Of a stretch of DNA of 64,000 bases, positions 1 to 64,000 are shown one piece after another. Below the pieces are notes generated by a model. It was not told the DNA's origin. It ran no database searches and saw nothing but the letters and a program-made list of their open reading frames with translations. Position 1 is the first letter of the stretch; every line of letters begins with the position of its first letter. Location of the stretch: contig JAJDUP010000005.1 in the NCBI GenBank assembly GCA_022826565.1, positions 62,001 to 126,000 of the forward strand, written 5' to 3'. This DNA is from Gemmatimonadota bacterium (GTDB taxonomy: Bacteria; Gemmatimonadota; Gemmatimonadetes; Longimicrobiales; Gaopeijiaceae). The position numbers were made by a program, and so were the translations under genes.

Positions 1-351
1 GGCGGACAGGTTCACGGAGATACCACGGGGCAGTTCACGACGGTACCGGGCGGCTTCCTCATGGAGCTGGACGGGAAGAGCATCTACCATGCGGGCGACA
101 CCGCGCTGCTTCTGGACATGCAGCTTCTGCGCGGCAAGGTCGACGTGGCGCTCCTCCCCATCGGCGACAACTTCACCATGGGACCGGAGGACGCCGCCAC
201 GGCCGCCGGGTTCATCGAGCCGCAGGTCGTCGTGCCGATTCACTACAACACGTGGCCTCTGATCGCACAGGATCCGGAGCGGTTCCGCGACCTCGTCGGG
301 GACACGGCAAAGGTCCAGGTGATGGAAGCGGGGGATGTCTTCGCCCCCTGA
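1..351 (+). CDS. UPF0173 metal-dependent hydrolase, C-terminal part
   Basis: This is the 3' end of a gene that begins before the window; the reading frame is open from base 1. The 116 visible residues match the C-terminal half of the UPF0173 branch of the metallo-beta-lactamase superfamily. Visible signs are the HAGDT metal-binding motif, the [15 protein letters not shown] stretch and the closing [10 protein letters not shown] segment with a further ligand histidine. The family is predicted to hydrolyse a small substrate in the cytoplasm, and the substrate is not established. The stop overlaps the start of the next gene by 17 nt, so the two are probably co-translated. Confidence 0.85.
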
Positions 352-1225
352 AGCCGTGGGCGAACGAAGGAGCCGCGACGAGGATCTCGACTGGCGGGTC
401 CTTGTCGACGGAGCACTCCCGGGCGCGGCCAACATGGCGCGCGATCACGCGCTGGCCGCGGAGCTTCGCCCCGGCACTGCGACCGTGCGCTTCTATCGCT
501 GGGAGCCGGCGACCCTGTCCCTGGGGCGCAACGAACCGTTCAGCGCCGGCTATCGGGGCTTCCTGCGTTCCAGGCCTGAGGTCGGAGTGGTGCGGAGGCC
601 CACGGGGGGCCGCGCCGTGCTCCACGACCGGGAGCTGACCTATTCGGTTGTGCTGCCGGCCAGGGCCTTCGGTGGCCCTCGGAAGGTGTACCGCCGAGTC
701 AACGAGGGGCTGGTGGACGGGCTGCGGCGACTGGGGGTGGATGCCAGCGGGGCGTCCGGGCGTGCGCTGCCGCCGGATGCGGGCCCCTGCTTCCTCGAGC
801 CGGCCGACGGAGAAGTGACCATTCGCGGCCGCAAGGTCGTGGGGAGCGCACAGGTGCGGATCGGACAGGCCGTATTGCAGCACGGCTCACTCCTTCTCGT
901 CGCCGACCAGAATCCTCTGTTCGCCGGGGCGGGAGCCGTGGACGCGGGCGGTGCCGATCCCTGGCTGGATATGGCCGGAACGGGGAGTGGGAATCGGAAC
1001 GGCAATAACGGCAACGGTTTGGCTCGGGAGCTGCAGTCGATCACCCTTGCGGAGGCACTGGGCGAGATCCCGTCCTGGACCCGTCTGGTGAGGGCCCTGG
1101 GCGCGGGCCTGGCCGGCTCCCTTGGCGGGTGCTGGGCCGAGGGCCGGATGACCGAACGGGAAGACCTGCTGGCCACGGGCTACGAAAAAAAATACGGTTC
1201 GCGGGAGTGGACATGGCGACGATAG
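335..1225 (+). CDS. Lipoate/octanoate-protein ligase family (LplA/LipM-like)
   Basis: A protein of 296 residues in the biotin/lipoate A/B protein ligase family, which moves lipoyl or octanoyl groups onto lipoyl domains of 2-oxoacid dehydrogenases and the glycine cleavage H protein. It carries the family signature [20 protein letters not shown] near residue 88 and the GRKVVGSAQ motif with the active lysine near residue 169. The PCFLEP segment just before that lysine resembles the ligase/LipM branch more than LipB. Whether it uses free lipoate or octanoyl-ACP cannot be decided from sequence. It overlaps the upstream hydrolase by 17 nt. A run of GN/NG repeats near residue 215 looks like a flexible linker. 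Confidence 0.82.
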
Positions 1226-1291
1226 GGGAGCGGCGTATGGCAAATGACGGATGGCGACCGCGTGGTGGCGCCGGTGCCGAGTGCGTCAGGG

Positions 1292-1320
1292 TTGACAGTC
1301 CCAAGGGTCCTGCTCATTAT
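1292..1320 (+). promoter_or_regulatory. Sigma-70-type promoter before the ExbB/TolQ-like gene
   Basis: A consensus -35 box TTGACA at 1292-1297 is followed by 17 bp and a -10-like CATTAT at 1315-1320. It lies in the only gap between the ligase gene and the channel gene and would give a leader of about 100 nt. The boxes are seen; transcription is inferred. Confidence 0.55.
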
Positions 1321-1426
1321 GCCAAGCCGTTGCCACACGGGCCTCGGTGCCCATAGACTCGTTGGTCGCGCGCGATTGCGCGGCCGATAATTACCATCAG
1401 CTCTGGATCGACCGCAGGAGGTTCCT

Positions 1427-2134
1427 TTGGCCAGCTTGATGAGCGTCTTCGACGTACTGCTCCAGCTTCCGGGCATGGAAGCACCAGATCTCACCTTCAC
1501 CGAACAGATGATGCAGTCCTGGGACGACGCCGGCATCATGCGGTGGCCGCTTGGTCTGTGTCTCCTTGTCGGGATCCTGGTAATCATCTGGAAGTTCTTC
1601 GACATCTTCCGAAAGGCCGGTTCGACCCGACGCATCCTGCGCGAGGTCGACGAGCTGCTGTCGCAGCATCAGATCAAGGAAGCGCTGGAAGTCACGCGCG
1701 AATCCAACTCGCCCGCCGCCAACATCCTGCACGCCGGACTGGAGCGTCAGGACGAGGGTACGGATCGCGTAATGAAGGCGATCGAGAACCAGGGGCTGAT
1801 CGAGCTGTCGAAGCTCGAGAGCGGACTCGTGGTTCTGGCCACGCTCACAAACGTGGCGCCGCTCCTCGGCTTCCTCGGGACGGTCATGGGGATGATCGCC
1901 GCCTTCCAGGCCATCGAGCTGGCGGGTGAGGTAGACGCGACCACGGTTGCCTCGGGGATCAAGATCGCCCTGACCACGACGGCCGCAGGGCTGGCGATCG
2001 CGATCCCGGTCAGTATCGCCCACAACTACTTCGTGTCGCGGATCGACAACCTGGTCATCGACATGGAGGAGTCGGCGCAGAAGATGATCGACGCCCTCTT
2101 CGCCATGCAGGCGGGACAAGGCGCCGGGGACTGA
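1427..2134 (+). CDS. MotA/TolQ/ExbB proton channel family protein
   Basis: 235 residues with the three-helix layout of TolQ/ExbB: a first membrane segment near residues 38-52, a long cytoplasmic region rich in charged residues, then two membrane helices near 130-155 and 180-200 containing LGFLGTVMGMIAAF and TTTAAGLAIAIPVSIAHNYF. The family forms the proton-conducting stator that energises outer-membrane processes through TolR/ExbD. The start is taken as TTG at 1427 because AGGAGG lies at 1416-1421, 5 nt away; the ATG at 1439 is too far from it. No ExbD/TolR-like gene follows, which is unusual because the two are normally adjacent. Confidence 0.88.
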   Translation: MASLMSVFDVLLQLPGMEAPDLTFTEQMMQSWDDAGIMRWPLGLCLLVGILVIIWKFFDIFRKAGSTRRILREVDELLSQHQIKEALEVTRESNSPAANILHAGLERQDEGTDRVMKAIENQGLIELSKLESGLVVLATLTNVAPLLGFLGTVMGMIAAFQAIELAGEVDATTVASGIKIALTTTAAGLAIAIPVSIAHNYFVSRIDNLVIDMEESAQKMIDALFAMQAGQGAGD

Positions 2135-2160
2135 TCCCCTTCCATCATCGATAGGCGTCT

Positions 2161-4551
2161 GTGGCGCGAACCCGCTTGAGTACCGTTCAGCGGGGATCCT
2201 CGCCCCAGGCGACAACCCTCCGGGGGATGGCGGCCCGGGTACTGCTCCTTACGGCAGTGACCTGGGCCGCCATCCCCTTGTCTTATCCCGTTGCGGCACA
2301 GGACACGACGACCGGCGGCCCTGACAGCGCGATCCCCGATTCGGTGCGCCGGCATATGGCCGAAGGGCGGTTCTGGAGGGCCAGCCTGGGGCTGAGGAGC
2401 AGCCTGGGTCCCCTGGAGTCCGCGCCGCTCGCCGACCGGATGGTGCTGGCCGAGGCCGAGTCAGGCTGGAGGAACTGGGACGGAGCTCTTGCCGCGCTGA
2501 CGGCCGGCGGAATCGACACGGCGCAGGCGTCGGCGGGTTATTGGCACCTGCTGGGCACCGCCCGCCGCGGATCCGGTGACGAAGCCGGCGCAGTCGTGGC
2601 GTTCAAGCGCCTGGCCGCGGTGGTGCCCGCAGACTCTCGAGAGGCCCTTGTTGCGCGTTCCTTCCTGGCTCGCCAGCTGGTCGACGATGGGCGGCACGAC
2701 GAGGCCGCCTCGCAGATCGAGCAACTCGCCGGCCGGTCTCCCGAGGTGGCGGGATGGACGGCGCTGGCGGCCGCCCGCATCCTCGCCGAAGCCGGGGACG
2801 CGCAGCAGACCACGCACTTCATGGCTCTCATTGCGGATTCGTCGGCGCTCAGGTCCGGCCTGACGCTCGAGGCGGACGCCTGGGCGGCCTCAGGCGATAC
2901 CGCCCGAGCCCTGGAGGCCCTGCGTGAGTTGCAGGCCGACCAGGCGACCGGCGCGGCTCGAGTGGGGCGAAAGGGCCGGGAGTGGCGTTACCGGCTGGCG
3001 CTGGGAGACTCGGCGGGCGCCGTGGCCGCGATGGAGGAACTGCTGCACGCGACGACTTCCGGGAGCGAAGCCCTGGCCGCCGCGAACGCGCACTGGAGGG
3101 TCGCCCGGAACTCGGGCCCCGAGATCCTGAGCCTGGTCGCAACGGCATTCGGTCGCGCGGCCGAGTTCGGTTTGGCGGTCCGGGCCTGGAGGGTGGCGGT
3201 GAGGGCGGGTGCGGTGCTCACCGAAACCGACAGGCTCGCGCTTGCCCGCGCCTACAACGGCAGCGGCGACCGGGGAAGCGCTGTGGAGGTGTATCGGGAG
3301 CTCCAGTCATCGGAGGACCAGGCCGTGGGGGCGGCCGCCTTGCGCGCATGGGCCACGATCCGGACCCGCCAGGGCCGGCACGGCGACTCCCGCATCCTGC
3401 AGGAGCGGCTGATCGAGCGGTATCCGTCCTCGCCCCAGGCGGTGGATGTGGTCTTCTTCCGCGGGGACGATCACCAGGACGCCGGCCGCCTGAACCAGGC
3501 GATCGAGGCATACGGCAGGGCCGCGTCCATGTCCGACACCGACCGATCCGGGCTGGCCCGGATGCGTTGGGCGCAGATTCACATTTCACGCGGAGAGCAC
3601 CAGGAAGCCGCGCAACTCTTCGCGGACTATCTGGAGCGGTACCCGAACGGGCGCCGCTGGGAGGAGGCAAGCTACTGGGCCGTGCGCGCGGCGCGGGCCG
3701 CGGGCGACACCGCGGGCACCGGTGACCTGCTTGACCGCCTGCACGAGGAGAGCCCCCTGTCCTACTACGCGCACCTGGCCGCCGAAGCGAACGACGCTGT
3801 CCCGTCGCTCCCCCTCGATGCGGCCGCCGGTCCGCCGCCCCCGCTGCCGGATTGGCTGTCCCGCGACCTGGAGGTGCTGGCGGCGCTCGACGAGGCGGGT
3901 CTGGACGAAGGCGCGGAAGTCCATGTAGCCCGAATGAAGACCGCGGTTGCGGACTCGGTCGACCTGATGCTCGGTCTTGCGCGCGCCTTCAACCACGGCG
4001 GCCGTACGATCGACGGCATCCGCCTGGGCCGGGAGGTGCGGGAGCGGGGAGAGGAGTGGAGCCGGGCTCTGTTGGAGGCGGTGTATCCCTTTCCTTACCG
4101 GGCGCTGATCACCGCGCGCGCCGAGGAACTGGGGCTGGATCCGTACCTCGTCGCCGGTCTGATTCGCCAGGAGAGCGCCTTCGAGCCGGCGATCGGATCG
4201 TCCGCGGGTGCCATCGGTCTCATGCAGATCATGCCGGCAACCGGCAGACAACTGGCGCGCGCGCTCGGGCCCCGCGGCTATCGCACGGAATCGCTCAGAA
4301 CCGCCGAGGTGAACGTCCACCTGGGTACCCGGTACCTGGCCGACCTGATGGAGCGCTACGATAGCGACCTCCCGATCGTGCTTTCGGCGTACAATGCGGG
4401 CCCGACCCGTGCCAATCGATGGAGACGATTCCCCGAGGCGGAAGACCCCCATCGGTTCACGGAGCGGATCCCGTTCGTCGAAACGCGCGGGTACGTCAAG
4501 AACGTCGTCCGGAACCGGGCGCTGTACAGCTGGCTCTACGGAAGTCCTTGA
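2161..4551 (+). CDS. Soluble lytic murein transglycosylase with TPR-like superhelix
   Basis: A long protein with an N-terminal export signal (the hydrophobic stretch after the in-frame ATG at 2227 ends in PVAAQD), about 550 residues of TPR-like alpha-helical repeats, and a C-terminal SLT domain from about residue 645. The SLT domain shows RQESAF with the catalytic glutamate near 671, GAIGLMQIMPATG and SAYNAGPTRANRW. These enzymes cleave peptidoglycan glycan strands in the periplasm. The layout matches Slt70. The GTG at 2161 is the farthest upstream start; the ATG at 2227 would begin directly with the signal peptide and may be the real one. It follows the channel gene by 26 nt, so the two may share a transcript. 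Confidence 0.86.
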   Translation: MARTRLSTVQRGSSPQATTLRGMAARVLLLTAVTWAAIPLSYPVAAQDTTTGGPDSAIPDSVRRHMAEGRFWRASLGLRSSLGPLESAPLADRMVLAEAESGWRNWDGALAALTAGGIDTAQASAGYWHLLGTARRGSGDEAGAVVAFKRLAAVVPADSREALVARSFLARQLVDDGRHDEAASQIEQLAGRSPEVAGWTALAAARILAEAGDAQQTTHFMALIADSSALRSGLTLEADAWAASGDTARALEALRELQADQATGAARVGRKGREWRYRLALGDSAGAVAAMEELLHATTSGSEALAAANAHWRVARNSGPEILSLVATAFGRAAEFGLAVRAWRVAVRAGAVLTETDRLALARAYNGSGDRGSAVEVYRELQSSEDQAVGAAALRAWATIRTRQGRHGDSRILQERLIERYPSSPQAVDVVFFRGDDHQDAGRLNQAIEAYGRAASMSDTDRSGLARMRWAQIHISRGEHQEAAQLFADYLERYPNGRRWEEASYWAVRAARAAGDTAGTGDLLDRLHEESPLSYYAHLAAEANDAVPSLPLDAAAGPPPPLPDWLSRDLEVLAALDEAGLDEGAEVHVARMKTAVADSVDLMLGLARAFNHGGRTIDGIRLGREVRERGEEWSRALLEAVYPFPYRALITARAEELGLDPYLVAGLIRQESAFEPAIGSSAGAIGLMQIMPATGRQLARALGPRGYRTESLRTAEVNVHLGTRYLADLMERYDSDLPIVLSAYNAGPTRANRWRRFPEAEDPHRFTERIPFVETRGYVKNVVRNRALYSWLYGSP

Positions 4552-4659
4552 CGCCCGGAGCCGCCCGTCCCCATCATGGAGCCGCGGCTGCTCGGCGAAC
4601 TCGTGCCGGGAGGCCGGGCCGCACGGCATCACCATCAGTAATTGCGGAGGAATGCGGGA

Positions 4660-4860
4660 ATGGCGAGAGGGACGGTCAAGTGGTTCAACGACTCCAAGGG
4701 CTACGGATTCATCGCACGCCCGACGGGCAGCGACGTATTCGTTCACTTCAGTTCGATTCAGGGGGAAGGCTTCCGAACCCTCGCCGAGGGCGAGGAGGTT
4801 GAATTCGAAATCCGCGAGACGGATCGTGGGCCGCAGGCGGCGAATGTAAGTCGCGCCTGA
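4660..4860 (+). CDS. Cold-shock protein, CspA family
   Basis: 66 residues forming a complete cold-shock domain, a small OB fold that binds single-stranded RNA and DNA. RNP1 (KGYGFI) and RNP2 (VFVHFSSI) are both present, as is the starting GTVKWFND. The ATG at 4660 is preceded by GGAGG at 4646-4650 with 9 nt spacing, so the further-upstream TTG at 4642 is not used. No long structured leader typical of cold-induced cspA genes is obvious in the 108 bp upstream. Confidence 0.95.
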
Positions 4861-4924
4861 CAATTCACATGGTCCGCCGGGCGCTCCGGTAGCCACAGCA
4901 CCGTCCTGAGCGGCGCCAGACACC

Positions 4925-7693
4925 ATGGACATCCCGGCCAAGACTGCGCCTCGGCTGTTCCTGATTGACGCCTACGCGTTGATCTATCGGTCGTACTTCG
5001 CATTCATCCATCGCCCCCTCACCAATGCGAGGGGGGAGAACACGTCCGCGCCCTTCGGCTTCGCGAACTTCCTGTACGCGATACGCGACCAGCACCAGCC
5101 GGACTACATCGCGGTGGTATTCGACGCCGGGCGCAGCCACCGCGAAGAGCTGTATCCCGAGTACAAGGCGACCCGCGAGAAGATGCCGCGGGAGCTCCGC
5201 GACAGCCTGCCCCGCATTCGGGAGCTGGTGGAGGCGTTCGGGGACCGTGTGATCGCCGTCGAGGGGTGGGAGGCGGACGATGTGATCGGCACCCTCGCCG
5301 CGCGTGGGGCGGAGGCGGGGCTGGAGGCGGTGATCGTGTCGGGCGACAAGGACTTCTTCCAGCTCGTCGGTGACGGTGTCCACCTGCTGAACCCGGGTCG
5401 CGGAGGGCCGCACGGGGTGGGACAGCAGTGGGTGGACGCGAGGGGTGCCGAGAAGAAGTTCGGTGTCGAGCCGTCCCAGGTGGTGGACTACCTGGCGCTG
5501 GTGGGGGACAGCTCGGACAACGTGCCCGGGGCGCCGGGGATCGGCCCCAAGACGGCGCAGAAGTTGCTGAGGGAGTACGGGACGGTCGAGGAGGTGCTGG
5601 CGCGCGCGGGGGAGATCAAGGCCAAGCGCGCGCGGGAGTCGCTGTTGGCGCATCACGACGAGGTGCTCCTCTCCAAGCAACTGGTGACGATCCGCACGGA
5701 CCTGGAGCTGGACACCGATCTCGAGGAGCTGCGGGTGTCGGCGCCGGACAACGAACGGCTGCGCGCGCTGTACGTCGATCTGGAGTTTCGCACCCTGCTG
5801 GACCGGCTGGATGTGGCGGATGGGGGCGCCGCCGCGGTGGAGGCGGAAGAGGCCGCCGAGCAGATTCTCGTCACCGATTGCGTGGAGCTCGCGGCGGTCG
5901 CCAGGGCCTGCCGGGAGGCGGGCTCGATGGGCGTGGCCGTGCTGAATCGCACGCTCGATCCGATTCGCGGGGAGGTCGCCGGAGTGGCCATCGCGGCCCA
6001 ACCGGGGCGCTGCTACTACCTGCCCCTCGCCCACGAGGCGGCGATGTCGCTGGAGCTGGGCGAGATGGACGATGGTCCCGCGCCCAACCTCCCCGCGCTG
6101 GGCAGCGCAGCATTCGCGCCGATTCGCGAGGTGCTGGCCGATCCGGAGATCGCGAAGGTCGGGCACGATCTCAAGCGTTCCCTGATCGCGTGCCGCCGCG
6201 CCGGGCTGGAGTTGGCGGGATCCCTCCAGGATGTCATGGTGGCGTCGTACGTCCTGGATCCAGGGCGCCGGGGCAGGGAGCTGGGTGCCCTGTCATCCGA
6301 TCTGCTGGGCCGCGAACTCACGCCCGCGGCGAAGTTGCTGGGGACCGGCAGGAAGCGTCGACACTACGGCGACATTCCCGCCAGCGAGGCGCTTGCGTTC
6401 GCCTGTGAGCAGGTTGAGGCGCCTCTGCGGCTCTGGGATCGCTTTGCGGGTCAGATGGCCGCACAGGGGCTGGAACGGCTCTTCCTGGAGCTGGAGATGC
6501 CGCTGATCCCCGTACTGGCCGACATGGAGATGAATGGCATCGGCATCGACGCGGGATTCTTCGCGGCGATGAGCAGGCGCCTGGGCGACGAACTGCGGCT
6601 CATCCGCGAGGACATCTTCCGGGTCGCGGGCACCGAGTTCAACATCAACTCCACGCCGCAGCTGCGGGAGATTCTCTTCGAGCGACTCGAACTGCCCGTG
6701 CTGAAGCGCACCAAGACCGGACCGTCCACCGACTCCACCGTCCTGGAGGAGCTGGCGATCCGGGGTCATCAGCTGCCGCGCCTGATGATGGACTACCGCC
6801 AGCTGGAGAAGCTGCGCAACACCTACGTGGACGCGCTTCCGTCGCTGGTCAATCCGGAAACGCGGAGAATCCACACAACGTTCAATCAGGCCGTCGCGGC
6901 GACCGGCCGCCTGTCGTCCTCCGACCCCAACCTCCAGAACATCCCGATTCGCACCGCGGTGGGGCGCGAGGTTCGGCGCGGCTTCACGGCTCCCGAAGGT
7001 TCGATGCTGGTGACCGCGGACTACTCCCAGATCGAACTCAGGATCCTGGCCCACTTCTCCGGCGACGCAGTCTTTGTGCGCGCGTTCAGGGAGGGCAAGG
7101 ACGTCCATCGCGAGACCGCGGCCGTGATCTTCGAGGTGCCGGTGGACGAGGTGACGGGCGGGATGCGCAACCAGGCCAAGACGGTGAACTTCGCCACGCT
7201 CTACGGTCAGGGGCCGTTCGGGCTGGCCCGCCAGCTGGGCATTTCGATGGACGACGCGAAGCGGTTCATCGAGCAGTACTTCGGGCGTTTCGCGGGCGTG
7301 CGCAGTTTTCTGGACGAACAGGTCGCGCATGCGAAGGAGGCGGGCTACGTGGAGACGCTGCTCGGCAGGCGCCGTTACATCCCGGAGCTGCGTGCGCGGG
7401 CGTGGAACGTGCGTCAGTTCGGCGAGCGGGTGGCGCAGAACACACCGATCCAGGGGACCGCGGCCGACCTCATCAAGGTGGCGATGATCCGGGTGCGCGA
7501 GGCGGTGGGCGACGGTCCCGGGGCGCGCATGCTGCTGCAGGTGCACGACGAGCTCGTCTTCGAGGTGGAGGAGGGGCGTGTCGCCGGTCTGACGGCGACC
7601 GTGGTGGAGGTGATGGAGTCCGCGCTGGAGCTGGATGTTCCGCTCAGGGTCGATGTCGGGACGGGCAGAACCTGGTACGACTGCAAGGGCTAG
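4925..7693 (+). CDS. polA: DNA polymerase I
   Basis: 922 residues, the usual PolA length. The N-terminal 5'-3' flap exonuclease is intact (LIDAYALIYRSYFAF, VVFDAGRSHRE, EADDVIGTLA, VSGDKDFFQL and the helix-hairpin-helix PGAPGIGPKTA). The polymerase domain has motif A DYSQIELR, motif B RNQAKTVNFATLYG and motif C VHDELVFEV. The central 3'-5' exonuclease domain is present but its acidic residues are gone: the DxE site reads AVLNRTLDP, the middle Asp site reads KVGHDLKRSL and the last reads FACEQVEAP. By analogy with Taq-type enzymes it should not proofread. It acts in Okazaki-fragment maturation and repair. Confidence 0.97.
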   Translation: MDIPAKTAPRLFLIDAYALIYRSYFAFIHRPLTNARGENTSAPFGFANFLYAIRDQHQPDYIAVVFDAGRSHREELYPEYKATREKMPRELRDSLPRIRELVEAFGDRVIAVEGWEADDVIGTLAARGAEAGLEAVIVSGDKDFFQLVGDGVHLLNPGRGGPHGVGQQWVDARGAEKKFGVEPSQVVDYLALVGDSSDNVPGAPGIGPKTAQKLLREYGTVEEVLARAGEIKAKRARESLLAHHDEVLLSKQLVTIRTDLELDTDLEELRVSAPDNERLRALYVDLEFRTLLDRLDVADGGAAAVEAEEAAEQILVTDCVELAAVARACREAGSMGVAVLNRTLDPIRGEVAGVAIAAQPGRCYYLPLAHEAAMSLELGEMDDGPAPNLPALGSAAFAPIREVLADPEIAKVGHDLKRSLIACRRAGLELAGSLQDVMVASYVLDPGRRGRELGALSSDLLGRELTPAAKLLGTGRKRRHYGDIPASEALAFACEQVEAPLRLWDRFAGQMAAQGLERLFLELEMPLIPVLADMEMNGIGIDAGFFAAMSRRLGDELRLIREDIFRVAGTEFNINSTPQLREILFERLELPVLKRTKTGPSTDSTVLEELAIRGHQLPRLMMDYRQLEKLRNTYVDALPSLVNPETRRIHTTFNQAVAATGRLSSSDPNLQNIPIRTAVGREVRRGFTAPEGSMLVTADYSQIELRILAHFSGDAVFVRAFREGKDVHRETAAVIFEVPVDEVTGGMRNQAKTVNFATLYGQGPFGLARQLGISMDDAKRFIEQYFGRFAGVRSFLDEQVAHAKEAGYVETLLGRRRYIPELRARAWNVRQFGERVAQNTPIQGTAADLIKVAMIRVREAVGDGPGARMLLQVHDELVFEVEEGRVAGLTATVVEVMESALELDVPLRVDVGTGRTWYDCKG

Positions 7694-7851
7694 CAGCCCG
7701 GCCCCTCGCCGTCCTCGGTGCGACGCGCGGGTGTTCCACCGACTGCTGAACGAAAACCTGTCCCATCCAGCTATTGGAACGCCCCTCCGCCCGGCCCACA
7801 CTTGTGCGCCAATGAGCAACCCGTCCACCAATCGAAACGGAGGTTAGGTCC

Positions 7852-8190
7852 GTGAGCCGCTCAGTCAACAAGATCATCCTGATAGGGAACGTCGGGAGCG
7901 ACCCCGATGTGCGCGTCACGAGTGCGGGAGTGAAGGTGGCGCGCATTTCCCTGGCAACCAACTGGCGCACCGGCGGAGAGGACGCCGAGGAGCGCACCGA
8001 CTGGCACCGGATCAATCTCTGGGGCCGGCTCGCGCAGGTGACCGAAGAGTACGTCTCGAAGGGGGACAAGCTGTTCGTGGAGGGGTACCTGCAGTACGAC
8101 TCCTACGAGCGCGACGGGGTCACGATTCCCACTGCGGAGGTGCGTGCCCGGGAAATGATCATGCTGACCCCGCGGAGCGAGGCCGCTTGA
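7852..8190 (+). CDS. Single-stranded DNA-binding protein, short form
   Basis: 112 residues covering the SSB OB fold, starting SVNKIILIGNVGSDPD and including TDWHRINLWGRLAQ and LFVEGYLQYDSYERDGV. The GTG start has GGAGG at 7839-7843 with 8 nt spacing. The protein stops right after the OB fold and lacks both the Gly/Pro-rich linker and the acidic C-terminal tip (DDxPF type) through which normal SSBs recruit partners. Either the main SSB is elsewhere and this is a specialised copy, or this lineage uses a tailless one. It ends 13 bp from the convergent sigma-factor gene. Confidence 0.9.
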   Translation: MSRSVNKIILIGNVGSDPDVRVTSAGVKVARISLATNWRTGGEDAEERTDWHRINLWGRLAQVTEEYVSKGDKLFVEGYLQYDSYERDGVTIPTAEVRAREMIMLTPRSEAA

Positions 8191-8203
8191 CCCGTGGCTG
8201 GGG

Positions 8204-9064
8204 TCAGTTCGACATCCAGAAGCCGGAGAGCGAGTCACCCTGCGGGCTGTCCCGGAGTTTTTCGAAGGCCCTGTTCCGGATCTGGCGGATCCGTTCGCGA
8301 GTCACACCAAGAAGCGAACCGATCTCCTCCAGCGTCCGCTCTTCACCGTCGTCGAGCCCGTAATACAGGTAGAGGATCTTGCGTTCGCGCTCGGTCAGGT
8401 AGCTGTCGAACATGGTCTCAAGGTAGTGGCGGCGCGCCATCGCCTCGACGTCTTCCTCGATCTCGGTTCCCTCTGCGCCGGCGAAGCGCTCTCCAAAACT
8501 GGCGCTGTCGCGATCCCCGCGGTCGAGGGGGGCGTCCAGACTCAACTCGGTGGCGGCGACTCGACGGAGTGCGCGCACCGTCTCGATGGGCTCGCCCATT
8601 TCCTGGGCGAGTTCCTGGTCGGTCGGGGTGCGGCCAAGCTGCTGAGTCAGCGCGGTATTGGTCCGTGCCAGACGCGCGAGGTTCGAGTTCTGGTTCAGCG
8701 GGATCCGGACGGAACGGGTCTGCTCGGCCAACGCCTGCAGCACGGTCTGCCGAATCCACCAGACGGCGTAGGAGATGAACTTGACACCCTTGTCGGGATC
8801 GAACTTCTTGACCGCTTTTAGTAAACCCTCGTTGCCGATGCACACCAGTTCGGCCAGCCCGAGGCCACGGCCCTGGTACTTCTTCACATACGAGATAACG
8901 AAACGGAGGTTGGCGGTGACGAGGCGTTCCGCCGCCTCCTTGTCACCCGTTCGAGCTCTTCGCGCGAGTGCTCGCTCCTCCTCGGGGTCCGAGATGAGTG
9001 GGTACCGTTCTACATCCTGAAGATACTGATCGAAGGAATCGAGACCGCGCGAGGCTGCGAACAA
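8204..9064 (-). CDS. Sigma-70 family RNA polymerase sigma factor (group 2 like)
   Basis: 286 residues with regions 1.2, 2, 3 and 4 and no region 1.1, as in group 2 (RpoS/SigB-type) factors. Region 2.4 YAVWWIRQTVLQAL and region 4.2 GVTRERIRQIRNRAFEKL are intact. The core-binding stretch normally reading DLIQEGN reads ELVCIGN here. The start is TTG at 9064: AGGAGG (complement of 9071-9076) sits 6 nt away, and the promoter at 9184-9212 would start RNA downstream of the longer frame's ATG at 9181. Length and region order suggest an alternative sigma for a stress or growth-phase programme; the target promoters are unknown. Confidence 0.9.
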   Translation of the reverse strand: MFAASRGLDSFDQYLQDVERYPLISDPEEERALARRARTGDKEAAERLVTANLRFVISYVKKYQGRGLGLAELVCIGNEGLLKAVKKFDPDKGVKFISYAVWWIRQTVLQALAEQTRSVRIPLNQNSNLARLARTNTALTQQLGRTPTDQELAQEMGEPIETVRALRRVAATELSLDAPLDRGDRDSASFGERFAGAEGTEIEEDVEAMARRHYLETMFDSYLTERERKILYLYYGLDDGEERTLEEIGSLLGVTRERIRQIRNRAFEKLRDSPQGDSLSGFWMSN

Positions 9065-9183
9065 TGCCGTCCTCCTGAAAGGGGTGAATCGTATCGCACT
9101 CCCCCGTGTTCGGAGCCGGGTACCGGCGCGAAGGGCGAAGAACATCTCGACTTCAGCGGCTCCACCGGGCCGGGGGGACAACC

Positions 9184-9212
9184 ATTCTATGGCCCGGCGG
9201 GTTCCAAGTCAA
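9184..9212 (-). promoter_or_regulatory. Strong sigma-70 promoter for the sigma-factor gene
   Basis: Read on the minus strand: TTGACT (complement of 9207-9212), 17 bp spacer, TAGAAT (complement of 9184-9189). Both boxes differ from consensus by one base. It points at the sigma-factor gene and gives a leader of about 110 nt before the TTG start. It lies between the Omp85 gene and the sigma gene, so the sigma gene has its own promoter. Confidence 0.7.
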
Positions 9213-9258
9213 TTGTCTCTTTCACCGGGCACCGCAGCCGGGGAAGGGGACAGTGCGG

Positions 9259-11106
9259 CTAGCGCGACCCCAGGAAGGCGGCCGCGGGACCGGCCGCTCG
9301 GCTGCGGCGAACCTGCCGGTTGCCAAAGGCCGTCAGAAGGCTCACGGCGTCGTAGCCGAACCGGAACTGGGCCTGGCTGACTCCTCCCTTCTCGACCGGA
9401 ACGGCGATGTCGAGACGCACCACGTTTCGCGCCCCGGAGGGGAAGGCCACTCGCAATCCGGCGCCGACCGAGGTGCGCAGACCCGAGTCGGTACCGAACG
9501 GCACGTCGCCGCGCCAACCAGCGCCCGCATCGGCGAACAGGGTGATTCCCAGGTCGAAGACATCGCGAAACGGACCATCCAGCACGATCCGGTCCTCCGC
9601 GTGGATCACGGCGCGTTGGGCTGCGGGAAAGTCCTCGCGGTCGTATCCGCGCACGCCGAACGGTCCCCCGAGCGTGAGCTGGAATGGGAGGGTGTTTTGC
9701 CATCCGCCGGCACCGGACACACCGATGACGAAGGTGTGCCGCGGGATCTCCTCGAGTTGCCGGGGTGTCCCTCCGGGGTGCCAGTAGAAGTAGGTCTCGA
9801 ACTCGCCCACGAGATCCTGATAGTCGCCGCCGCCGCCGTCCGGGCGGAACCGCGTGCCTTCGACGCTCAACTCGGTGTTGAAGACCCAGCTGCGTCCGGC
9901 AGCCCCCGCAAACCATCCAAGCCGGGCGCGCAGTTCGCGGCCGTCGCTGCCGAGTGTCGAGGTGCGTCTGGACAGCGACGTCCCCAGCGCGACAAGCACC
10001 TGGGTTCCCACCCGAATGTCCTGCTCGCCGCGAATCGCGTCCAGGCCGCGGCGGGTGATGAAGCGAATGTTGCGCTTGCCGGCCAGGACGTTCAGATAGG
10101 CGCCCCTGCGCGGCTTGACGTGGGGACGAATCGCTTCGACCGTCGCGGAATCCGCTGCCAGGCGCTCGGAGAAGTCGAACCCCGACACGATTTCGACTTC
10201 TCCCGGAAACCGGTCGAAACGCACGTCCTCCCAGGACACCCCACCCCCCAGAACGGTCAGATCACCGGGGCTGCCGAGCCGTCGGCCGAGGGTCAACTCA
10301 CCGAATCGAGTCTCGATGGGCAGGCTGGCGTTGGTGAATGCGGCCCCGGCGGGTCCGACGTAGCGGAACAGGTCTTCGCGGAGGGCGAATGACTCGATAA
10401 ACGCCCACTGCCCCACTTCACCGACGAAGGGATATGCGAGCGACTCGGTGAAGAAGACGCCGGTACGTGTCCGCCCGCCGGAGAAATGTCCGTCGAGACG
10501 TGTGCCGGCCAACCGTTCGGTGCGAAGCTGTGCCCCGAGGTCACGCTGCTCGTCGCGGTTGGTGAGATAGAGGCCCAGCAGGGTGCCGGTGCCCAGGAAG
10601 TTCTCCTCGGTCGCGCTGACGTGCGTTATCAGCAATCCGTCGTCCCACTCGGGCCTGAAATCGAGCTTCAGCGACCAGTCGTCCCGCGTGTCGACGACGA
10701 CGTGGACCTCGTCTTCATCCACCGGCACCGGGTAGACCTGCGCTTCGTCGATGAAGGGCAGGGCCCTGAGGATGCGTTCGGACTCATCGAGAAGCATGGG
10801 GTCAAAGCAGTCACCCGCCCGGAACAGAACCTCGTCTTCGATGAAGCTTCTCCGCGTCTTCCAGTGAACGCGATTCACGACCCAGTTGGCAAACCGGCGC
10901 ATCCCGCTCAGCTCTCGCGCGGAGTCGGCCGGGGGCGTCTCGAAGATCGAGTGATTATCGACGAAAACGTGGCTGATGACGGCCCCCTCACAAGCGCCTG
11001 CCCGCCGGGGATCCGGGGGCGGTTCCTGTCCGGCCGCTTCCATGTCTGCCGCCGCGGCCCACAGCATCATGCTGAGGACCGCCCGACGGACGGTGGAGGC
11101 GGTCAT
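9259..11106 (-). CDS. BamA/TamA (Omp85) family outer-membrane protein
   Basis: 615 residues. An N-terminal signal region (MTASTVRRAVLSMMLWAAAA) is followed by a POTRA-like segment (LLDESERILRALPFIDEAQV and a following beta strand) and a long beta-barrel region rich in alternating aromatic strands. The barrel contains the Omp85 hallmark GGPFGVRGYDRE near residue 465. Omp85 proteins insert or translocate proteins across the outer membrane. With one recognisable POTRA it is shorter than BamA and is more likely a TamA-like or surface-antigen-like member. The open frame runs on upstream to 13617, but that part is antisense to the malic-enzyme gene, so the start is placed at the ATG at 11106. Confidence 0.82.
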   Translation of the reverse strand: MTASTVRRAVLSMMLWAAAADMEAAGQEPPPDPRRAGACEGAVISHVFVDNHSIFETPPADSARELSGMRRFANWVVNRVHWKTRRSFIEDEVLFRAGDCFDPMLLDESERILRALPFIDEAQVYPVPVDEDEVHVVVDTRDDWSLKLDFRPEWDDGLLITHVSATEENFLGTGTLLGLYLTNRDEQRDLGAQLRTERLAGTRLDGHFSGGRTRTGVFFTESLAYPFVGEVGQWAFIESFALREDLFRYVGPAGAAFTNASLPIETRFGELTLGRRLGSPGDLTVLGGGVSWEDVRFDRFPGEVEIVSGFDFSERLAADSATVEAIRPHVKPRRGAYLNVLAGKRNIRFITRRGLDAIRGEQDIRVGTQVLVALGTSLSRRTSTLGSDGRELRARLGWFAGAAGRSWVFNTELSVEGTRFRPDGGGGDYQDLVGEFETYFYWHPGGTPRQLEEIPRHTFVIGVSGAGGWQNTLPFQLTLGGPFGVRGYDREDFPAAQRAVIHAEDRIVLDGPFRDVFDLGITLFADAGAGWRGDVPFGTDSGLRTSVGAGLRVAFPSGARNVVRLDIAVPVEKGGVSQAQFRFGYDAVSLLTAFGNRQVRRSRAAGPAAAFLGSR

Positions 11107-11289
11107 GATTTCATCCGGAATGAGGCCGTGGGGAGCAGGGGGCAGCGACGCGGGGCACAGGCGGCCGGGACTTCTGTGAAGATGATTAGACCGCCCGGCC
11201 CGGCAAAGGGTTGGCGCCGCCCCGCGCAGGCGCGATTGACGCGCATTCGGCGTCTCCGGTAGGATCACTTGCTCGATCAGCTTCACAAC

Positions 11290-13608
11290 ATGGGAGACGA
11301 ATCGTTGTCGACATTCGAAAGCGACGCGCTTGAGTACCACGCCGAGGGGCGCCCGGGGAAGATCGAAGTCGTTCCCACGAAGGCGGTCGCAACCCAGCGC
11401 GACCTGACGCTGGCATACAGCCCCGGGGTGGCCGAGCCGTGCATGGCCATCCACCACGATCCCGAGACGGCGTTTCAGTACACGGCACGCGGCAATCTGG
11501 TGGCCGTGGTGTCCAACGGCACGGCGGTACTCGGATTGGGCAACATCGGCGCGATGGCGGCCAAGCCGGTCATGGAGGGGAAGGGCGTCCTCTTCAAGAA
11601 GTTCGCCGGGATCGACGTGTTCGATATCGAGATCGGGACCGAGGACCCCCACGAGGTCATTCGTTTCTGCCAGTTGCTCGAGCCCACGGTCGGCGGGATC
11701 AACCTCGAGGACATTCGCGCGCCCGAGTGCTTCCTGATCGAGGAGACCCTGAAGAAGACCCTGGAAATCCCCGTCTTCCACGACGACCAGCACGGCACGG
11801 CGATCATCGCAGGGGCGGCCCTGCTCAACGCGCTTGAGATTTCCGGCCGCGATCCTGGCGATGCCCGCGTGGTCTTCAGCGGTGCCGGCGCGTCCGCGCT
11901 TGCCACGGCCCGTCACTGCCTGCGGCTCGGCGTGAAGGCGGAGAACATGCTCATGGTCGACCGCGCCGGGGTGATCTACGAAGGCCGCGAGGAGGGGATG
12001 AACGAGTACAAGGTCCCCTTCGCGACCACGCGAGCGGAACGCACGCTGACCGAGGCGATGGACGGCGCCCACGTCGTCATCGGCCTTTCGGCGAAAGGGG
12101 TGATCACCCCCCGAATGGTGGCGTCGATGGCGCCCCGTCCGATCATCTTCGCCCTGGCGAACCCCGACCCGGAGGTGACGCCCGAGGATGTCGCCGAAGT
12201 CCGCAACGACGCGATCATCGCCACCGGCCGCTCCGACTATCCCAACCAGGTCAACAACGTCCTGGGGTTCCCGTTTCTCTTCCGGGGGGCGCTGGATGTG
12301 AGGGCGCGGACCATCAACCAGCGCATGATGCTCGCCGCGACCCGGGCGCTGGCCGAGTTGGCCCGCGACGACGTGCCGGAGTCGGTGCTGAAGGCCTACG
12401 GCGACGATGCATTCGAGTTCGGGCCCGAATACCTGATCCCGAAACCGTTCGACCCCCGGGTACTGCTGCACGTGGCACCGGCGGTGGCGAAGGCGGCCAT
12501 GGACTCCGGGGTGGCCAGGACCACCGTCGACCTGGAGGAATACCGGCACAAGCTCGAGGCCAGCCTGGGTCCGGGACGCGAGGCGATGCGGAGGATCCTC
12601 GGCCGTGCCAGAAAGGAACCCGCCCGCATTGTTCTGGCCGACGGGTACAACGACCGCGTCCTGCGCGCGGCGGCGCAGGTGGTACAGGAAGGAACCGCCC
12701 GCATCGTCCTCATCGGCAAGCACGACAAGATCCATCGTCGCGGCGCCGAACTGGGGATCGAGCTGGACGGGGTCGAGTGCATCCACCCGCCGTCGGTCGA
12801 GCGCACCCGGTACGCGTACGCGGACGAGTTCTACCGCCGCCGGGCGCGCAAGGGGCTCACGCTGGCCGAAGCGCGCGCCCGCGCCTACCAGCCCGTCTAC
12901 TTCGCCTCGATGATGGTGCGAGCGGGAGACGCCGACGCCATGGTCGCCGGAATCGACTCCAACTACCCGGAGATCCTCAGGCCCGCGCTCGAGGTCATCG
13001 GCACCTCGCCCTCGGTCGACCGCGTCTCGGGGCTCCATATCGTCGCCTTCCGCGACCGCGATCCCCTCTTCTTCGCCGACACGACGGTCAACATCGACCC
13101 GGACCCCGCCACCCTCGCCGAGATCGCGATCTCGGCCGCGAGGTTCGTTGGCGACCTCGGCATCCAGCCCCGGATCGCCATGCTGTCGTTCTCCAATTTC
13201 GGGTCGGTGCGGCACCCCGAAGCCGAGAAGGTCCGGGAGGCCGTGAGGTGGGTCAAGAGACTTGCGCCCGGACTGGCGGTGGACGGCGAGATGCAGGCGG
13301 ACGTGGCGGTCGACGAGCACATCCTCGGGCAGACGTATTCCTTCAGCGACCTTACGGGGCCGGCCAATGTCCTGGTCTTCCCGACCCTGAGCGCCTCCAA
13401 CGCCTGCTACAAACTCATCAGCCAGCTGGGCGACGCCGAGGTCATCGGTCCCATTCTTCTGGGCATGGATCGACCCGTCCACATCCTGCAGCGCGGAAGC
13501 TCGGTGCTGGAGGTCGTGCACCTCATCGGGATTGCATCGGTAGACGCGCGCGCGCCACGCAGTCAAATTAGCAGGTTGGCGGGCGCACGAGGCGCCGCCG
13601 CGGATTAG
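11290..13608 (+). CDS. maeB: NADP-dependent malic enzyme fused to a phosphotransacetylase-like domain
   Basis: 772 residues in the MaeB layout. The malic-enzyme half (residues 1-430) shows TQRDLTLAYSPGVAEPC, the PVFHDDQHGTAI motif and the Rossmann VVFSGAGASALATARHC. The C-terminal half (about 435-770) is the phosphate acetyl/butaryltransferase-like domain, which in MaeB acts as an allosteric sensor (for example of acetyl-CoA). It converts malate to pyruvate with NADP reduction. The ATG at 11290 has no clear ribosome binding site; the TTG at 11305, 8 nt after GGGAG, is a credible alternative. It is followed 29 nt later by PEP carboxykinase, so both C4-to-C3 routes sit together. Confidence 0.93.
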   Translation: MGDESLSTFESDALEYHAEGRPGKIEVVPTKAVATQRDLTLAYSPGVAEPCMAIHHDPETAFQYTARGNLVAVVSNGTAVLGLGNIGAMAAKPVMEGKGVLFKKFAGIDVFDIEIGTEDPHEVIRFCQLLEPTVGGINLEDIRAPECFLIEETLKKTLEIPVFHDDQHGTAIIAGAALLNALEISGRDPGDARVVFSGAGASALATARHCLRLGVKAENMLMVDRAGVIYEGREEGMNEYKVPFATTRAERTLTEAMDGAHVVIGLSAKGVITPRMVASMAPRPIIFALANPDPEVTPEDVAEVRNDAIIATGRSDYPNQVNNVLGFPFLFRGALDVRARTINQRMMLAATRALAELARDDVPESVLKAYGDDAFEFGPEYLIPKPFDPRVLLHVAPAVAKAAMDSGVARTTVDLEEYRHKLEASLGPGREAMRRILGRARKEPARIVLADGYNDRVLRAAAQVVQEGTARIVLIGKHDKIHRRGAELGIELDGVECIHPPSVERTRYAYADEFYRRRARKGLTLAEARARAYQPVYFASMMVRAGDADAMVAGIDSNYPEILRPALEVIGTSPSVDRVSGLHIVAFRDRDPLFFADTTVNIDPDPATLAEIAISAARFVGDLGIQPRIAMLSFSNFGSVRHPEAEKVREAVRWVKRLAPGLAVDGEMQADVAVDEHILGQTYSFSDLTGPANVLVFPTLSASNACYKLISQLGDAEVIGPILLGMDRPVHILQRGSSVLEVVHLIGIASVDARAPRSQISRLAGARGAAAD

Positions 13609-13637
13609 GCGATACACCCGAGTTACGGACTACAATA

Positions 13638-15230
13638 ATGCTTGTGGCAGAAGCACCAATGACCGCTCTGCGCGCCGAAGGACTGGATCCGAAAGGACGG
13701 GTTCGCCGCAACCTCGCGCCCGCGGAACTATACGAAGAGACCCTTCGGCTGGGCACCGGGCGACTGGCGCACGGCGGCGGCCTCGTCACCCTCACCGCCC
13801 CCCACACCGGCCGCTCCCCGAACGACCGCTTCGTCGTCCACGAATCGGGTTCGAGCGGCCTGATCGACTGGGGCGACATCAACGTCCCCATCGCCGAACA
13901 GCACTACGAACTCCTCAAGGCAGGAATCATCGACCGCCTCAACGGCACCGACCTCTACGTCCGCGACGCCAAAGCCGGCGCCGATCCCCGCTACGGCATC
14001 AGGGTCCGCGTGATCTCGGAGAGTCCGTGGCACGACCTCTTCGCACGCAACATGTTCCTGCGGCTGGCCCCCGGCGAGGAAGCGGGTTTCGAACCCGACT
14101 TCATCGTCTACCATGCCCCGTCGATGCAGGCGGACCCCCGCCGTCACGGCACGAATTCCGGCGCGTTCATCGTGGTCAACTTCACGGAGCGCGTCGTTCT
14201 GGTCGGCGGCACCGCATACGCCGGCGAGATCAAGAAGTCCATCTTCTCGGCGCTCAACTTCATGCTGCCGGGCCGCGGCGTCCTGCCCATGCACTGCTCC
14301 GCGAACATCGGGGCGGGGGGCGACACCGCGCTCTTCTTCGGCCTTTCGGGAACCGGCAAGACCACGCTGTCCGCCGACCCGGACCGCCGCCTGATCGGCG
14401 ACGACGAACACGGCTGGAGCGCAGACGGCGTCTTCAATTTCGAGGGCGGCTGCTACGCCAAGACCATCCGCCTCTCACCCCGGGGCGAGCCCGACATCTA
14501 CCGCGCGACACGCATGTTCGGCACGATCCTCGAGAACGTCGTCCTCGACGAGCGCACGCGCGAAGTCGACTACGACTCGGCGGAGATCACCGAGAACACG
14601 CGCGCCTCGTACCCGATCCACTACATCGAGAACGCGGTGCCGTCGGGCCAGGGCGGGCATCCCGAGAACGTCGTGTTCCTCACCGCCGACGCATTCGGCG
14701 TGCTGCCCCCGATCGCCCGCCTCGACACGGCGCAGGCGATGTACCACTTCCTGTCGGGCTACACGGCCAAGGTCGCCGGCACCGAACGCGGGGTCACCGA
14801 GCCGCGCGCGGCCTTCAGCGCCTGTTTCGGGGCGCCCTTCCTGCCGCGGCCCGCGACCGTCTACGCCGACCTCCTCGGCGAGAAGACGCGCGTCCACGAC
14901 GCCAAAGTGTGGCTCGTCAACACCGGGTGGACCGGTGGCCGCTACGGCATCGGCAGCCGCATGAAGCTCGGCTACACCCGGGCGATGCTCGCTGCCGCCC
15001 TCGAGGGCCGCCTTGACGATGCCCCGCACACGGTCGATCCGGTCTTCGGACTGCGGGTTCCGAGCCGGGTCCCGGGAGTGCCGGACGACGTGCTGCTGCC
15101 GCGCGGCACCTGGGCGGACGGGAGCCAATACGACGCGGCGGCCGCGGAGCTGGCGGCCATGTTCAAGAGCAACTTCGAGCGCTTCGCAGGCGGTGCCTCC
15201 GCGGCGGTCAGGGCTGCCGGGCCGGCGTAG
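13638..15230 (+). CDS. pckA: Phosphoenolpyruvate carboxykinase (ATP)
   Basis: 530 residues, full length for the ATP-dependent family. It contains the kinase-1a P-loop GLSGTGKTTLSADPDR near residue 236, the metal/oxaloacetate-binding GDDEHGW and FNFEGGCYAKTI, and the start region TAPHTGRSPNDRFVV. It converts oxaloacetate and ATP to phosphoenolpyruvate and CO2, the entry to gluconeogenesis. Together with the preceding malic enzyme it suggests growth on organic acids or amino acids with flux from the TCA cycle to C3 units. The next gene begins 6 nt after the stop. Confidence 0.97.
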   Translation: MLVAEAPMTALRAEGLDPKGRVRRNLAPAELYEETLRLGTGRLAHGGGLVTLTAPHTGRSPNDRFVVHESGSSGLIDWGDINVPIAEQHYELLKAGIIDRLNGTDLYVRDAKAGADPRYGIRVRVISESPWHDLFARNMFLRLAPGEEAGFEPDFIVYHAPSMQADPRRHGTNSGAFIVVNFTERVVLVGGTAYAGEIKKSIFSALNFMLPGRGVLPMHCSANIGAGGDTALFFGLSGTGKTTLSADPDRRLIGDDEHGWSADGVFNFEGGCYAKTIRLSPRGEPDIYRATRMFGTILENVVLDERTREVDYDSAEITENTRASYPIHYIENAVPSGQGGHPENVVFLTADAFGVLPPIARLDTAQAMYHFLSGYTAKVAGTERGVTEPRAAFSACFGAPFLPRPATVYADLLGEKTRVHDAKVWLVNTGWTGGRYGIGSRMKLGYTRAMLAAALEGRLDDAPHTVDPVFGLRVPSRVPGVPDDVLLPRGTWADGSQYDAAAAELAAMFKSNFERFAGGASAAVRAAGPA

Positions 15231-15236
15231 GGGCCT

Positions 15237-16544
15237 TTGGCGCGCGTCTCGGCCGCAGCGGGCACTCCGGGGGCCCTCAAACAACGACAGGGGCTTTCGC
15301 GGCCCACGGACTGCGCGCGTGGCCGCTCTCGCCGCTCGGCAGGGTTTACCGGGCTGCTCGCGGCGCTGGTCCTGGCGAGCGCCTGCGAGCAGGCCGAGAT
15401 CGTGCAGGACCGCTTCCGCGACCTCACGCCGCATGAAGCCTACGCCGCCTCGCTCGCCGCCGCCGGGCTGGGCGAAACGGCGCTCGCAAGAGACTGGGCA
15501 GCGGCCGGCCGGGACGCACTTGAGAGCCCGGTCACCGTCACGCCTCCCTTCGAAGAGGAAGGCTACATCACGCCCGAGGACCCCTCGGCGGTGGCCTACC
15601 GCATCCACATCCCGCGCGGCCGCAAGCTGGTGTTTGCGGTCTCGCTCGAGTCGGAGCCCGACACCCGCCTTTTCATCGACCTGTTTCGTCTGCCCAACGA
15701 CGGCGGTGACCCGCCGAGGCCGGTGTTCTCTTCGGATTCGCTGTCGCGCGTCTTCACCCACGAGGATCCGTGGCGCGAGGGCGAGTACGTCCTCCGCGTC
15801 CAGCCGGAACTGCTCCGGGGCGGCACCTACCAGGTCATGCTGGGCGAGGAGAACGCCTTCGCCTTCCCCGTCGAGGGTCACGGCCCCACCTCGATTCTGA
15901 GCTTCTTCGGTGCGGCCCGGGACGGAGGCCGCCGCCAGCATCACGGCGTCGATGTCTTTGCGAGGCGCGGCACCCCGGTGCTTGCCAGCGTGGACGGACG
16001 CGCGAGCCGGATCCGCACGACGCGCCTCGGCGGCAAGGTCGTCTGGATCCGCGACTCATTCCGCGAGGCCAGCGTCTACTACGCGCACCTCGACAGCCAG
16101 CACGTGAGCGACGGCGATCTCGTCAAACAGGGCGACACGATCGGCTTCGTCGGCAACACCGGCAACGCCCGCACCACGCCGCCCCACCTGCACTACGGCA
16201 TCTACCGCCGCGGCCAGGGCCCGATCGACCCGTACCCGCTGCTCGCGCCGGCCCGGACAGCCCGCCCCGCGGCAACCGCCGACGCCGCCCTCCTCGGCGC
16301 CCAGGTTCGCCCCCGCAACGACGGGATCCGCCTGCGCGCCGGCCCCGGAACCCGCATCGAGATCCTGCGCGAACTCGCCGCCGAACACGAAATGCGCGTC
16401 CTGGGCGCCGCCGGCGAATGGTTCCGGGTGCGATTGCCCGACGGCGGCGCCGGCTATGTCGCCGCGCGCCTCACCGAGCCGGTCGCCGCGCCGGCGGCAC
16501 GCACCGAGCGCACCGATCCCGACGCACAAGCCCCGGGCAGCTGA
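15237..16544 (+). CDS. M23 family metallopeptidase lipoprotein with C-terminal SH3 domain
   Basis: 435 residues. A hydrophobic stretch ending in LASAC near residue 50 looks like a lipoprotein signal. A middle region of unknown fold (80-220) is followed by the M23 (LytM) domain with HHGVDVFARRGTPV and HLHYGIY, so both zinc-binding motifs (HxxxD and HxH) are present and it should be active on peptidoglycan peptides. A bacterial SH3-like domain covers about 350-420 (IRLRAGPGTRIEIL, WFRVRLPDGGAGYVAARL) and probably binds the wall. The TTG at 15237 is only 6 nt after the pckA stop; it may be translationally coupled. The long basic leader before the signal is odd and a later start is possible. Confidence 0.85.
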   Translation: MARVSAAAGTPGALKQRQGLSRPTDCARGRSRRSAGFTGLLAALVLASACEQAEIVQDRFRDLTPHEAYAASLAAAGLGETALARDWAAAGRDALESPVTVTPPFEEEGYITPEDPSAVAYRIHIPRGRKLVFAVSLESEPDTRLFIDLFRLPNDGGDPPRPVFSSDSLSRVFTHEDPWREGEYVLRVQPELLRGGTYQVMLGEENAFAFPVEGHGPTSILSFFGAARDGGRRQHHGVDVFARRGTPVLASVDGRASRIRTTRLGGKVVWIRDSFREASVYYAHLDSQHVSDGDLVKQGDTIGFVGNTGNARTTPPHLHYGIYRRGQGPIDPYPLLAPARTARPAATADAALLGAQVRPRNDGIRLRAGPGTRIEILRELAAEHEMRVLGAAGEWFRVRLPDGGAGYVAARLTEPVAAPAARTERTDPDAQAPGS

Positions 16545-16592
16545 ACGCAAACGCAAGACGGCCCTGCCGGGCCCCACCGGAGAAACGACCCC

Positions 16593-17066
16593 ATGGCCCG
16601 CCAGTACTGGCTGATGAAGAGCGAACCCTACGTCTATTCGATCGACGACCTCGAGCGCGACGGAACCACCCACTGGGACGGCGTCCGCAACTACGCCGCC
16701 CGCAACCTCATGCGCGACAGGATGCGGATCGGCGACCGCGTGCTCTACTATCATTCCAACGCCAGGCCCCCCGGCGTCGCCGGCATCGCCGAGGTGTGCC
16801 GCGAGTCCTACCCCGATTTCACCCAGTTCGACGAGTCGAACAAGTACTTCGACCCCAAGGCGACCGAGGAGACCCCCCGCTGGTTCATGGTCGACATCCG
16901 CTTCATCGAGAAGTTCGCCGCAGAGGTGAGCCTGCCGCGGATCCGTGCGACGCCCGAGCTTGCGAAGATGGTCCTGGTGAACCGCAGCCGCCTGTCGGTG
17001 CAGCCGGTCACCGAAGCCGAGTACGAGCATATCGTCGCAATGGCGAAGGAGGGGGTGGGAGGATGA
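16593..17066 (+). CDS. EVE domain-containing protein
   Basis: 157 residues matching a stand-alone EVE domain of the PUA-like superfamily, similar to thymocyte nuclear protein 1. Visible family features are MARQYWLMKSEPYVYSIDDL, THWDGVRNYAARNLMRDRM and GDRVLYYHSN, which line the pocket for modified bases. EVE domains bind modified cytosines in DNA or RNA; the target of bacterial stand-alone members is unknown. The stop overlaps the next start by 4 nt (ATGA), so it is coupled to an aldehyde dehydrogenase with which it has no obvious functional link. Confidence 0.92.
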   Translation: MARQYWLMKSEPYVYSIDDLERDGTTHWDGVRNYAARNLMRDRMRIGDRVLYYHSNARPPGVAGIAEVCRESYPDFTQFDESNKYFDPKATEETPRWFMVDIRFIEKFAAEVSLPRIRATPELAKMVLVNRSRLSVQPVTEAEYEHIVAMAKEGVGG

Positions 17067-18520
17067 CGACCCCACACGGCCTCGCGGCCAATTACATAGC
17101 CGGTGAGTGGTCATCAGGGGACGCCTGCGAGAGACTCGCCGTCACCGACCCGGCCACCGGCGAGGCCCTTGGCGCCGTCCCCGACTCGGGCCGGACAGAG
17201 GTCGACCGCGCGGTCGCCGCCGCCAGCGCAGCCTTTCCCGCCTGGCGCCGCACCCCCGTCCCGGAGCGCGCACGCGTCTTCTTCCGCCTCAAGGCGCTGC
17301 TGGACGAGCACCACGACGACCTCGCGGTGAGCCTCTCGCGCGAACACGGCAAGAACGTCGCGGAGACGTGGGGCGAGGTGCAGCGCGGCATCGAAAACGT
17401 CGAGCACGCCGCCGGCATGCCGACGCTCATGATGGGCGACACCCTGGAGGACATCGCCCGCGGCGTCGACTGCGAGACCGTGCGCCAGCCGATCGGCGTC
17501 TTCGCGGTGATCACCCCGTACAACTTCCCCGTGATGATCCCGCTCTGGTTCTGGCCGTACGCGGTCGCCGCGGGCAACACGGTCGTGCTCAAGCCGAGCG
17601 AGCAGGATCCGCTCACGCACCAGCGCGTGGTCGAGCTGGCCGAGCAGGCGGGGCTGCCGCCGGGCGTGCTGAACGTGGTGCACGGTCGCAAGGGGACGGT
17701 GGAGGCGCTGATCGACCACCCGGGCGTGGCAGGGGTGTCGTTCGTGGGGTCGAGCCAGGTGGCGAAGATCGTCTACGAGCGCGCCGGCGCGGCGGGGAAG
17801 CGCGTGCAGGCGCTGGGCGGCGCCAAGAACCACATGATCGTGCTCCCCGACGCCGACCCGGAGATGGTGGCCGAGGCGGTGGTGAGTTCGGTGTTCGGGT
17901 CCGCGGGGCAGCGCTGCCTGGCGGGGTCGGTGGTGGTGGGGGTGGGTGACGCGTACGGACCGATGCGCGAGGGCGTCCTGGACGGGGCGGCCTCGCTCAA
18001 GGTGGGGCGGGGGCTGGATGACGGCGTCGACATGGGGCCGGTGATCTCGGGAGCGCACCGCGACCGCGTCACCGCGTTCATCGACGAGGGCGAGCGCGAC
18101 GGCGCGCGGCTGCTCATGGATGGCCGCGACGCGAGCGTGGCCGGGTACCCGCGCGGCCACTGGGTCGGCCCCACCGTCTTCGAGGACGTGACGCCCGAGA
18201 TGCCGATCGGCAGTGAAGAGGTGTTCGGGCCGGTCGCCGGGCTGGCGCGGGCGGCGAGCCTGGAGGCCGCGCTCGAAATGCTCGCGAAGAGTCGCTACGG
18301 CAACGCGGCCTCGATCTTCACCAACTCGGGCCGCGCCGCGCGGGAGTTCCGCTACCGCGCCGGCATCTCGATGATCGGGATCAACATCGGGGTCGCCGCG
18401 CCGATGGCGTTCTTCCCCTTCGGCGGGACCCGGAACTCCTTCTACGGCGACCTGAAGGCGCAGGGCCGCGACGCGGTGTCGTTCTTCACGGATCAGCGCG
18501 TGGTGATTTCGCGATGGTGA
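17063..18520 (+). CDS. mmsA: CoA-acylating methylmalonate-semialdehyde dehydrogenase
   Basis: 485 residues of the aldehyde dehydrogenase superfamily. The catalytic cysteine is C285 in FGSAGQRCLAGSV. The usual general-base glutamate motif ELGG is replaced by ALGGAKNH, the hallmark of the MmsA branch, where the acyl-enzyme is resolved by CoA instead of water. The ITPYNFPVMIPLWF segment also fits MmsA. It converts methylmalonate or malonate semialdehyde with NAD and CoA to propionyl-CoA or acetyl-CoA in valine, thymine, uracil and inositol breakdown. It overlaps the EVE gene by 4 nt and is followed 110 nt later by an aminotransferase that could make its substrate. Confidence 0.93.
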   Translation: MTTPHGLAANYIAGEWSSGDACERLAVTDPATGEALGAVPDSGRTEVDRAVAAASAAFPAWRRTPVPERARVFFRLKALLDEHHDDLAVSLSREHGKNVAETWGEVQRGIENVEHAAGMPTLMMGDTLEDIARGVDCETVRQPIGVFAVITPYNFPVMIPLWFWPYAVAAGNTVVLKPSEQDPLTHQRVVELAEQAGLPPGVLNVVHGRKGTVEALIDHPGVAGVSFVGSSQVAKIVYERAGAAGKRVQALGGAKNHMIVLPDADPEMVAEAVVSSVFGSAGQRCLAGSVVVGVGDAYGPMREGVLDGAASLKVGRGLDDGVDMGPVISGAHRDRVTAFIDEGERDGARLLMDGRDASVAGYPRGHWVGPTVFEDVTPEMPIGSEEVFGPVAGLARAASLEAALEMLAKSRYGNAASIFTNSGRAAREFRYRAGISMIGINIGVAAPMAFFPFGGTRNSFYGDLKAQGRDAVSFFTDQRVVISRW

Positions 18521-18570
18521 GGCGTGGCCTGTCCGCATCGCGCCGATGCCGCGGAGTGATTCAAGGGCGA

Positions 18571-18599
18571 TGTAATCTCAACATTACAATGTGTAATGT
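18571..18599. promoter_or_regulatory. Operator-like nested palindromes before the aminotransferase gene
   Basis: An AT-rich island in GC-rich DNA. TGTAAT-CTCAAC-ATTACA at 18571-18588 is a perfect inverted repeat with a 6-bp spacer. A second perfect repeat, ACATTAC-AATGT-GTAATGT, covers 18581-18599 and shares an arm. The shared arm contains TACAAT (18585-18590), one base from a consensus -10 box. The block sits 32-60 bp before the aminotransferase start, the right place for a repressor or activator site. The same 18-bp pattern recurs at 41094-41111. The cognate protein is not identified. Confidence 0.6.
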
Positions 18600-18630
18600 G
18601 TAGTTGTCATGTGACCGGGACGGAGCAACC

Positions 18631-19944
18631 ATGGAAGCAGTAGCGAGCCGCGGCGCCGAGATCTTCGCCGAGCAGCGGAAGTACATCTTCGACTGCGTGA
18701 TCCCGCTCTACGAGGAGCCGCTGGCCATCGCCGAAGGCAAGGGCTGCCGGGTCAGGGATTTTGACGGCCGCGAATACCTCGACGCCTTCGCGGGGATCCT
18801 CACCACGTCGCTGGGGCACTGCCACCCGGCCGTGGTCGCGGCAGTGCAGGAACAGGCGGCCCGCGTCGGCCATCTCTCCACCCTCTACGTCAACGACCGC
18901 CAGGTCGAGGCGGCGCGCGGCCTGGCCGGGATCGCGCCGGGCGACCTGCGCCGCACCTTCTTCCTGAACAGCGGGGCGGAGGCGATCGAGACGGCGCTGC
19001 AGGCGGCGCGCCTGCACACGGGCCGCACCGAGGTCATCGCGCTGCGCCAGGCGTACCACGGCCGCACCAGCATGGCCTCGGCGGTCACCGCACACGCGCC
19101 ATGGCGCGTTCTACCCGCCACCTCGACCGGGGTCACGCACGCCCTCTCGCCGTACCCGTACCGCGCCCCCTTCGGCGCCGCCTCCGACGAGGAGCTGGTC
19201 GAGATCTACGCCCAGGACCTGATCGAGGTCATCGAGACCACCACGAACGGCCGTCCCGCCGCCTTCATCGCCGAGACCATCCAGGGCGTCGGCGGATACA
19301 TCGTCCCGCCCAGGGGCTACTTCCAGCGCATGGCCGACGTCATCCGGTCGTACGGCGGCCTCTTCATTTCGGACGAGGTGCAGGCCGGGTTCGGTCGCAC
19401 GGGCGGCCGCTGGTTCGGGATCGAGCACTGGGGCGTGGTCCCCGACATCATGGTGATGGCGAAGGGGATCGCGGGCGGCATGCCCGTGGGCGCCACCATC
19501 ACGACCGACGAGATCGCGGGGAGCTGGCGCGGCAAGACCCTCTCGACCTTCGGCGGCAACCCCATCTGCATGGCCGGGATGGTGGCCGCGCTCGACGTCA
19601 TGCGCGCCGAGGACGTGCCAAGCCGCGCCCAAGAGCGCGGAACGCAGCTTCGCGGCGCGCTCGACAACCTGGCCGCCACCCACCCCTGGATCGGCGAGGT
19701 GCGCGGCATGGGCCTGATGCAGGCGCTGGAGCTGGTGGAGGACCCGGCCACCAAGGAGCCTGCGCCGCGCCTGGCCGGCATGCTCCTCAACGCGGCGAAG
19801 GACGAGGAGCTGCTGATCGGGATCGGCGGGCTTCACGGCCATGTCATCCGCCTCGGGCCGTCGCTGCTGATCTCGGAGACCGAGGTCGACGAGGTGACCG
19901 CGCGGCTGGGGCGTGCCTGTGCGGCGGTGGAGGCGGCCAGGTGA
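18631..19944 (+). CDS. Class III aminotransferase (AGXT2/omega-amino acid transaminase-like)
   Basis: 437 residues of the PLP fold-type I class III family. The PLP lysine is K278 in MVMAKGIAGGMPVGA; upstream are FFLNSGAEAIETALQAARL, AYHGRTSMASAVT and the cofactor Asp in ISDEVQAGFGRTG. Similarity is to alanine-glyoxylate/beta-aminoisobutyrate transaminases (AGXT2 type), which make malonate or methylmalonate semialdehyde; this fits the preceding MmsA. A 4-aminobutyrate or ornithine substrate cannot be excluded. The start is the ATG at 18631 with GGAG at 18622-18625. The palindromes 32-60 bp upstream suggest separate regulation. Confidence 0.88.
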   Translation: MEAVASRGAEIFAEQRKYIFDCVIPLYEEPLAIAEGKGCRVRDFDGREYLDAFAGILTTSLGHCHPAVVAAVQEQAARVGHLSTLYVNDRQVEAARGLAGIAPGDLRRTFFLNSGAEAIETALQAARLHTGRTEVIALRQAYHGRTSMASAVTAHAPWRVLPATSTGVTHALSPYPYRAPFGAASDEELVEIYAQDLIEVIETTTNGRPAAFIAETIQGVGGYIVPPRGYFQRMADVIRSYGGLFISDEVQAGFGRTGGRWFGIEHWGVVPDIMVMAKGIAGGMPVGATITTDEIAGSWRGKTLSTFGGNPICMAGMVAALDVMRAEDVPSRAQERGTQLRGALDNLAATHPWIGEVRGMGLMQALELVEDPATKEPAPRLAGMLLNAAKDEELLIGIGGLHGHVIRLGPSLLISETEVDEVTARLGRACAAVEAAR

Positions 19945-20014
19945 ATGCCGGCGCGCGGCGAGGACCGGGCGGCCGGAGCGAGCCTACCGGGTCGGCGGTC
20001 GCGGAGGTACGCCG

Positions 20015-20197
20015 ATGATCGCCGGGCTGCCCGTCGGCACCTGGGTGCTGATGGCGTTCGCGGTCGTGCCGGGCATCGTCCTGGTGACGGCGGCGTACCG
20101 GGTGCACAGGCGCGGCGATGCGCAGGCAAGCGAGCCGCAACCCGATCCAGGCGCTCCGCGGCAGGCGACGCAGCGAGGGGAGGGTGGCCGTGGGTGA
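20015..20197 (+). CDS. Small single-span membrane protein, putative symporter companion
   Basis: 60 residues: a short N-terminus, one membrane helix (about residues 8-28, LMAFAVVPGIVLVTAAYRV) and a charged, disordered tail. The ATG has GGAGG at 20003-20007 with 7 nt spacing, which supports it as a real gene. It ends 18 nt before a sodium/solute symporter. Short one-helix proteins directly upstream of sodium symporters are known as small accessory subunits in some transporters (for example MetS with MetP). The sequence itself shows no conserved motif I recognise; the role is inferred from size and position. Confidence 0.6.
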   Translation: MIAGLPVGTWVLMAFAVVPGIVLVTAAYRVHRRGDAQASEPQPDPGAPRQATQRGEGGRG

Positions 20198-20215
20198 GGC
20201 CGGGGTGGCGGTGCG

Positions 20216-21769
20216 ATGATCGGCGTGCTTGTCACCTACTTCGCAATCCTCATCGGAATCGGATGGTGGGCCAGTCGCGAGAGCCGCTCCGTGGCGGGGT
20301 TCTACGTGGCCGGGAAGAAGCTGCCGTCGTGGGTGATCGCGTTTTCGTCGAACACGACCGGCGAGAGCGGGTGGCTGCTGCTCGGGCTGACCGGGATGGG
20401 GTACCTGGTCGGCTTCCACGCGCTGTGGGTCGTTCTGGGCGAAGTGATCGGGGTGGCGCTGGCGTGGTCGGTGGTGGCGCGGCCGTTCAAGGAGTTCACG
20501 GACCGGTACGACGCGATCACGGTGCCGGACTACCTGGCGGACCGGTTCGCGGATCGCGCGCACGTGCTGCGGCTGGTGAGCGCTGTGATCATCTTCACGA
20601 TGGTGGGGGCGTACACGGCGGCGCAGCTCACCGCGTCGGGCAAGGCGTTTTCGTCGTTCCTGGGGACGAGCTACGAGGGCGGCGTGCTGCTCGGGGCGGC
20701 TGTGATCCTGCTGTACACGAGCATCGGCGGCTTCAAGGCCGTGGCGTACAGCGACGTGGTGCAGGGGGTGCTGATGTTCCTCTGCCTGCTGCTGCTCCCG
20801 ATCTTCGGAATCTGGCAGGCGGGAGGATGGGGCGAGCTGATGGCGGGCATCGGCGAGATCGACCCGGCGCTGCTGCTGCCGATGGGCGAGCACGGCTGGT
20901 CGGCGGCGGGTGTGATCAGCGCGCTGAGCTTCGCCGGGATCGGGCTGGCGTTTCTGGGGGCGCCGCAGCTGCTGACCCGGTTCATGTCGGCGCGGAACCG
21001 GAGCCAGATCGGCGAGGGCGGGGTGATTGCGGTGCTCTGCATCGTGGTCTTCGACATCGGCGCCGTGCTGACCGGCGTGGCGGGCCGCTACCTCTTCCCG
21101 GGGCTGGCCGATCCGGAGACGGTGCTCCCGGTGATGTCGACCGAGTTCTTCCCGGCGCTGATCGCGGGGGTGATCCTGGTCGTCGTGCTGGCCGCGATCA
21201 TGTCGACGGTGGATTCGCTGCTGATTCTGGCGTCGTCGGCGGTGGTGCGCGATACGGTGCAGAAGGTCTTCCGGCCGGATTTCTCGGACCGGCGGCTGGC
21301 GCTGATCGGCCGCGGCCTGACGGTGGTGATCGGGCTGGGGGGATTGGCGGTGGCGCTGCCTGAATCCCGCATGATCTTCTGGTTCGTGCTCTTTGCGTGG
21401 TCGGGGCTGGCGTCGGCGTTCACTCCGGTCGTGCTGTGCTCGCTCTTCTGGCGCGGGACGACGCGCGTCGGTGCGATCTGGGGGATGATCGCCGGGTTCC
21501 TCACCGCGGTGGTGTGGGTGCTGCCCATCCTGCCTGGATCGGAGGCCGGCGGAATCGCCCTGAAGGAGCACTTCTACGACCTCTACGAGATGATCCCGGG
21601 GTTTGCGGTAGGCTTTGCCGTTACAATCGGGGTGAGTCTGTTCACGAAACCGCCGCCCGACGCGGGCCCCGTGCTGGACGACGTGAAGCGGGTGGTGGGC
21701 GGGCCGTTCACGCCGGCCGCGGGTGCGGGTCGCGGTGCGGAGATGCCGGTCGGCGGCGGAGACGGGTAG
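20216..21769 (+). CDS. Sodium:solute symporter (SSS/PutP family)
   Basis: 517 residues with about 13 membrane helices. SSS features include the N-terminal GWWASRESRSVAGFYVAGKKLPSW motif region, the FSSNTTGESGWLLLG helix, SIGGFKAVAYSDVVQG and the IMSTVDSLLILASSAVVRD segment with the sodium-site serines. It takes up a solute with sodium across the inner membrane; closest by pattern are PutP-like proline transporters, but the substrate is not readable. It lies between the aminotransferase and signal peptidase genes and may import the amino acid handled by the upstream enzymes. The C-terminal 40 residues are a soluble, Gly-rich tail. Confidence 0.92.
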   Translation: MIGVLVTYFAILIGIGWWASRESRSVAGFYVAGKKLPSWVIAFSSNTTGESGWLLLGLTGMGYLVGFHALWVVLGEVIGVALAWSVVARPFKEFTDRYDAITVPDYLADRFADRAHVLRLVSAVIIFTMVGAYTAAQLTASGKAFSSFLGTSYEGGVLLGAAVILLYTSIGGFKAVAYSDVVQGVLMFLCLLLLPIFGIWQAGGWGELMAGIGEIDPALLLPMGEHGWSAAGVISALSFAGIGLAFLGAPQLLTRFMSARNRSQIGEGGVIAVLCIVVFDIGAVLTGVAGRYLFPGLADPETVLPVMSTEFFPALIAGVILVVVLAAIMSTVDSLLILASSAVVRDTVQKVFRPDFSDRRLALIGRGLTVVIGLGGLAVALPESRMIFWFVLFAWSGLASAFTPVVLCSLFWRGTTRVGAIWGMIAGFLTAVVWVLPILPGSEAGGIALKEHFYDLYEMIPGFAVGFAVTIGVSLFTKPPPDAGPVLDDVKRVVGGPFTPAAGAGRGAEMPVGGGDG

Positions 21770-21800
21770 CCCGGGCAAGCGGGACGGGAGAACGAGCGCG

Positions 21801-22586
21801 ATGGCGAAGAAGGGTCAGCGGAAGAAGGCGAAGGGGCGGGGCGGCGGCGCCAAAAAGGGTGCCGCAAAGAAGGCCGGGCCCAGGAAGAGCGCCGCGAAGA
21901 AGACCGACGCCCGCAGCGGCGGCCTGATGGAGTGGGTGCGCTCGCTCGCGGTGGCGTTCGTGATCTTCCTCATCCTGCGGATCTTCCTCATCGAGACCTA
22001 CGTCATCGATTCCGGATCCATGAAGAACACGCTGCTCGTCGGCGACTTCCTGGCCGTCAACAAGCTGGCGATCGGTCCCCGGATCCCGTTCACGAACATC
22101 CGCCTCCCCGGCTACTCGGAGCCGCGCCGCGGCGACATCCTCGTCTTCGACCCCCATCATGAGGAGGACATGACGCTGGTGAAGCGGCTCATCGGCATGC
22201 CCGGCGACACCCTCGAGATGCGCGACAAGGTGCTCTACCTGAACGGCGAGGCGCAGGACGAGCCCTACGTGGCGATCATCGGCGACCGCGACCAGGTCGA
22301 TCCGCAGATGTACTGGCAAAACCAGAACCTGGTGGACGGACCGGACGTCAACTACCACCCGACCTGGGACAACTGGGGACCGCTGGTCGTCCCCGAGGGA
22401 CACTACTTCATGATGGGGGACAACCGCGACGACAGCCTGGATTCGCGCGTCTGGGGCCTCCTCGAAGGCTGGCGGTTCAAGGGCCGGGTGGCCTTCATCT
22501 ACTTCTCCTACGACCGCGATTCGTTCAGTCCCTTCCCCTGGATCACCGAGGTCCGCGGTAGCCGCATCGGGGACAGGGTCCGATAG
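21801..22586 (+). CDS. lepB: Signal peptidase I with a basic histone-like N-terminal tail
   Basis: 261 residues. After one membrane helix (about 48-66) come the catalytic motifs: SGSMKNTLL with nucleophile S73, LVKRLIGMPGD with general base K128, and GDNRDDSLDSR. It removes signal peptides on the outer face of the inner membrane. The start is the ATG at 21801, after GGGAG at 21786-21790. The 40 residues before the helix are almost entirely Lys, Arg, Ala and Gly in AKK/RKK repeats, like histone H1-type tails, which is not usual for this family. Because the tail is cytoplasmic it could touch lipid head groups, nucleic acid or ribosomes. Confidence 0.93.
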   Translation: MAKKGQRKKAKGRGGGAKKGAAKKAGPRKSAAKKTDARSGGLMEWVRSLAVAFVIFLILRIFLIETYVIDSGSMKNTLLVGDFLAVNKLAIGPRIPFTNIRLPGYSEPRRGDILVFDPHHEEDMTLVKRLIGMPGDTLEMRDKVLYLNGEAQDEPYVAIIGDRDQVDPQMYWQNQNLVDGPDVNYHPTWDNWGPLVVPEGHYFMMGDNRDDSLDSRVWGLLEGWRFKGRVAFIYFSYDRDSFSPFPWITEVRGSRIGDRVR

Positions 22587-22638
22587 TACATGACCTGCGG
22601 CGCTCGTCGCCGCGGGGGTACAACGGCTGGAGGACGAG

Positions 22639-24339
22639 ATGAAGTCAGTGACGCGGGGACAGTTCCTGGGCATGGCGGCGGGCACGGCGGGGGCGGGTTT
22701 GCTGAGCGGTTGCGACGCGGGGCCGGGCGCGGCGGACGGAGGCGACGCGGATGGAAGCGGCCTCGACGCCGACCTGATCGTCCACGGCGGCACCATCCAC
22801 ACGCTGGACGAGGACAACCCGGCGGCACAGTCGCTTGCCGTGCGGAACGGGCGTTTCGTGGCGGTCGGGTCCCGCGGCGAGGTGGACAACCTGCGTGGTC
22901 CCGGCACCGAAGTCATGGACCACCGAGACGCGGTCATCACCCCTGGGTTCATCGACGCGCACAGCCACCCGGCCGGCGCGGGCGTGCGCGAGCTCAAGGA
23001 CGTGAACGTCGACGTGCGCAGCATCGCCGAGATCAAGGAACTGATGGCGGCGCGGGCCCGCGATACGCCACCCGGCGAGTGGATCCAGGGCTTCAAGTAC
23101 GACGACACCAAGCTGGCCGAGGGGCGGCCGCTGAACCGGCTCGACCTGGACGAGGCGGTGCCGGACCACCCGGCGGTGGTGGGGCACCGGGGCGGGCACA
23201 CCAGCGTGTACAACTCGCGCGCCTTCGCGCTGGCGGGGGTCACCGCCGACACGCCCGATCCGCGCGGTGGAGCGTTCTACCGCGAAGACGGGGAGCTGAC
23301 CGGCCTCGTCGCCGAGCGCGCGAACTACGTCTTCTCGGCGCTGATCCCGAACATGCACTCGGATGACGATCGGCGCGCCGGCGTGAAGCTGATCACCGAG
23401 CTGATGGCGCGGGAAGGGCTGACCTCGTTCCACGACGCGGGGACGTCGGCAAACAGCATGCGTGCCTATCAGGCCGCCTACGCCGCAGACGAATTGTCAT
23501 GCCGCGTTTACATGATGTTACGTGGACCTTACAGCTACCTCCGCGAGGCCGGGGTAGCGACCGGGTTCGGCGACGAATGGCTGCGCGTGGGCGGGGTCAA
23601 GTTCAGCGCCGACGGTTCCGCGTCCGAGCGCACGATGCGCATGAGCACGCCGTACGTGGGCCGCCCGGACGACTACGGCATCCTCACCATGAACCAGGAG
23701 GAGATTCACGAGGCGGTCGAGGTGGCGCACCGCGCCAACTGGCAGGTCGGGATCCACGCCAACGGCGACGTGACGATCGACATGGTCCTCAACGCATACG
23801 AGCGCGTCCAGGAACTGTGGCCGAGGCCGAACCCGCGGCACCGCATCGAACACTGCTCGCTCGTGAATCCCGACCTTCTCGCACGGATCAAGGCCGCCGG
23901 GGCGGTGCCGACGCCCTTCTACACCTACGCCCACTACCACGGGAACAAGTGGGTCGAGTACGGGCCCGAGAAGATGGAATGGATGTTTGCCCACCGCTCG
24001 TTCCTGGACTACGACATTCCGGTCGCGCCGGCGTCGGATTACACGCCCGGGCCCTACGAGCCGCTGATGGCGATCCAGAGCATGGTCACGCGCAAGGACT
24101 TCGACGGGCGCTTGTGGGGACCCAGCCAGCGGATCACCGTGCCCGAGGCGATGCGGATCTGTACCATGGGCGGCGCCTACGCATCGTTCGAGGAGGACAT
24201 CAAGGGGTCGGTCACGGCGGGCAAGCTGGCCGACTTCGTGGTGCTGGCGTCCGACCCGCATGACGCGGACCCGGACGCGATCAAGGAGATCCCGGTGCTG
24301 CGGACGGTGGCGGGGGGACGGGTGACCTGGGAGGGTTGA
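22639..24339 (+). CDS. Amidohydrolase family lipoprotein (YtcJ-like)
   Basis: 566 residues. The N-terminus MKSVTRGQFLGMAAGTAGAG ends in LLSGC, a lipobox, so it is probably an exported lipoprotein; the RGQF lead resembles a weak Tat signal. The metal-dependent hydrolase barrel shows LIVHGGTIHTLDEDNP, PGFIDAHSHPAG with the HxH metal site, the SFHDAG and IHANGD segments, HRIEHCS, and the late Asp in PASDYTPGPYEP. This is the YtcJ/AepA-type amidohydrolase-3 branch, which acts on amide or carbamate bonds; the substrate is unknown. It follows signal peptidase by 52 bp containing a GC-rich hairpin. Confidence 0.9.
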   Translation: MKSVTRGQFLGMAAGTAGAGLLSGCDAGPGAADGGDADGSGLDADLIVHGGTIHTLDEDNPAAQSLAVRNGRFVAVGSRGEVDNLRGPGTEVMDHRDAVITPGFIDAHSHPAGAGVRELKDVNVDVRSIAEIKELMAARARDTPPGEWIQGFKYDDTKLAEGRPLNRLDLDEAVPDHPAVVGHRGGHTSVYNSRAFALAGVTADTPDPRGGAFYREDGELTGLVAERANYVFSALIPNMHSDDDRRAGVKLITELMAREGLTSFHDAGTSANSMRAYQAAYAADELSCRVYMMLRGPYSYLREAGVATGFGDEWLRVGGVKFSADGSASERTMRMSTPYVGRPDDYGILTMNQEEIHEAVEVAHRANWQVGIHANGDVTIDMVLNAYERVQELWPRPNPRHRIEHCSLVNPDLLARIKAAGAVPTPFYTYAHYHGNKWVEYGPEKMEWMFAHRSFLDYDIPVAPASDYTPGPYEPLMAIQSMVTRKDFDGRLWGPSQRITVPEAMRICTMGGAYASFEEDIKGSVTAGKLADFVVLASDPHDADPDAIKEIPVLRTVAGGRVTWEG

Positions 24340-24340
24340 T

Positions 24341-24357
24341 CCTCCAGATGGAGGTTT
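24341..24357 (+). terminator. Weak hairpin after the amidohydrolase gene
   Basis: CCTCC-AGAT-GGAGG at 24341-24354 is followed by TTT. The stem has only five pairs and the T-run is short, so this is at best a weak intrinsic terminator separating the amidohydrolase from the toxin-antitoxin genes. Confidence 0.3.
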
Positions 24358-24425
24358 GACCCGGGAGCCGCGTGTGGATTATCCTTTCGGCCAACGGATA
24401 TTCTCTCAATAGCAAAGTTGGAACA

Positions 24426-24629
24426 ATGAAGACCACTGTCGATATTCCCGACCAGGAATTGGCGGACGCTATCCGGTTCACCAACGCGAAGACGAAGCGC
24501 GAAGCCATTGTGGGCGCCATCGTGTACTTCAACCGGCGCATGCGCATGGCGGAACTGACCAGGTTCGGCGGGACCTGCCCGGATCTGGTCACGCCGGAGG
24601 AAGTCCAGGCCGCCCGTCGGCGGAGTTGA
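24426..24629 (+). CDS. VapB-type antitoxin
   Basis: 67 residues matching the short VapB antitoxin family paired with PIN toxins: MKTTVDIPDQELADAIRFT is the ribbon-helix-helix DNA-binding part, KTKREAIVGAIVYFNRR the dimer helix, and the C-terminal tail would cover the toxin. The ATG at 24426 is chosen over an in-frame upstream ATG at 24372 because the family begins at MKTTVDI. The upstream 85 bp is clearly richer in AT than neighbouring DNA and probably holds the autoregulated promoter. It is followed after 4 bp by its toxin. Confidence 0.88.
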   Translation: MKTTVDIPDQELADAIRFTNAKTKREAIVGAIVYFNRRMRMAELTRFGGTCPDLVTPEEVQAARRRS

Positions 24630-24633
24630 GGCA

Positions 24634-25041
24634 TTGCTTCTCGTCGATACTTCGTCCTGGATCCATTTCCTTCGGCCCGATGGCGATCCACGTGTACACG
24701 CCCGCGTAGAGGCCGCGCTCGAAAGCGGGGAAGCCTGCTTGTGCCCGATCGTGCAGCTGGAACTCTGGAACGGTGCCCGTGGAGCGCATGAACGACACGT
24801 GTTACGGGAATTCGCCCGCGTCGTCCCCGAGCTGGCAATCGAGGGTGAGGTTTGGAGAAAGGCGTACGAACTGGCGACGCATGCGCGGGCCCGGGGAGTG
24901 ACCGCCCCGGCAACGGATGTCCTGATTGCCGCCTGCGCTCTCCACCACGGTGCGGATCTGGAGTCCGCCGATTCGGACTTCGACCACTTGGCGGCTGTGG
25001 GAGGTCCGACTCGTTTGACACAAGTGCGCGAGTCTGACTAA
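24634..25041 (+). CDS. VapC-type PIN-domain ribonuclease toxin
   Basis: 135 residues with the PIN-domain acidic set: LVDTSSWIHFLR (Asp4), LCPIVQLELWNGAR (Glu), PATDVLIAACAL (Asp) and DSDFDHLA (Asp). PIN toxins cut structured RNAs such as initiator tRNA or rRNA loops with Mg2+. The TTG start at 24634, 8 nt after GGAG and 4 bp after the antitoxin stop, fits a VapBC operon. All catalytic residues seem present, so it should be an active toxin held by the upstream antitoxin. Confidence 0.9.
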   Translation: MLLVDTSSWIHFLRPDGDPRVHARVEAALESGEACLCPIVQLELWNGARGAHERHVLREFARVVPELAIEGEVWRKAYELATHARARGVTAPATDVLIAACALHHGADLESADSDFDHLAAVGGPTRLTQVRESD

Positions 25042-25063
25042 GTTCATTGGACTAGACTAATAT
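25034..25063 (+). promoter_or_regulatory. Promoter/operator-like region before the second toxin-antitoxin pair
   Basis: A -10-like TAATAT at 25058-25063 lies 18 bp after CTGACT at 25034-25039. The sequence GACTA occurs three times here (25036, 25050, 25055), the kind of short repeat used by Phd/YefM antitoxins for self-repression. It falls between the VapC stop and the next antitoxin start. Confidence 0.45.
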
Positions 25064-25080
25064 CTACGCGGAGACCTCCG

Positions 25081-25326
25081 GTGCGCACCTACAACATGCA
25101 CGAAGCCAAGACGCACCTCTCCCGGCTGGTCCGCGAGGCCGTGGCCGGTGATCCCTTCATCATCGCGCGCTCAGGGAAGCCGTTGGTGAAGGTGGTGTCG
25201 GTCGAGTCGCCCGGGCCGGAGGCGGTGCAGCGAACGGGGTTCATGCGTGGCCGGATCTCCGTGCCCGACGACTTCGACGCCATGGGAACCGAGGAAATCC
25301 TGAAGACTTTCAAGGGTGGAGAGTGA
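25081..25326 (+). CDS. Phd/YefM-type antitoxin
   Basis: 81 residues. The N-terminal MRTYNMHEAKTHLSRLVREA with GDPFIIARSGKPLVKVV is the classic Phd/YefM DNA-binding fold, followed by a flexible C-terminal tail (GRISVPDDFDAM) that usually wraps the toxin. GTG start with GGAG about 8 nt upstream. It overlaps the next gene by 4 nt (GTGA), so antitoxin and toxin are translationally coupled. The partner is a PIN toxin, as in many Phd-PIN hybrids. Confidence 0.88.
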   Translation: MRTYNMHEAKTHLSRLVREAVAGDPFIIARSGKPLVKVVSVESPGPEAVQRTGFMRGRISVPDDFDAMGTEEILKTFKGGE

Positions 25327-25715
25327 CGGCTCTCCTCGACACGCATCTCCTGCTGTGGGCTGCCGGCCTTCCCGACCGGTTGCCGCTTGAGGTGCGCGAA
25401 TTGCTGGCCGACCCTGCGACGGAACCGGCGTACAGTGCTGCCTCACTCTGGGAAGTCGCCATCAAGAGCGGGCTGGGACGCACCGATTTCTCGGTGGACC
25501 CGCGGCTACTCCGTCGCGGACTGCTCGAAAACGGCTATACCGAGTTGCCCGTAACCGGGACTCATGCGGTTGCCGTGGATCTGCTGCCCGAGATCCACAA
25601 AGACCCGTTCGACCGAATCCTCATCGCTCAGGCGCAGGTGGAGGGGATCACGCTGTGGACCATGGATGAGGTCGTGGGGCGTTATCCGGGACCGATCCGG
25701 GTGGCCAAGCAGTGA
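25323..25715 (+). CDS. PIN-domain toxin paired with Phd-type antitoxin
   Basis: 130 residues with a second type of PIN domain: TALLDTHLLLWAA (Asp), SAASLWEVAIKSGLG (Glu), KDPFDRILIAQAQ (Asp) and LWTMDEVVGRYPG. The HLLLWA and SAASLWEV patterns are typical of PIN toxins partnered by Phd-like antitoxins. It starts at a GTG that overlaps the antitoxin stop. It is not closely related to the PIN toxin 700 bp upstream, so the two modules were probably acquired separately and not duplicated in place. Confidence 0.88.
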   Translation: MTALLDTHLLLWAAGLPDRLPLEVRELLADPATEPAYSAASLWEVAIKSGLGRTDFSVDPRLLRRGLLENGYTELPVTGTHAVAVDLLPEIHKDPFDRILIAQAQVEGITLWTMDEVVGRYPGPIRVAKQ

Positions 25716-25739
25716 TTGACCCCGGCGCCGAATCCCCCC

Positions 25740-26945
25740 TCACCGTCCCCCGCCACCCACCGGCCACGGCGGCCCCTGGTGTTCGGCGGACACCGGCGCC
25801 AGTCCCATGTACACGAACTTCTGGATGCGTTTGCCCTCGTAGGTCTCGGTCGTGTAGACGTTTCCCTGCGAGTCGGTGGCGATGCTGTGCACGCCGATGA
25901 ACTGGCCCGCCTGCCTGCCTCCGTCGCCGAACGTCGTCAGGACCTCGAGCGATGCGCGATCCATGACGTAGACCCGGTGATTGCTGCCGTCGGCGACGTA
26001 CATGTAGCGCTGCCCGGGATCGCGTGAGAAGGCGAGATCCCAGGTTGAGCCGCCGCCCAGCGTGCGCGGCGCGATCAGCACCTCGTCCACGAACGTCCCG
26101 TCGGTCTGGAAGACCTGGATCCGGTCGTTCGGACGGTCGCAGACGTACACCAGACCGTCCAGCGAGGGCTCGGCGCAGTGGACCGGCGTGCGGAACTGCT
26201 GGAGAGGCGGTGCGTCCGGATCGTACGGCGGGGTGGGCGTGTCGTCCGGGGCGTTGCCGTAGGCACCCCAGTAGCGCTTGAACGCGCCGGTCGACGCATC
26301 GAGCACCGCCACGCGGCGCCCGCCGTAGCCGTCCGCGACGTATGCCTCGTTGGCTTCGGCGTGGAACGCCACCTTGGCGACCCGGTTGAAGCGCGTCTCG
26401 CTGTGGCTGTCGGGCTCCTGCCCCACCTCCGGCTGCCCGTAGGACGCCAGAAACCGGCCGTCGCGCGAGAATTTGAGGATGTGCGAGTCGATTGCGCCGT
26501 TGCCGCCGATCCACACGTTATCCATGTGGTCGACCGTGATTCCGTGGTTCGAGGCGGGCCACACGTACTCGTCGGAGGGGCCGCCCCATGAGTTGACCAG
26601 GTTCCCCTCGGGATCGAATTCGAGGACTTCGGGCGCGGCGCGGCAGCATTCGGCCGTCGGCGGGTCGGCCTCCGCGCCAAGCTCCGTGCCCGCGTCGATC
26701 GAGGCGCGCCGGTGGATGATGAAGACGTGGTCGCGAGAGTCCACGCCCACACCGATCGTGGAGCCGAGCAGCCAGTGCTCCGGCAGCGGCTTCGGCCAGA
26801 ACGGATCCACCTCGAACCTGGGCGCCACCGCGCTGTCCCCGGCTCCGGTGGAGGCCGCTTCATCGATCGCCTCCCCGCCGCACGCGAGCGCGATGGCGAG
26901 GCCGGCGATCACACCGCCGATTAGGTGTCGTCGCTTCACGTCCAT
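25740..26945 (-). CDS. NHL-repeat beta-propeller lipoprotein
   Basis: 401 residues. MDVKRRHLIGGVIAGLAIALAC is a lipoprotein signal with the cysteine at 22. The rest is a six-bladed NHL-type propeller with blades such as DRPNDRIQVFQTDGTFVDEV, VADGSNHRVYVMDRASLEVL and GVHSIATDSQGNVYTTETYE. Closest in pattern are NHL proteins resembling the lyase domain of peptidylglycine alpha-amidating enzyme. Catalysis cannot be claimed from the sequence; it may be a surface-anchored binding or lyase protein. It ends 24 bp from the convergent toxin gene. Confidence 0.8.
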   Translation of the reverse strand: MDVKRRHLIGGVIAGLAIALACGGEAIDEAASTGAGDSAVAPRFEVDPFWPKPLPEHWLLGSTIGVGVDSRDHVFIIHRRASIDAGTELGAEADPPTAECCRAAPEVLEFDPEGNLVNSWGGPSDEYVWPASNHGITVDHMDNVWIGGNGAIDSHILKFSRDGRFLASYGQPEVGQEPDSHSETRFNRVAKVAFHAEANEAYVADGYGGRRVAVLDASTGAFKRYWGAYGNAPDDTPTPPYDPDAPPLQQFRTPVHCAEPSLDGLVYVCDRPNDRIQVFQTDGTFVDEVLIAPRTLGGGSTWDLAFSRDPGQRYMYVADGSNHRVYVMDRASLEVLTTFGDGGRQAGQFIGVHSIATDSQGNVYTTETYEGKRIQKFVYMGLAPVSAEHQGPPWPVGGGGR

Positions 26946-27003
26946 GGCCGTCTCTCCTTGTGAGTTGGAGTTGCGGGTGCGAACCCTGCCGCCCGCGTCC
27001 AGT

Positions 27004-27423
27004 CTAGCTGACCCCCTTCAACTGCACCACGATCACCTCGACGGGCTCCGGCCCCTCGTTGACGTCGCCGTGCAGTTCACCCGGCGGGTCCGCCTCCAGC
27101 CAGTAGGCGCTGCCCGTCTCCCAGGTCATGTCGTGGCGCTCGCCGGCGTCGTTCACGACTGTCAGCGTGCCGCCCTTGAGCGCGATGATCGCGCGGGGGT
27201 TGTCATGGCGATGCATCTCGAGCGGCTGGTTGGGGACGATGACGCTCTTCCACACGGTGACGTGCTCGTTCTCGAACTGCGGGGTGCGGCCGGTGGTCTG
27301 GGCGGGCTCCTCGGCAGCGTCGGCAGGCTGTCCGGCGGGCTCGTCGGCCGCCTGTTCGCCCGGCTGGCCGCAGGAGGAGATGGCGAGGACGAGAAGGGGC
27401 GTGAGCGACTGGGCGATTCTCAT
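27004..27423 (-). CDS. Cupin-fold lipoprotein
   Basis: 139 residues. MRIAQSLTPLLVLAISSCGQ is a lipoprotein signal; an Ala/Pro/Glu-rich spacer (about 22-45) leads to a small cupin barrel with PLEMHRHDNPRAIIALKGG and YWLEADPPGELHGD. The MHRHD and LHGD histidines are in the usual metal-binding places. The start at 27423 has GGAGTG (complement of 27430-27435) 6 nt away; the longer frame lacks this. No substrate can be assigned. It lies just upstream of the NHL lipoprotein on the same strand. Confidence 0.75.
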   Translation of the reverse strand: MRIAQSLTPLLVLAISSCGQPGEQAADEPAGQPADAAEEPAQTTGRTPQFENEHVTVWKSVIVPNQPLEMHRHDNPRAIIALKGGTLTVVNDAGERHDMTWETGSAYWLEADPPGELHGDVNEGPEPVEVIVVQLKGVS

Positions 27424-27662
27424 TGGGGCACTCCGTGATGTAGCCTTCATGCGGGACCTTCGACAGCTGGAAAGTGCGCCAAGATCGTCCGGCCTGCCAT
27501 CCCGTGCTACCTTCAGGCCGGTTCCGCCGGCACCAGGGTCGCGGTGCTGCGCAGGGTCCGGCCGGGACGACCTCACAGGATCCAGGAGATGTTCGGACTC
27601 GATACGCTCAACCATGCCCTGTCGCAGGCGCCCTTCGGGACCGCGCTCGATGCCGGTGCCCG

Positions 27663-28286
27663 ATGAGTAGCTCCAGGCCGCACGGGCGGGGCACCGCCGA
27701 CGATCCGCGCTTCTTCCCCACTGCCGCGCAGTTTCGGGCGTGGTTCGACAAGCAACACGACAAGCACCAGGAGCTCTGGGTCGGCTACTACAAGAAGGGG
27801 ACCGGTCTGCCCAGCGTGACCTGGCCCGAATCCGTGGACACCGCGCTCTGCTACGGCTGGATCGACGGGCTGAAGCGGTCGGTCGACGACAAGCGGTACA
27901 TGCTCCGGTTCACGCCGCGCCGCAAGCGCAGCCACTGGAGCGCCAGGAATCTCGGCCGCATGAAGGAACTGATTGCGGCCGGACTCGTGACCGAGGCGGG
28001 ATTGGCCGCGTACGAGCGGCGCGACCGCCGCAAGGAGGCGCAAGCGTCGTACGAACAGGCGGGGACCGTGGCGCTGCCGCCCGAATACGAGGCCAGACTC
28101 AGGGCGGACGCCGATGCGTGGCGGTACTTCCGGGCGGCGCGGCCGTCGTACCGCAAACAGGTGACGTGGTGGGTCGTCAGCGCGAAGCGAGAGGACACCC
28201 GCCAGCGCCGCCTCGGCATCCTGATCGAGTCGTGTGCCAGGGGGGACTTGATCCCGCCGCTGCGGTGGGTCAAGAAGAAGGGCTGA
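27663..28286 (+). CDS. YdeI/OmpD-associated family protein
   Basis: 207 residues of the YdeI (bacteriocin-protection/OmpD-associated) family: FFPTAAQFRAWFDKQHDKHQ, LWVGYYKKGTGLPSVTWPES, DTALCYGWIDGLKR and LRFTPRRKRSHWSARN. The C-terminal helical part (AWRYFRAARPSYRKQVTWWV, RRLGILIESC) also fits. YdeI homologues are linked to peptide resistance in enterobacteria; the biochemical role is unknown. The start ATG at 27663 has no strong ribosome binding site and overlaps the stop of a 25-codon open frame from 27589. Confidence 0.85.
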   Translation: MSSSRPHGRGTADDPRFFPTAAQFRAWFDKQHDKHQELWVGYYKKGTGLPSVTWPESVDTALCYGWIDGLKRSVDDKRYMLRFTPRRKRSHWSARNLGRMKELIAAGLVTEAGLAAYERRDRRKEAQASYEQAGTVALPPEYEARLRADADAWRYFRAARPSYRKQVTWWVVSAKREDTRQRRLGILIESCARGDLIPPLRWVKKKG

Positions 28287-28356
28287 AGCGCCGCTGGACC
28301 GGCACTTCACGTCCACCGGGTTCGTGATGTCCCCGGCGCGCAGCTGATCCGGCCGC

Positions 28357-29424
28357 TCAGTTCCCCGCCCCCAGCCACTTCTCCGGCGCCAGCGCCCGGC
28401 GGCGCTCGTCGGGCCGCTTGTTGAACCACCCGACCGTCAGCAGCACCTCGGCGGCCGCGTCGGCCTCCAGGCTGGCGTCCCGATCGGCCAGGGTGGGCTG
28501 GAAAGCCTCCTTCACGGTCTCGTCGGCGCGGCGGCGGGCCGCGTCGCTCTTCGGCCACGGGATCTCGCTCCACATGCGGCCCCGGCGGATCAGGTACAGG
28601 CGGTCGTCGCCCCCGAATCCGCTCACCGGGTAGACCAGGTTGAAGTTCTCGATCCGGCCGCGGAATCCGGAGAGGTGGTCCCACAGCTTCTCCAGCGTCT
28701 TCATGCGGTCGTGGAGGCGCGCGGCGTACTCGAAGTCGAGCCGCCCGGTCGCGCTCCTCATCCGATCGCCAAGCCTGGCGAGCGGAGCGCGGCTGCGGGT
28801 CTCGAGGAACGCCCGGGCCTCCGTGAGACGGGCGTTGTACTCCGAGGCCGTACAGCGGCCGGCGCAGGGTGCGGGACAGGTGCCCGTTTCCCCGCGAATG
28901 CATCGGGGAGTGCGGCCGCCGCCGAAGATCTCGATCTGGTCGCCGAAGTGAATGGGGGTGTCGGCCCGGCAGTCCCGCAGGCCTGTCGCGAGCGACAGTT
29001 CATGAACGGCGTGGGCCAGCCAGATCGTCCGCCCGAAGGGTCCGTAGTACCGGGCCCCGTCGTTGGCGGCGCGGGTGGCCGGAACGAGGCGGGGGGCGGG
29101 CTCGCGGGTGATCTTGATGAAGCCGTAGCGGCGGTCCCGCTTGTGCTGGACGTTGTACTCGGGCTGCCAGGCCCGGATCAGGTGCATCTCGCGGAAGAGG
29201 GCGGCGAATTCGTTCGGGATGTAGTCCCACCGGACGGACGCGGCTTCGGACACCAGGCGGGCGGTCTTGCCCTCCTGCTCGCGGAAGTAGGAGAGGAGGC
29301 GCGAGCGGAGGCGCACCGACTTCCCCACATACAGGATCCTGCCGTCGGCGGAGAGCCAGCGGTAGACCCCCGGCCGGTCCTCGGCGGCGGCCCGGACCTC
29401 GTCCCTGAGCGATGCGGCGTTCAT
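28357..29424 (-). CDS. GIY-YIG nuclease, Cho-like UvrC homologue
   Basis: 355 residues: an N-terminal GIY-YIG endonuclease (PGVYRWLSADGRILYVGKSVRLRSRL), a UvrC-like middle with a cysteine cluster (CRADTP, then CIRGETGTCPAPCAGRC near 170-190), and a UVR-like helical segment (FEYAARLHDRMKTLEKLW). The C-terminal RNase-H-like nuclease and HhH domains of UvrC are missing. This is the layout of Cho, which makes the 3' incision at bulky lesions. The cysteine cluster resembles the iron-sulfur-type cluster region of UvrC. It is divergent from the HD phosphohydrolase gene. Confidence 0.82.
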   Translation of the reverse strand: MNAASLRDEVRAAAEDRPGVYRWLSADGRILYVGKSVRLRSRLLSYFREQEGKTARLVSEAASVRWDYIPNEFAALFREMHLIRAWQPEYNVQHKRDRRYGFIKITREPAPRLVPATRAANDGARYYGPFGRTIWLAHAVHELSLATGLRDCRADTPIHFGDQIEIFGGGRTPRCIRGETGTCPAPCAGRCTASEYNARLTEARAFLETRSRAPLARLGDRMRSATGRLDFEYAARLHDRMKTLEKLWDHLSGFRGRIENFNLVYPVSGFGGDDRLYLIRRGRMWSEIPWPKSDAARRRADETVKEAFQPTLADRDASLEADAAAEVLLTVGWFNKRPDERRRALAPEKWLGAGN

Positions 29425-29568
29425 GGCGACGCAACTTCGCCATTTGTTCGGTATTCGTCAACGAGACGGGCGGCGGCGACCCGCGGCCATACCCCGCCAC
29501 TGGGCCCTGCAAAATCAGTCCCAACCGACTATTGCGAGGTCCCGGAGCAGGTGCTATTGTGGCCCTCC

Positions 29569-30984
29569 ATGGTCAGCCATGGTCGATCCATCGTGATTCG
29601 CGATCCGGTTTGGAACACCATCCGGGTGGACACCGTTGCCGCCGCGATCATCGATACGGCCGCCTTTCAGCGGTTGCGCTACATTCGCCAGCTCGGCCTG
29701 GCCCACCTCGTCTACCCCGGCGCGACCCACACGCGCTTCGATCACGCGATCGGCGTCTACCACCTCGCCGTCAGGGCGATCCGCACCCTCAGGTCGGGTC
29801 CGGCGCTGCCGCCGGAGGTCTGGGAGGGTGCGCGCCTGATCCCATACGCGGCGCTGCTGCACGATATCGGGCACTACGCCTTCTCGCACGCCCTCGAGGA
29901 GCTGGAGCCGGACCGGATCGCGGGCGACCACGAGCAGATGAGCGCGCTCTTCTTCGAATCGCCGGAGTTGAAGGCGGCGCTGGCGCCGCTGGGCAAGGGT
30001 GCGCCGGAGGAGATCGCCCGGATCATCCGGGGCGCGGGCGACAGCGTGCTCCGCGGACTGGTGAGCGGCAGCCTCGACCTGGACAAGATGGAATACCTCC
30101 GGCGGGACGCGCGCTTCTGCGGGGTCCCGTACGGCGAAGTGGATGTGGAGCGGCTGCTGGAGGGACTGGCCGTACTGCAGGATCCGGTCACGGGCAGCTG
30201 GGAGGTCGGGGTGCGCGCCAAGGCGCTCAGCTCGCTCGAGTCGCTCCTCTTCTCGAAGTACCAGATGTTCCGAAACGTGTACTGGCACCACGCCGTGCGC
30301 GCCGCGACCGGGATGTACAAGCGGATCGTGGAGACGGCGGTCGAGGAGCGAATCCTGTCGCCGCTCGACCTGATCGGTCCCACCGACGAAGAGCTGATCT
30401 ACGAGTTGGCGCGCCGGGCTCGTACCGCGTCGGGACCCGCGGCCGAGCGGCTGGCCCGGCGGTGGCTGCCCGCGCTGAAGAACCGCAGGCTCCCCAAGCG
30501 GGCCGCGGAGATCCCGGCGTGGCAGCTCGAGGAACGGATCCTGCCCGGGTGGGTCAGCGGCGACACGTCCGAGAAGCGGCAATGGGAAGACGAAATCGCC
30601 GTCGAACTGGGGTTGGCGCCCGGCGAAGCGATCCTCGACTTCCCGGTGACCAAGGCGATGTTCCAGCTCGATCTGCTGATCGACCGGGGAGGCCGCACCG
30701 TGCGCCTGGGGAAGAAGGGGATTCCCGGGCTGATCGATCTGCCGAAGCTTGCGGAGCAACTTCACCGTACTGCAAGGGTGCTTCGGCTCTTCACCTTCGA
30801 GCCCAGGGAGGTCGATCCGGAGTGGTTGCTGGAGAGGCTGGCCGCGGGGCCGAAGGGAAGCGGATCCGGTGCCGCCGGAGCCGGAAACGAGGATTTGCCC
30901 AGGGGATCGAGGAAGAGGAGGGAGGCGGTGGAGACAACCCTGACGGGAACCGGGAACGTCTGTAGTTCCCGGGGTAGAGAATGA
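29569..30984 (+). CDS. HD-domain phosphohydrolase
   Basis: 471 residues. HD motifs are intact: THTRFDHAIGVYHL, LLHDIGHYAFSHALEE and the distal Asp in SLDLDKMEYLRRDARFCG. The arrangement and length match the bacterial YdhJ-like/SAMHD1-like family of nucleotide phosphohydrolases; the substrate is unproven. The long upstream open frame is antisense to the UvrC-like gene, so the start is put at 29569; a TTG at 29557, 9 nt after GGAG, is an alternative. The last 50 residues are low-complexity Gly/Ser/Arg. The gene precedes the second sigma factor by 160 bp. Confidence 0.85.
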   Translation: MVSHGRSIVIRDPVWNTIRVDTVAAAIIDTAAFQRLRYIRQLGLAHLVYPGATHTRFDHAIGVYHLAVRAIRTLRSGPALPPEVWEGARLIPYAALLHDIGHYAFSHALEELEPDRIAGDHEQMSALFFESPELKAALAPLGKGAPEEIARIIRGAGDSVLRGLVSGSLDLDKMEYLRRDARFCGVPYGEVDVERLLEGLAVLQDPVTGSWEVGVRAKALSSLESLLFSKYQMFRNVYWHHAVRAATGMYKRIVETAVEERILSPLDLIGPTDEELIYELARRARTASGPAAERLARRWLPALKNRRLPKRAAEIPAWQLEERILPGWVSGDTSEKRQWEDEIAVELGLAPGEAILDFPVTKAMFQLDLLIDRGGRTVRLGKKGIPGLIDLPKLAEQLHRTARVLRLFTFEPREVDPEWLLERLAAGPKGSGSGAAGAGNEDLPRGSRKRREAVETTLTGTGNVCSSRGRE

Positions 30985-31043
30985 CCGAGGGCGCTCGATA
31001 CCGAAGCCTGAAGGCCTTGAGCGAAAGACGGCGCAAAAAATTG

Positions 31044-31084
31044 TTGACAATGCGCGAGTACAGCCGTACCGTTAACGGCTGTAC
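31044..31084 (+). promoter_or_regulatory. Promoter with a long operator palindrome before the second sigma gene
   Basis: A consensus -35 TTGACA at 31044-31049 is followed within the spacer by a perfect inverted repeat, GTACAGCCGT-ACCGTTA-ACGGCTGTAC, at 31058-31084 (10-bp arms, 7-bp loop). The expected -10 position (about 31067-31072) lies inside the repeat and has a poor sequence, TACCGT. A protein on the palindrome would therefore cover the core promoter. The palindrome is seen; its use as a repressor or activator site is inferred. Confidence 0.6.
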
Positions 31085-31144
31085 ATGCCACGCGTTTGAT
31101 CCGGACAGGCAGTCCGGGCCGTAACGGAGAATCGAGAAAGAAAG

Positions 31145-32038
31145 ATGGCCAGGAAAACTCGGCGTGGAAAAAGGCGGGTGAATGTGCTCACCGGCTTCGA
31201 TGCAAGCCTGGATGAGCAGACCGCCCTGGATCAGTATCTCAGGGACGTGAGCCGCCACGAACTGATCACGCCGGACATGGAAAAGATCCTGGGCGCCCGC
31301 GCCCAGAAGGGTGACGAAGAGGCGATCCAGGCGCTCGCGAAGGCGAACCTGCGTTTCGTGATCAGCGTCGCCAAGAAGTACCAGAACCGCGGCGTGTCCC
31401 TCACCGATCTGATTCAGGAGGGCAACGTCGGGCTGGTTACGGCGGCCCGCAAGTTCGATCCCGAGCAGGGCGTCAAGTTCATCTCCTACGCGGTGTGGTG
31501 GATCCGCCAGGCGATTCTTGCTTCGCTGGCCAACCACGGGCGTCCGGTGCGCGTACCGCTCAACCGGGCTTCCGATCTCGCGCGCATCTTCCGCGAGAAG
31601 GAGCGGCTCAAGCAGGAGCTCGGCCGCGATCCGACCAGCGAGGAGCTGGGCGAGGCGACCTTCCTGACGCCGCAGCTCGTCGAGTCTCTGCAGACGCTCA
31701 ACGCTGCGGAGATCCGGCTGGATGCACCCATCGGCGACAGCGAGGATTCGCAGCTCGTGGAGCGCTTCATCACCGAAGAGGCTGCGGAGCCGGAGCTGGA
31801 GGTCGAGAACCGCCTGCTGACTGAGGCCGTGACCAACGCGCTGGGCACGCTTGATCCGCGCGATGCCAAGGTGCTCAGGCTGTACTTCGGCCTGGAGGGC
31901 GAGCGCGAGCACACGCTCGAGGAGATCGGCAACCTGCTGGGCGTCACCCGCGAGCGCATCCGTCAGCTGCGGGACCGGGCGCTGCGGCGCCTGCGCGAAG
32001 GCGACAAGGGCAAGGCCCTCAAGTCCTTCGCGGCGTAG
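31145..32038 (+). CDS. Sigma-70 family RNA polymerase sigma factor
   Basis: 297 residues with regions 1.2 to 4.2 and no region 1.1. Region 2 is canonical: LTDLIQEGNVGLVTAARKFD and YAVWWIRQAILASL; region 4.2 reads GVTRERIRQLRDRALRRL. A basic leader (ARKTRRGKRRVNV) precedes region 1.2. It belongs with group 2 factors, like the factor at 8204-9064, but the two differ throughout and are not recent duplicates. The promoter palindrome at 31058-31084 suggests tight control of its expression. An intrinsic terminator follows, so it forms its own transcription unit. Confidence 0.92.
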   Translation: MARKTRRGKRRVNVLTGFDASLDEQTALDQYLRDVSRHELITPDMEKILGARAQKGDEEAIQALAKANLRFVISVAKKYQNRGVSLTDLIQEGNVGLVTAARKFDPEQGVKFISYAVWWIRQAILASLANHGRPVRVPLNRASDLARIFREKERLKQELGRDPTSEELGEATFLTPQLVESLQTLNAAEIRLDAPIGDSEDSQLVERFITEEAAEPELEVENRLLTEAVTNALGTLDPRDAKVLRLYFGLEGEREHTLEEIGNLLGVTRERIRQLRDRALRRLREGDKGKALKSFAA

Positions 32039-32081
32039 CGGTCCACGGGCTGCCCGCCAGCCTCGACGCTCCCGGAGCGCA

Positions 32082-32124
32082 ACACCCTCGCGGCGGCATT
32101 CGTCGCGGGGGTGTCGTTATTTGT
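32082..32124 (+). terminator. Intrinsic terminator after the second sigma gene
   Basis: An 11-bp stem, ACACCCTCGCG (32082-32092) with CGCGGGGGTGT (32104-32114), has one G-T pair, an 11-nt loop and a trailing CGTTATTTGT. It lies 44 nt after the sigma-factor stop and just before RsgA, so it probably ends the sigma transcript. Confidence 0.65.
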
Positions 32125-32135
32125 AGGATGAAGCC

Positions 32136-33041
32136 GTGAGCAGCCAAGTGACAACGGGCCAGGTCGTGGAGACCGTCGGGGGTGTGTACCGCGTACGGAC
32201 CGGGGACCGCACGGTGGAAGCATCGCTGAGGGGGCGCCTGAAGCACAGGGGACGCGAGCGCGACCGGGTCGTGATAGGCGACGAGGTGGAGTTCGCCCGT
32301 GAGCCCGGCGGGGGTGCGGTGATCGAGGCCGTGCTGCCGCGTCGTACGCAGCTGTCGCGGCGGCCGTCGTGGAGCCGCTTCGCCAAGGTGGTGGCGGCCA
32401 ACCTGGATCGCCTGGTGGTGGTGGCGTCGGTCGCGGACCCGCCTCCGTCGCGCAGAGTGATCGACAGGATGCTGGTCATGGGTGAATCCGGCGGCATGGA
32501 GTGCCGGTTCGTGCTCAACAAGGTGGAGCTGCCGGGTGGCCGCGCGGTGGCGGAGGAGTTCGCCGCGGCGTACCGGGATGCGGGGTATGCGGTGATAGCG
32601 ACATCCGCGGTAACGGGCGAGGGGATCGACGACTTCCGGGCCCTGGTCCGTGCCGGGTCGTCCGCGCTGGTGGGACCGTCGGGGGTGGGGAAGTCGTCCC
32701 TGCTGAACGCGGTCGATCCGGGGCTGTCCCTGCTGACCCGCGAGGTCGGAAGGCGGTCGCGGGCGGGCAGGCACACGACGGTTTCCAGCCGGCTCATCGC
32801 CCTGGCCGGCGGCGGCCGGGTGGCGGACACTCCCGGATTCTCCGACGCGGGACCCGGCAACCTGAAGGCGCGCGACCTGGGCCGCTGCTTCGCCGACTTC
32901 CGCCCGTTCATCGGGCACTGCCAGTTCAACGACTGCATCCACCTTCACGAACCCGGGTGCGCGATCCTGGCGGCCGTGGCCGACGGGCGCATACAGTCCG
33001 AGCGCCACGACAGCTATCGAATCATCCTCGATGAGCTTTGA
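32136..33041 (+). CDS. rsgA: Ribosome small-subunit-dependent GTPase A
   Basis: 301 residues of the YjeQ/RsgA family: an N-terminal OB fold, a circularly permuted GTPase (G4 before G1) and a C-terminal zinc domain. G1 is GPSGVGKSSLLNAV, G3 is DTPGF and the zinc ligands are in CFADFRPFIGHCQFNDCIHL plus EPGC. The G4 motif reads LNKVE where family members have NKxD, a conservative change that could affect guanine selectivity. The protein helps mature the 30S subunit. The GTG start at 32136 follows AGGA by 7 nt. Confidence 0.93.
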   Translation: MSSQVTTGQVVETVGGVYRVRTGDRTVEASLRGRLKHRGRERDRVVIGDEVEFAREPGGGAVIEAVLPRRTQLSRRPSWSRFAKVVAANLDRLVVVASVADPPPSRRVIDRMLVMGESGGMECRFVLNKVELPGGRAVAEEFAAAYRDAGYAVIATSAVTGEGIDDFRALVRAGSSALVGPSGVGKSSLLNAVDPGLSLLTREVGRRSRAGRHTTVSSRLIALAGGGRVADTPGFSDAGPGNLKARDLGRCFADFRPFIGHCQFNDCIHLHEPGCAILAAVADGRIQSERHDSYRIILDEL

Positions 33042-33119
33042 CAACCGGTGAACGGGACGCGTCGCTTCCCCCCCTTCCGGCGCCGGCGCGGGTCGCTCCG
33101 CGGACTGTTAGAATCCTGC

Positions 33120-33611
33120 ATGGAACAAGACGCACGCCTGGATCCTGCCCGATTCCGCGAGATCATGGGTCACTACCCCACCGGAGTGACCGTGGTCACG
33201 GCACTGCACCGGGACGGCACGCCCTTCGGGCTGACGGCGAACTCCGTGACTTCGGTCTCCCTGGATCCTCCGCTGGTGCTGGTCTGCGTCTCGGAGAAGT
33301 CGTCGTCTCTCGGCGCGATCCTGGCCAGCGGCGCCTTTGCGGTGAACGTCCTCGGGGCCGGCGCCGCCACGACCGCCGTGCGCTTCGCCGAAGTGGACAC
33401 GGAGCGCCGCTTCGACGGCGTCGGCTACACAGTGGGCGATGGCGGCAGCCCCATCCTGGACGGCGTCGTGGCCTGGCTGTCCTGCACCCTCTACCGGACC
33501 TTCGAGGCCGGCGACCACCTGATTCTCGTGGGGCGCGTGCAAGGGGCGGATGCCGCCGGCGGAGATCCCCTCCTCTTCGTCAGGGGCCGCTACGACGCGG
33601 TCGAAACATGA
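33120..33611 (+). CDS. Flavin reductase domain protein
   Basis: 163 residues of the FMN-binding split-barrel flavin reductase family: MGHYPTGVTVVTALHRDGTPFGLTANS, SVSLDPPLVLVCVS, SGAFAVNVLG and the late GDHLILVGRVQ. Members reduce FMN or FAD with NAD(P)H and often feed a two-component monooxygenase, or act alone on chromate, quinones or styrene epoxidation partners. No monooxygenase lies nearby. The stop overlaps the next start by 4 nt (ATGA), tying it to the following three genes. Confidence 0.88.
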   Translation: MEQDARLDPARFREIMGHYPTGVTVVTALHRDGTPFGLTANSVTSVSLDPPLVLVCVSEKSSSLGAILASGAFAVNVLGAGAATTAVRFAEVDTERRFDGVGYTVGDGGSPILDGVVAWLSCTLYRTFEAGDHLILVGRVQGADAAGGDPLLFVRGRYDAVET

Positions 33612-34885
33612 GGAGGCGTCCGCAGTCGGTGGACGAATCGGCGCGGTTACCGGGGGCGAGAGCGCGTGCGCTGTTCTGGCTTCCGTCGCTGCTGGCGGGC
33701 GTGGCCGTCGCCGCCGCACTGGCTACCAGCGCGGGGATCCTGCTGTACAACTCGCGCGGGTTGACGCAGGCGGGCGCGGTGCTGGTCGCGGTCAGCGCGA
33801 TCTCGCTCATCGCCGGGATCTGGATGGGGGGCGGGGACCGGGAAGACGCGGTGCCGTCGGCGGCGCGCGGGTGGATGGGGTTCCTCCTGGCGCTCCTGGC
33901 CGGGGCCGCGTTCGCGGGGCTGTGGGAGTTCATGAACGGGTTCGGCGCCAACTGGGCGGCGCAGGGACTCGGGCTGGCCCTCACCGCGGCCCTGCCGTCG
34001 TACTTCGCGGGGGGCGTATGGGGCCGGATGAGCGGGTTCGCGGGGTCACTCGGGTCGGGGGAGCGGCTCCAGGTCCTCCTGGGGGGGATCGGGGGAATCG
34101 TCGCTGGCGGCTCGATCGTGCTCGCCATGCTGGGCAAGCCGGTGCTGGCGGTCACCGTCTTCCTCGGCGCGGCGGTGCTGGCATCGGCCGGCGCTCGCTG
34201 CCTCGGCTGGATCTTCGACCGCGTTCCGCATCGAAAGCCGGTGCTCCGGGAGGACGGCCGGCCCGAACTGCGATTCGAGCGCTGGGAGACCGCGGTCCCC
34301 GCGCGATCCGTTCGCGTGCTGTGGGACGGGGGGATGGAGCGCGCCGTCGATCCCCCTGTGCCCGGGGACTGGAGGGCCGCCGTGGTTGCCTCGCTCAAAG
34401 ACGCCGGCGGGGTGCTCTTCGTCGGCGCGGGCAGCTGGATTGCACTGCCGAATGACCGGGAGTGGAGCGTCTTCGAGCCGGACGGCGAAGTGCGCGGCCT
34501 CGCCGCCCGCGGATTCGGCTGGGACGAGGCTGTGCAGGTGGACTCGCCCATCCCTGCGAGGCCGGGATGGACGGTCGTCGCGGAGCGTGAGCTGGCGATG
34601 GAGTTGAAGATGGAGGCGCTCCACGACGCGGGCGTCGAATGGGTCTGGGTCGGTGGCCGGCGGGGCCGTCCCCCAGAGAGCCTGTGCCAGGCGGCGCGGG
34701 AGGCCGGGTTCAGCGTTTCCGGCTACCGTGGAGCCGCGCAGCGCAGCGAGGGGCCGCCGGTATTCGGGCCGCGCCACCACGAACTGTGGTGCTTCGACCG
34801 CTCGCCGTCGCCGCCTGCAACGGTGCAGGGGATGGAGGCGATTCAGCCGGCGGAGGAGCCCCCGGCGCCCGACGGCGAGCCATGA
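33608..34885 (+). CDS. Membrane protein with a degenerate spermidine-synthase/methyltransferase-like tail
   Basis: 425 residues. About seven hydrophobic helices occupy residues 18-210. The soluble tail (about 230-400) has GGVLFVGAGSWIALPND followed by WSVFEPDGEV, which resembles the first two strands of a Rossmann methyltransferase as in fused MFS/spermidine synthases. The glycine loop is incomplete and no amine-binding motif is visible, so activity is doubtful. It overlaps both neighbours by 4 nt (ATGA), so it is translated with a flavin reductase before it and an SbcD-like protein after it. I do not recognise a named family. Confidence 0.6.
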   Translation: MRRRPQSVDESARLPGARARALFWLPSLLAGVAVAAALATSAGILLYNSRGLTQAGAVLVAVSAISLIAGIWMGGGDREDAVPSAARGWMGFLLALLAGAAFAGLWEFMNGFGANWAAQGLGLALTAALPSYFAGGVWGRMSGFAGSLGSGERLQVLLGGIGGIVAGGSIVLAMLGKPVLAVTVFLGAAVLASAGARCLGWIFDRVPHRKPVLREDGRPELRFERWETAVPARSVRVLWDGGMERAVDPPVPGDWRAAVVASLKDAGGVLFVGAGSWIALPNDREWSVFEPDGEVRGLAARGFGWDEAVQVDSPIPARPGWTVVAERELAMELKMEALHDAGVEWVWVGGRRGRPPESLCQAAREAGFSVSGYRGAAQRSEGPPVFGPRHHELWCFDRSPSPPATVQGMEAIQPAEEPPAPDGEP

Positions 34886-35829
34886 AGCTGGCACACCTTT
34901 CCGACCTGCACCTCGGGTACGGCGGTACCGGACGGGGGCGCGGGCGGGCCACCGACGTGCTGCGGGTCTTCGAGACTGCGCTGGAGCGGATCGCCGAGTT
35001 CGAGCCGGAACTCGTCGTGATCGCGGGCGACGTCTTCGAAAACCCCGACGTGCCGCCGCCTCCGATCGCGGTCTTCTCGCGGGCGGCGGCGAGGCTGCGG
35101 GAACGCGTGCCCGGCGTGATCCTCGCGGTTGTGGCGGGCGCCCGGGACACCCCGCTCGACCCGGAACGGCACGGTCCTCTCGCTGTGGTTGGGGCACTGG
35201 AATCGGTGGAGGTGGCGACGGCGTCGGTCCGGCGCCTTACCCTGCGCGGCGGGGAGGCCAGCGTGACCCTGGTGCCGCACCCTGCCGTCGCCGCCGCCCG
35301 CGCGCTCCCCGTGCGCCCCGACCCGGACAGGAGATGGAACGTGCTCGTGATGCATGCCGCGGTGGCGTCCGCCGGCGCGCGCGCCCCGCGGGTGCGGATG
35401 CGCGACTGGGACTACATCGCCCTCGGCTCCAGCCACACCCGCACCCAGGTCGCGCCCCGTGCGCACTACTGCGGGTCGCTGGAGCGGATCGGGCCCGATC
35501 CGTGGGGAGAGGCTGCCGTCGACAAGGGGTTCCTGACCGCCGACCTCGAGGCGGGAGAGGTGAGGTTCCGGCCGGTCGAGGCCCGCGCCGCCGTGAGCCT
35601 CGCGCCGATCGACGCGGCCGGAGGAAGCACGGCGACGGTCGCGCGGAGGCTCAATGAAGCGCTCGCCGGGGTGCCGGGAGGGATCGACGGCAAGCTGCTC
35701 CGGCTTCCCGTGCGGGGGCTTTCGGTCGATGACCTCGCCGTGCTGGACCGGGAGGTCCTGGGGCGGATCCGGCGCCGCGTCGTGGAGCTGCGCGTGGATG
35801 CGCTGCCCGCCAGGGGGACTGTGCCGTGA
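34882..35829 (+). CDS. SbcD/Mre11-like metallophosphoesterase with missing active-site residues
   Basis: 315 residues aligned by eye with SbcD: HLSDLHLG (D8, H10), VVIAGDVFEN (D50), then the place of GNHD reads GARD (86-89), NVLVMHA keeps a histidine (158), and the place of GHxH reads GSSH (182-185). The bridging Asn, the catalytic His and one metal His are therefore lost. The second half keeps the SbcD-like CGSLERI and a capping domain (WGEAAVDKGFLTADL). Canonical SbcD is a Mn-dependent nuclease; this version probably has no nuclease activity. It overlaps the next gene by 4 nt (GTGA), like sbcD-sbcC pairs. Confidence 0.75.
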   Translation: MKLAHLSDLHLGYGGTGRGRGRATDVLRVFETALERIAEFEPELVVIAGDVFENPDVPPPPIAVFSRAAARLRERVPGVILAVVAGARDTPLDPERHGPLAVVGALESVEVATASVRRLTLRGGEASVTLVPHPAVAAARALPVRPDPDRRWNVLVMHAAVASAGARAPRVRMRDWDYIALGSSHTRTQVAPRAHYCGSLERIGPDPWGEAAVDKGFLTADLEAGEVRFRPVEARAAVSLAPIDAAGGSTATVARRLNEALAGVPGGIDGKLLRLPVRGLSVDDLAVLDREVLGRIRRRVVELRVDALPARGTVP

Positions 35830-37160
35830 AGCTGCAGACGCTCACGGGAGGGTCCCGCGGCTCCCGCGTCGACCTGCGCGATGCGCGTGGACTGGTTGCC
35901 GTAGTCGCCGACCGCGATCCCGCGTGGCGAAGGTACACGCGCGCGCTCCACACCGCGTTCGCCAGCGGCGGGACCTTCCGCGGACCGGGGCCGGTGGTAT
36001 CGTCGCCGGACGGCCCGGTCAGGGTGGGTACGCCGCGCTTCGAGTCGCTCCTGGGCCGGACCCTGGGCCTGGCAAGGCACGGGATGCGCCGGGTGGAGTA
36101 TGCGGCGGTGTGGTACGGAGCCGGGGCGGCCGGCACGTGGCTGTCCGCGGCGGGGGCGCTATTGCAGGGTGCGGGGAGCGGGGGGAAGGGTGGTGGACGT
36201 GCCGGGGGGCAGGGCGCGCCGGGCGCGGACGCGAGGGCGTTGCGGGAGAAGGCCGCCGAGGTGGCCACGCGGGCCGCGGCCGCGAAGGTCGCGTGGATCC
36301 GGGAACGGCAGGATGCCGAGACGCGGCTGCTGCTTCACCGCGACCGGGAGCGCGAGCTGCGCCGCCGGGTGGCTGCGATCGAGACGGCCGGGGATGCCGC
36401 CGACTGCTCGGTGTGCGGGCGGCCGTTTGGAGAGCACGCCGAATCGGTGCTGGCCGCCCGCAGGGAGGAGTGGGAATCGGTCGTGCAGGATGGCAAGTGG
36501 TGGCGGCGGCGCAGGGATCAGCTGAAGCGGAAGCCGGGGCAGCTCGCGTCGCTGGAGCGTAAAGCGGCGGCGTTGCAGGGGCGGATCGCCGGCGTCGCGC
36601 GCGAGGGAGCCGGCACGCACGGGGAGGCCGGGGGGGGCACACGGGGGGTCGGCCAGGGCGCGGGAGCCGCCGAGGGGGTGGCCGTGTCCGCGCGGGAGGC
36701 CGGCAACGGGGTCGCGGCGTCCGTGCGGGAGGAGGTGCGGGGCAGGATCCATCGCAAGGTGGTGACGCTGACGGGCGGCCGCATTGCCGGGTCGTTTCCC
36801 GGCCTCTACGAGGAGTGGACCGGGGGCGGGCGGGGGGGTGGGGAGGAGATCACGGTCCTTCGCATCGCCGCGCGCATCTCGATGGCGGAACTGGCAATCC
36901 AGGGCGGACTGGAGATGGGGGCGGTCGTCATCCCCACCGGCCTCGAACGACTGAGCGCCGAGGACCTGTCACGCGTGCTGCCGGAGCTGGCGGGCCTGGG
37001 AGGCAGGATCGGATTCGTGCTGGTGAAGGCGACCGCGAGCGTCGTGGCCTCGGCCCCGGAGTGCTTCGACCTGCTGTTCCGAATCGAGGATGCGACCGGG
37101 GCAGGGCGGGTCCGCAGGCAGAGATCGGGCGTGGGAACGGTGCGACTTCAGTCGGACTGA
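35826..37160 (+). CDS. Short SbcC/Rad50-like coiled-coil protein with zinc-hook motif and no Walker motifs
   Basis: 444 residues, less than half the usual SbcC length. Where Rad50 has Walker A, residues 28-36 read ADRDPAWR. A helical stretch (136-190) leads to DCSVCGRPF (C194, C197), which has the form of a zinc hook (CxxC), and a second helical stretch (200-305) returns. The C-terminal lobe still follows SbcC order: GGGEEITVLRIAARISMAEL in place of the signature, AVVIPTGLERLS (366-377) in place of Walker B and D-loop, VKA in place of the H-loop. It should dimerise through the hook but not bind or hydrolyse ATP. The assignment rests on manual alignment and on the SbcD-like neighbour. Confidence 0.65.
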   Translation: MKLQTLTGGSRGSRVDLRDARGLVAVVADRDPAWRRYTRALHTAFASGGTFRGPGPVVSSPDGPVRVGTPRFESLLGRTLGLARHGMRRVEYAAVWYGAGAAGTWLSAAGALLQGAGSGGKGGGRAGGQGAPGADARALREKAAEVATRAAAAKVAWIRERQDAETRLLLHRDRERELRRRVAAIETAGDAADCSVCGRPFGEHAESVLAARREEWESVVQDGKWWRRRRDQLKRKPGQLASLERKAAALQGRIAGVAREGAGTHGEAGGGTRGVGQGAGAAEGVAVSAREAGNGVAASVREEVRGRIHRKVVTLTGGRIAGSFPGLYEEWTGGGRGGGEEITVLRIAARISMAELAIQGGLEMGAVVIPTGLERLSAEDLSRVLPELAGLGGRIGFVLVKATASVVASAPECFDLLFRIEDATGAGRVRRQRSGVGTVRLQSD

Positions 37161-39490
37161 CCTTCCGCCCGCGACCCCGGATCGATCGGCGGGGACGCAC
37201 CCAGCCTCGTCCACGCGTCGAAGCGCCCCGCATACTCGTTCGCCTCGTCGACGTCACCCCGGTTCTCGGCGTCTCTGGAGAGGGCGTAGTAGACCCAGGC
37301 GTAGTAGTTGGGAATGCCGATGGTCGACATGTCCGGCCAGTATTCCCATTCATCCGGAATGCCCGTGCGATGGACGAAGACCTGGTCAACAAGCGTCTGC
37401 GTGCGTGCGATGTCGACCCACGCGCCGACGACGCCCGTCAGCGGCGAGACATCGTTGTTCGGCCTCACGCCGCGGCCGTAGAGCTCACCGGGATCGCCCG
37501 GCCACAGGCGGTGGGCCAGGCCCTGCCGGATGACGCTCAGCCTGAGTCCGAAGGCGGATGCCGCGGAACCGCTCGAGGCGAAGTAGACCGGCCGGTCGCC
37601 CAGGGAGTTGGCGATCGCCGCCAGCGTGAACTGGTGCCAGGGGTACATGCTCTGCCCGGCGCGCATCGTGGCCGTCACCGGGCCCAGATCGAAATCTCTG
37701 GTCTCTTCGAGCGGGACCAGGGTGCGCACGACCCGGTCGATGGTGGCGTCGTCCAGATCCTGGCGGAAGATGGCTCGCGTGGGCTTGCGGATCTCGTAGT
37801 CCAGAACGATCGGCACCTTGCCGGCCGCTTCGGCCTCCGCCGCGTTCGAGGTGTACATGGCGCCGGTGTTCTCGGCGGTGTACGGCCGCTGACACAAAAT
37901 CCGGGTCGGATCGGCGTCGGGATCCTCGCCAGCGGCGCACGGACGCGTCAGTTCGCGCAGCTGTCTGACATACCAGTCGGTATTCAGATACGACGTGACC
38001 GCAACCGTGACATCGCGCCGGATCCCTTCGACCTCCTGCAGATACCAGAGCGGGAAGGTGTCGTTGTCGCCATTGGTGAAGAGGACCCCGTACGGCTCCA
38101 CGCTCATGAGAAGGTTGTAGGCCCAGTCCCGTGCGGCGTAGTCCCGTGACCGGTCGGCCCACGAGAAATTGAGTACGAGCGGGATCAGCGCGAGCCCCAG
38201 AACCGGGGCGCAAAGCGTCAGGGACAGGCCGGACTGGCGCGAGACCCTCTGCCACAGGCCGACGATCCCGAGGCCCGCCATCAGCCCCCAGATCGAGAAT
38301 CCGGCGATGAAGAAGTAGTCCCGCTCGCGGACCTCCTGGAGATCGGTGCCCGCGATATCGAACGAGAAGCCGTACTTGAAGTTCAGGTAGTACACGAGAC
38401 CGGCGGACAGCACCACGAAGAGCGAGGTCAGGTAGGCCCAGCTTATCCGGTCGCGCCGGTAGTGCTCGATCGTTCCGAACACCCCCAGCCCTATGAATAG
38501 CAGCGTGAGCGGAATGCGGGCCGTGCCGAAGAGGACGTTCGTGGGGGACAGCCCCCGGGCCCACTGCCAGTCGAAGTACTGCAGCCAATTGCGCACCTGG
38601 GACATCAGCGGCGCCTGGCGGGGAAGGAGCGGGGGTTTGTCGTACTGGTCCCGCTTCAGCGCCGAGGAGAGCTTCTCGCAGCCGGCATTGCCGTAGGTGA
38701 CGATGCTCCCGAGCGCCGAGCCGACGCTCTCGCAGGTGGGCTGTGCCTCGTTGATCACCGGTGAAAGCCCGGAGCGAACCGGAAGCACGAGGTGGATGCT
38801 CAGCCCCAGGACGACGGCGGGGATGCCGAACAGGTAGAGACGGTGGTTCAGCAGCGTCCGCGGGTGCACCAGCATGACGAAGATGAAGAGCGCGGGCGCG
38901 GCCAGGAAGGCCATGAGGTGGTTGCCCACCGAGAGCGCCAGGATGAACACCATGAGGACGAGGAAGTTGTCGTCCTTGCCGCGCCCAAGACGCTCGCGCC
39001 AGCGGAATGCCAGCCACGAGAGGAGCGCGATGGTGAAGAGTGAGACGGTGTAGACCTTCTCGTTGACGTTCGACTGGTTCCACACGGTGAAGGCCGTGCC
39101 ACTCACCAGCACGGCGGCCGCCGCGCCCACGAGACGGAAGCGCCGGCTGTCCGAGAAGTGTCCCAGGACGTGGTGGATGACGAGGAACCACAGCCCGTGC
39201 GACAGGGACCCCATCAGCGCCGAGAAAAGGTTGATGCTGACGGCGGTGGAGATGCCGAAAGCCCCGAGGAGAATCCCCCAGGTGCGTGCGAGGACTACGA
39301 AGAGCGGATTCCCGGGGGGATGCGGGACCCCCATGATGTGTGCGGTCGCAATGTACTCGCTGGTGTCCCAGAACGCCGTGGTCGGCGCCAGGGTGATCAG
39401 GTACAGAAGCCCTATCGCGAGAGTTGCCGCTCCCGCCCAGAGATAGGGAGGGCGTGCGTCGGATCGTGGTTCCATCTCCGCTTTCTTCAT
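37148..39490 (-). CDS. DUF2723 (TMEM260-like) membrane protein
   Basis: 780 residues. The N-terminal half is a polytopic membrane domain beginning LITLAPTTAFWDTSEYIATA and HIMGVPHPPGNPLFVVLAR, the signature of DUF2723, whose eukaryotic relative TMEM260 is a protein O-mannosyltransferase (GT-C fold). The acidic Asp/Glu in WDTSEY fits a GT-C first loop. The C-terminal half is mostly soluble. It probably glycosylates envelope proteins or lipids; donor and acceptor are unknown. It overlaps the convergent SbcC-like gene by 13 bp and has only 23 bp to the divergent trpE. Confidence 0.85.
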   Translation of the reverse strand: MKKAEMEPRSDARPPYLWAGAATLAIGLLYLITLAPTTAFWDTSEYIATAHIMGVPHPPGNPLFVVLARTWGILLGAFGISTAVSINLFSALMGSLSHGLWFLVIHHVLGHFSDSRRFRLVGAAAAVLVSGTAFTVWNQSNVNEKVYTVSLFTIALLSWLAFRWRERLGRGKDDNFLVLMVFILALSVGNHLMAFLAAPALFIFVMLVHPRTLLNHRLYLFGIPAVVLGLSIHLVLPVRSGLSPVINEAQPTCESVGSALGSIVTYGNAGCEKLSSALKRDQYDKPPLLPRQAPLMSQVRNWLQYFDWQWARGLSPTNVLFGTARIPLTLLFIGLGVFGTIEHYRRDRISWAYLTSLFVVLSAGLVYYLNFKYGFSFDIAGTDLQEVRERDYFFIAGFSIWGLMAGLGIVGLWQRVSRQSGLSLTLCAPVLGLALIPLVLNFSWADRSRDYAARDWAYNLLMSVEPYGVLFTNGDNDTFPLWYLQEVEGIRRDVTVAVTSYLNTDWYVRQLRELTRPCAAGEDPDADPTRILCQRPYTAENTGAMYTSNAAEAEAAGKVPIVLDYEIRKPTRAIFRQDLDDATIDRVVRTLVPLEETRDFDLGPVTATMRAGQSMYPWHQFTLAAIANSLGDRPVYFASSGSAASAFGLRLSVIRQGLAHRLWPGDPGELYGRGVRPNNDVSPLTGVVGAWVDIARTQTLVDQVFVHRTGIPDEWEYWPDMSTIGIPNYYAWVYYALSRDAENRGDVDEANEYAGRFDAWTRLGASPPIDPGSRAEGQSD

Positions 39491-39513
39491 CGGTCGTATA
39501 GCTTTCGGGCGCG

Positions 39514-41088
39514 GTGGTTCTCACGAATATACATTCCCCGGCACGACGACGTGCGCAGCCCCCAGCCGCGGCCCCGACCCAATTGGACGTCAAGCCCTCC
39601 CTCGAATCGTTTCTGGAGAACGCCCGGCCGGGACTTCGAATCCCGGTCTGGTGCGAGTTGCTCTTCGATTCCGACACTGCCGTAACCGCCTACCACAAGC
39701 TGAAGGACGGGTCCTTCGGCTTCCTCCTCGAGTCGGTGGTCGGCGGTGAGCAGTGGGCGCGCTACAGCTTCCTGGGAAGCCGTCCCCGCATGGCCTGGAT
39801 GCTGGATGGCGACGAGGTCTCGATCTGGGAGCCCGGACCGGGATGGCGCCCGAAGAGGGTGGCCGATCCGCTGGCGGACCTCCTCGCGCGGCTCAAGGAT
39901 GCCGAGCCCCGGCCCGATCCGCGGCTGCCGCGCTTCTGGGGAGGCGCCGTGGGGTACTTCGGATACGACCTGGTTCGCCGCATCGAGCGTCTCGGCCCCG
40001 GGCCTCCCGACGACCAGGGACTGCCCACGGCGATGTTCATGTTCTCCGACGTGGTGGTGGCGGTGGACAACCTGCTCGGCCGCGCCAGGGCGATCACGAC
40101 CGTGGACACCTCCGAGGCGTCCTCGCGGGCCGAGTTGACGGCGCTCTACGGCGGTGCTGTGGCCCGACTCGACGACACGGTCGGCCGGCTGCGCTCCCGG
40201 GAGGCCCCCGAACCCCTCGACCTCGCGCCGGCCGCGGCCACCGAAGTCGAGTACACCAGCAACGTCGAGCGGGAGGACTTCATTGAAGGCGTCCGGCGCG
40301 CGCTGGACTACATCGCCGCCGGGGACGCCTTTCAGATCGTGCTGAGCCAGCGGCTCTCGACCCGTTTCGACGAGTCGCCGTTCCGGCTGTACCGCGCGCT
40401 GCGCACGATCAACCCGTCGCCCTATCTGTTCAACCTGGACTTCGGTGATTTCAACATCGTCGGGTCGTCGCCCGAGGTGCTCGTCCGGCTCGAGGACGGC
40501 GTGGTGACGGTGCGCCCCATCGCAGGCACCAGGAAGCGCGGGCGCACCCGCACCGAGGATCGCGCGCTGGCCAATGAACTGGCCGCCGACGAAAAGGAGC
40601 TCGCCGAGCATCGGATGCTGGTCGACCTGGGCAGGAACGACGTGGGCAGGGTCTCGCGGTACGGCACGGTCACGGTGCCCGAATTGATGAAGGTCGAGCT
40701 CTATTCCCATGTCATGCACCTCTGCAGCCAGGTCGAGGGGGAGGTGCGCGACGGGCTCACCGCGCTGGACGTGCTGAGCGCCTGCTTCCCCGCGGGAACC
40801 GTCTCGGGGGCGCCGAAGGTGCGCGCGATGGAGATTATCGACGAGATCGAGCCCACCGCCCGGGGTCCGTACGCCGGTGCGGTCGGGCACCTGGGCTGGG
40901 GTGCACGCCAGATGGATACCGCGATCGCGATTCGCACCATGATCGTTCGGGACGGGATCGCGCATGTGCAGGCCGGGGCCGGCATCGTCGCGGACTCGAA
41001 TCCCGAATCCGAGTATGAGGAGACCTTGAACAAGGCACGAGCTCTGCTGCGGGCGGCGGCCATGGCCACATATGTAAAGCAAACATGA
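39514..41088 (+). CDS. trpE: Anthranilate synthase component I
   Basis: 524 residues of the chorismate-utilising family. FGFLLESVVGGEQWARYSFLG contains the LLES motif for tryptophan feedback inhibition, which points to TrpE and not PabB. Catalytic-domain motifs are GDAFQIVLSQR, PSPYLFNLDFGDFNIVGSSPE, RPIAGTRKRG, DEKELAEHRMLVDLGRNDVG and FPAGTVSGAPKVRAMEII. It makes anthranilate from chorismate using ammonia from a TrpG partner, which is not in this window. The GTG start is tentative; the first 30 residues are Ala/Pro-rich and not conserved. Confidence 0.93.
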   Translation: MVLTNIHSPARRRAQPPAAAPTQLDVKPSLESFLENARPGLRIPVWCELLFDSDTAVTAYHKLKDGSFGFLLESVVGGEQWARYSFLGSRPRMAWMLDGDEVSIWEPGPGWRPKRVADPLADLLARLKDAEPRPDPRLPRFWGGAVGYFGYDLVRRIERLGPGPPDDQGLPTAMFMFSDVVVAVDNLLGRARAITTVDTSEASSRAELTALYGGAVARLDDTVGRLRSREAPEPLDLAPAAATEVEYTSNVEREDFIEGVRRALDYIAAGDAFQIVLSQRLSTRFDESPFRLYRALRTINPSPYLFNLDFGDFNIVGSSPEVLVRLEDGVVTVRPIAGTRKRGRTRTEDRALANELAADEKELAEHRMLVDLGRNDVGRVSRYGTVTVPELMKVELYSHVMHLCSQVEGEVRDGLTALDVLSACFPAGTVSGAPKVRAMEIIDEIEPTARGPYAGAVGHLGWGARQMDTAIAIRTMIVRDGIAHVQAGAGIVADSNPESEYEETLNKARALLRAAAMATYVKQT

Positions 41089-41091
41089 CAT

Positions 41092-41113
41092 AATGTAATA
41101 TTGACATTACATT
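41092..41113. promoter_or_regulatory. AT-rich palindrome after trpE, same pattern as at 18571
   Basis: AATGTAAT-ATTGAC-ATTACATT at 41092-41113 is a perfect inverted repeat (8-bp arms). Its core TGTAAT-N6-ATTACA (41094-41111) is the same as at 18571-18588, and ACATTACA is shared base for base. It begins 4 nt after the trpE stop, between two convergent genes, where no start codon is near. There is no T-run, so it is not a normal terminator. Function is open. Confidence 0.5.
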
Positions 41114-41206
41114 GCGACGAGTGGTGAGTGTGACGGGCGACGGCATAGGGCGATCGGCGAAGGATTGGGGCGGGAGGGGCGAGGGCGCCCGCTGTCAGCC
41201 CGCTGG

Positions 41207-42586
41207 CTAGACCCCGGCCAGCTCGTCGTAGAGGTGAATGAGCGTGTCGATGCCGCGCTCGAAGCAGTCGGTGGCGAACCACTCGTTCGGCGCATGCATG
41301 TTGGCCCCGGGCAGGGCGAACCCCAGCAGCAGGGAGTTGGCGCCCAGGATCTCCTCGAACTCGCCCACGATGGGGATGCTTCCACCCTCTCCGGCAAGCA
41401 CGGGCCGGGTACCGAAGGACTTCTCCAGCGCCCTGGACGCGGCGTCGAAGAGGGGGCCGTCCAGACTCGCGCGCCAGGGGCGGCCGCCGTGGAGTTCGAC
41501 CAGCTCGAGGCGCACGCCCGGAGGCGCCACCCGCGCGAGGTGCTTCTCGAAGAGTTCATGGACGCGCTCGGGGGACTGCCTCGGGACGAGGCGGAAGCTC
41601 ACCTTGGCCATGGCCTTCGCGGGTAACACGGTCTTGGCGCCTTCTCCGGTGTAGCCCGACAGCATGCCGTTGACGTCGCAGGAGGGGCGGGTCCACAGCC
41701 GCTCCAGCGCGGAGTAGCCCCGTTCGCCGCCGGTCGCCCGCGCGCCGACCTCGCGGGCGTACTCGTCCGCGTCGAAGGGGAGTGCGCGGATGCCCGCCAG
41801 CGTCTTGGGCGAGGGCTCGATGATGTCGTCGTAGAAGCCGCGTATGGTGATTCTGCCGTCGTTGTCGTGCAGGCCGCCGATCACCTTCGCCAGGGCGTTC
41901 GCCGGGTTGAGGACGGCGCCGCCGTAGGCACCGGAATGCAGGTCCGACGACGGTCCGGTCGCGTGGATCTCGAAGTAGGCCAGGCCGCGCAGCGAGAAGA
42001 GGAGCGACGGCAGGCCGGGCGCGAACATCGCCGAATCGGAGATGACGACCGTGTCGGCGGCCAGTCTTTCCCGGTGCTCCCTGACGAACGGGACGAGGTT
42101 GGGCGATCCCACCTCCTCCTCGCCTTCGGCCAGCATGATGACGTTCACCGGCAGGCGGCCCCGCGTCTTGAGGTGCGCTTCGAGCGCCTTGATGTGCAGG
42201 AAGAGCTGGCCCTTGTCGTCGGCGGAACCCCGGGCGTAAATGCGTCCGTCCCTGACATCGGGTTCGAAGGGAGGCGAATCCCAGAGTTCCAGCGGCTCGG
42301 GCGGCTGAACGTCGTAGTGGCCGTAGATGAGGACCGTCGGGGCGTCCGGGCCGGCCCCCCTCCATTCGCCGACTACGACCGGGTGTCCGGGTGTGGCGAA
42401 CGTCTCGGCCTCCAGGCCGGCGCCGGCCAGTTGCGCCCGCACCCACTCGGCGGCGCGCCCGGTGTCGGCATCGTGGTCGGACTTGGCGGACACCGAGGGA
42501 ATGCGCAGGAATTCGTCGAGTTCAGCGTAGAACCGGGCGCGCTCTGCGCGGGCGAAGCCCAGGGGGTTGCTGCCAGCGGGGGACAT
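41207..42586 (-). CDS. M20 family metallopeptidase (dipeptidase)
   Basis: 459 residues with the full M20 metal set: VLIYGHYDVQPP (His, Asp), ARGSADDKGQLFLHIKAL (bridging Asp), MLAEGEEEVGSPN (catalytic Glu pair), SDLHSGAYGG in the dimerisation domain, and the late NMHAPNEWF (His). The pattern matches the cytosolic dipeptidase branch (CNDP/DapE-related, PepV-like). It probably releases amino acids from dipeptides. The ATG at 42586 is preferred over the upstream in-frame start at 42637, which would overlap the neighbouring gene. Confidence 0.9.
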   Translation of the reverse strand: MSPAGSNPLGFARAERARFYAELDEFLRIPSVSAKSDHDADTGRAAEWVRAQLAGAGLEAETFATPGHPVVVGEWRGAGPDAPTVLIYGHYDVQPPEPLELWDSPPFEPDVRDGRIYARGSADDKGQLFLHIKALEAHLKTRGRLPVNVIMLAEGEEEVGSPNLVPFVREHRERLAADTVVISDSAMFAPGLPSLLFSLRGLAYFEIHATGPSSDLHSGAYGGAVLNPANALAKVIGGLHDNDGRITIRGFYDDIIEPSPKTLAGIRALPFDADEYAREVGARATGGERGYSALERLWTRPSCDVNGMLSGYTGEGAKTVLPAKAMAKVSFRLVPRQSPERVHELFEKHLARVAPPGVRLELVELHGGRPWRASLDGPLFDAASRALEKSFGTRPVLAGEGGSIPIVGEFEEILGANSLLLGFALPGANMHAPNEWFATDCFERGIDTLIHLYDELAGV

Positions 42587-42600
42587 GATCGTCGGCGGGC

Positions 42601-42879
42601 TCAGGTCAGGCCCTTGATCCCCCAGCGATAGATCCACGACATGAGCGCGGCGAGGGCCACCGCGCCCGCCATCCCTCCGGGACTGAGGGCGACCGGGTGG
42701 TCGAATTCAAGGATCCCGACCCCCAGCATGCCTCCGACGACTGCCCCGAAAGCCCCGAGGATGAACAGAATCCGCGAGTGTCCGGGGGTCGTATCGGGCC
42801 GCTTGACGACGACCTTCATGCCGAGGCCGATGACCCCGCCCATCACAATCCAGATACCAACACCGATCCAGTTTTCCAT
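42601..42879 (-). CDS. Small three-helix membrane protein, GlsB/YeaQ/YmgE-like
   Basis: 92 residues, nearly all hydrophobic, with three predicted membrane helices (about 5-22, 36-56, 66-86) and a GAVVGGMLGVGIL glycine pattern as in the GlsB/YeaQ/YmgE transglycosylase-associated family. Those proteins are induced by envelope stress. The match is by size, topology and glycine spacing only. It sits between the M20 peptidase and a PspA-like coiled-coil gene on the same strand, which fits an envelope-stress group. Confidence 0.55.
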   Translation of the reverse strand: MENWIGVGIWIVMGGVIGLGMKVVVKRPDTTPGHSRILFILGAFGAVVGGMLGVGILEFDHPVALSPGGMAGAVALAALMSWIYRWGIKGLT

Positions 42880-42888
42880 GGCCCCAAT

Positions 42889-43539
42889 CTACCGCCTTCC
42901 CATGCGCCGCTTCAACTCCTCCAGGCGGGCGTTGATCGCTTCCTCTCTCCTCGACCTGCCCAGCTCCTCGTCAAACTCGCGGCCGTCGTCGAAGGGGGCG
43001 CCTTCGCTCCGTCCGGCGCCCTCGGTCCCGTCGATCTTCTCCGCCATGCGGTCCAGCTCGCCAAAGAGGTCGTCCGCCCCCTGGACGGACTCCCTGGCGC
43101 CCGTTCGGCCCGCGGTCGCCTCGAGCGAACTCCTGCTCGCACGGGCCTCGCGCACCTGATCCAGCATCTGCTCGTACTCGGACTCGCGAAGGCGCAACTC
43201 GGCCTCGATCGCCCTGCCCTTCTCGCTCAGCACGCGCCAGCGAGCCTCGTGCTTCTCGCCGAAGCTGGCGGCGATATCCGCGGTCTCCGAGTCGCCGATC
43301 CCGCGGGCGAGTTCCTCCCGGCGGCGACATACCTCCGCCTCGCGCTGCTCCGCGGCGGCGCGCTTGCGCGCCCGGTCCAGCTCCTCCTTCAATGTTCCCA
43401 GCTCCGCCCTGGCAGCGACGGTCTCGCGCTCCATTCCCTTCAGGAGTCCGTCCATGGCCTCCGGCGCGGCCTCGCGCTCAAGCTCGCGGTTGAAGTTGTC
43501 TACGGCCTCGCGAAAGGCCCGGCGCAGGTTCTCGAACAT
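42889..43539 (-). CDS. Coiled-coil protein, PspA/IM30-like
   Basis: 216 residues, almost wholly charged alpha helix, beginning MFENLRRAFREAVDNFNRELE, an amphipathic lead that could contact membrane. Long heptad stretches run from about 25 to 145. Length, helix content and the amphipathic N-terminus resemble PspA/IM30 (phage-shock) proteins, but identity to the family is not strong. The upstream part of the open frame is antisense-like Arg-rich sequence, so the ATG at 43539 is used. Neighbours are a GlsB-like membrane protein and an E1-alpha dehydrogenase subunit. Confidence 0.55.
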   Translation of the reverse strand: MFENLRRAFREAVDNFNRELEREAAPEAMDGLLKGMERETVAARAELGTLKEELDRARKRAAAEQREAEVCRRREELARGIGDSETADIAASFGEKHEARWRVLSEKGRAIEAELRLRESEYEQMLDQVREARASRSSLEATAGRTGARESVQGADDLFGELDRMAEKIDGTEGAGRSEGAPFDDGREFDEELGRSRREEAINARLEELKRRMGRR

Positions 43540-43549
43540 GGCAATAATC

Positions 43550-44665
43550 CTAAAGTCGGTGGGCCAATCCGTGTAGAACGCCTCCCTCGGAGATGCCTTC
43601 GAAGAGGGCCGTCCGCGGCTCGGGGAGGAGGTCGCGGGACGCCAGGGCCCGGTCCGCGGCTTCGGCCACGGCTCGCTCCGCGGCGGCTTCCACCTCCTGG
43701 ATCGCCGCCTCGGGCACGCCCTCTTCCAGCAACCAGGCTTCGAAGAGCCCGATCGGATCGCGGCGTCCCCAGTGCGCAAACAATTCCGGTGAGAAGGTGT
43801 CGCGGGCTTCGCGCTCGTCGTGGGTAGCGTGCCCGCCCATGCGAAAGGTCTCGGCCACGATCACGGCGGGGCCCTTGCCGTCGACGCACCGGTCGCGCGC
43901 GGTCGCGGCGGCGGCGTACACGTCGAGCACGTTGTTGCCGTCGCACATCAGGGGCTCGATGCCGTAGGCGGCCGGCATGTCCTCCGGCTTCGCGGCGCCG
44001 TGCTGGTCCACCCTGGTGCCGAGTGCGACCTGGTTGTTCTGGATCACCGCGATGAGCGGCACGCCAAGGCGCGATGCGAAGACCATTCCCTCGTGAAAGG
44101 CGGCGGTGCGGATGGCCCCGTCGCCCGTCCACGTCAACGCAACCCGCGCCTCGCCGCGGTTCTTGAAGGCGAGTGCGGCTCCCGCGGCCACCGGCAGGCT
44201 CGTCCCCATGTGACTGACAGGCTGGATGACGCCCCGCTCGATGTTGCCGTAGTGGAAGTCCCTCCCGCCGGAGGGGCTGTCCGCAGTGCCGAGATAGCAT
44301 GTGAACCCCTGCTCCAGGGGGAGTCCCATCATGTGACCTGCCCCGGCGTTGCGGATCATGGGGATCACCACGTCCCGCTCCCGGTCCAGGGCGCCCACGC
44401 ATCCGACCGTGACCGCCTCTTCGCCGACCCCGAGCCACGCCTTGCTGATCACGCCCTGGCGAACCCAGCGCTTGAGGCCGGTATCCTGCAGCCTGGTCAG
44501 CAGCAGATCGCGGTACAGGCCGAGCAGCGAGTCGCGCCGCAATCCGCCGACGAGGGCCGCCCGCTCCGGAACGCCGGCGATGCGGGCTCGGTAATGCTGA
44601 ACGAGCTGCGGGACCGGCTCCCATGACCGGTATTCCGGAGGATCGAAGACGGGATGACGCTGCAA
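43550..44665 (-). CDS. Thiamine-dependent 2-oxoacid dehydrogenase E1 component, alpha subunit
   Basis: 371 residues of the E1-alpha family (pyruvate or branched-chain 2-oxoacid dehydrogenase). The thiamine diphosphate motif runs from TWTGDGAIRTAAFHEGM to VIQNNQVALG (GDG to NN spacing as expected). SHMGTSLPVAAGAALAF, the phosphorylation-loop-like RMGGHATHDEREARD and IRNAGAGHMMG also fit. It decarboxylates a 2-oxoacid and passes the acyl group to lipoyl-E2. No E1-beta, E2 or E3 gene is adjacent, which is unusual. The start appears to be TTG at 44665 with no clear ribosome binding site. Confidence 0.85.
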   Translation of the reverse strand: MQRHPVFDPPEYRSWEPVPQLVQHYRARIAGVPERAALVGGLRRDSLLGLYRDLLLTRLQDTGLKRWVRQGVISKAWLGVGEEAVTVGCVGALDRERDVVIPMIRNAGAGHMMGLPLEQGFTCYLGTADSPSGGRDFHYGNIERGVIQPVSHMGTSLPVAAGAALAFKNRGEARVALTWTGDGAIRTAAFHEGMVFASRLGVPLIAVIQNNQVALGTRVDQHGAAKPEDMPAAYGIEPLMCDGNNVLDVYAAAATARDRCVDGKGPAVIVAETFRMGGHATHDEREARDTFSPELFAHWGRRDPIGLFEAWLLEEGVPEAAIQEVEAAAERAVAEAADRALASRDLLPEPRTALFEGISEGGVLHGLAHRL

Positions 44666-44955
44666 GGGGCGGCCGGCGGCAATGGGTTGCGGGACGGGGT
44701 CCTACTCCAAACCCCAACTTAGACGGGCGGGTGCCCGGGGCCAATGTCACGCCCGCCGCGCGCGGGACCGGCTGCTACCCGATGCTCACGGACCGGATTT
44801 GCACGGCGAGGCATTCCGCAGCGAGATTTGCATCGCTGATCGGGCGAGAACGTGTCCACGGGCGCGGTGGGTCGCACGTCCGTCACTATTGTGCATCTTC
44901 AATTGAATTGGCGAACGGACGGGCTGTCTGAACGGCTACACCGGGGCGGAGTGCA

Positions 44956-45561
44956 TTGAGCGAAACAGAAAAGCGCCAGATCTCAGCCGAGGTGGCCCTT
45001 GCCCTCCTCGAGGCAATGCGGGACACGGACCTTCCGGCCGAACGGCTGAAGGACGAGGATGTCCGGCTGACGATGCCCCGCCGTTTGGGACTGAGCGCGG
45101 TTGTCGGTCGTCAGATCGACCTCTATCGTGACCACGCTCGCCAGGGCCGACGGCTTTCCAGCAAGGAATTCGGGGACTTTCTCCGCCTCGTCATGAAGCG
45201 TCCGGATGCGGCGGAGGTGTTCTTCACCATGGGCTCGCACCTGGCAGGCACCAAGGTGCGGCGGGTAACGCGCTGGTTGCCCCGGGTCATTCGTCTCCAG
45301 ATCGCCAGGCGACGCATGCGGCGCGCGCTGGGGAAGCTCTTCGGCCGCCGCGTGGGCGGATTCGTGTCCGGATCCTTCGTGTTCGAGGTGTCCGCCTCTC
45401 CATTTGTTCAGGTCGACCGGAATGGTGATGCCTGCGAGATCATCACCGGATTCTGCCAGCGCGTACTCCACGACAGCGCGGGACGGGAAGCCGTGGTTGC
45501 CAAGCAGCAGTGCGAGACACGCGGAGACCGGACTTGCCGCTGGGCCGCGGAGTTGCGATAG
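44956..45561 (+). CDS. V4R-like domain protein of unknown function
   Basis: 201 residues. The C-terminal part, ACEIITGFCQRVLHDSAG and CETRGDRTCRWAAEL, follows the cysteine and GDxxCxW pattern of V4R (4-vinyl reductase/small-molecule binding) and heme-NO-binding-like folds. The N-terminal 100 residues are helical and unrecognised. V4R domains bind small ligands such as hydrocarbons or tetrapyrroles; no catalytic claim is made. TTG start with GGGGCGGAG just upstream. The 290-bp region before it contains the palindrome TTCAATTGAA (44898-44907), a local AT-rich patch, and otherwise nothing I can identify. Confidence 0.45.
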   Translation: MSETEKRQISAEVALALLEAMRDTDLPAERLKDEDVRLTMPRRLGLSAVVGRQIDLYRDHARQGRRLSSKEFGDFLRLVMKRPDAAEVFFTMGSHLAGTKVRRVTRWLPRVIRLQIARRRMRRALGKLFGRRVGGFVSGSFVFEVSASPFVQVDRNGDACEIITGFCQRVLHDSAGREAVVAKQQCETRGDRTCRWAAELR

Positions 45562-45595
45562 CGCTGGTGGATGGTCCCGCCGGCAGCGGCGCTCT

Positions 45596-46027
45596 TCAGC
45601 CGTACAGGTGGTAGAGCATCAGGTAGACGACCAGCCCCGTCACCGAGGTGTAGAGCCAGATGGGGAAGGTCCAGCGTGCCAGGCGCCGGTGCTCCCTGAA
45701 GCGTTCCCGCCGGGCCAGCACGAGCAGCCGGATGACCAGCGGCACCACGGCGATGGCAAGAATCATGTGGCTGAACAGGATGGCCAGGTAGACGGGGCGC
45801 ACGGCTTCCGGGCCCGCGAACTCGTGCGTGCCCGTGAGGGAAAACCGTGTGACGTAGAGGACCAGGAAGGTTGCGCCGGCGGTGACGGCGCCGAGCATGC
45901 ACCGCCGGTGTTCCCGAATCCTGCCGCGCCTGATGAAGCGGAAGCCGGTGACCAGCAGCACGGCGCTGGTGAAGTTGAGGCCGGCGTTGACCGCGGCGAG
46001 CGTGTCGGCGACGGTCTCGGCGCTCAT
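45596..46027 (-). CDS. DUF420 family membrane protein
   Basis: 143 residues with four membrane helices: AAVNAGLNFTSAVLLVTGF, GAVTAGATFLVLYVTRF, LAILFSHMILAIAVVPLVI and IWLYTSVTGLVVYLMLYHL. Conserved histidines in REHRRCM, FSHMILA and REHRRLARW match DUF420, a family found next to cytochrome oxidase assembly genes and similar to CtaG/YozB-type proteins. It overlaps the heme A synthase gene by 4 nt (ATGA), which supports a role in heme-copper oxidase assembly. The oxidase genes are not in the window. Confidence 0.85.
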   Translation of the reverse strand: MSAETVADTLAAVNAGLNFTSAVLLVTGFRFIRRGRIREHRRCMLGAVTAGATFLVLYVTRFSLTGTHEFAGPEAVRPVYLAILFSHMILAIAVVPLVIRLLVLARRERFREHRRLARWTFPIWLYTSVTGLVVYLMLYHLYG

Positions 46028-46899
46028 GCCGGGACGGGGCGCGGGCTGCGCGCCGCCATCGCAACGGCCATGGAGAGCAGGGTTGCGGCGAGGAGCGTGT
46101 GTGTCGAGACGTACGGAGGGGCGAGCCGGTAGGCGACGGAGAGGTAGCCGAGCAGCACCTGGGCGATGACGCCCGCTCCCAGGCCGGCCGCCAGTCGGCG
46201 CGTGACCCGGTCGCGGGAGCGGGCCAGGACAAGCCACGCATAGCGGAGCAGAACCACCGCGACGAGCACGCCCAGGGCGCGGTGCAGGAAGTGGAGCTGC
46301 ACCGTCGGGTACTCGAGGGGCGGGATGATCCTGCCGAGGCAGAGGGGCACGTCCGGGCAGGCCATTCCGGAGTCGGTGTGGCGCACCACCGCGCCGACCA
46401 GGGACTGGGTGAAGATCAGCGCCGTCCCCCACATGCCGGCCCGATGCGCCAAGGGGTCAATCTCGCGAGCGTCATCACCTCCCGGGCGTCGCGTGCGCAC
46501 CAGCATGACGGTGACGAGCGCCAGAAAGCCGAAGGCGAGCGCCAGGTGCGAGGTGGAGATGGCATCGGGCAGGCGGTAGATGACCGTCAGGCCGCCCAGG
46601 ACCGACTGGATCAGCAGCAGGACCAGCCCGGCGATGCCCATGCGCAGCAGGTCGCTCCTTTCGGGCAGGGTGCGCCGCAGGACGACCACGGTGACCGCGA
46701 AGAGGAGCACCAGCGCGCCGGCCCACAGCCTGTGAAGGTGTTCCCAGAAGACGCCGCCGGTCATTTCCGGCATCATCGTGCCGAAGCAGGTGGGCCAGTC
46801 GGGGCAGGCGAGGCTGGATTCGGTGGCGTGCACCACGCTGCCAAGCAGCAGCAGCGCGAGGGTCCAGAAGAGAACGAACGGAAGGAGGGATCGCACCAT
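46024..46899 (-). CDS. ctaA: Heme A synthase, CtaA/COX15 family
   Basis: 291 residues and eight membrane helices in two similar halves. Heme-ligand histidines are seen in WEHLHRLWAG and AISTSHLALA (first half) and QLHFLHRALG and VSTHTLLA (second half). Each half has a cysteine-pair loop (LACPDWPTC and MACPDVPLC), as in CtaA proteins with regulatory disulfides. It oxidises heme O to heme A for aa3-type oxidases. It overlaps DUF420 and begins right at the end of an acyl-CoA dehydrogenase gene, so all may be co-transcribed. Confidence 0.95.
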   Translation of the reverse strand: MVRSLLPFVLFWTLALLLLGSVVHATESSLACPDWPTCFGTMMPEMTGGVFWEHLHRLWAGALVLLFAVTVVVLRRTLPERSDLLRMGIAGLVLLLIQSVLGGLTVIYRLPDAISTSHLALAFGFLALVTVMLVRTRRPGGDDAREIDPLAHRAGMWGTALIFTQSLVGAVVRHTDSGMACPDVPLCLGRIIPPLEYPTVQLHFLHRALGVLVAVVLLRYAWLVLARSRDRVTRRLAAGLGAGVIAQVLLGYLSVAYRLAPPYVSTHTLLAATLLSMAVAMAARSPRPVPA

Positions 46900-48762
46900 T
46901 CAGTCGCAGATGCCCTCCTCGAGCCATTCGTAGCGGTCGGCCATGGCACGGCGGGCCACGCGGTACAACTGCGAGTCGTCGTTTCGCAGGACGGCCCGGA
47001 AACGCGCGTCGATGCGGCGACGTGCCAGCGCGCACGCCGCGTCGGCGAGCTCGTTGGGGGAGCGGTCCCCGGGCCCGTCCTTCTGGAGCTTCATGGCGCG
47101 CACGCAGGAGGCCGAGATCACGAACAGGTCGGCGCCGATGTCGACGAACCTTGCAAGGAGCAACTGCCGCTGCTCGAGTTTCGGGCCGAAGCGGAGCATG
47201 GCGTGGAAGATCGCCCGCGCCAGTTTTCGAGACTTCCGGTCCGCGTAGCGCATGTGCCGGGCCAGCACCCCGAACTCTGCGTAGCGCGGCCACCGGCCCC
47301 AGCCGAGCCACCTGCCCGGGTACCAGACGGCGTAGTGCATGCCTGCCTTCAGGAGGGCGGCGAGGCGCTTTGAGGTCGGCAGCCGCGCGTCGATGACGTT
47401 GCCGGCGACGGACAGGTGGTGGTCGACCGCCTCGCGAGCCATGAAGAGGCGCATGATCTCGCTGGTGCCCTCGAAGATCAGGTTGATGCGGGAGTCGCGC
47501 AGGTAGCGTTCCAGTGGCGCCGGGTCCTCGCCTCGTGCCCGGAGCGAATCGGCGGTCTCGTAACCGCGTCCCCCCCGGACCTGCACCGCGTCGTTGACCA
47601 GGTCCCAACACTTCTCGCTGTGCCAGAGCTTGGCCATGGCCGCTTCCAGTCGTATGTCCAGCTTCCCCTGCCCGGACATGGCCGCGGCAAGTTCGACGAC
47701 AGCGTCCATGGCAAAGGCCTCGGCCGCCATCCGGCCCACCTTCTGGGCGACCGCGTCGTGCTTCCCGATGGGGGCGCCCCACTGCACCCGCTCGGCGGCC
47801 CACTTGCGGGAGGTGCGCAGGAAGCCCTTTGCTCCAGCGGCGCAGAAGGCGGGAAGGGCCAGCCGCCCGGTGTTGAGGGTGATCAGGGCGAGCTTCAGGC
47901 CCATGCCCTCGCCCCAGAGCAGATTCTCCCTTGGCACCTTGACGTCCGTGAAGCGGAGTACGCCGTTCGAAATGCCGTTCAGTCCCATGAATCGGCAGAT
48001 CTGCGCCACCTCCACGCCCGGCCAGTCGGTCTCGACGATGAAGGCGCTGATGGGGCGGGCGCCCTTCACGCCGGCGCGGGCCGGGGTCCGCGCCATCACG
48101 ACAAGGAGCCTGGAGCGCGGCCCGTTGGTCGTCCACAGCTTTTCGCCGTTGAGGATGTAGTGCTCGCCGTCGTCGGAGAGGCGGGCGACGGTGGACATGT
48201 TCGCCGGGTCGGATCCGACCATGGCTTCGGTGAGAGCGAACGCGGACAGTTCGCCTGCCGCGGCGCGAGGCAGGTACTTGCGCTTCTGCTCCTCGGTGCC
48301 GAAGAGGACCAGGGGCGTGGGGACGCCGATGGACTGGTGCGCGGAGAGAAACGCAGCCGTGGAGGCGCAGCGGCTGGCCACGAGCGCCAGCGCCCGGTTG
48401 TACGAGGTCTGCGAAAGGCCCAAGCCGCCGTACTCCCGAGGGATCTTGATGCCGTACGCGCCCAGCGCGGCGAGGCCCTCGAGCACCGAATCGGGCACCC
48501 AGCCTTCGCGGTCGAAGGCGTCGCCGTCGACGTGCTCGACGGTGAATCTCTCAAGTTGCTCCAGAAAGGGGGCCGCCCTGGCCGCTTCCTCCGGATCCTG
48601 CTCCGCGTGCGGGTGAATCAGGTCGAGGGAGAGGCGCCCGCCGAACAGCTCCTTCATGAAGCTGCGCTTGTGCCACCTGGACTCACGTGCGCCTTCGGCG
48701 ACGTCGCGCGACTCCTGCGCGTCGCTGATCCCCGGTTGGTCCTTGGAAGAGGGGGCGTTCAC
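46900..48762 (-). CDS. Long-chain acyl-CoA dehydrogenase with C-terminal extension
   Basis: 620 residues. The dehydrogenase core (about 60-460) has FALTEAMVGSDPANMST, GEKLWTTNGPRS, ALITLNTGRLALPAFCAAGAKGF and LIFEGTSEIMRLF, which holds the catalytic glutamate. The extra C-terminal helical domain (460-620) is the VLCAD/ACAD9-type extension used for long-chain substrates and membrane contact. It does the first step of beta-oxidation and feeds electrons to ETF. Its start overlaps the upstream patatin gene stop by 4 nt, linking lipid release and fatty-acid oxidation. Confidence 0.92.
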   Translation of the reverse strand: MNAPSSKDQPGISDAQESRDVAEGARESRWHKRSFMKELFGGRLSLDLIHPHAEQDPEEAARAAPFLEQLERFTVEHVDGDAFDREGWVPDSVLEGLAALGAYGIKIPREYGGLGLSQTSYNRALALVASRCASTAAFLSAHQSIGVPTPLVLFGTEEQKRKYLPRAAAGELSAFALTEAMVGSDPANMSTVARLSDDGEHYILNGEKLWTTNGPRSRLLVVMARTPARAGVKGARPISAFIVETDWPGVEVAQICRFMGLNGISNGVLRFTDVKVPRENLLWGEGMGLKLALITLNTGRLALPAFCAAGAKGFLRTSRKWAAERVQWGAPIGKHDAVAQKVGRMAAEAFAMDAVVELAAAMSGQGKLDIRLEAAMAKLWHSEKCWDLVNDAVQVRGGRGYETADSLRARGEDPAPLERYLRDSRINLIFEGTSEIMRLFMAREAVDHHLSVAGNVIDARLPTSKRLAALLKAGMHYAVWYPGRWLGWGRWPRYAEFGVLARHMRYADRKSRKLARAIFHAMLRFGPKLEQRQLLLARFVDIGADLFVISASCVRAMKLQKDGPGDRSPNELADAACALARRRIDARFRAVLRNDDSQLYRVARRAMADRYEWLEEGICD

Positions 48763-49988
48763 AGTGCCTCCTTTGGTGTCGGCCGGCGTGGGTCGATCGC
48801 GTCCACACCCTTATCAATCTCGGTTGCAGTGTCCGGTTCCAGAAGGGCGGCCAGCTCCGGCTCGCTCTTCTCCGCGTCCACCTCGCCCACACGGATCATC
48901 TCTGCGATGTAGTCCGGCTGGAACATGATGAGGCTGAGAAAGTCGGGCGCCCTGGTGTGCCTGGTGCCCAATCCGCGTGTCATGAACCGGAAGGCCTTCG
49001 GCAGTTGAGGCTCGTATCGATTGGCCAGCCGCCCCAGGTCGACCGAGGGCCGAATGGTGACGAGACGGACCGGACGCATGCCCGTGCGCTGCTCGGGCGC
49101 AAGTCCTGTGAGCAATCGATTGATCCGTTTGAGACGATGTCCATCCTGGTCGAGCAGATCCAGGAAGACCGAGTTCATGAGCACGCCTGCCACCTGGATC
49201 GGGGGTGGGTAGCCTGTGACCACCGGAGCATCCGCTTCGGAGATCGACCGCGAGCGGCGCGTGCTGATGGCCAGGATACGGTCAGCTCCGAGATGGAGCG
49301 CCGGGGACAGAGGGGCAGTCAGCCGGATACCGCCGTCTCCGAACCAGTACTTTCCGATCTGCACGGCGGGGAAAACGAGAGGCAGGGCTGCCGAAGCCAT
49401 GACGTGCTCGACGGTCAGCGTCGTCAATCGGGAGCGGCGGTTGGGGCGCTCCCATTCGGTGACGCCCTGGCCCTGAACCCAGAGCACAGACTGTCCCGTG
49501 GAATAGTTGGTCGTGCTCAGTGCCACCGCCCTCAACCGTCCCATCGCGAGGTTGTAGTTGATCCCGGTCAGCTCGCCGTCTATGGCGTGCATCCGGTCGG
49601 TGAGGTATTCGCGAAGCGGCTCGGTATCCAGGAGCCCGCGGACCTGCGGCCCGGTGCGCACACCGCCCGAAACCAGTTGGCGCCCCCAGCGAAACACATG
49701 CCACGCGAGTGACGGGACGTCCGTGCGGAATACGTGCTCGACATTCAGGCTCGACCAGAGGTGGAAGAGTTCCTCGGTCGCCTGATCGAAGGTGCCGTGG
49801 TGGGCCGCGAGGTGGGCGGCATTGATGGCCCCCGCGCTCACGCCCGTGATGATCGGAGCATGCAGGTGCGGAAACCGGCGGGACAGATAGCGCAGCACGC
49901 CAGCCTGGTAGGCAGCCCGGGCGCCACCGCCGCCCATGACCAACGCCAGGGCACCAGCGTTGCCATCGTCTCGTGGTTGGTCTGACAT
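48759..49988 (-). CDS. Patatin-like phospholipase
   Basis: 409 residues with the patatin catalytic dyad: the oxyanion motif ALVMGGGGARAAYQAGVL, the nucleophile motif ITGVSAGAIN (serine in GxSxG), and WFGDGGIRLTAPL with the catalytic Asp. A basic-aromatic C-terminal part (residues 230-400) is typical of bacterial patatins. It cleaves acyl chains from membrane lipids or stored lipid. The ATG at 49988 (MSDQPRDDG) is used; the open frame extends 18 codons further. It is followed by acyl-CoA dehydrogenase with a 4-nt overlap. Confidence 0.9.
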   Translation of the reverse strand: MSDQPRDDGNAGALALVMGGGGARAAYQAGVLRYLSRRFPHLHAPIITGVSAGAINAAHLAAHHGTFDQATEELFHLWSSLNVEHVFRTDVPSLAWHVFRWGRQLVSGGVRTGPQVRGLLDTEPLREYLTDRMHAIDGELTGINYNLAMGRLRAVALSTTNYSTGQSVLWVQGQGVTEWERPNRRSRLTTLTVEHVMASAALPLVFPAVQIGKYWFGDGGIRLTAPLSPALHLGADRILAISTRRSRSISEADAPVVTGYPPPIQVAGVLMNSVFLDLLDQDGHRLKRINRLLTGLAPEQRTGMRPVRLVTIRPSVDLGRLANRYEPQLPKAFRFMTRGLGTRHTRAPDFLSLIMFQPDYIAEMIRVGEVDAEKSEPELAALLEPDTATEIDKGVDAIDPRRPTPKEAL

Positions 49989-50001
49989 GGGGTCGCTTTG
50001 G

Positions 50002-50016
50002 CGGCTGTCACAGCCG
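50002..50016. promoter_or_regulatory. Palindrome in the patatin/cytochrome divergent region
   Basis: CGGCTGT-C-ACAGCCG is a perfect 15-bp palindrome, 14 bp before the patatin start and 44 bp before the cytochrome start. Its half-site ACAGCCG is also present in the sigma-gene palindrome at 31058-31084, in the opposite arrangement. A TATAAG -10-like box lies at 50046-50051, 9 bp before the GTG at 50060, with no clear -35. Confidence 0.4.
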
Positions 50017-50059
50017 GGCAAGGGGCGCAGAAAGGGGCGCAACGGTATAAGATTGGGCG

Positions 50060-52501
50060 GTGGGCCGCATCGTCAACTCGGGGGGCGACTTGCACCGATC
50101 ATCACTGCTCCGCATGGGACTCGCTGCCGGCGCGGTCTTCCTCGTGGCCGCGGCTGCGGGGTTGGGTGGCGATCGTGATGGGGTTGACGGATCGCCTGCG
50201 CAGATTGCACCGGAGTTCGCGGGATCGGAGTCCTGCCGGGCGTGTCATGTGGAGGAGTACGAAGCGTGGGCGGGCTCGACGCACGGGACCGCCGGCGGGC
50301 CGCCGGGGCCGGAGAGCGTGATCGCGCCATTCGGGGGATCCGCCATTCGATTCGCGGACGCGGCGGTGTGGCCGCGCGTGGACGACCAGGGGCGCCATCT
50401 CTTCGTGGTGGAGCGGGAGGGCCGGCCGCCGTTGGAGCTTTTGGTGTCGGGCGTGGTCGGCAGGGGCCACATGATCGGGGGCGGAACCCAGGGGTTCATT
50501 TCGCAGTTCCCGGACGGTACGGAGCGGTTCCTCCCCTTCGACTATTCGCGCGACGCGGACGCCTGGTTCTGCAACACGGCGTTTGTGGGCGGGTTCTGGC
50601 TGCCCGGTGCGGATCGGGCCGCCCTCCGGGCCGACGCCGGATGGCTGCCGATCACCGAAGAGATGCGCCTGACCGAATGCGGGGACTGGCCGCCGGTGCG
50701 GATCATGGGGACCAGCCGCCGCTTCGCGAACTGCCAGAACTGCCACGGCAGCCAGGTCGAGGTCGAGTTTCGCCCGGAGACGGGGCGTTACCGGACGGCC
50801 GTGGCCACGCTGCAGATCAACTGCGAGTCCTGCCACGGGCCCGCCCAGGCCCATGTGGACTGGGCACGGGGACCCGGCCAGCCCGGCGGCGGCCCCGGCG
50901 CTTCGGCCGATGAGGGGGCCGGCCAACCGGCGGCCGCCCCGGCCCCTCCCACTGCCGGCACCCGACTGCCAGCTCTCGACACGCTGAGGACCGACGCCTC
51001 GCTGGCCGTCTGCTTCCAGTGCCACGCCCTCAAACGCGCCTTGAACGACCCCGCCGCAGGCGGTGCGGTCGACTACAGCCTCGGCCTCCCTGCCGTGGGC
51101 GACTCGCCGTACCTGCCCGACGGCCGGATCGCGACCTTCGGCTACCAGCAGACCCACCGCAACAGCGCCTGCTACCTCTTCGGTTCGATGACCTGCGTCG
51201 ATTGTCACGATCCCCACTCGCAGGGCTACCGCGATGTCTTCGGCAAGCCTCTGCAGGGCCGTTTCGACGACGGACAGTGCACCGGCTGCCACGCGGCCAT
51301 CGGGGCGGAGCCGGAAGTCCATACGTTCCATTCCGCCGGGTCGTCCGGCGCCGCGTGTACCAGCTGCCATATGCCATACATCCAGCATCCGGAGCTGTCC
51401 GATGCGATCCCGTACGGTCGCTCCGACCACACGATCGCGATACCGCGGCCGGGTGTGGACGAGCGAATCGGGCTCGCGTCGGCGTGCAGCCGGTGTCACG
51501 GCGACATGCAGGTGGGGGACCTGGCGGACCAGGTGGCGGAGTGGTGGGGCGAGGTGAAGCCGCACCGCGCGGAGGTTGGGGCGCTCATTGCCGCAACGGG
51601 GCCCGGCGCGGGTCGGGCGGAGCTGGATCGCGCCCTCGTCGAGGCGGCCGCGCTGGGCGAACGGCACGGCCTGGCCAAGGTCATGGCGGTGGATGCATGG
51701 GTGAGGGGGTCGATGGCGCGGGTCCGGGCCGGGCAGGACGCGCCGCTGCCCGGGCTCGACGACGTGCCGGGCGGTGCCCTGGCGGCGATGGCGGCCGATG
51801 CCGACCTGGATGTGCGCGCGGTGGCGGCCGCCGCGCTTCATGCAACGAGGGGCGAGGCGGTGGAGGTGCGCGCCCTGCTGGACCGGTTGCCGCGCAACGA
51901 GGCGGAGCCCGAGCGGCTGAGGGCGCGCTGGGGAGCAGCGCTGTCCCAGTGGGCCGCGGCGGCCGATCGGGCGGGCGGTCCCGAGACGGGGCTTCTGCTT
52001 CTGCGCCGCGCCCAGGAAGTGCAGCCCGACTCGCCCGAGGTGCTCGTGGCACTCGGGGCCGGACTGGCAGCGGCCGACGAGGTGGAAGGTGCCGTGCAGG
52101 TCTACCTGGAGTCGCTCCGCCGCCGCCCCGACGATCCAGTCGCCCTCGTCAACCTGGGGCTGGGGCTGGAATCGCTTGGCCGAGGCGACGAAGCCGAGGC
52201 CGTGTACGAGCGAGCCACCCTGGTCCGTCCGACCGAGGCTCTGGCGCACCTCAATCTGGGCAACGCCCGTTTCCGGCGCGGCGACCTGCAGGGGGCGATC
52301 GACGCCTACCGGGCAGCCATCCGCAACGACTTCGGGCTGTCCCGGGCCCACTTCTATCTGGCGGTTGCCCTGGTCAACACCGGGCGCCCCGAAGAAGCGC
52401 TGCCCTCGCTCCACGACGCCCTGGAATTCGCGCCCGAAGACGCCGAGATCGCCGAGGTCCTGCGGCAGGTGCGCGCCATGTTAGGTTTACCGTCACCATG
52501 A
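50060..52501 (+). CDS. Octaheme c-type cytochrome with C-terminal TPR domain
   Basis: 813 residues. A signal-anchor helix lies near 20-36. Eight CxxCH heme motifs follow: CRACH (59), CQNCH (~225), CESCH (~255), CFQCH (~318), CVDCH (~379), CTGCH (~407), CTSCH (~433) and CSRCH (~475). A helical segment leads to TPR repeats (about 640-805) such as PVALVNLGLGLESLGRGDEA. The pattern fits cytochrome c554/multiheme-TPR proteins that carry electrons in the periplasm. The GTG at 50060 is the first start; the ATG at 50114 is possible. It overlaps the next gene by 4 nt and heads a five-gene run ending in SusC/SusD. Confidence 0.85.
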   Translation: MGRIVNSGGDLHRSSLLRMGLAAGAVFLVAAAAGLGGDRDGVDGSPAQIAPEFAGSESCRACHVEEYEAWAGSTHGTAGGPPGPESVIAPFGGSAIRFADAAVWPRVDDQGRHLFVVEREGRPPLELLVSGVVGRGHMIGGGTQGFISQFPDGTERFLPFDYSRDADAWFCNTAFVGGFWLPGADRAALRADAGWLPITEEMRLTECGDWPPVRIMGTSRRFANCQNCHGSQVEVEFRPETGRYRTAVATLQINCESCHGPAQAHVDWARGPGQPGGGPGASADEGAGQPAAAPAPPTAGTRLPALDTLRTDASLAVCFQCHALKRALNDPAAGGAVDYSLGLPAVGDSPYLPDGRIATFGYQQTHRNSACYLFGSMTCVDCHDPHSQGYRDVFGKPLQGRFDDGQCTGCHAAIGAEPEVHTFHSAGSSGAACTSCHMPYIQHPELSDAIPYGRSDHTIAIPRPGVDERIGLASACSRCHGDMQVGDLADQVAEWWGEVKPHRAEVGALIAATGPGAGRAELDRALVEAAALGERHGLAKVMAVDAWVRGSMARVRAGQDAPLPGLDDVPGGALAAMAADADLDVRAVAAAALHATRGEAVEVRALLDRLPRNEAEPERLRARWGAALSQWAAAADRAGGPETGLLLLRRAQEVQPDSPEVLVALGAGLAAADEVEGAVQVYLESLRRRPDDPVALVNLGLGLESLGRGDEAEAVYERATLVRPTEALAHLNLGNARFRRGDLQGAIDAYRAAIRNDFGLSRAHFYLAVALVNTGRPEEALPSLHDALEFAPEDAEIAEVLRQVRAMLGLPSP

Positions 52502-52980
52502 TGTCAGTTCGCCTCCCCCTTTTCCCGGTCCTGTTGCTCTGCGTCGCCGGGTGCCACACCTACCGGCCCGGCAGCCTGTCAGATCTGAGCGCCGGCGACC
52601 GCGTGCGCACCTTGCTGACGGCTGACCAGCACGAGGAACTCCAGGAATATCTCCTTGGGGGCGACCGGCTGGTCGAGGGCACGGTTGTGGAAGCGGGTCC
52701 CGCCGAACTCCTGCTCGAAGTGCCCGTTCTGACCGTCGCCGAAGGAATCCGCGTCGAGTCGTTCAGCCAGCGGCTGAGGATACCGGTCGGCGGCGTGGCG
52801 GACGTGGAGATGCGCCTGCTGGACTGGAAGCGGTCGTCCGCGCTGGCCGCGGTAATCGGCGCGGCCGCGGGCGCAATCATCTGGGACCAGGTCAGAAGGC
52901 GCTCACGGCGGGGAACCACCACCACAACCGGCCCTCTGGAAGGCCCGATCGTCATCCAGATACCGTTTACCACGCGATGA
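52498..52980 (+). CDS. Small lipoprotein of unknown function
   Basis: 160 residues. MMSVRLPLFPVLLLCVAGC is a lipoprotein signal with the lipid-bearing cysteine at 19. The mature part has a beta-rich region (LVEGTVVEAGPAELLLEVPV) and a glycine-rich hydrophobic helix (SSALAAVIGAAAGAIIWDQV) followed by an Arg-rich stretch, which could insert in a membrane. I recognise no domain. It overlaps the cytochrome gene and the next lipoprotein gene by 4 nt on both sides, so the three are translated together. Confidence 0.75.
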   Translation: MMSVRLPLFPVLLLCVAGCHTYRPGSLSDLSAGDRVRTLLTADQHEELQEYLLGGDRLVEGTVVEAGPAELLLEVPVLTVAEGIRVESFSQRLRIPVGGVADVEMRLLDWKRSSALAAVIGAAAGAIIWDQVRRRSRRGTTTTTGPLEGPIVIQIPFTTR

Positions 52981-53363
52981 CCGGTGTAACTCGAACCTCA
53001 TTCGGCCGCAGGGCTGTCCTAATAACCCTGCTGTCACTCCTGGCGCTGGCTCCGGCTTCCTGCTACGACGATGAGATCGGTTCGCCTCTTGCCATCGAAC
53101 TCATCGGCCCCCAGACAGGACTTGTCGGCCAGAAGCTGTCGGTGCTTTACAACGCAACCGGACGCAGCCTCAGCGGGATCGTCTTCACCTGGGGGGACGG
53201 CGCGGTCGACTCGCTTGCGACAGCGGGCGCACAGTCCGCTTCGGGCGCCAGGGAGCACACATACGAAATCCCGGGAATGTTCACGGTGCGCGCCAGAGCC
53301 GAAGACTCGGTCGAGGGAGTGGCGAGCGCGGAGGTGTTCATCAATATTCAGCAGAGTCAGTGA
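52977..53363 (+). CDS. PKD-like domain lipoprotein
   Basis: 128 residues: a lipoprotein signal ending in LALAPASC (cysteine 29), then a single PKD/Ig-like domain with VFTWGDGAVDSL and HTYEIPGMFTVRARAED. PKD domains are surface adhesion or protein-contact modules. It starts inside the previous stop (ATGA) and lies 68 bp before the SusC-like gene. Because it is the last member of the coupled cytochrome cluster it may be a surface partner of the cytochrome or of the SusC/SusD complex. Confidence 0.78.
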   Translation: MTGVTRTSFGRRAVLITLLSLLALAPASCYDDEIGSPLAIELIGPQTGLVGQKLSVLYNATGRSLSGIVFTWGDGAVDSLATAGAQSASGAREHTYEIPGMFTVRARAEDSVEGVASAEVFINIQQSQ

Positions 53364-53431
53364 GTCGGCGTGAGCCCGGGAAAGCCCCGGTGCCGAGCCC
53401 GACAGCCACGTTTGAGAGGAGTCAAACAAAC

Positions 53432-56400
53432 ATGGTAAACCGATTGTTGGAATCCGTCCGCTCCCGCGGGAGCGGCGCGGCGTTTGCGGGGACGGCCCTC
53501 CTCGCGTTCGCACTGGCGGTCCCCGCCGCTGCGCACGCCCAGGACGGCACCGTCACCGGGACCGTCACGGACGCCGCGAGTCAGCGGCCCGTCGGCTCGG
53601 TGCAGGTGTACCTGATGGGCACCGGCCTCGGAACGCTTTCGCGTGACAACGGCCGCTTCATCATCCTCAACGTTCCGGCCGGCGAATACACGCTCCGGGC
53701 CGAGCGCATCGGATTCACCGCGATGGACGCCCAGATCACGGTGGGCGCCGGCGGGACCGTTCAGCAGGACTTCAGCCTTTCAGCGCAGGCGCTCGGCCTC
53801 GACGAGATCGTCGTCACCGGCACCGCGGGGGCCGCGCGCAGGCGCGAGGTGGGCAACTCGGTCTCGCAGCTCAATATCGAGGAAGAGGTCGTGGCCCCGC
53901 CCCAGAACGTGGACGCGCTCCTCCAGGGGAGAGTCCCGGGGATGTCCGTCACGCAGAGTTCGGCCAGCGTTGGCGGCGGCGCCATGATCCGCCTTCGCGG
54001 CAACGTCTCCATGACGCAGTCGAACCAGCCGCTCATCTATGTGGACGGAGTGCGCGTCCGCAGCTCGGGATTCGCCAAGAACGTCCCGCCGATCGGCTAC
54101 TCGGGCCGCAGCAACAACGACGTGTCGAGCCCGCTGAACAGCATCAGCCCGCAGGACATCGAGCGGGTCGAGGTGATCAAGGGCGCGGCCGCGACCACTC
54201 TGTACGGCACCGAGGCCTCCGCCGGCGTGATCCAGATCTTCACGAAGCGCGGCAGCGTCGGCGAGGCGACCTGGACCGGCCAGATCAACCAGGGCCTGGC
54301 GAGAAACCTCACCTTCGGTCCGGACCCCTCGCTCAGGCCGCCGTCCGAAAACCCGACGTCGCTCTCGGGCGGACGGTCGGACTTCCTCTTCATCAACCCC
54401 TGGCTTCGCGGCCACAAGCCGAAGTGCGACGACGCGATCGTAGTCGCCGACCAGCCCTGTGACAGCGGCCTCTTCAGCGACATGGGCGCGCATCAGCAGA
54501 ACTACGCGCTGAGCGTCGGCGGCGGTGCCGAGAACATTCGCTACTTCGTTTCGGGTGCTTTCGAAAGCGACGACGGCGTCCTCCCGAACGACCACGAGGA
54601 CAAGCTGATCCTGCGCGGCAACTTCACCTTCTCGCCGCGGGAAGACCTCCAGCTCCAGTGGAACACGTCGTACACCAACGACCAGCTGGCCCACACCGCG
54701 GGCGGCAACAACGCCCACGGGATGACGCTGAACACCTTCCGCCGGGACCGCAACTACCTCAACGACGAGTCCTTCAACGCGATCAACCCGTTCCTGAACC
54801 AGGAGATCACAACGCAGATCGACCACCTGATCACGGGGCTGACCGCCACCTACTCGCCGATGGCCAACTTCTCGAACCGCCTGAGCATCGGGTACGACCT
54901 GGCGCAGCAGGACAACCGCAACCTGCGGCCGTTCGGCTTCATCCGGGCCCCTTCGGGCATCCTCGCGACCTCGCGTTTCGAGTTCAACACCCTGACCTTC
55001 GACTACGTGGGCTCGATGGACTTCGAGCTTCCCTCGGGGATCCGCTCGGCGCTCTCCTTCGGCGGACAGTCCGTCACCACCCGCAGCGAAGTCACGACCG
55101 CCTACGGCGACAACTTCCCGGGCCCCGGCGACCCCGATGTCGACAACGCGGGCAACACCCTCGGCTTCGAGGACCGTACGCGCGTCGTCAACGCCGGCCT
55201 CTTCGTCGAGAGCAAGTTCGACTTTTCGAACAAGTACTTCCTGATCGCGGGCGTCCGGGTGGACGGCAACTCCGCCTTCGGCGCGGACTTCGGCTTCCAG
55301 GCGTACCCCAAGGTCTCCGGGTCCTACATCATCTCGGATGAGGACTTCTGGAACGAGTCCTGGGGCTCGATGAAGCTCCGTGCAGCCTGGGGCCAGGCCG
55401 GTCGCGCGCCAGGCGCCTTCGACGCGGTCCGGACCTTCGGTGCGGCCGGCTGGGGCGGTGTCCCGGCCTTCCTGCCGAGCAACGTGGGCAACCCCGAGGT
55501 CGGTCCCGAGACCACCACCGAACTCGAAGCGGGCTTCGAGGGATCGTTCGTGGACGATCGTCTTGCGCTCGACTTCACCTACTTCACGCAGAACACCGCC
55601 CAGGCGCTCTTCAGCGTCCGCCAGATCCCGTCTCTGGGCTTCACCAGCTCGCAGCTGGCCAACGTGGGCGAACTCGCCAATAGCGGGATGGAGCTGGGGC
55701 TTACCTACAGCATCATCCGCAACGACACGTGGACCTGGGACATCGGGAGCACGCTGTCCCTCCACGATTCCGAGATCATATCACTCGGCGGATCCCCGTC
55801 GTTCTCGATCGGCGGCTTCGGCTGGGTGGTCGAAGGAGAACCCGCTCCGGTCATCCGCTCCGACTGCGTGACCAACCCGGACGCGCATGCGGATCCAATC
55901 ATCGAGCAGGACTGTTTCCACGGACCGAACCAGGCCACGACCATCGCAGGCATGCACACCACCTTCCAGCTGCCGGGCGGAATCACCATCGCGGCCCGCG
56001 CTGAATACCAGGGCGGTGCGTACATGTTGAATGGTCCGCAGGCCGCGGCCACGCGCCGCTCCGTGCGCTGGGCGGGCTGCTTCGAAGCGTACAACACCTG
56101 GGAGACGCAGGGTTACGCCGCGCTCACAGCAGAGGAACGCGCCCGCTGCGACCTCAAGTTCTATCAGTCCGATTTCGCCATCCAGCCGGCCGACTTCTTC
56201 AAGATCCGCGAGCTGAGCTTCCAGGCGCCCCTGCCGGAGGCCTGGGCGGCGATGGCCGGCGCCTCGCGTGCCAACGTGACCATCTCCGGCCGGAACTTCT
56301 TCCGCTGGGTGGATCCGCTGATGCGCACCCTGGATCCCGAGGTAGGCGGCAACGTCGGCTTCAATACGCGCGTTCGCTCCATGACCGAGCACGTGCCGCC

Positions 56401-56440
56401 GCCGGCGTTCTACACCTTCGCACTGCAAGTCGTCTTCTAG
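53432..56440 (+). CDS. SusC/RagA-family TonB-dependent outer-membrane receptor (first copy)
   Basis: 1002 residues. Signal peptide ending AAAHAQD, a carboxypeptidase-regulatory-like domain (TVTGTVTDAASQRPVGSVQV), plug domain (VDALLQGRVPGMSVTQSSAS, IRLRGNVSMTQSNQPLIYVD, ERVEVIKGAAATTLYGTEAS) and a beta-barrel ending in an aromatic residue (ALQVVF). These receptors import bulky substrates with TonB, the substrate being held by the SusD partner. Start ATG at 53432 has GAGGAG about 10 nt upstream. The substrate is not readable; in this phylum SusC-type genes are common and need not mean glycans. Confidence 0.92.
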   Translation: MVNRLLESVRSRGSGAAFAGTALLAFALAVPAAAHAQDGTVTGTVTDAASQRPVGSVQVYLMGTGLGTLSRDNGRFIILNVPAGEYTLRAERIGFTAMDAQITVGAGGTVQQDFSLSAQALGLDEIVVTGTAGAARRREVGNSVSQLNIEEEVVAPPQNVDALLQGRVPGMSVTQSSASVGGGAMIRLRGNVSMTQSNQPLIYVDGVRVRSSGFAKNVPPIGYSGRSNNDVSSPLNSISPQDIERVEVIKGAAATTLYGTEASAGVIQIFTKRGSVGEATWTGQINQGLARNLTFGPDPSLRPPSENPTSLSGGRSDFLFINPWLRGHKPKCDDAIVVADQPCDSGLFSDMGAHQQNYALSVGGGAENIRYFVSGAFESDDGVLPNDHEDKLILRGNFTFSPREDLQLQWNTSYTNDQLAHTAGGNNAHGMTLNTFRRDRNYLNDESFNAINPFLNQEITTQIDHLITGLTATYSPMANFSNRLSIGYDLAQQDNRNLRPFGFIRAPSGILATSRFEFNTLTFDYVGSMDFELPSGIRSALSFGGQSVTTRSEVTTAYGDNFPGPGDPDVDNAGNTLGFEDRTRVVNAGLFVESKFDFSNKYFLIAGVRVDGNSAFGADFGFQAYPKVSGSYIISDEDFWNESWGSMKLRAAWGQAGRAPGAFDAVRTFGAAGWGGVPAFLPSNVGNPEVGPETTTELEAGFEGSFVDDRLALDFTYFTQNTAQALFSVRQIPSLGFTSSQLANVGELANSGMELGLTYSIIRNDTWTWDIGSTLSLHDSEIISLGGSPSFSIGGFGWVVEGEPAPVIRSDCVTNPDAHADPIIEQDCFHGPNQATTIAGMHTTFQLPGGITIAARAEYQGGAYMLNGPQAAATRRSVRWAGCFEAYNTWETQGYAALTAEERARCDLKFYQSDFAIQPADFFKIRELSFQAPLPEAWAAMAGASRANVTISGRNFFRWVDPLMRTLDPEVGGNVGFNTRVRSMTEHVPPPAFYTFALQVVF

Positions 56441-56454
56441 GAGGGGCGAGACGA

Positions 56455-57753
56455 ATGAAACACATTGCAAGAATTGCATCGAGCATGACGCACAAGGGTG
56501 CGCTCCTCCCCGTCGCCCTGGTCACCGTTCTCGCGGCTTGCGACTTCGATGTCGTGAACCCGGGGCGGGTGCAGGAGGAATTCCTCTTCGAGGTCGAGGC
56601 ACAGCAGGCGATCGTCAAGGGCATCGGCCGGGCAACCTCCGAGGCCCAGAACTGGGTCGGTTACACCGGAGCGGCGATCACTCGCGAAGTCCACCCCTCC
56701 GGCTCCACTGGAAGCTTCGGCATCACCGTGGAGTGGCAGAACGGCGAACTCGACTACGAGACCGTCAACACGCACTGGAACCTCTCCCAGCGCGCGCGCT
56801 GGTGGGGCGACGACGGCGTAGCCAAGATCATGGAGACCGGTGCCAGCGAACAGTCGCTCCTGGCCGAAGCCTATCTGTGGGCGGGGTACGCATATCGCCT
56901 GCTGGGCGAGAACTTCTGCGTCTCCGTCATCGACGGCGAGTCGGCCGGAGCCCGCAGCGTCTACTACGACCGCGCCATCGCGCGCTTCGATCAGGCGGCA
57001 TCGCTGGGATCGGGCGACATGGCGATGGCGGCCGTTGCGGGCCGCGCGGCGGTCAAGGCCTTCATGGGCGACTGGGCCGGAGCGGTTTCCGACGCATCGG
57101 GGATCCCCGATGGTTTCGTCTGGGAGATGCCGTACTTCGACACCGAGGGCGACGCGACCCGCAACCGGATCCAGTTCGCGTCACAGGCCGAGCCCTACAA
57201 GGCCCACACGCAGAGGTTCACGAAGTATGAGGACTACGGCCTCAGTGACAACAACGCCGATGGCGATCCCAGAATCCCGTTCAAGATCACCGACGAGACC
57301 GGGGACGCCGCGGTGCAGTGCTGCGGCCAGGTGCCCTGGTGGCCACAGCAGAAGTACGAGGACGCGGGTGCCGACATTCCGCTGTCGAAGGGAACCGAGA
57401 TGCGCATGATCGAGGCCGAGGCCATGCTCGTGTCAGGAGAATGGCAGGGCGCCATGGACAAGATCAACGCGCTGCGGTCCGCCGCCGGGGTCGAAGCGGC
57501 CACGGCGTCGAGCGCGGCGGAAGCCTGGACGGCGCTCAAGTTCGAGCGCGGTGTCGTGACCTGGCTGGAAGGGCGCCGCCTTGGCGACTTCTTCCGCTGG
57601 AACCGCGACAACACGCCCGGCGACCGTCATCCGCTCGAGGTGCCGTCAGGAAGCCAGAACGAGGGCTCACACCTCGTGCAGCAGGACCTGTGCTTCCCGA
57701 TCGCGCGCGGCGAGGTTGACACCAACCCGAACATCAACGGGCCGACCGGCTAG
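56455..57753 (+). CDS. SusD/RagB-family substrate-binding lipoprotein (first copy)
   Basis: 432 residues. The signal ends in VTVLAAC (lipid cysteine near 29) and the mature protein starts DFDVVNPGRVQEEF, the usual SusD lead. TPR-like helices follow (LLAEAYLWAGYAYRLLGENFC), with the conserved ending segments RSAAGVEAATASSAAEAWTA, KFERGVVTWLEGRRLGDFFR and LCFPIARGEVDTNPNING. It caps the SusC barrel on the cell surface. It starts 14 bp after the receptor stop. Confidence 0.92.
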   Translation: MKHIARIASSMTHKGALLPVALVTVLAACDFDVVNPGRVQEEFLFEVEAQQAIVKGIGRATSEAQNWVGYTGAAITREVHPSGSTGSFGITVEWQNGELDYETVNTHWNLSQRARWWGDDGVAKIMETGASEQSLLAEAYLWAGYAYRLLGENFCVSVIDGESAGARSVYYDRAIARFDQAASLGSGDMAMAAVAGRAAVKAFMGDWAGAVSDASGIPDGFVWEMPYFDTEGDATRNRIQFASQAEPYKAHTQRFTKYEDYGLSDNNADGDPRIPFKITDETGDAAVQCCGQVPWWPQQKYEDAGADIPLSKGTEMRMIEAEAMLVSGEWQGAMDKINALRSAAGVEAATASSAAEAWTALKFERGVVTWLEGRRLGDFFRWNRDNTPGDRHPLEVPSGSQNEGSHLVQQDLCFPIARGEVDTNPNINGPTG

Positions 57754-57781
57754 ACGCTGACGGGCCAGCGGGACACAGCGC

Positions 57782-57810
57782 GGGGCGCTTCGCAAACTGC
57801 GGGGCGCCCC
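57782..57810. terminator. GC-rich hairpin between convergent genes
   Basis: GGGGCGC (57782-57788) pairs with GCGCCCC (57804-57810) around a 15-nt loop between the SusD stop and the convergent membrane-protein stop. There is no T-run on either strand, so termination is only possible. Confidence 0.3.
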
Positions 57811-57818
57811 GCCGCCGT

Positions 57819-58214
57819 TCAGGGCACCGTGCTCTGCAGCACCCCGCGCCCGATCGCCACGATCCCCAGCGCGATGAACGCGATCGCGAGGACCGCGCCC
57901 ACCAGATGCGGCCCGTAGCTCTTCGCCTCTGCCGGCCGCCGCTTCACCACCGTACTGGTCCCCTGCGCGACAACCGCCGCGGCGATCATCATGAAGATGT
58001 GCCCGATCATCGCGGTCCCGAACGGCCGCGTGAACAGCAGCACGACCCCAAGCAGCACCTGCAGGTGGATCAGCCCTGTAAAGACGATCGCCAGCCGGGC
58101 CATCGCGCCGGAATACTCGCGCTTGCCGAACAGGCCCACCGCCGCGTAGAGAATCACGAACAGCCCGCCGACGAGCACCAGAAAGCGCAGCCCCGAGTGA
58201 GCGGCGTAGAGCAT
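57819..58214 (-). CDS. Four-helix membrane protein of unknown function
   Basis: 131 residues with four hydrophobic helices (about 8-28, 42-62, 70-90, 102-125): MLYAAHSGLRFLVLVGGLFV, a middle ARLAIVFTGLIHLQVLLGVV, HIFMMIAAAVVAQ and AVLAIAFIALGIVAIGRGVL. Histidines H6, the one in LIHLQ and H in IGHIF could be heme or metal ligands, in a topology like small cytochrome-b561-type proteins, but this is only a resemblance. AGGAG lies 8 nt before the ATG. No known family is recognised. Confidence 0.6.
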   Translation of the reverse strand: MLYAAHSGLRFLVLVGGLFVILYAAVGLFGKREYSGAMARLAIVFTGLIHLQVLLGVVLLFTRPFGTAMIGHIFMMIAAAVVAQGTSTVVKRRPAEAKSYGPHLVGAVLAIAFIALGIVAIGRGVLQSTVP

Positions 58215-58373
58215 GGTTGCGGCTCCTGAAGTCTGGATGTGAAACGGTGCCCGAAGTCTGACGGTTGCGCGCCCGCCAGGCAACGCGCCCACCTCCCCGG
58301 CCGGCCCGCGCAGGGGCCGGGCCGCCACCCACGCGTCATTGATCCCCACCCGATCCCGGCATACCGTGAAGTC

Positions 58374-59456
58374 ATGTTCAAGACGGGCTACATCCTGAAC
58401 CCGCGGGCCGATTCGGTCTGGTTCCTCGGCCTGCCCTTCGCCGCCGTCGCGCTCGCCCTGGGCTTCCAGGCGTGGCTCCCCTACGTGGCGGTCGCGTCGA
58501 TCAACCTGTGGGTCACGACCCCCCACCACTACGCGACGTGGGTGCGCAGCTACGGCATGCCCGAGGTGTGGGAGCGCTTCAAGGCGCGCCTCATCGTGGG
58601 GCCCGTCGCCATCTTCTCCCTCACCGCGGCGGGGCTGATCTGGGCCCCCATCACCCTGCTCCTGCTCGTCTCCGCCTGGGACCACCAGCACAGCATCATG
58701 CAACAGCACGGCTTCAGCCGGGTCTACGACTTCAAGGCGAAGACCGGCCTGGAGAACACACGCAAGTACGACCTGGCGCTGCACTGGATCCTCTACGGCA
58801 ACATGTTCCTGCAGGCCCCCATGTTCCGCTTCCTGTGGATCCGCGAACTGCACCGCATGCAGATCCCGATATCGGCGGGGTTCGTCGAGGGCCTGCTCAT
58901 GCTCAGCTGGATCGTCACCGGCGGCTACCTGATCGTCTACCTCCTGCACCTCCGCAGGACGGTGAAGGCGGGGGCGCAGATCAACCCCATCAAGTACGCC
59001 TTCATTGCCGCCAGCTACTTCCTCTGGTACTTCGTGGCCTGGCACACGAACTCGATCCTGCTCTACGCGGTCGCGCACCGGGTCATGCACGGCGTCCAGT
59101 ACATGGTGATGGTGTACTCCTACATGCTCCGCTCGGCGGCTACCGGCGGCTCCCGCCCCGGACTCTGGAGCAGGCTCACCGGGAGCGGCAGGCTCAAGTG
59201 GTTCCTGATCCTGGGCGGCGCGTACGCGGTCGCCTTCCAACTCCTCATCAACCGCCCGCTCGACGAATTCGGCTTCGGCGTCGTGAACTTCGCGCCGTAC
59301 CCCGCCATCCCGCAGTTCAACATCCCGGCGCTCGACTATGCGGGCGGCTACGAGCTCTGGTCCCAGATGATGCTGTACGCCTACGCGCTGCTGCACTACT
59401 ACGTCGATTCCTTCATCTGGAAGGTGAGGGACAAGCAGGTGCAGAGGGGACTGTGA
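58374..59456 (+). CDS. Histidine-rich polytopic membrane protein, uncharacterised
   Basis: 360 residues with about nine hydrophobic helices. Histidines are concentrated at helix ends: TTPHHYATW, AWDHQHSIMQQHGF, ALHWILY, AWHTNS, AVAHRVMHGVQYM and LLHYYVDSFIW. Such HxxxH/HxxHH-like sets are typical of membrane diiron enzymes (desaturase-like) and of Brp/Blh-type carotenoid oxygenases, but the spacing does not match any family I can name. It is coupled to the next gene by a 4-nt overlap (GTGA). Function unknown; an oxidase or oxygenase acting on lipid or isoprenoid is an inference. Confidence 0.6.
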   Translation: MFKTGYILNPRADSVWFLGLPFAAVALALGFQAWLPYVAVASINLWVTTPHHYATWVRSYGMPEVWERFKARLIVGPVAIFSLTAAGLIWAPITLLLLVSAWDHQHSIMQQHGFSRVYDFKAKTGLENTRKYDLALHWILYGNMFLQAPMFRFLWIRELHRMQIPISAGFVEGLLMLSWIVTGGYLIVYLLHLRRTVKAGAQINPIKYAFIAASYFLWYFVAWHTNSILLYAVAHRVMHGVQYMVMVYSYMLRSAATGGSRPGLWSRLTGSGRLKWFLILGGAYAVAFQLLINRPLDEFGFGVVNFAPYPAIPQFNIPALDYAGGYELWSQMMLYAYALLHYYVDSFIWKVRDKQVQRGL

Positions 59457-60286
59457 GCAGGCGCGGAAGGAAGGGGCGGAAGCGGACTCAGGCCAGGCGC
59501 CCTCCGGCACCGCACGGGCGCGAGACGAGCGGCAAGCACGGTCGCGGGGCGGGACCGAAACGCGCCCGCCCGCCCGCACGATCCGTGTCGCCCGGCGGAC
59601 TTCAGCGCCTGGGCGCCCTCTTCCAGCGCTACCGCATCCTCTTCGTGATCTACGGGGTGGGCGCGGCCGTGGGGCTGCGCGAGTTCCATCTGTCCCGGAC
59701 CACCGAGCCCGTCGACTGGGGCAGCGACCGCTGGGCCGAGATGACCTCCGTCATGGAGCAGGTGAACCCCGACGATCCGGACACCGACTTCCTTGAGGGG
59801 GTGCAGTCCATCGTCCAGGGCGACGAGGGCGGATTCGTGACCCACTTCGAGGAGGCGCTGGAGTCCGACGTCAAGCACAACGAATTCCTGTTGCGTGACT
59901 ACGCCCAGCACCTGCTCGACTCGGGCGCCGACTGGCGGCAGCTGAACGACGCCGTGAACCGCTGGCGCGAGAACCATCCGTTCTCAAGCGAAGTCCTGAC
60001 GCTCGAGCTCGGCGCCGGACCGCGTACGCAGGCCGACATCTCCGTGCTGAACCGCGAACTTCTCGCGGTCCCCTGGATCGGCGGCGTCGAACTCGAGCAG
60101 TACGAGGCGAGCGGGCGGCCCACCTGGCGCGTGCACCTCACCTTCCGGCCTCCGCGCCCGATCGATGTGCGCGAGGCCGTGGCGGCCGTTTCGATTCTCT
60201 CAGTACCAACGGAGGACCGGCTCCGTCTCTCGGTGACCTGCCGGACGTTGACGGATTGCAGGGTGGCACCGCGCTCGAATCGCTGA
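59453..60286 (+). CDS. Basic-tailed single-span membrane protein, uncharacterised
   Basis: 277 residues. The first 50 residues are extremely Arg/Lys/Pro-rich, then one hydrophobic segment (LFVIYGVGAAVGLREF, about 62-78) and a soluble part with an alpha-helical region (LEGVQSIVQGDEGGFVTHFE, LLRDYAQHLLDSGADWRQLN), perhaps repeat-like. It starts inside the stop of the histidine-rich membrane protein, implying a joint role. No family is recognised. Confidence 0.55.
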   Translation: MSRRGRKGRKRTQARRPPAPHGRETSGKHGRGAGPKRARPPARSVSPGGLQRLGALFQRYRILFVIYGVGAAVGLREFHLSRTTEPVDWGSDRWAEMTSVMEQVNPDDPDTDFLEGVQSIVQGDEGGFVTHFEEALESDVKHNEFLLRDYAQHLLDSGADWRQLNDAVNRWRENHPFSSEVLTLELGAGPRTQADISVLNRELLAVPWIGGVELEQYEASGRPTWRVHLTFRPPRPIDVREAVAAVSILSVPTEDRLRLSVTCRTLTDCRVAPRSNR

Positions 60287-60302
60287 ATTCCAGCGGGAAT
60301 AC

Positions 60303-60317
60303 TTGCGGTTGTCGCAA
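60303..60317. promoter_or_regulatory. Inverted repeat upstream of the second SusC gene
   Basis: TTGCG-GTTGT-CGCAA is a perfect inverted repeat 81 bp before the receptor start. It overlaps a poor -35-like TTGCGG (60303-60308) that is 17 bp from CACTAT (60326-60331). It could be an operator or part of a leader; only the repeat is certain. Confidence 0.3.
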
Positions 60318-60397
60318 TCCGACCTCACTATGCACGCGGAGCATCAGCGCACCGGGGGAGGCGTGAATGCCTCGCCCACACTTGACAAGGAGGAGTC

Positions 60398-63334
60398 ATG
60401 CGACTACGCGAACAGATTGATGCCGGGCGTTGGGCCTCGCTCGGCGTCGCCGTCTCTTTCGTGCTTGCCTTCGGGTTTGCAGAGAGAGCGGCGGCTCAAA
60501 CCGGGACGATTACGGGGGCCGTTCAGGATGCGGTCAGCCAGGCTCCGATTGCGGGCGCGCAGGTCTCCGTAGTCGGAACCTCGCTCGGGGTCCTGGCCAA
60601 CAACGTCGGGCGCTACCTGATCATCAACGTACCGGCCGGCGAACACACGGTTCGGGTCGACATCATCGGCTACGGCAGCACGGAGATGCAGGTGACCGTG
60701 CCGGCCGGAGGTGCGGCCACCGCCGACTTCAACCTCCGCCAGGACGCGATCGCGCTGGAGGGAATCATCGCGACCGGCACCGCGGGACAGGCACGGCGCC
60801 GCGAGGTCGGCAACAGCATCAGCGCCATCGCGGCGGAGGACATCGAGTTCACCGCCGTAACGGACTTCGGCGACGTGCTGCAGGGACGCGCGACCGGCAT
60901 CCAGGTCAACGACCACAGCGGGCAGGTGGGCGCGGCGAGCCAGATCCGGCTCAGGGGCAACAATTCCCTCACGCAGGGCAACAACCCCCTCATCTACGTG
61001 GACGGGGTCCGCCTCGAGAGCAACCCGATCGGCTCGGACGACGAGGGCGCGCAGACGCCTTCGGCCCTGGATATGATCAACCCCAACGATGTCGACCGCA
61101 TGGAGGTGATCAAGGGGCCCGCCGCCACGACGCTGTACGGCACGGAGGCGGCAGGCGGCGTGATCCAGATCTTCACGAAGCGCGGTGTCGCGGGAGCGCC
61201 GGCGTGGACCCTCTCGATGGAGCAGGGCATGAGCGTCATGCCCCACCAGGGTCCCGGCGTCGACGTGAACCCCTCGGGGCTCTTCCTGAATACCTGCCGG
61301 GATTCCAGCATCCTCAATCACCAGACCGGTACGATCGGCGTGGACGAGCCAGGCTGCCCGGAGAGCGGGAGCTGGTTCCGCAACGCCCACCACCAGGTCT
61401 ACAACCTGAGCGTGCGGGGCGGCGGCGAAACGGCGACCTACTTCGTTTCAGGCCAGTACGGTGACCGGAAGGGCGTGGTGGACCCACAGGGTGCGGACAA
61501 CTACAACATCCGCGCCAACATCTCCTTCCAGCCGGCTGACGGGCTGAACATCCAGCTGAACAGCACCTACGGGCGCCGGAACATCACCTGGATTCCCAAC
61601 GGCAACAACGCGTCCGGTCTGTATCTGAACGTGTTGCGCGGAGACCGCGGGTACACCCCCGGCAACGACGATTCGCTGGTTCTCGAAAACGAGATCATTA
61701 CCCATCTCGACCAGTACATCACCGGTCTCGCTATCAACTGGGCCCCGAACAACCTGTTCTCCCACCGGGTGAACATGGGGATCGACTACACGTCGTCGGA
61801 CTTCATCGATTTCAAGGGCTGGGGCTTCTACGAGGACCATGCGGGGAACCGCGAGGTCGACCAGCAGTTCGATCGCAACCTGACCTTCGACTACAGCGGG
61901 ACGCTCAACTACAGTCCCCTGGACAACATCAGTTCGACCCTGGCCTGGGGCGGACAGGTGTACGAGGAATACAACTACACCATCAACGGCTTCGACGAGC
62001 TGTTCGCCGGACCGGGCGAGCAGATTCTCGGCGGCGGCAACCTTCCCCAGGTCTTCGAGGGCCGCATCACCACCAGGAACGGTGGCTTCTTCGTTCAGGA
62101 AGTCCTGGGGCTGAACGACAAGCTGTTCGTTACCGCCGGGATGCGCTGGGACGGATTCAGCACCTTCGGGGAAGGCTTCGGCCTGGCCGCATATCCCAAG
62201 CTGCAGGCTGCCTACACCATTTCGGACGAGGATTTCTTCCCCTTCGACTGGGCAGAGACGGTCAAGCTGCGGGCCGCGTGGGGCGAGTCGGGCAAAGCTC
62301 CCGGAGCGTTCGCCGCCAAGCGCACCTACTCGGCAACGTCGGCCGACGAGCAGGTTCCGGCCGTGATCATCTCCAACCTGGGGAATCCGGATCTCGGGCC
62401 CGAGGTATCGTCCGAGATCGAATACGGGGTGGACGCCTCGTTCCTCAACGGCCGTGTGAGCATCGAGTTCACCGCCTATGACCAGACCACGCGCGACGCC
62501 CTGATCGGCGTGCAGGAAGCCCCCTCGGGGGGCACCGAACAGGCGACGCTCAGGAACCTCGGCGAGGTCAAGAACTGGGGCACGGAGACTCTCTTGAACA
62601 TCGTTCCGGTGCGGACCGACGACATCGAGTGGGACATCGGCGTCAACTTCAGTACGAACGACAGCGAGATCACGGACCTCGGACCTCTCGAGGACCTGGG
62701 CACCAGCCGGCAGCTGGGGCTTCCGCTCTGGATCCGCTGGGACGACATCCTGCAGAACCCCGATGAAATCGGCGTGCTGCCAGACTGGGAAAAGGGCTAC
62801 ATCGGCAACCTCTTCCCGACCGAGACGATCGGGCTGAACTCCCGGCTGACTCTCTGGCGCTCACTGACGCTCGATGTCGTGGGCGAAGGCCAGTACGGCA
62901 TGGTGAGGCCCATCGGCATCGCGTACCAGAACGTGCGCAGGCGCGTATGGCCGGGTGACGGATGCCCCGCCATTCAGGACCAGTACTATTCGCTTAGTGG
63001 CTCGGGATCTTCGCGGGTTGCGACGATGGGGCTGCCGGCCTCCGACATCGCCCGCTGCATCGGGCCCTATGCGGACCAGGGCATCTGGACCGACCCCGCG
63101 GACTTCTTCAAGATCCGCTCGGCCTCGATCACCTACCGGCTGCCGGACGGACTGGTGCCCGGAGCGCGTAGCGCCCAGGTGGGGATTGCAGGGAAGAACC
63201 TGCTGACCTGGACCGACTACCGCGGTCTGGATCCGGAGGCCAACGACAACGGGTTTGGAGACTCGACGCCCAACGAGTACTACAACATGGCGCCGCCGAG
63301 GATCTTCATCCTGAATCTCTCCGTGAACTTCTGA
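60398..63334 (+). CDS. SusC/RagA-family TonB-dependent outer-membrane receptor (second copy)
   Basis: 978 residues with the same plan as the receptor at 53432: signal ending AAAQTG, regulatory-like domain (GTITGAVQDAVSQAPIAGAQ), plug (GDVLQGRATGIQVNDHSGQ, IRLRGNNSLTQGNNPLIYVD, DRMEVIKGPAATTLYGTEAA) and barrel ending LNLSVNF. Both share the stretch AxRRREVGNSxS between regulatory domain and plug. Strong AAGGAGGAG site before the ATG. A different barrel suggests a different ligand from the first copy. Confidence 0.92.
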   Translation: MRLREQIDAGRWASLGVAVSFVLAFGFAERAAAQTGTITGAVQDAVSQAPIAGAQVSVVGTSLGVLANNVGRYLIINVPAGEHTVRVDIIGYGSTEMQVTVPAGGAATADFNLRQDAIALEGIIATGTAGQARRREVGNSISAIAAEDIEFTAVTDFGDVLQGRATGIQVNDHSGQVGAASQIRLRGNNSLTQGNNPLIYVDGVRLESNPIGSDDEGAQTPSALDMINPNDVDRMEVIKGPAATTLYGTEAAGGVIQIFTKRGVAGAPAWTLSMEQGMSVMPHQGPGVDVNPSGLFLNTCRDSSILNHQTGTIGVDEPGCPESGSWFRNAHHQVYNLSVRGGGETATYFVSGQYGDRKGVVDPQGADNYNIRANISFQPADGLNIQLNSTYGRRNITWIPNGNNASGLYLNVLRGDRGYTPGNDDSLVLENEIITHLDQYITGLAINWAPNNLFSHRVNMGIDYTSSDFIDFKGWGFYEDHAGNREVDQQFDRNLTFDYSGTLNYSPLDNISSTLAWGGQVYEEYNYTINGFDELFAGPGEQILGGGNLPQVFEGRITTRNGGFFVQEVLGLNDKLFVTAGMRWDGFSTFGEGFGLAAYPKLQAAYTISDEDFFPFDWAETVKLRAAWGESGKAPGAFAAKRTYSATSADEQVPAVIISNLGNPDLGPEVSSEIEYGVDASFLNGRVSIEFTAYDQTTRDALIGVQEAPSGGTEQATLRNLGEVKNWGTETLLNIVPVRTDDIEWDIGVNFSTNDSEITDLGPLEDLGTSRQLGLPLWIRWDDILQNPDEIGVLPDWEKGYIGNLFPTETIGLNSRLTLWRSLTLDVVGEGQYGMVRPIGIAYQNVRRRVWPGDGCPAIQDQYYSLSGSGSSRVATMGLPASDIARCIGPYADQGIWTDPADFFKIRSASITYRLPDGLVPGARSAQVGIAGKNLLTWTDYRGLDPEANDNGFGDSTPNEYYNMAPPRIFILNLSVNF

Positions 63335-63351
63335 TGGGGAGGACAGATACG

Positions 63352-64000
63352 ATGATGAGACGACAGAGAAGGGCGGGGATGGGTGCCCTTGCAGTCCTCC
63401 TGGGCGCCGTTGCCCTGACCGGGTGCGAACTCGAGGTCCTGAATCCGGGAAGGATCCTGGACGAGGACCTCACCACCCGCGACCTCATGCCGATCCTGGT
63501 TTCCGGGGCCTCGGCGGAGTTCAATCACATCGGTGATTTTTACGCATTCGACATCGCGCGCCTCACCGACGACCTGTCCGGGACGGGAAGCTACTTCTCC
63601 ACCGGGCAGTACCGTAGGGGAGTCTTCGACAACGAGAACTCCGAGGGGCACTGGGAACAGACCCACGAGGCCGCATGGGCTTCCGGGAGCGCGTGGGAAC
63701 GGTTGCAGGAGGTCCTTGAGGCCGAAGCCAACAGCTTCGAAGGATCTGCGCGGCTGTTCCTCCTCATGGGACTGGCGCACCGCATCCTGGGTGAGAACTT
63801 CTGCGATGTGGTCTACGACAAGGGGCCGCTGCAACCCCGCACGGCCGCGTTCGACAGCGCGATCGTGGCCCTCAACCAGGCCATCACCATCGGTACGGCG
63901 GCGGGTGCGTCGGCTTTCGTGACCGCCGCGCACGGTGGAATCGCTCAGGCCAATGTCGGGCTGGGCAATTGGTCGGCGGCGGTTCAGTCCGCCTCTCAGG
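63352..64000 (+). CDS. SusD/RagB-family lipoprotein, 3' truncated by window end (second copy)
   Basis: The first 216 codons are visible and the frame is still open at 64000. MMRRQRRAGMGALAVLLGAV leads to LTGC, a lipobox, then ELEVLNPGRILDEDLTTRD, the SusD start. The LLMGLAHRILGENFCDVVYD segment is alignable with LLGENFCVSVIDGE of the first SusD. It starts 17 bp after its receptor with GGGGAGG upstream, so the two form the second SusC/SusD unit. Confidence 0.88.
   Translation, partial: MMRRQRRAGMGALAVLLGAVALTGCELEVLNPGRILDEDLTTRDLMPILVSGASAEFNHIGDFYAFDIARLTDDLSGTGSYFSTGQYRRGVFDNENSEGHWEQTHEAAWASGSAWERLQEVLEAEANSFEGSARLFLLMGLAHRILGENFCDVVYDKGPLQPRTAAFDSAIVALNQAITIGTAAGASAFVTAAHGGIAQANVGLGNWSAAVQSASQ

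Follow-up and report, generated by a model that had tools for sequence, protein, structure and literature searches.

A degenerate SbcCD/Mre11-Rad50-like gene pair that retains a zinc hook in a family of Gemmatimonadota

Cutting, ATP-driven clamping and tethering are united in Mre11-Rad50 complexes, which include bacterial and archaeal SbcCD, and how much of their work is purely structural has been debated mainly through point mutants. Intact complexes are held to tether DNA through the coiled coils and hook of Rad50, and in yeast, shortening of the coiled coil strongly impairs end joining, a process requiring tethering (PMC7260605). His173, His206 and His208 are nuclease residues of Mre11, and fusions of Mre11 and Rad50 into one protein occur sporadically and have spread laterally; in one of these, Mimivirus R555, Walker A, Walker B and almost all catalytic residues of Mre11 are preserved (PMC3175470). 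YhaO/YhaN-type pairs likewise consist of a metallophosphoesterase and an SMC-like partner in one operon. Eukaryotic replicative polymerase B subunits, which derive from PolD DP1, represent an Mre11-like nuclease subunit that has lost catalysis and become a scaffold (PMC6355029), in a different complex that has neither a Rad50 partner nor a hook. Our search of the open-access literature returned no paper dealing either with SbcCD paralogues that are inactive or with the SbcCD of Gemmatimonadota.

The window analyzed here is a 64-kb stretch of DNA from a Gemmatimonadota bacterium, in which two genes, designated D and C, lie on the forward (+) strand, as do all features given below. D (positions 34882-35829, ATG start, 315 aa) encodes a degenerate SbcD/Mre11-like protein, as judged from its ORF and its matches to a profile and to Mre11 chains. 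C (35826-37160, GTG start, 444 aa) encodes a degenerate SbcC/Rad50-like protein, as judged from its ORF, an AF2 model and Foldseek. A preliminary description of this DNA had proposed a catalytically silent SbcD/SbcC-like pair; the order sbcD-sbcC and the 4-nt overlap on which it relied were confirmed, the two genes being translationally coupled, and the strings that it cited are all present (SDLHLG, AGDVFEN, GARD, VMHA and GSSH in D; ADRDPAWR, CSVCGRPF, VVIPTG and LVKA in C). DNA repeats within the pair are short and imperfect. PADLOC defense profiles gave no match to the window proteins, and a known defense system was rejected on this ground; LmuB (Lamassu) and Jet (Wadjet) profiles likewise gave no match to D or C. 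One fused relative shows a weak coiled-coil match to Lamassu/Wadjet-type defense profiles.

Both sequence and Foldseek comparisons place D in the Mre11 fold. D matched TIGR00619 (sbcd) with an E of 2.4e-9 and 37 bits, under the cut-off of 77.65, and solved Mre11 chains with an E of about 1e-5. For L021, a fused orthologue of the same genus, a model was built, and its D half matched Mre11 in Foldseek with an E of 6e-16 and a target TM of 0.69. D is well conserved over its whole length, although at 315 aa the window protein is shorter than its intact relatives (about 380-400 aa), and the C-terminal Rad50-binding tail of intact D has been lost in the window's clade.

Changes at the active site follow a consistent pattern across 66 distinct degenerate D proteins. 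The equivalents of P. furiosus D8, H10, D49 and H208 are present in 66/66: D8 and H10 within motif I, SDLH (34900-34911), D49 within the GD of motif II (35026-35031), and H208 as the second His of GSSH (35425-35436). GSSH replaces GHxH, the first His of which survives in 2/66. GARD (35137-35148) replaces GNHD, with the loss of both the ligand Asn (0/66) and the catalytic His (0/66), and Arg occupies the His position in 64/66. The His equivalent to H173 (35353-35355) is kept in 50/66 and is Tyr or Arg in the other 16. We take the four retained residues to be the ligands of one manganese in P. furiosus Mre11 and the lost ligands to be those of the other. D thus does not possess the two complete metal sites (GNHD and GHxH) of the ATP-driven nuclease SbcCD. 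The same Mre11 residues are all retained in 26 intact relatives, with a single exception at H206. GNHD is present in intact relatives from other families, and sampling of D in families f2, f3, f4, f5, f6 and f9 gave intact proteins in every case with readable motifs, GNHD having been missed by the search pattern at three f4 loci. At locus L169, GEHD occupies this position.

One metal site is retained in full, which suggests that D may be more than a passive scaffold. D could have a hydrolase activity, either preserved or altered, for which a single metal is enough, such as that of a phosphodiesterase acting on another substrate, with C as its dimeric carrier. Such an activity would fit the four invariant ligands, the conservation over the full length of D and the Arg found at the lost His position, which looks like a specific replacement rather than drift. 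However, the catalytic His and the other site's ligands have been lost, the known metallophosphoesterase chemistry of the family uses both metal sites, and the polymerase B subunits provide a precedent for an Mre11-like fold persisting without catalysis (PMC6355029). We regard a surviving hydrolase as unlikely.

No sequence family matched C significantly; the best was Rad50_zn_hook with an E of 0.19, besides DUF6437 with an E of 0.062 (below cut-off). A template-free AF2 run with 23 orthologues gave a model of window C with a mean pLDDT of 81.7 and a pTM of 0.59, in which both chain ends build an alpha/beta head and two helical arms surround the CxxC. SMC and Rad50 heads were the top Foldseek matches to this model in the PDB (E 1.1e-4 to 8.9e-4, probability 0.99-1.00). 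The TM-scores were modest (0.25-0.42) and the rmsd large, which we attribute to differing coil directions. The model is consistent with a Rad50/SMC-type head on a coiled coil; the folds anticipated for D and C in the preliminary description are thus both supported. The first coiled-coil arm (residues 132-191; 36219-36398) and the second (residues 202-266, with a break at 235-237; 36429-36623), both delimited from AF2 secondary structure, flank the zinc-hook CxxC (CSVC, residues 194-197; 36405-36416), which occurs in every degenerate C examined. Orthologue comparison identified the surrounding block, WxRERQDAE..CxxC..VVQDGxWWRRRR..QL..KP (residues 157-240; 36294-36545), as the most conserved. 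The arms of degenerate C comprise about 60 residues each, versus roughly 200 in intact relatives.

The ATPase motifs are missing from this head. Sequence comparison places ADRDPAWR (35907-35930), which lacks GxxxxGK[ST], at the Walker A position, VVIPTG (36924-36941), which lacks DE, at the Walker B position, and LVKA (37020-37031) at the H-loop, where intact relatives have LITH. Walker A, SGGE and a DE Walker B are absent from all degenerate C proteins examined, whereas the complete intact relatives have these three and CxxC, with the exception of the divergent L113. C is therefore devoid of the Walker A, SGGE signature, Walker B and H-loop His of an ATP-driven nuclease. The GGGE of window C had been read as a surviving signature; since orthologues have GRGGED, RRGGKE, GKREGRD or PGRSD at this place, it is not a retained motif.

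Loss of catalysis in both partners is well supported by these motif comparisons. That part of the earlier proposal stands, with the qualification that D retains all four ligands of one metal site. By homology, the pair is a member of the SbcCD/Mre11-Rad50 family, with which it shares gene order, an Mre11 fold, a Rad50-like head, a coil and a CxxC hook flanked by two coiled-coil arms. It differs in that Walker A, signature and Walker B are missing, the catalytic His and one metal site out of two have been lost, the coil is short and D of the window's clade has no Rad50-binding tail; on sequence tests it is predicted not to be an ATP-driven nuclease.

Constraint along C is inverted, with the hook being the best-conserved part of degenerate C and the least conserved part of intact C. 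Among pairs with D identity below 45%, the hook segment of degenerate C is 51% identical, versus 25% for the C-lobe and 20% for the N-lobe, the last of which may be an underestimate given approximate lobe boundaries. In intact C, the hook segment is 39% identical, versus 58% for the N-lobe and 63% for the C-lobe. Between close pairs, dN/dS spanned 0.12-0.26 for D, and C gave about 0.10-0.26 in all but one of 12 pairs. The exception was C of the window and L006 (0.46), in which the low-complexity linker reached 1.5, with the N-lobe at 0.21 and the hook at 0.17. A pseudogene pair undergoing decay would explain why all catalytic motifs are lost, the coil is shortened and the linker evolves freely in that one pair, but the frames are open in tens of genera, D, the lobes and the hook are under purifying selection, and the four ligands and CxxC show 100% retention, all of which makes decay extremely improbable. 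Family-wide conservation and purifying dN/dS likewise contradict a merely local pseudogene, which the preliminary description had considered. It could also be supposed that CxxC and the surrounding helices, as the most conserved part of C, sense zinc or redox state and so switch some partner. The block derives from an ordinary Rad50 zinc hook, whose sequence pattern it shares, and therefore no new role is required; we consider a sensor highly improbable.

Within the window's family, a profile search found the degenerate pair in 97/121 genomes, which represent 30/40 genera. Scanning of genome contigs yielded 28 loci. Of these, 18 are close orthologues, among which 17 are split (two truncated at contig ends) and one is fused; L029 is a split pair at greater distance, six loci (L024-L028 and L033) are single fused D-C ORFs of 833-928 aa with identical losses, and three (L030-L032) are intact pairs. 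Throughout the degenerate members examined, GNHD and the Walker motifs are absent and CxxC is kept, which supports a catalytically silent pair with a zinc hook across a whole bacterial family. In the phylum at large, 347 of 395 genomes have a D-type match (E <= 1e-10), a count that includes intact SbcD. Fusion of D and C into one ORF is frequent and recurrent in the window's family, and together with the 4-nt overlap this indicates that D and C still act together. In this respect, many family members resemble the known Mre11/Rad50 fusion proteins, but the fused relatives found here have lost the catalytic motifs that R555 keeps (PMC3175470), their inheritance is vertical, and the window pair itself is split.

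The neighboring genes give information on descent. Immediately upstream, and overlapping D by 4 nt, is a conserved neighbor encoding a membrane protein with multiple TM segments and a degraded spermidine-synthase-like domain (33608-34885). At L141 (f3) and L144 (f2), the order is flavin reductase, membrane protein, intact D, intact C, and then TrpE or a TMEM260-like gene, and the flanking genes match those of the window. The D tree places every degenerate row on one side of a single branch (support 90/69, 93% of bootstrap trees). These shared neighbors and the single-branch grouping identify the pair as the orthologue of the normal Mre11-Rad50 of sister families, with an ancestry in common with the intact pairs that occupy this locus. 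The comparison demonstrates that an intact Mre11-Rad50 locus at this place lost its ATPase motifs, one metal site and the catalytic His of its nuclease at the root of a single Gemmatimonadota family or close to it; branch support is moderate, which leaves some room for two parallel losses.

The upstream membrane protein is a possible partner of the pair. It is conceivable that D and C form a complex with it at the membrane and have left DNA metabolism altogether. The membrane gene precedes D in most degenerate loci as well as overlapping it in the window, and its SpeE-like domain decays in the same lineage as D and C. The same neighbor nevertheless precedes intact Mre11-Rad50 in f2 and f3, so that the linkage is older than the loss of catalysis, and no upstream match to it was found in the degenerate genomes at L151, L155 and L156. 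A membrane role outside DNA metabolism appears quite unlikely.

A second, intact sbcCD in the window's genome, the presence of which had been suggested as a point to check, was found beside a HerA-like gene (L034). The same genome carries an intact YhaO/YhaN-like pair (L036) with GNHD/GHVH and GPNESGKS, and a very long branch lies between it and D. In the family, 39/121 genomes have an SbcD that scores above the TIGR00619 cut-off, and 46/121 have PF13558 above its own. Of the 121 genomes, 25 have both canonical SbcD and the degenerate pair, 72 the degenerate pair only, 14 canonical SbcD only (all 11 genomes of genus g4, together with G035, G192 and G233) and 10 neither, these counts being approximate owing to incomplete genomes and below-threshold matches. 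In several small genomes (genus g8 and some of g7), degenerate D is the sole SbcD-type match. Ku occurs in 61/121 family genomes, showing no association with the degenerate pair (in g4, Ku is present in 10/11 genomes and the degenerate pair in none), and a tie to Ku-dependent end joining was rejected for this reason.

This distribution bears on the earlier suggestion that the pair regulates intact SbcCD, for example through mixed hook dimers. Canonical SbcD is present in the window's genome and in every genus-g1 genome, and such a role would be possible there. As a general role it is unlikely, since 72/97 carriers have no canonical SbcD above the cut-off. In addition, g4 has canonical SbcCD without the degenerate pair, and the degenerate hook block follows that of its own intact ancestor (RQDAE..VQDG) rather than that of canonical SbcC. 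Overall, we judge regulation of SbcCD to be very unlikely.

We infer that a structural DNA tether or scaffold, independent of ATP and of nuclease activity, best fits the evidence. The pair may well be a pseudo-enzyme form of Mre11-Rad50, a reading to which we give slightly less than even weight, in which ancestral catalysis was lost and the proteins were kept under selection as an ATP-independent, zinc-hook-joined bridge that does not cut. D would continue to form the Mre11 core and C the head on a short coiled coil, the tips of which would dimerize via Zn-bound CxxC hooks; an assembly so built would bridge two DNA segments, or two partner proteins, without ATP and without cutting. Four observations count against a tether: the coil of degenerate C is very short, given the effect of coil shortening in yeast (PMC7260605), D of the window's clade has no Rad50-binding segment, the genes neighboring the pair give no pointer to DNA repair, and the fully kept metal site of D hints at more than passive scaffolding.

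A whole bacterial family appears to have dropped both catalytic functions of Mre11-Rad50 with the hook kept under strong selection. The degenerate pair is thus a natural separation-of-function experiment, for which the intact orthologues at the same locus are the controls, and in the many carriers that have no canonical SbcCD, its phenotype would not be masked. It is possible, and here we are more tentative, that in this family a complex for cutting and ATP-driven clamping has been converted into one for permanent, ATP-independent bridging, which would often be the only Mre11-Rad50-type complex of the cell besides YhaO/YhaN-like pairs.

Canonical SbcD and SbcC are both intact in the window's own genome (locus L034; G000:C40:131000-137500), where a gene for a HerA-like ATPase adjoins them. 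An intact YhaO/YhaN-like pair, consisting of a phosphoesterase and an AAA partner, lies just outside the window (L036; G000:C35:148500-153500). Within the window, positions 28357-29424 encode a short UvrC-like protein of 355 aa with GIY-YIG and a UVR motif, which is similar to the N-terminal half of UvrC.

The degenerate SbcD/Mre11-like protein, D, occurs in two copies within one genome, G344 (L109 and L110), one of which is cut by a contig end. GNHD is replaced by GESE in the degenerate D of both loci.

The membrane protein encoded immediately upstream of D (33608-34885, + strand) has a C-terminal spermidine synthase-like domain. This domain retains a GGG-type motif in L141, a relative from a sister family with intact Mre11-Rad50 (f3), but is degraded in the window's clade. 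Motif loss has thus affected two unrelated neighboring enzymes in one lineage.
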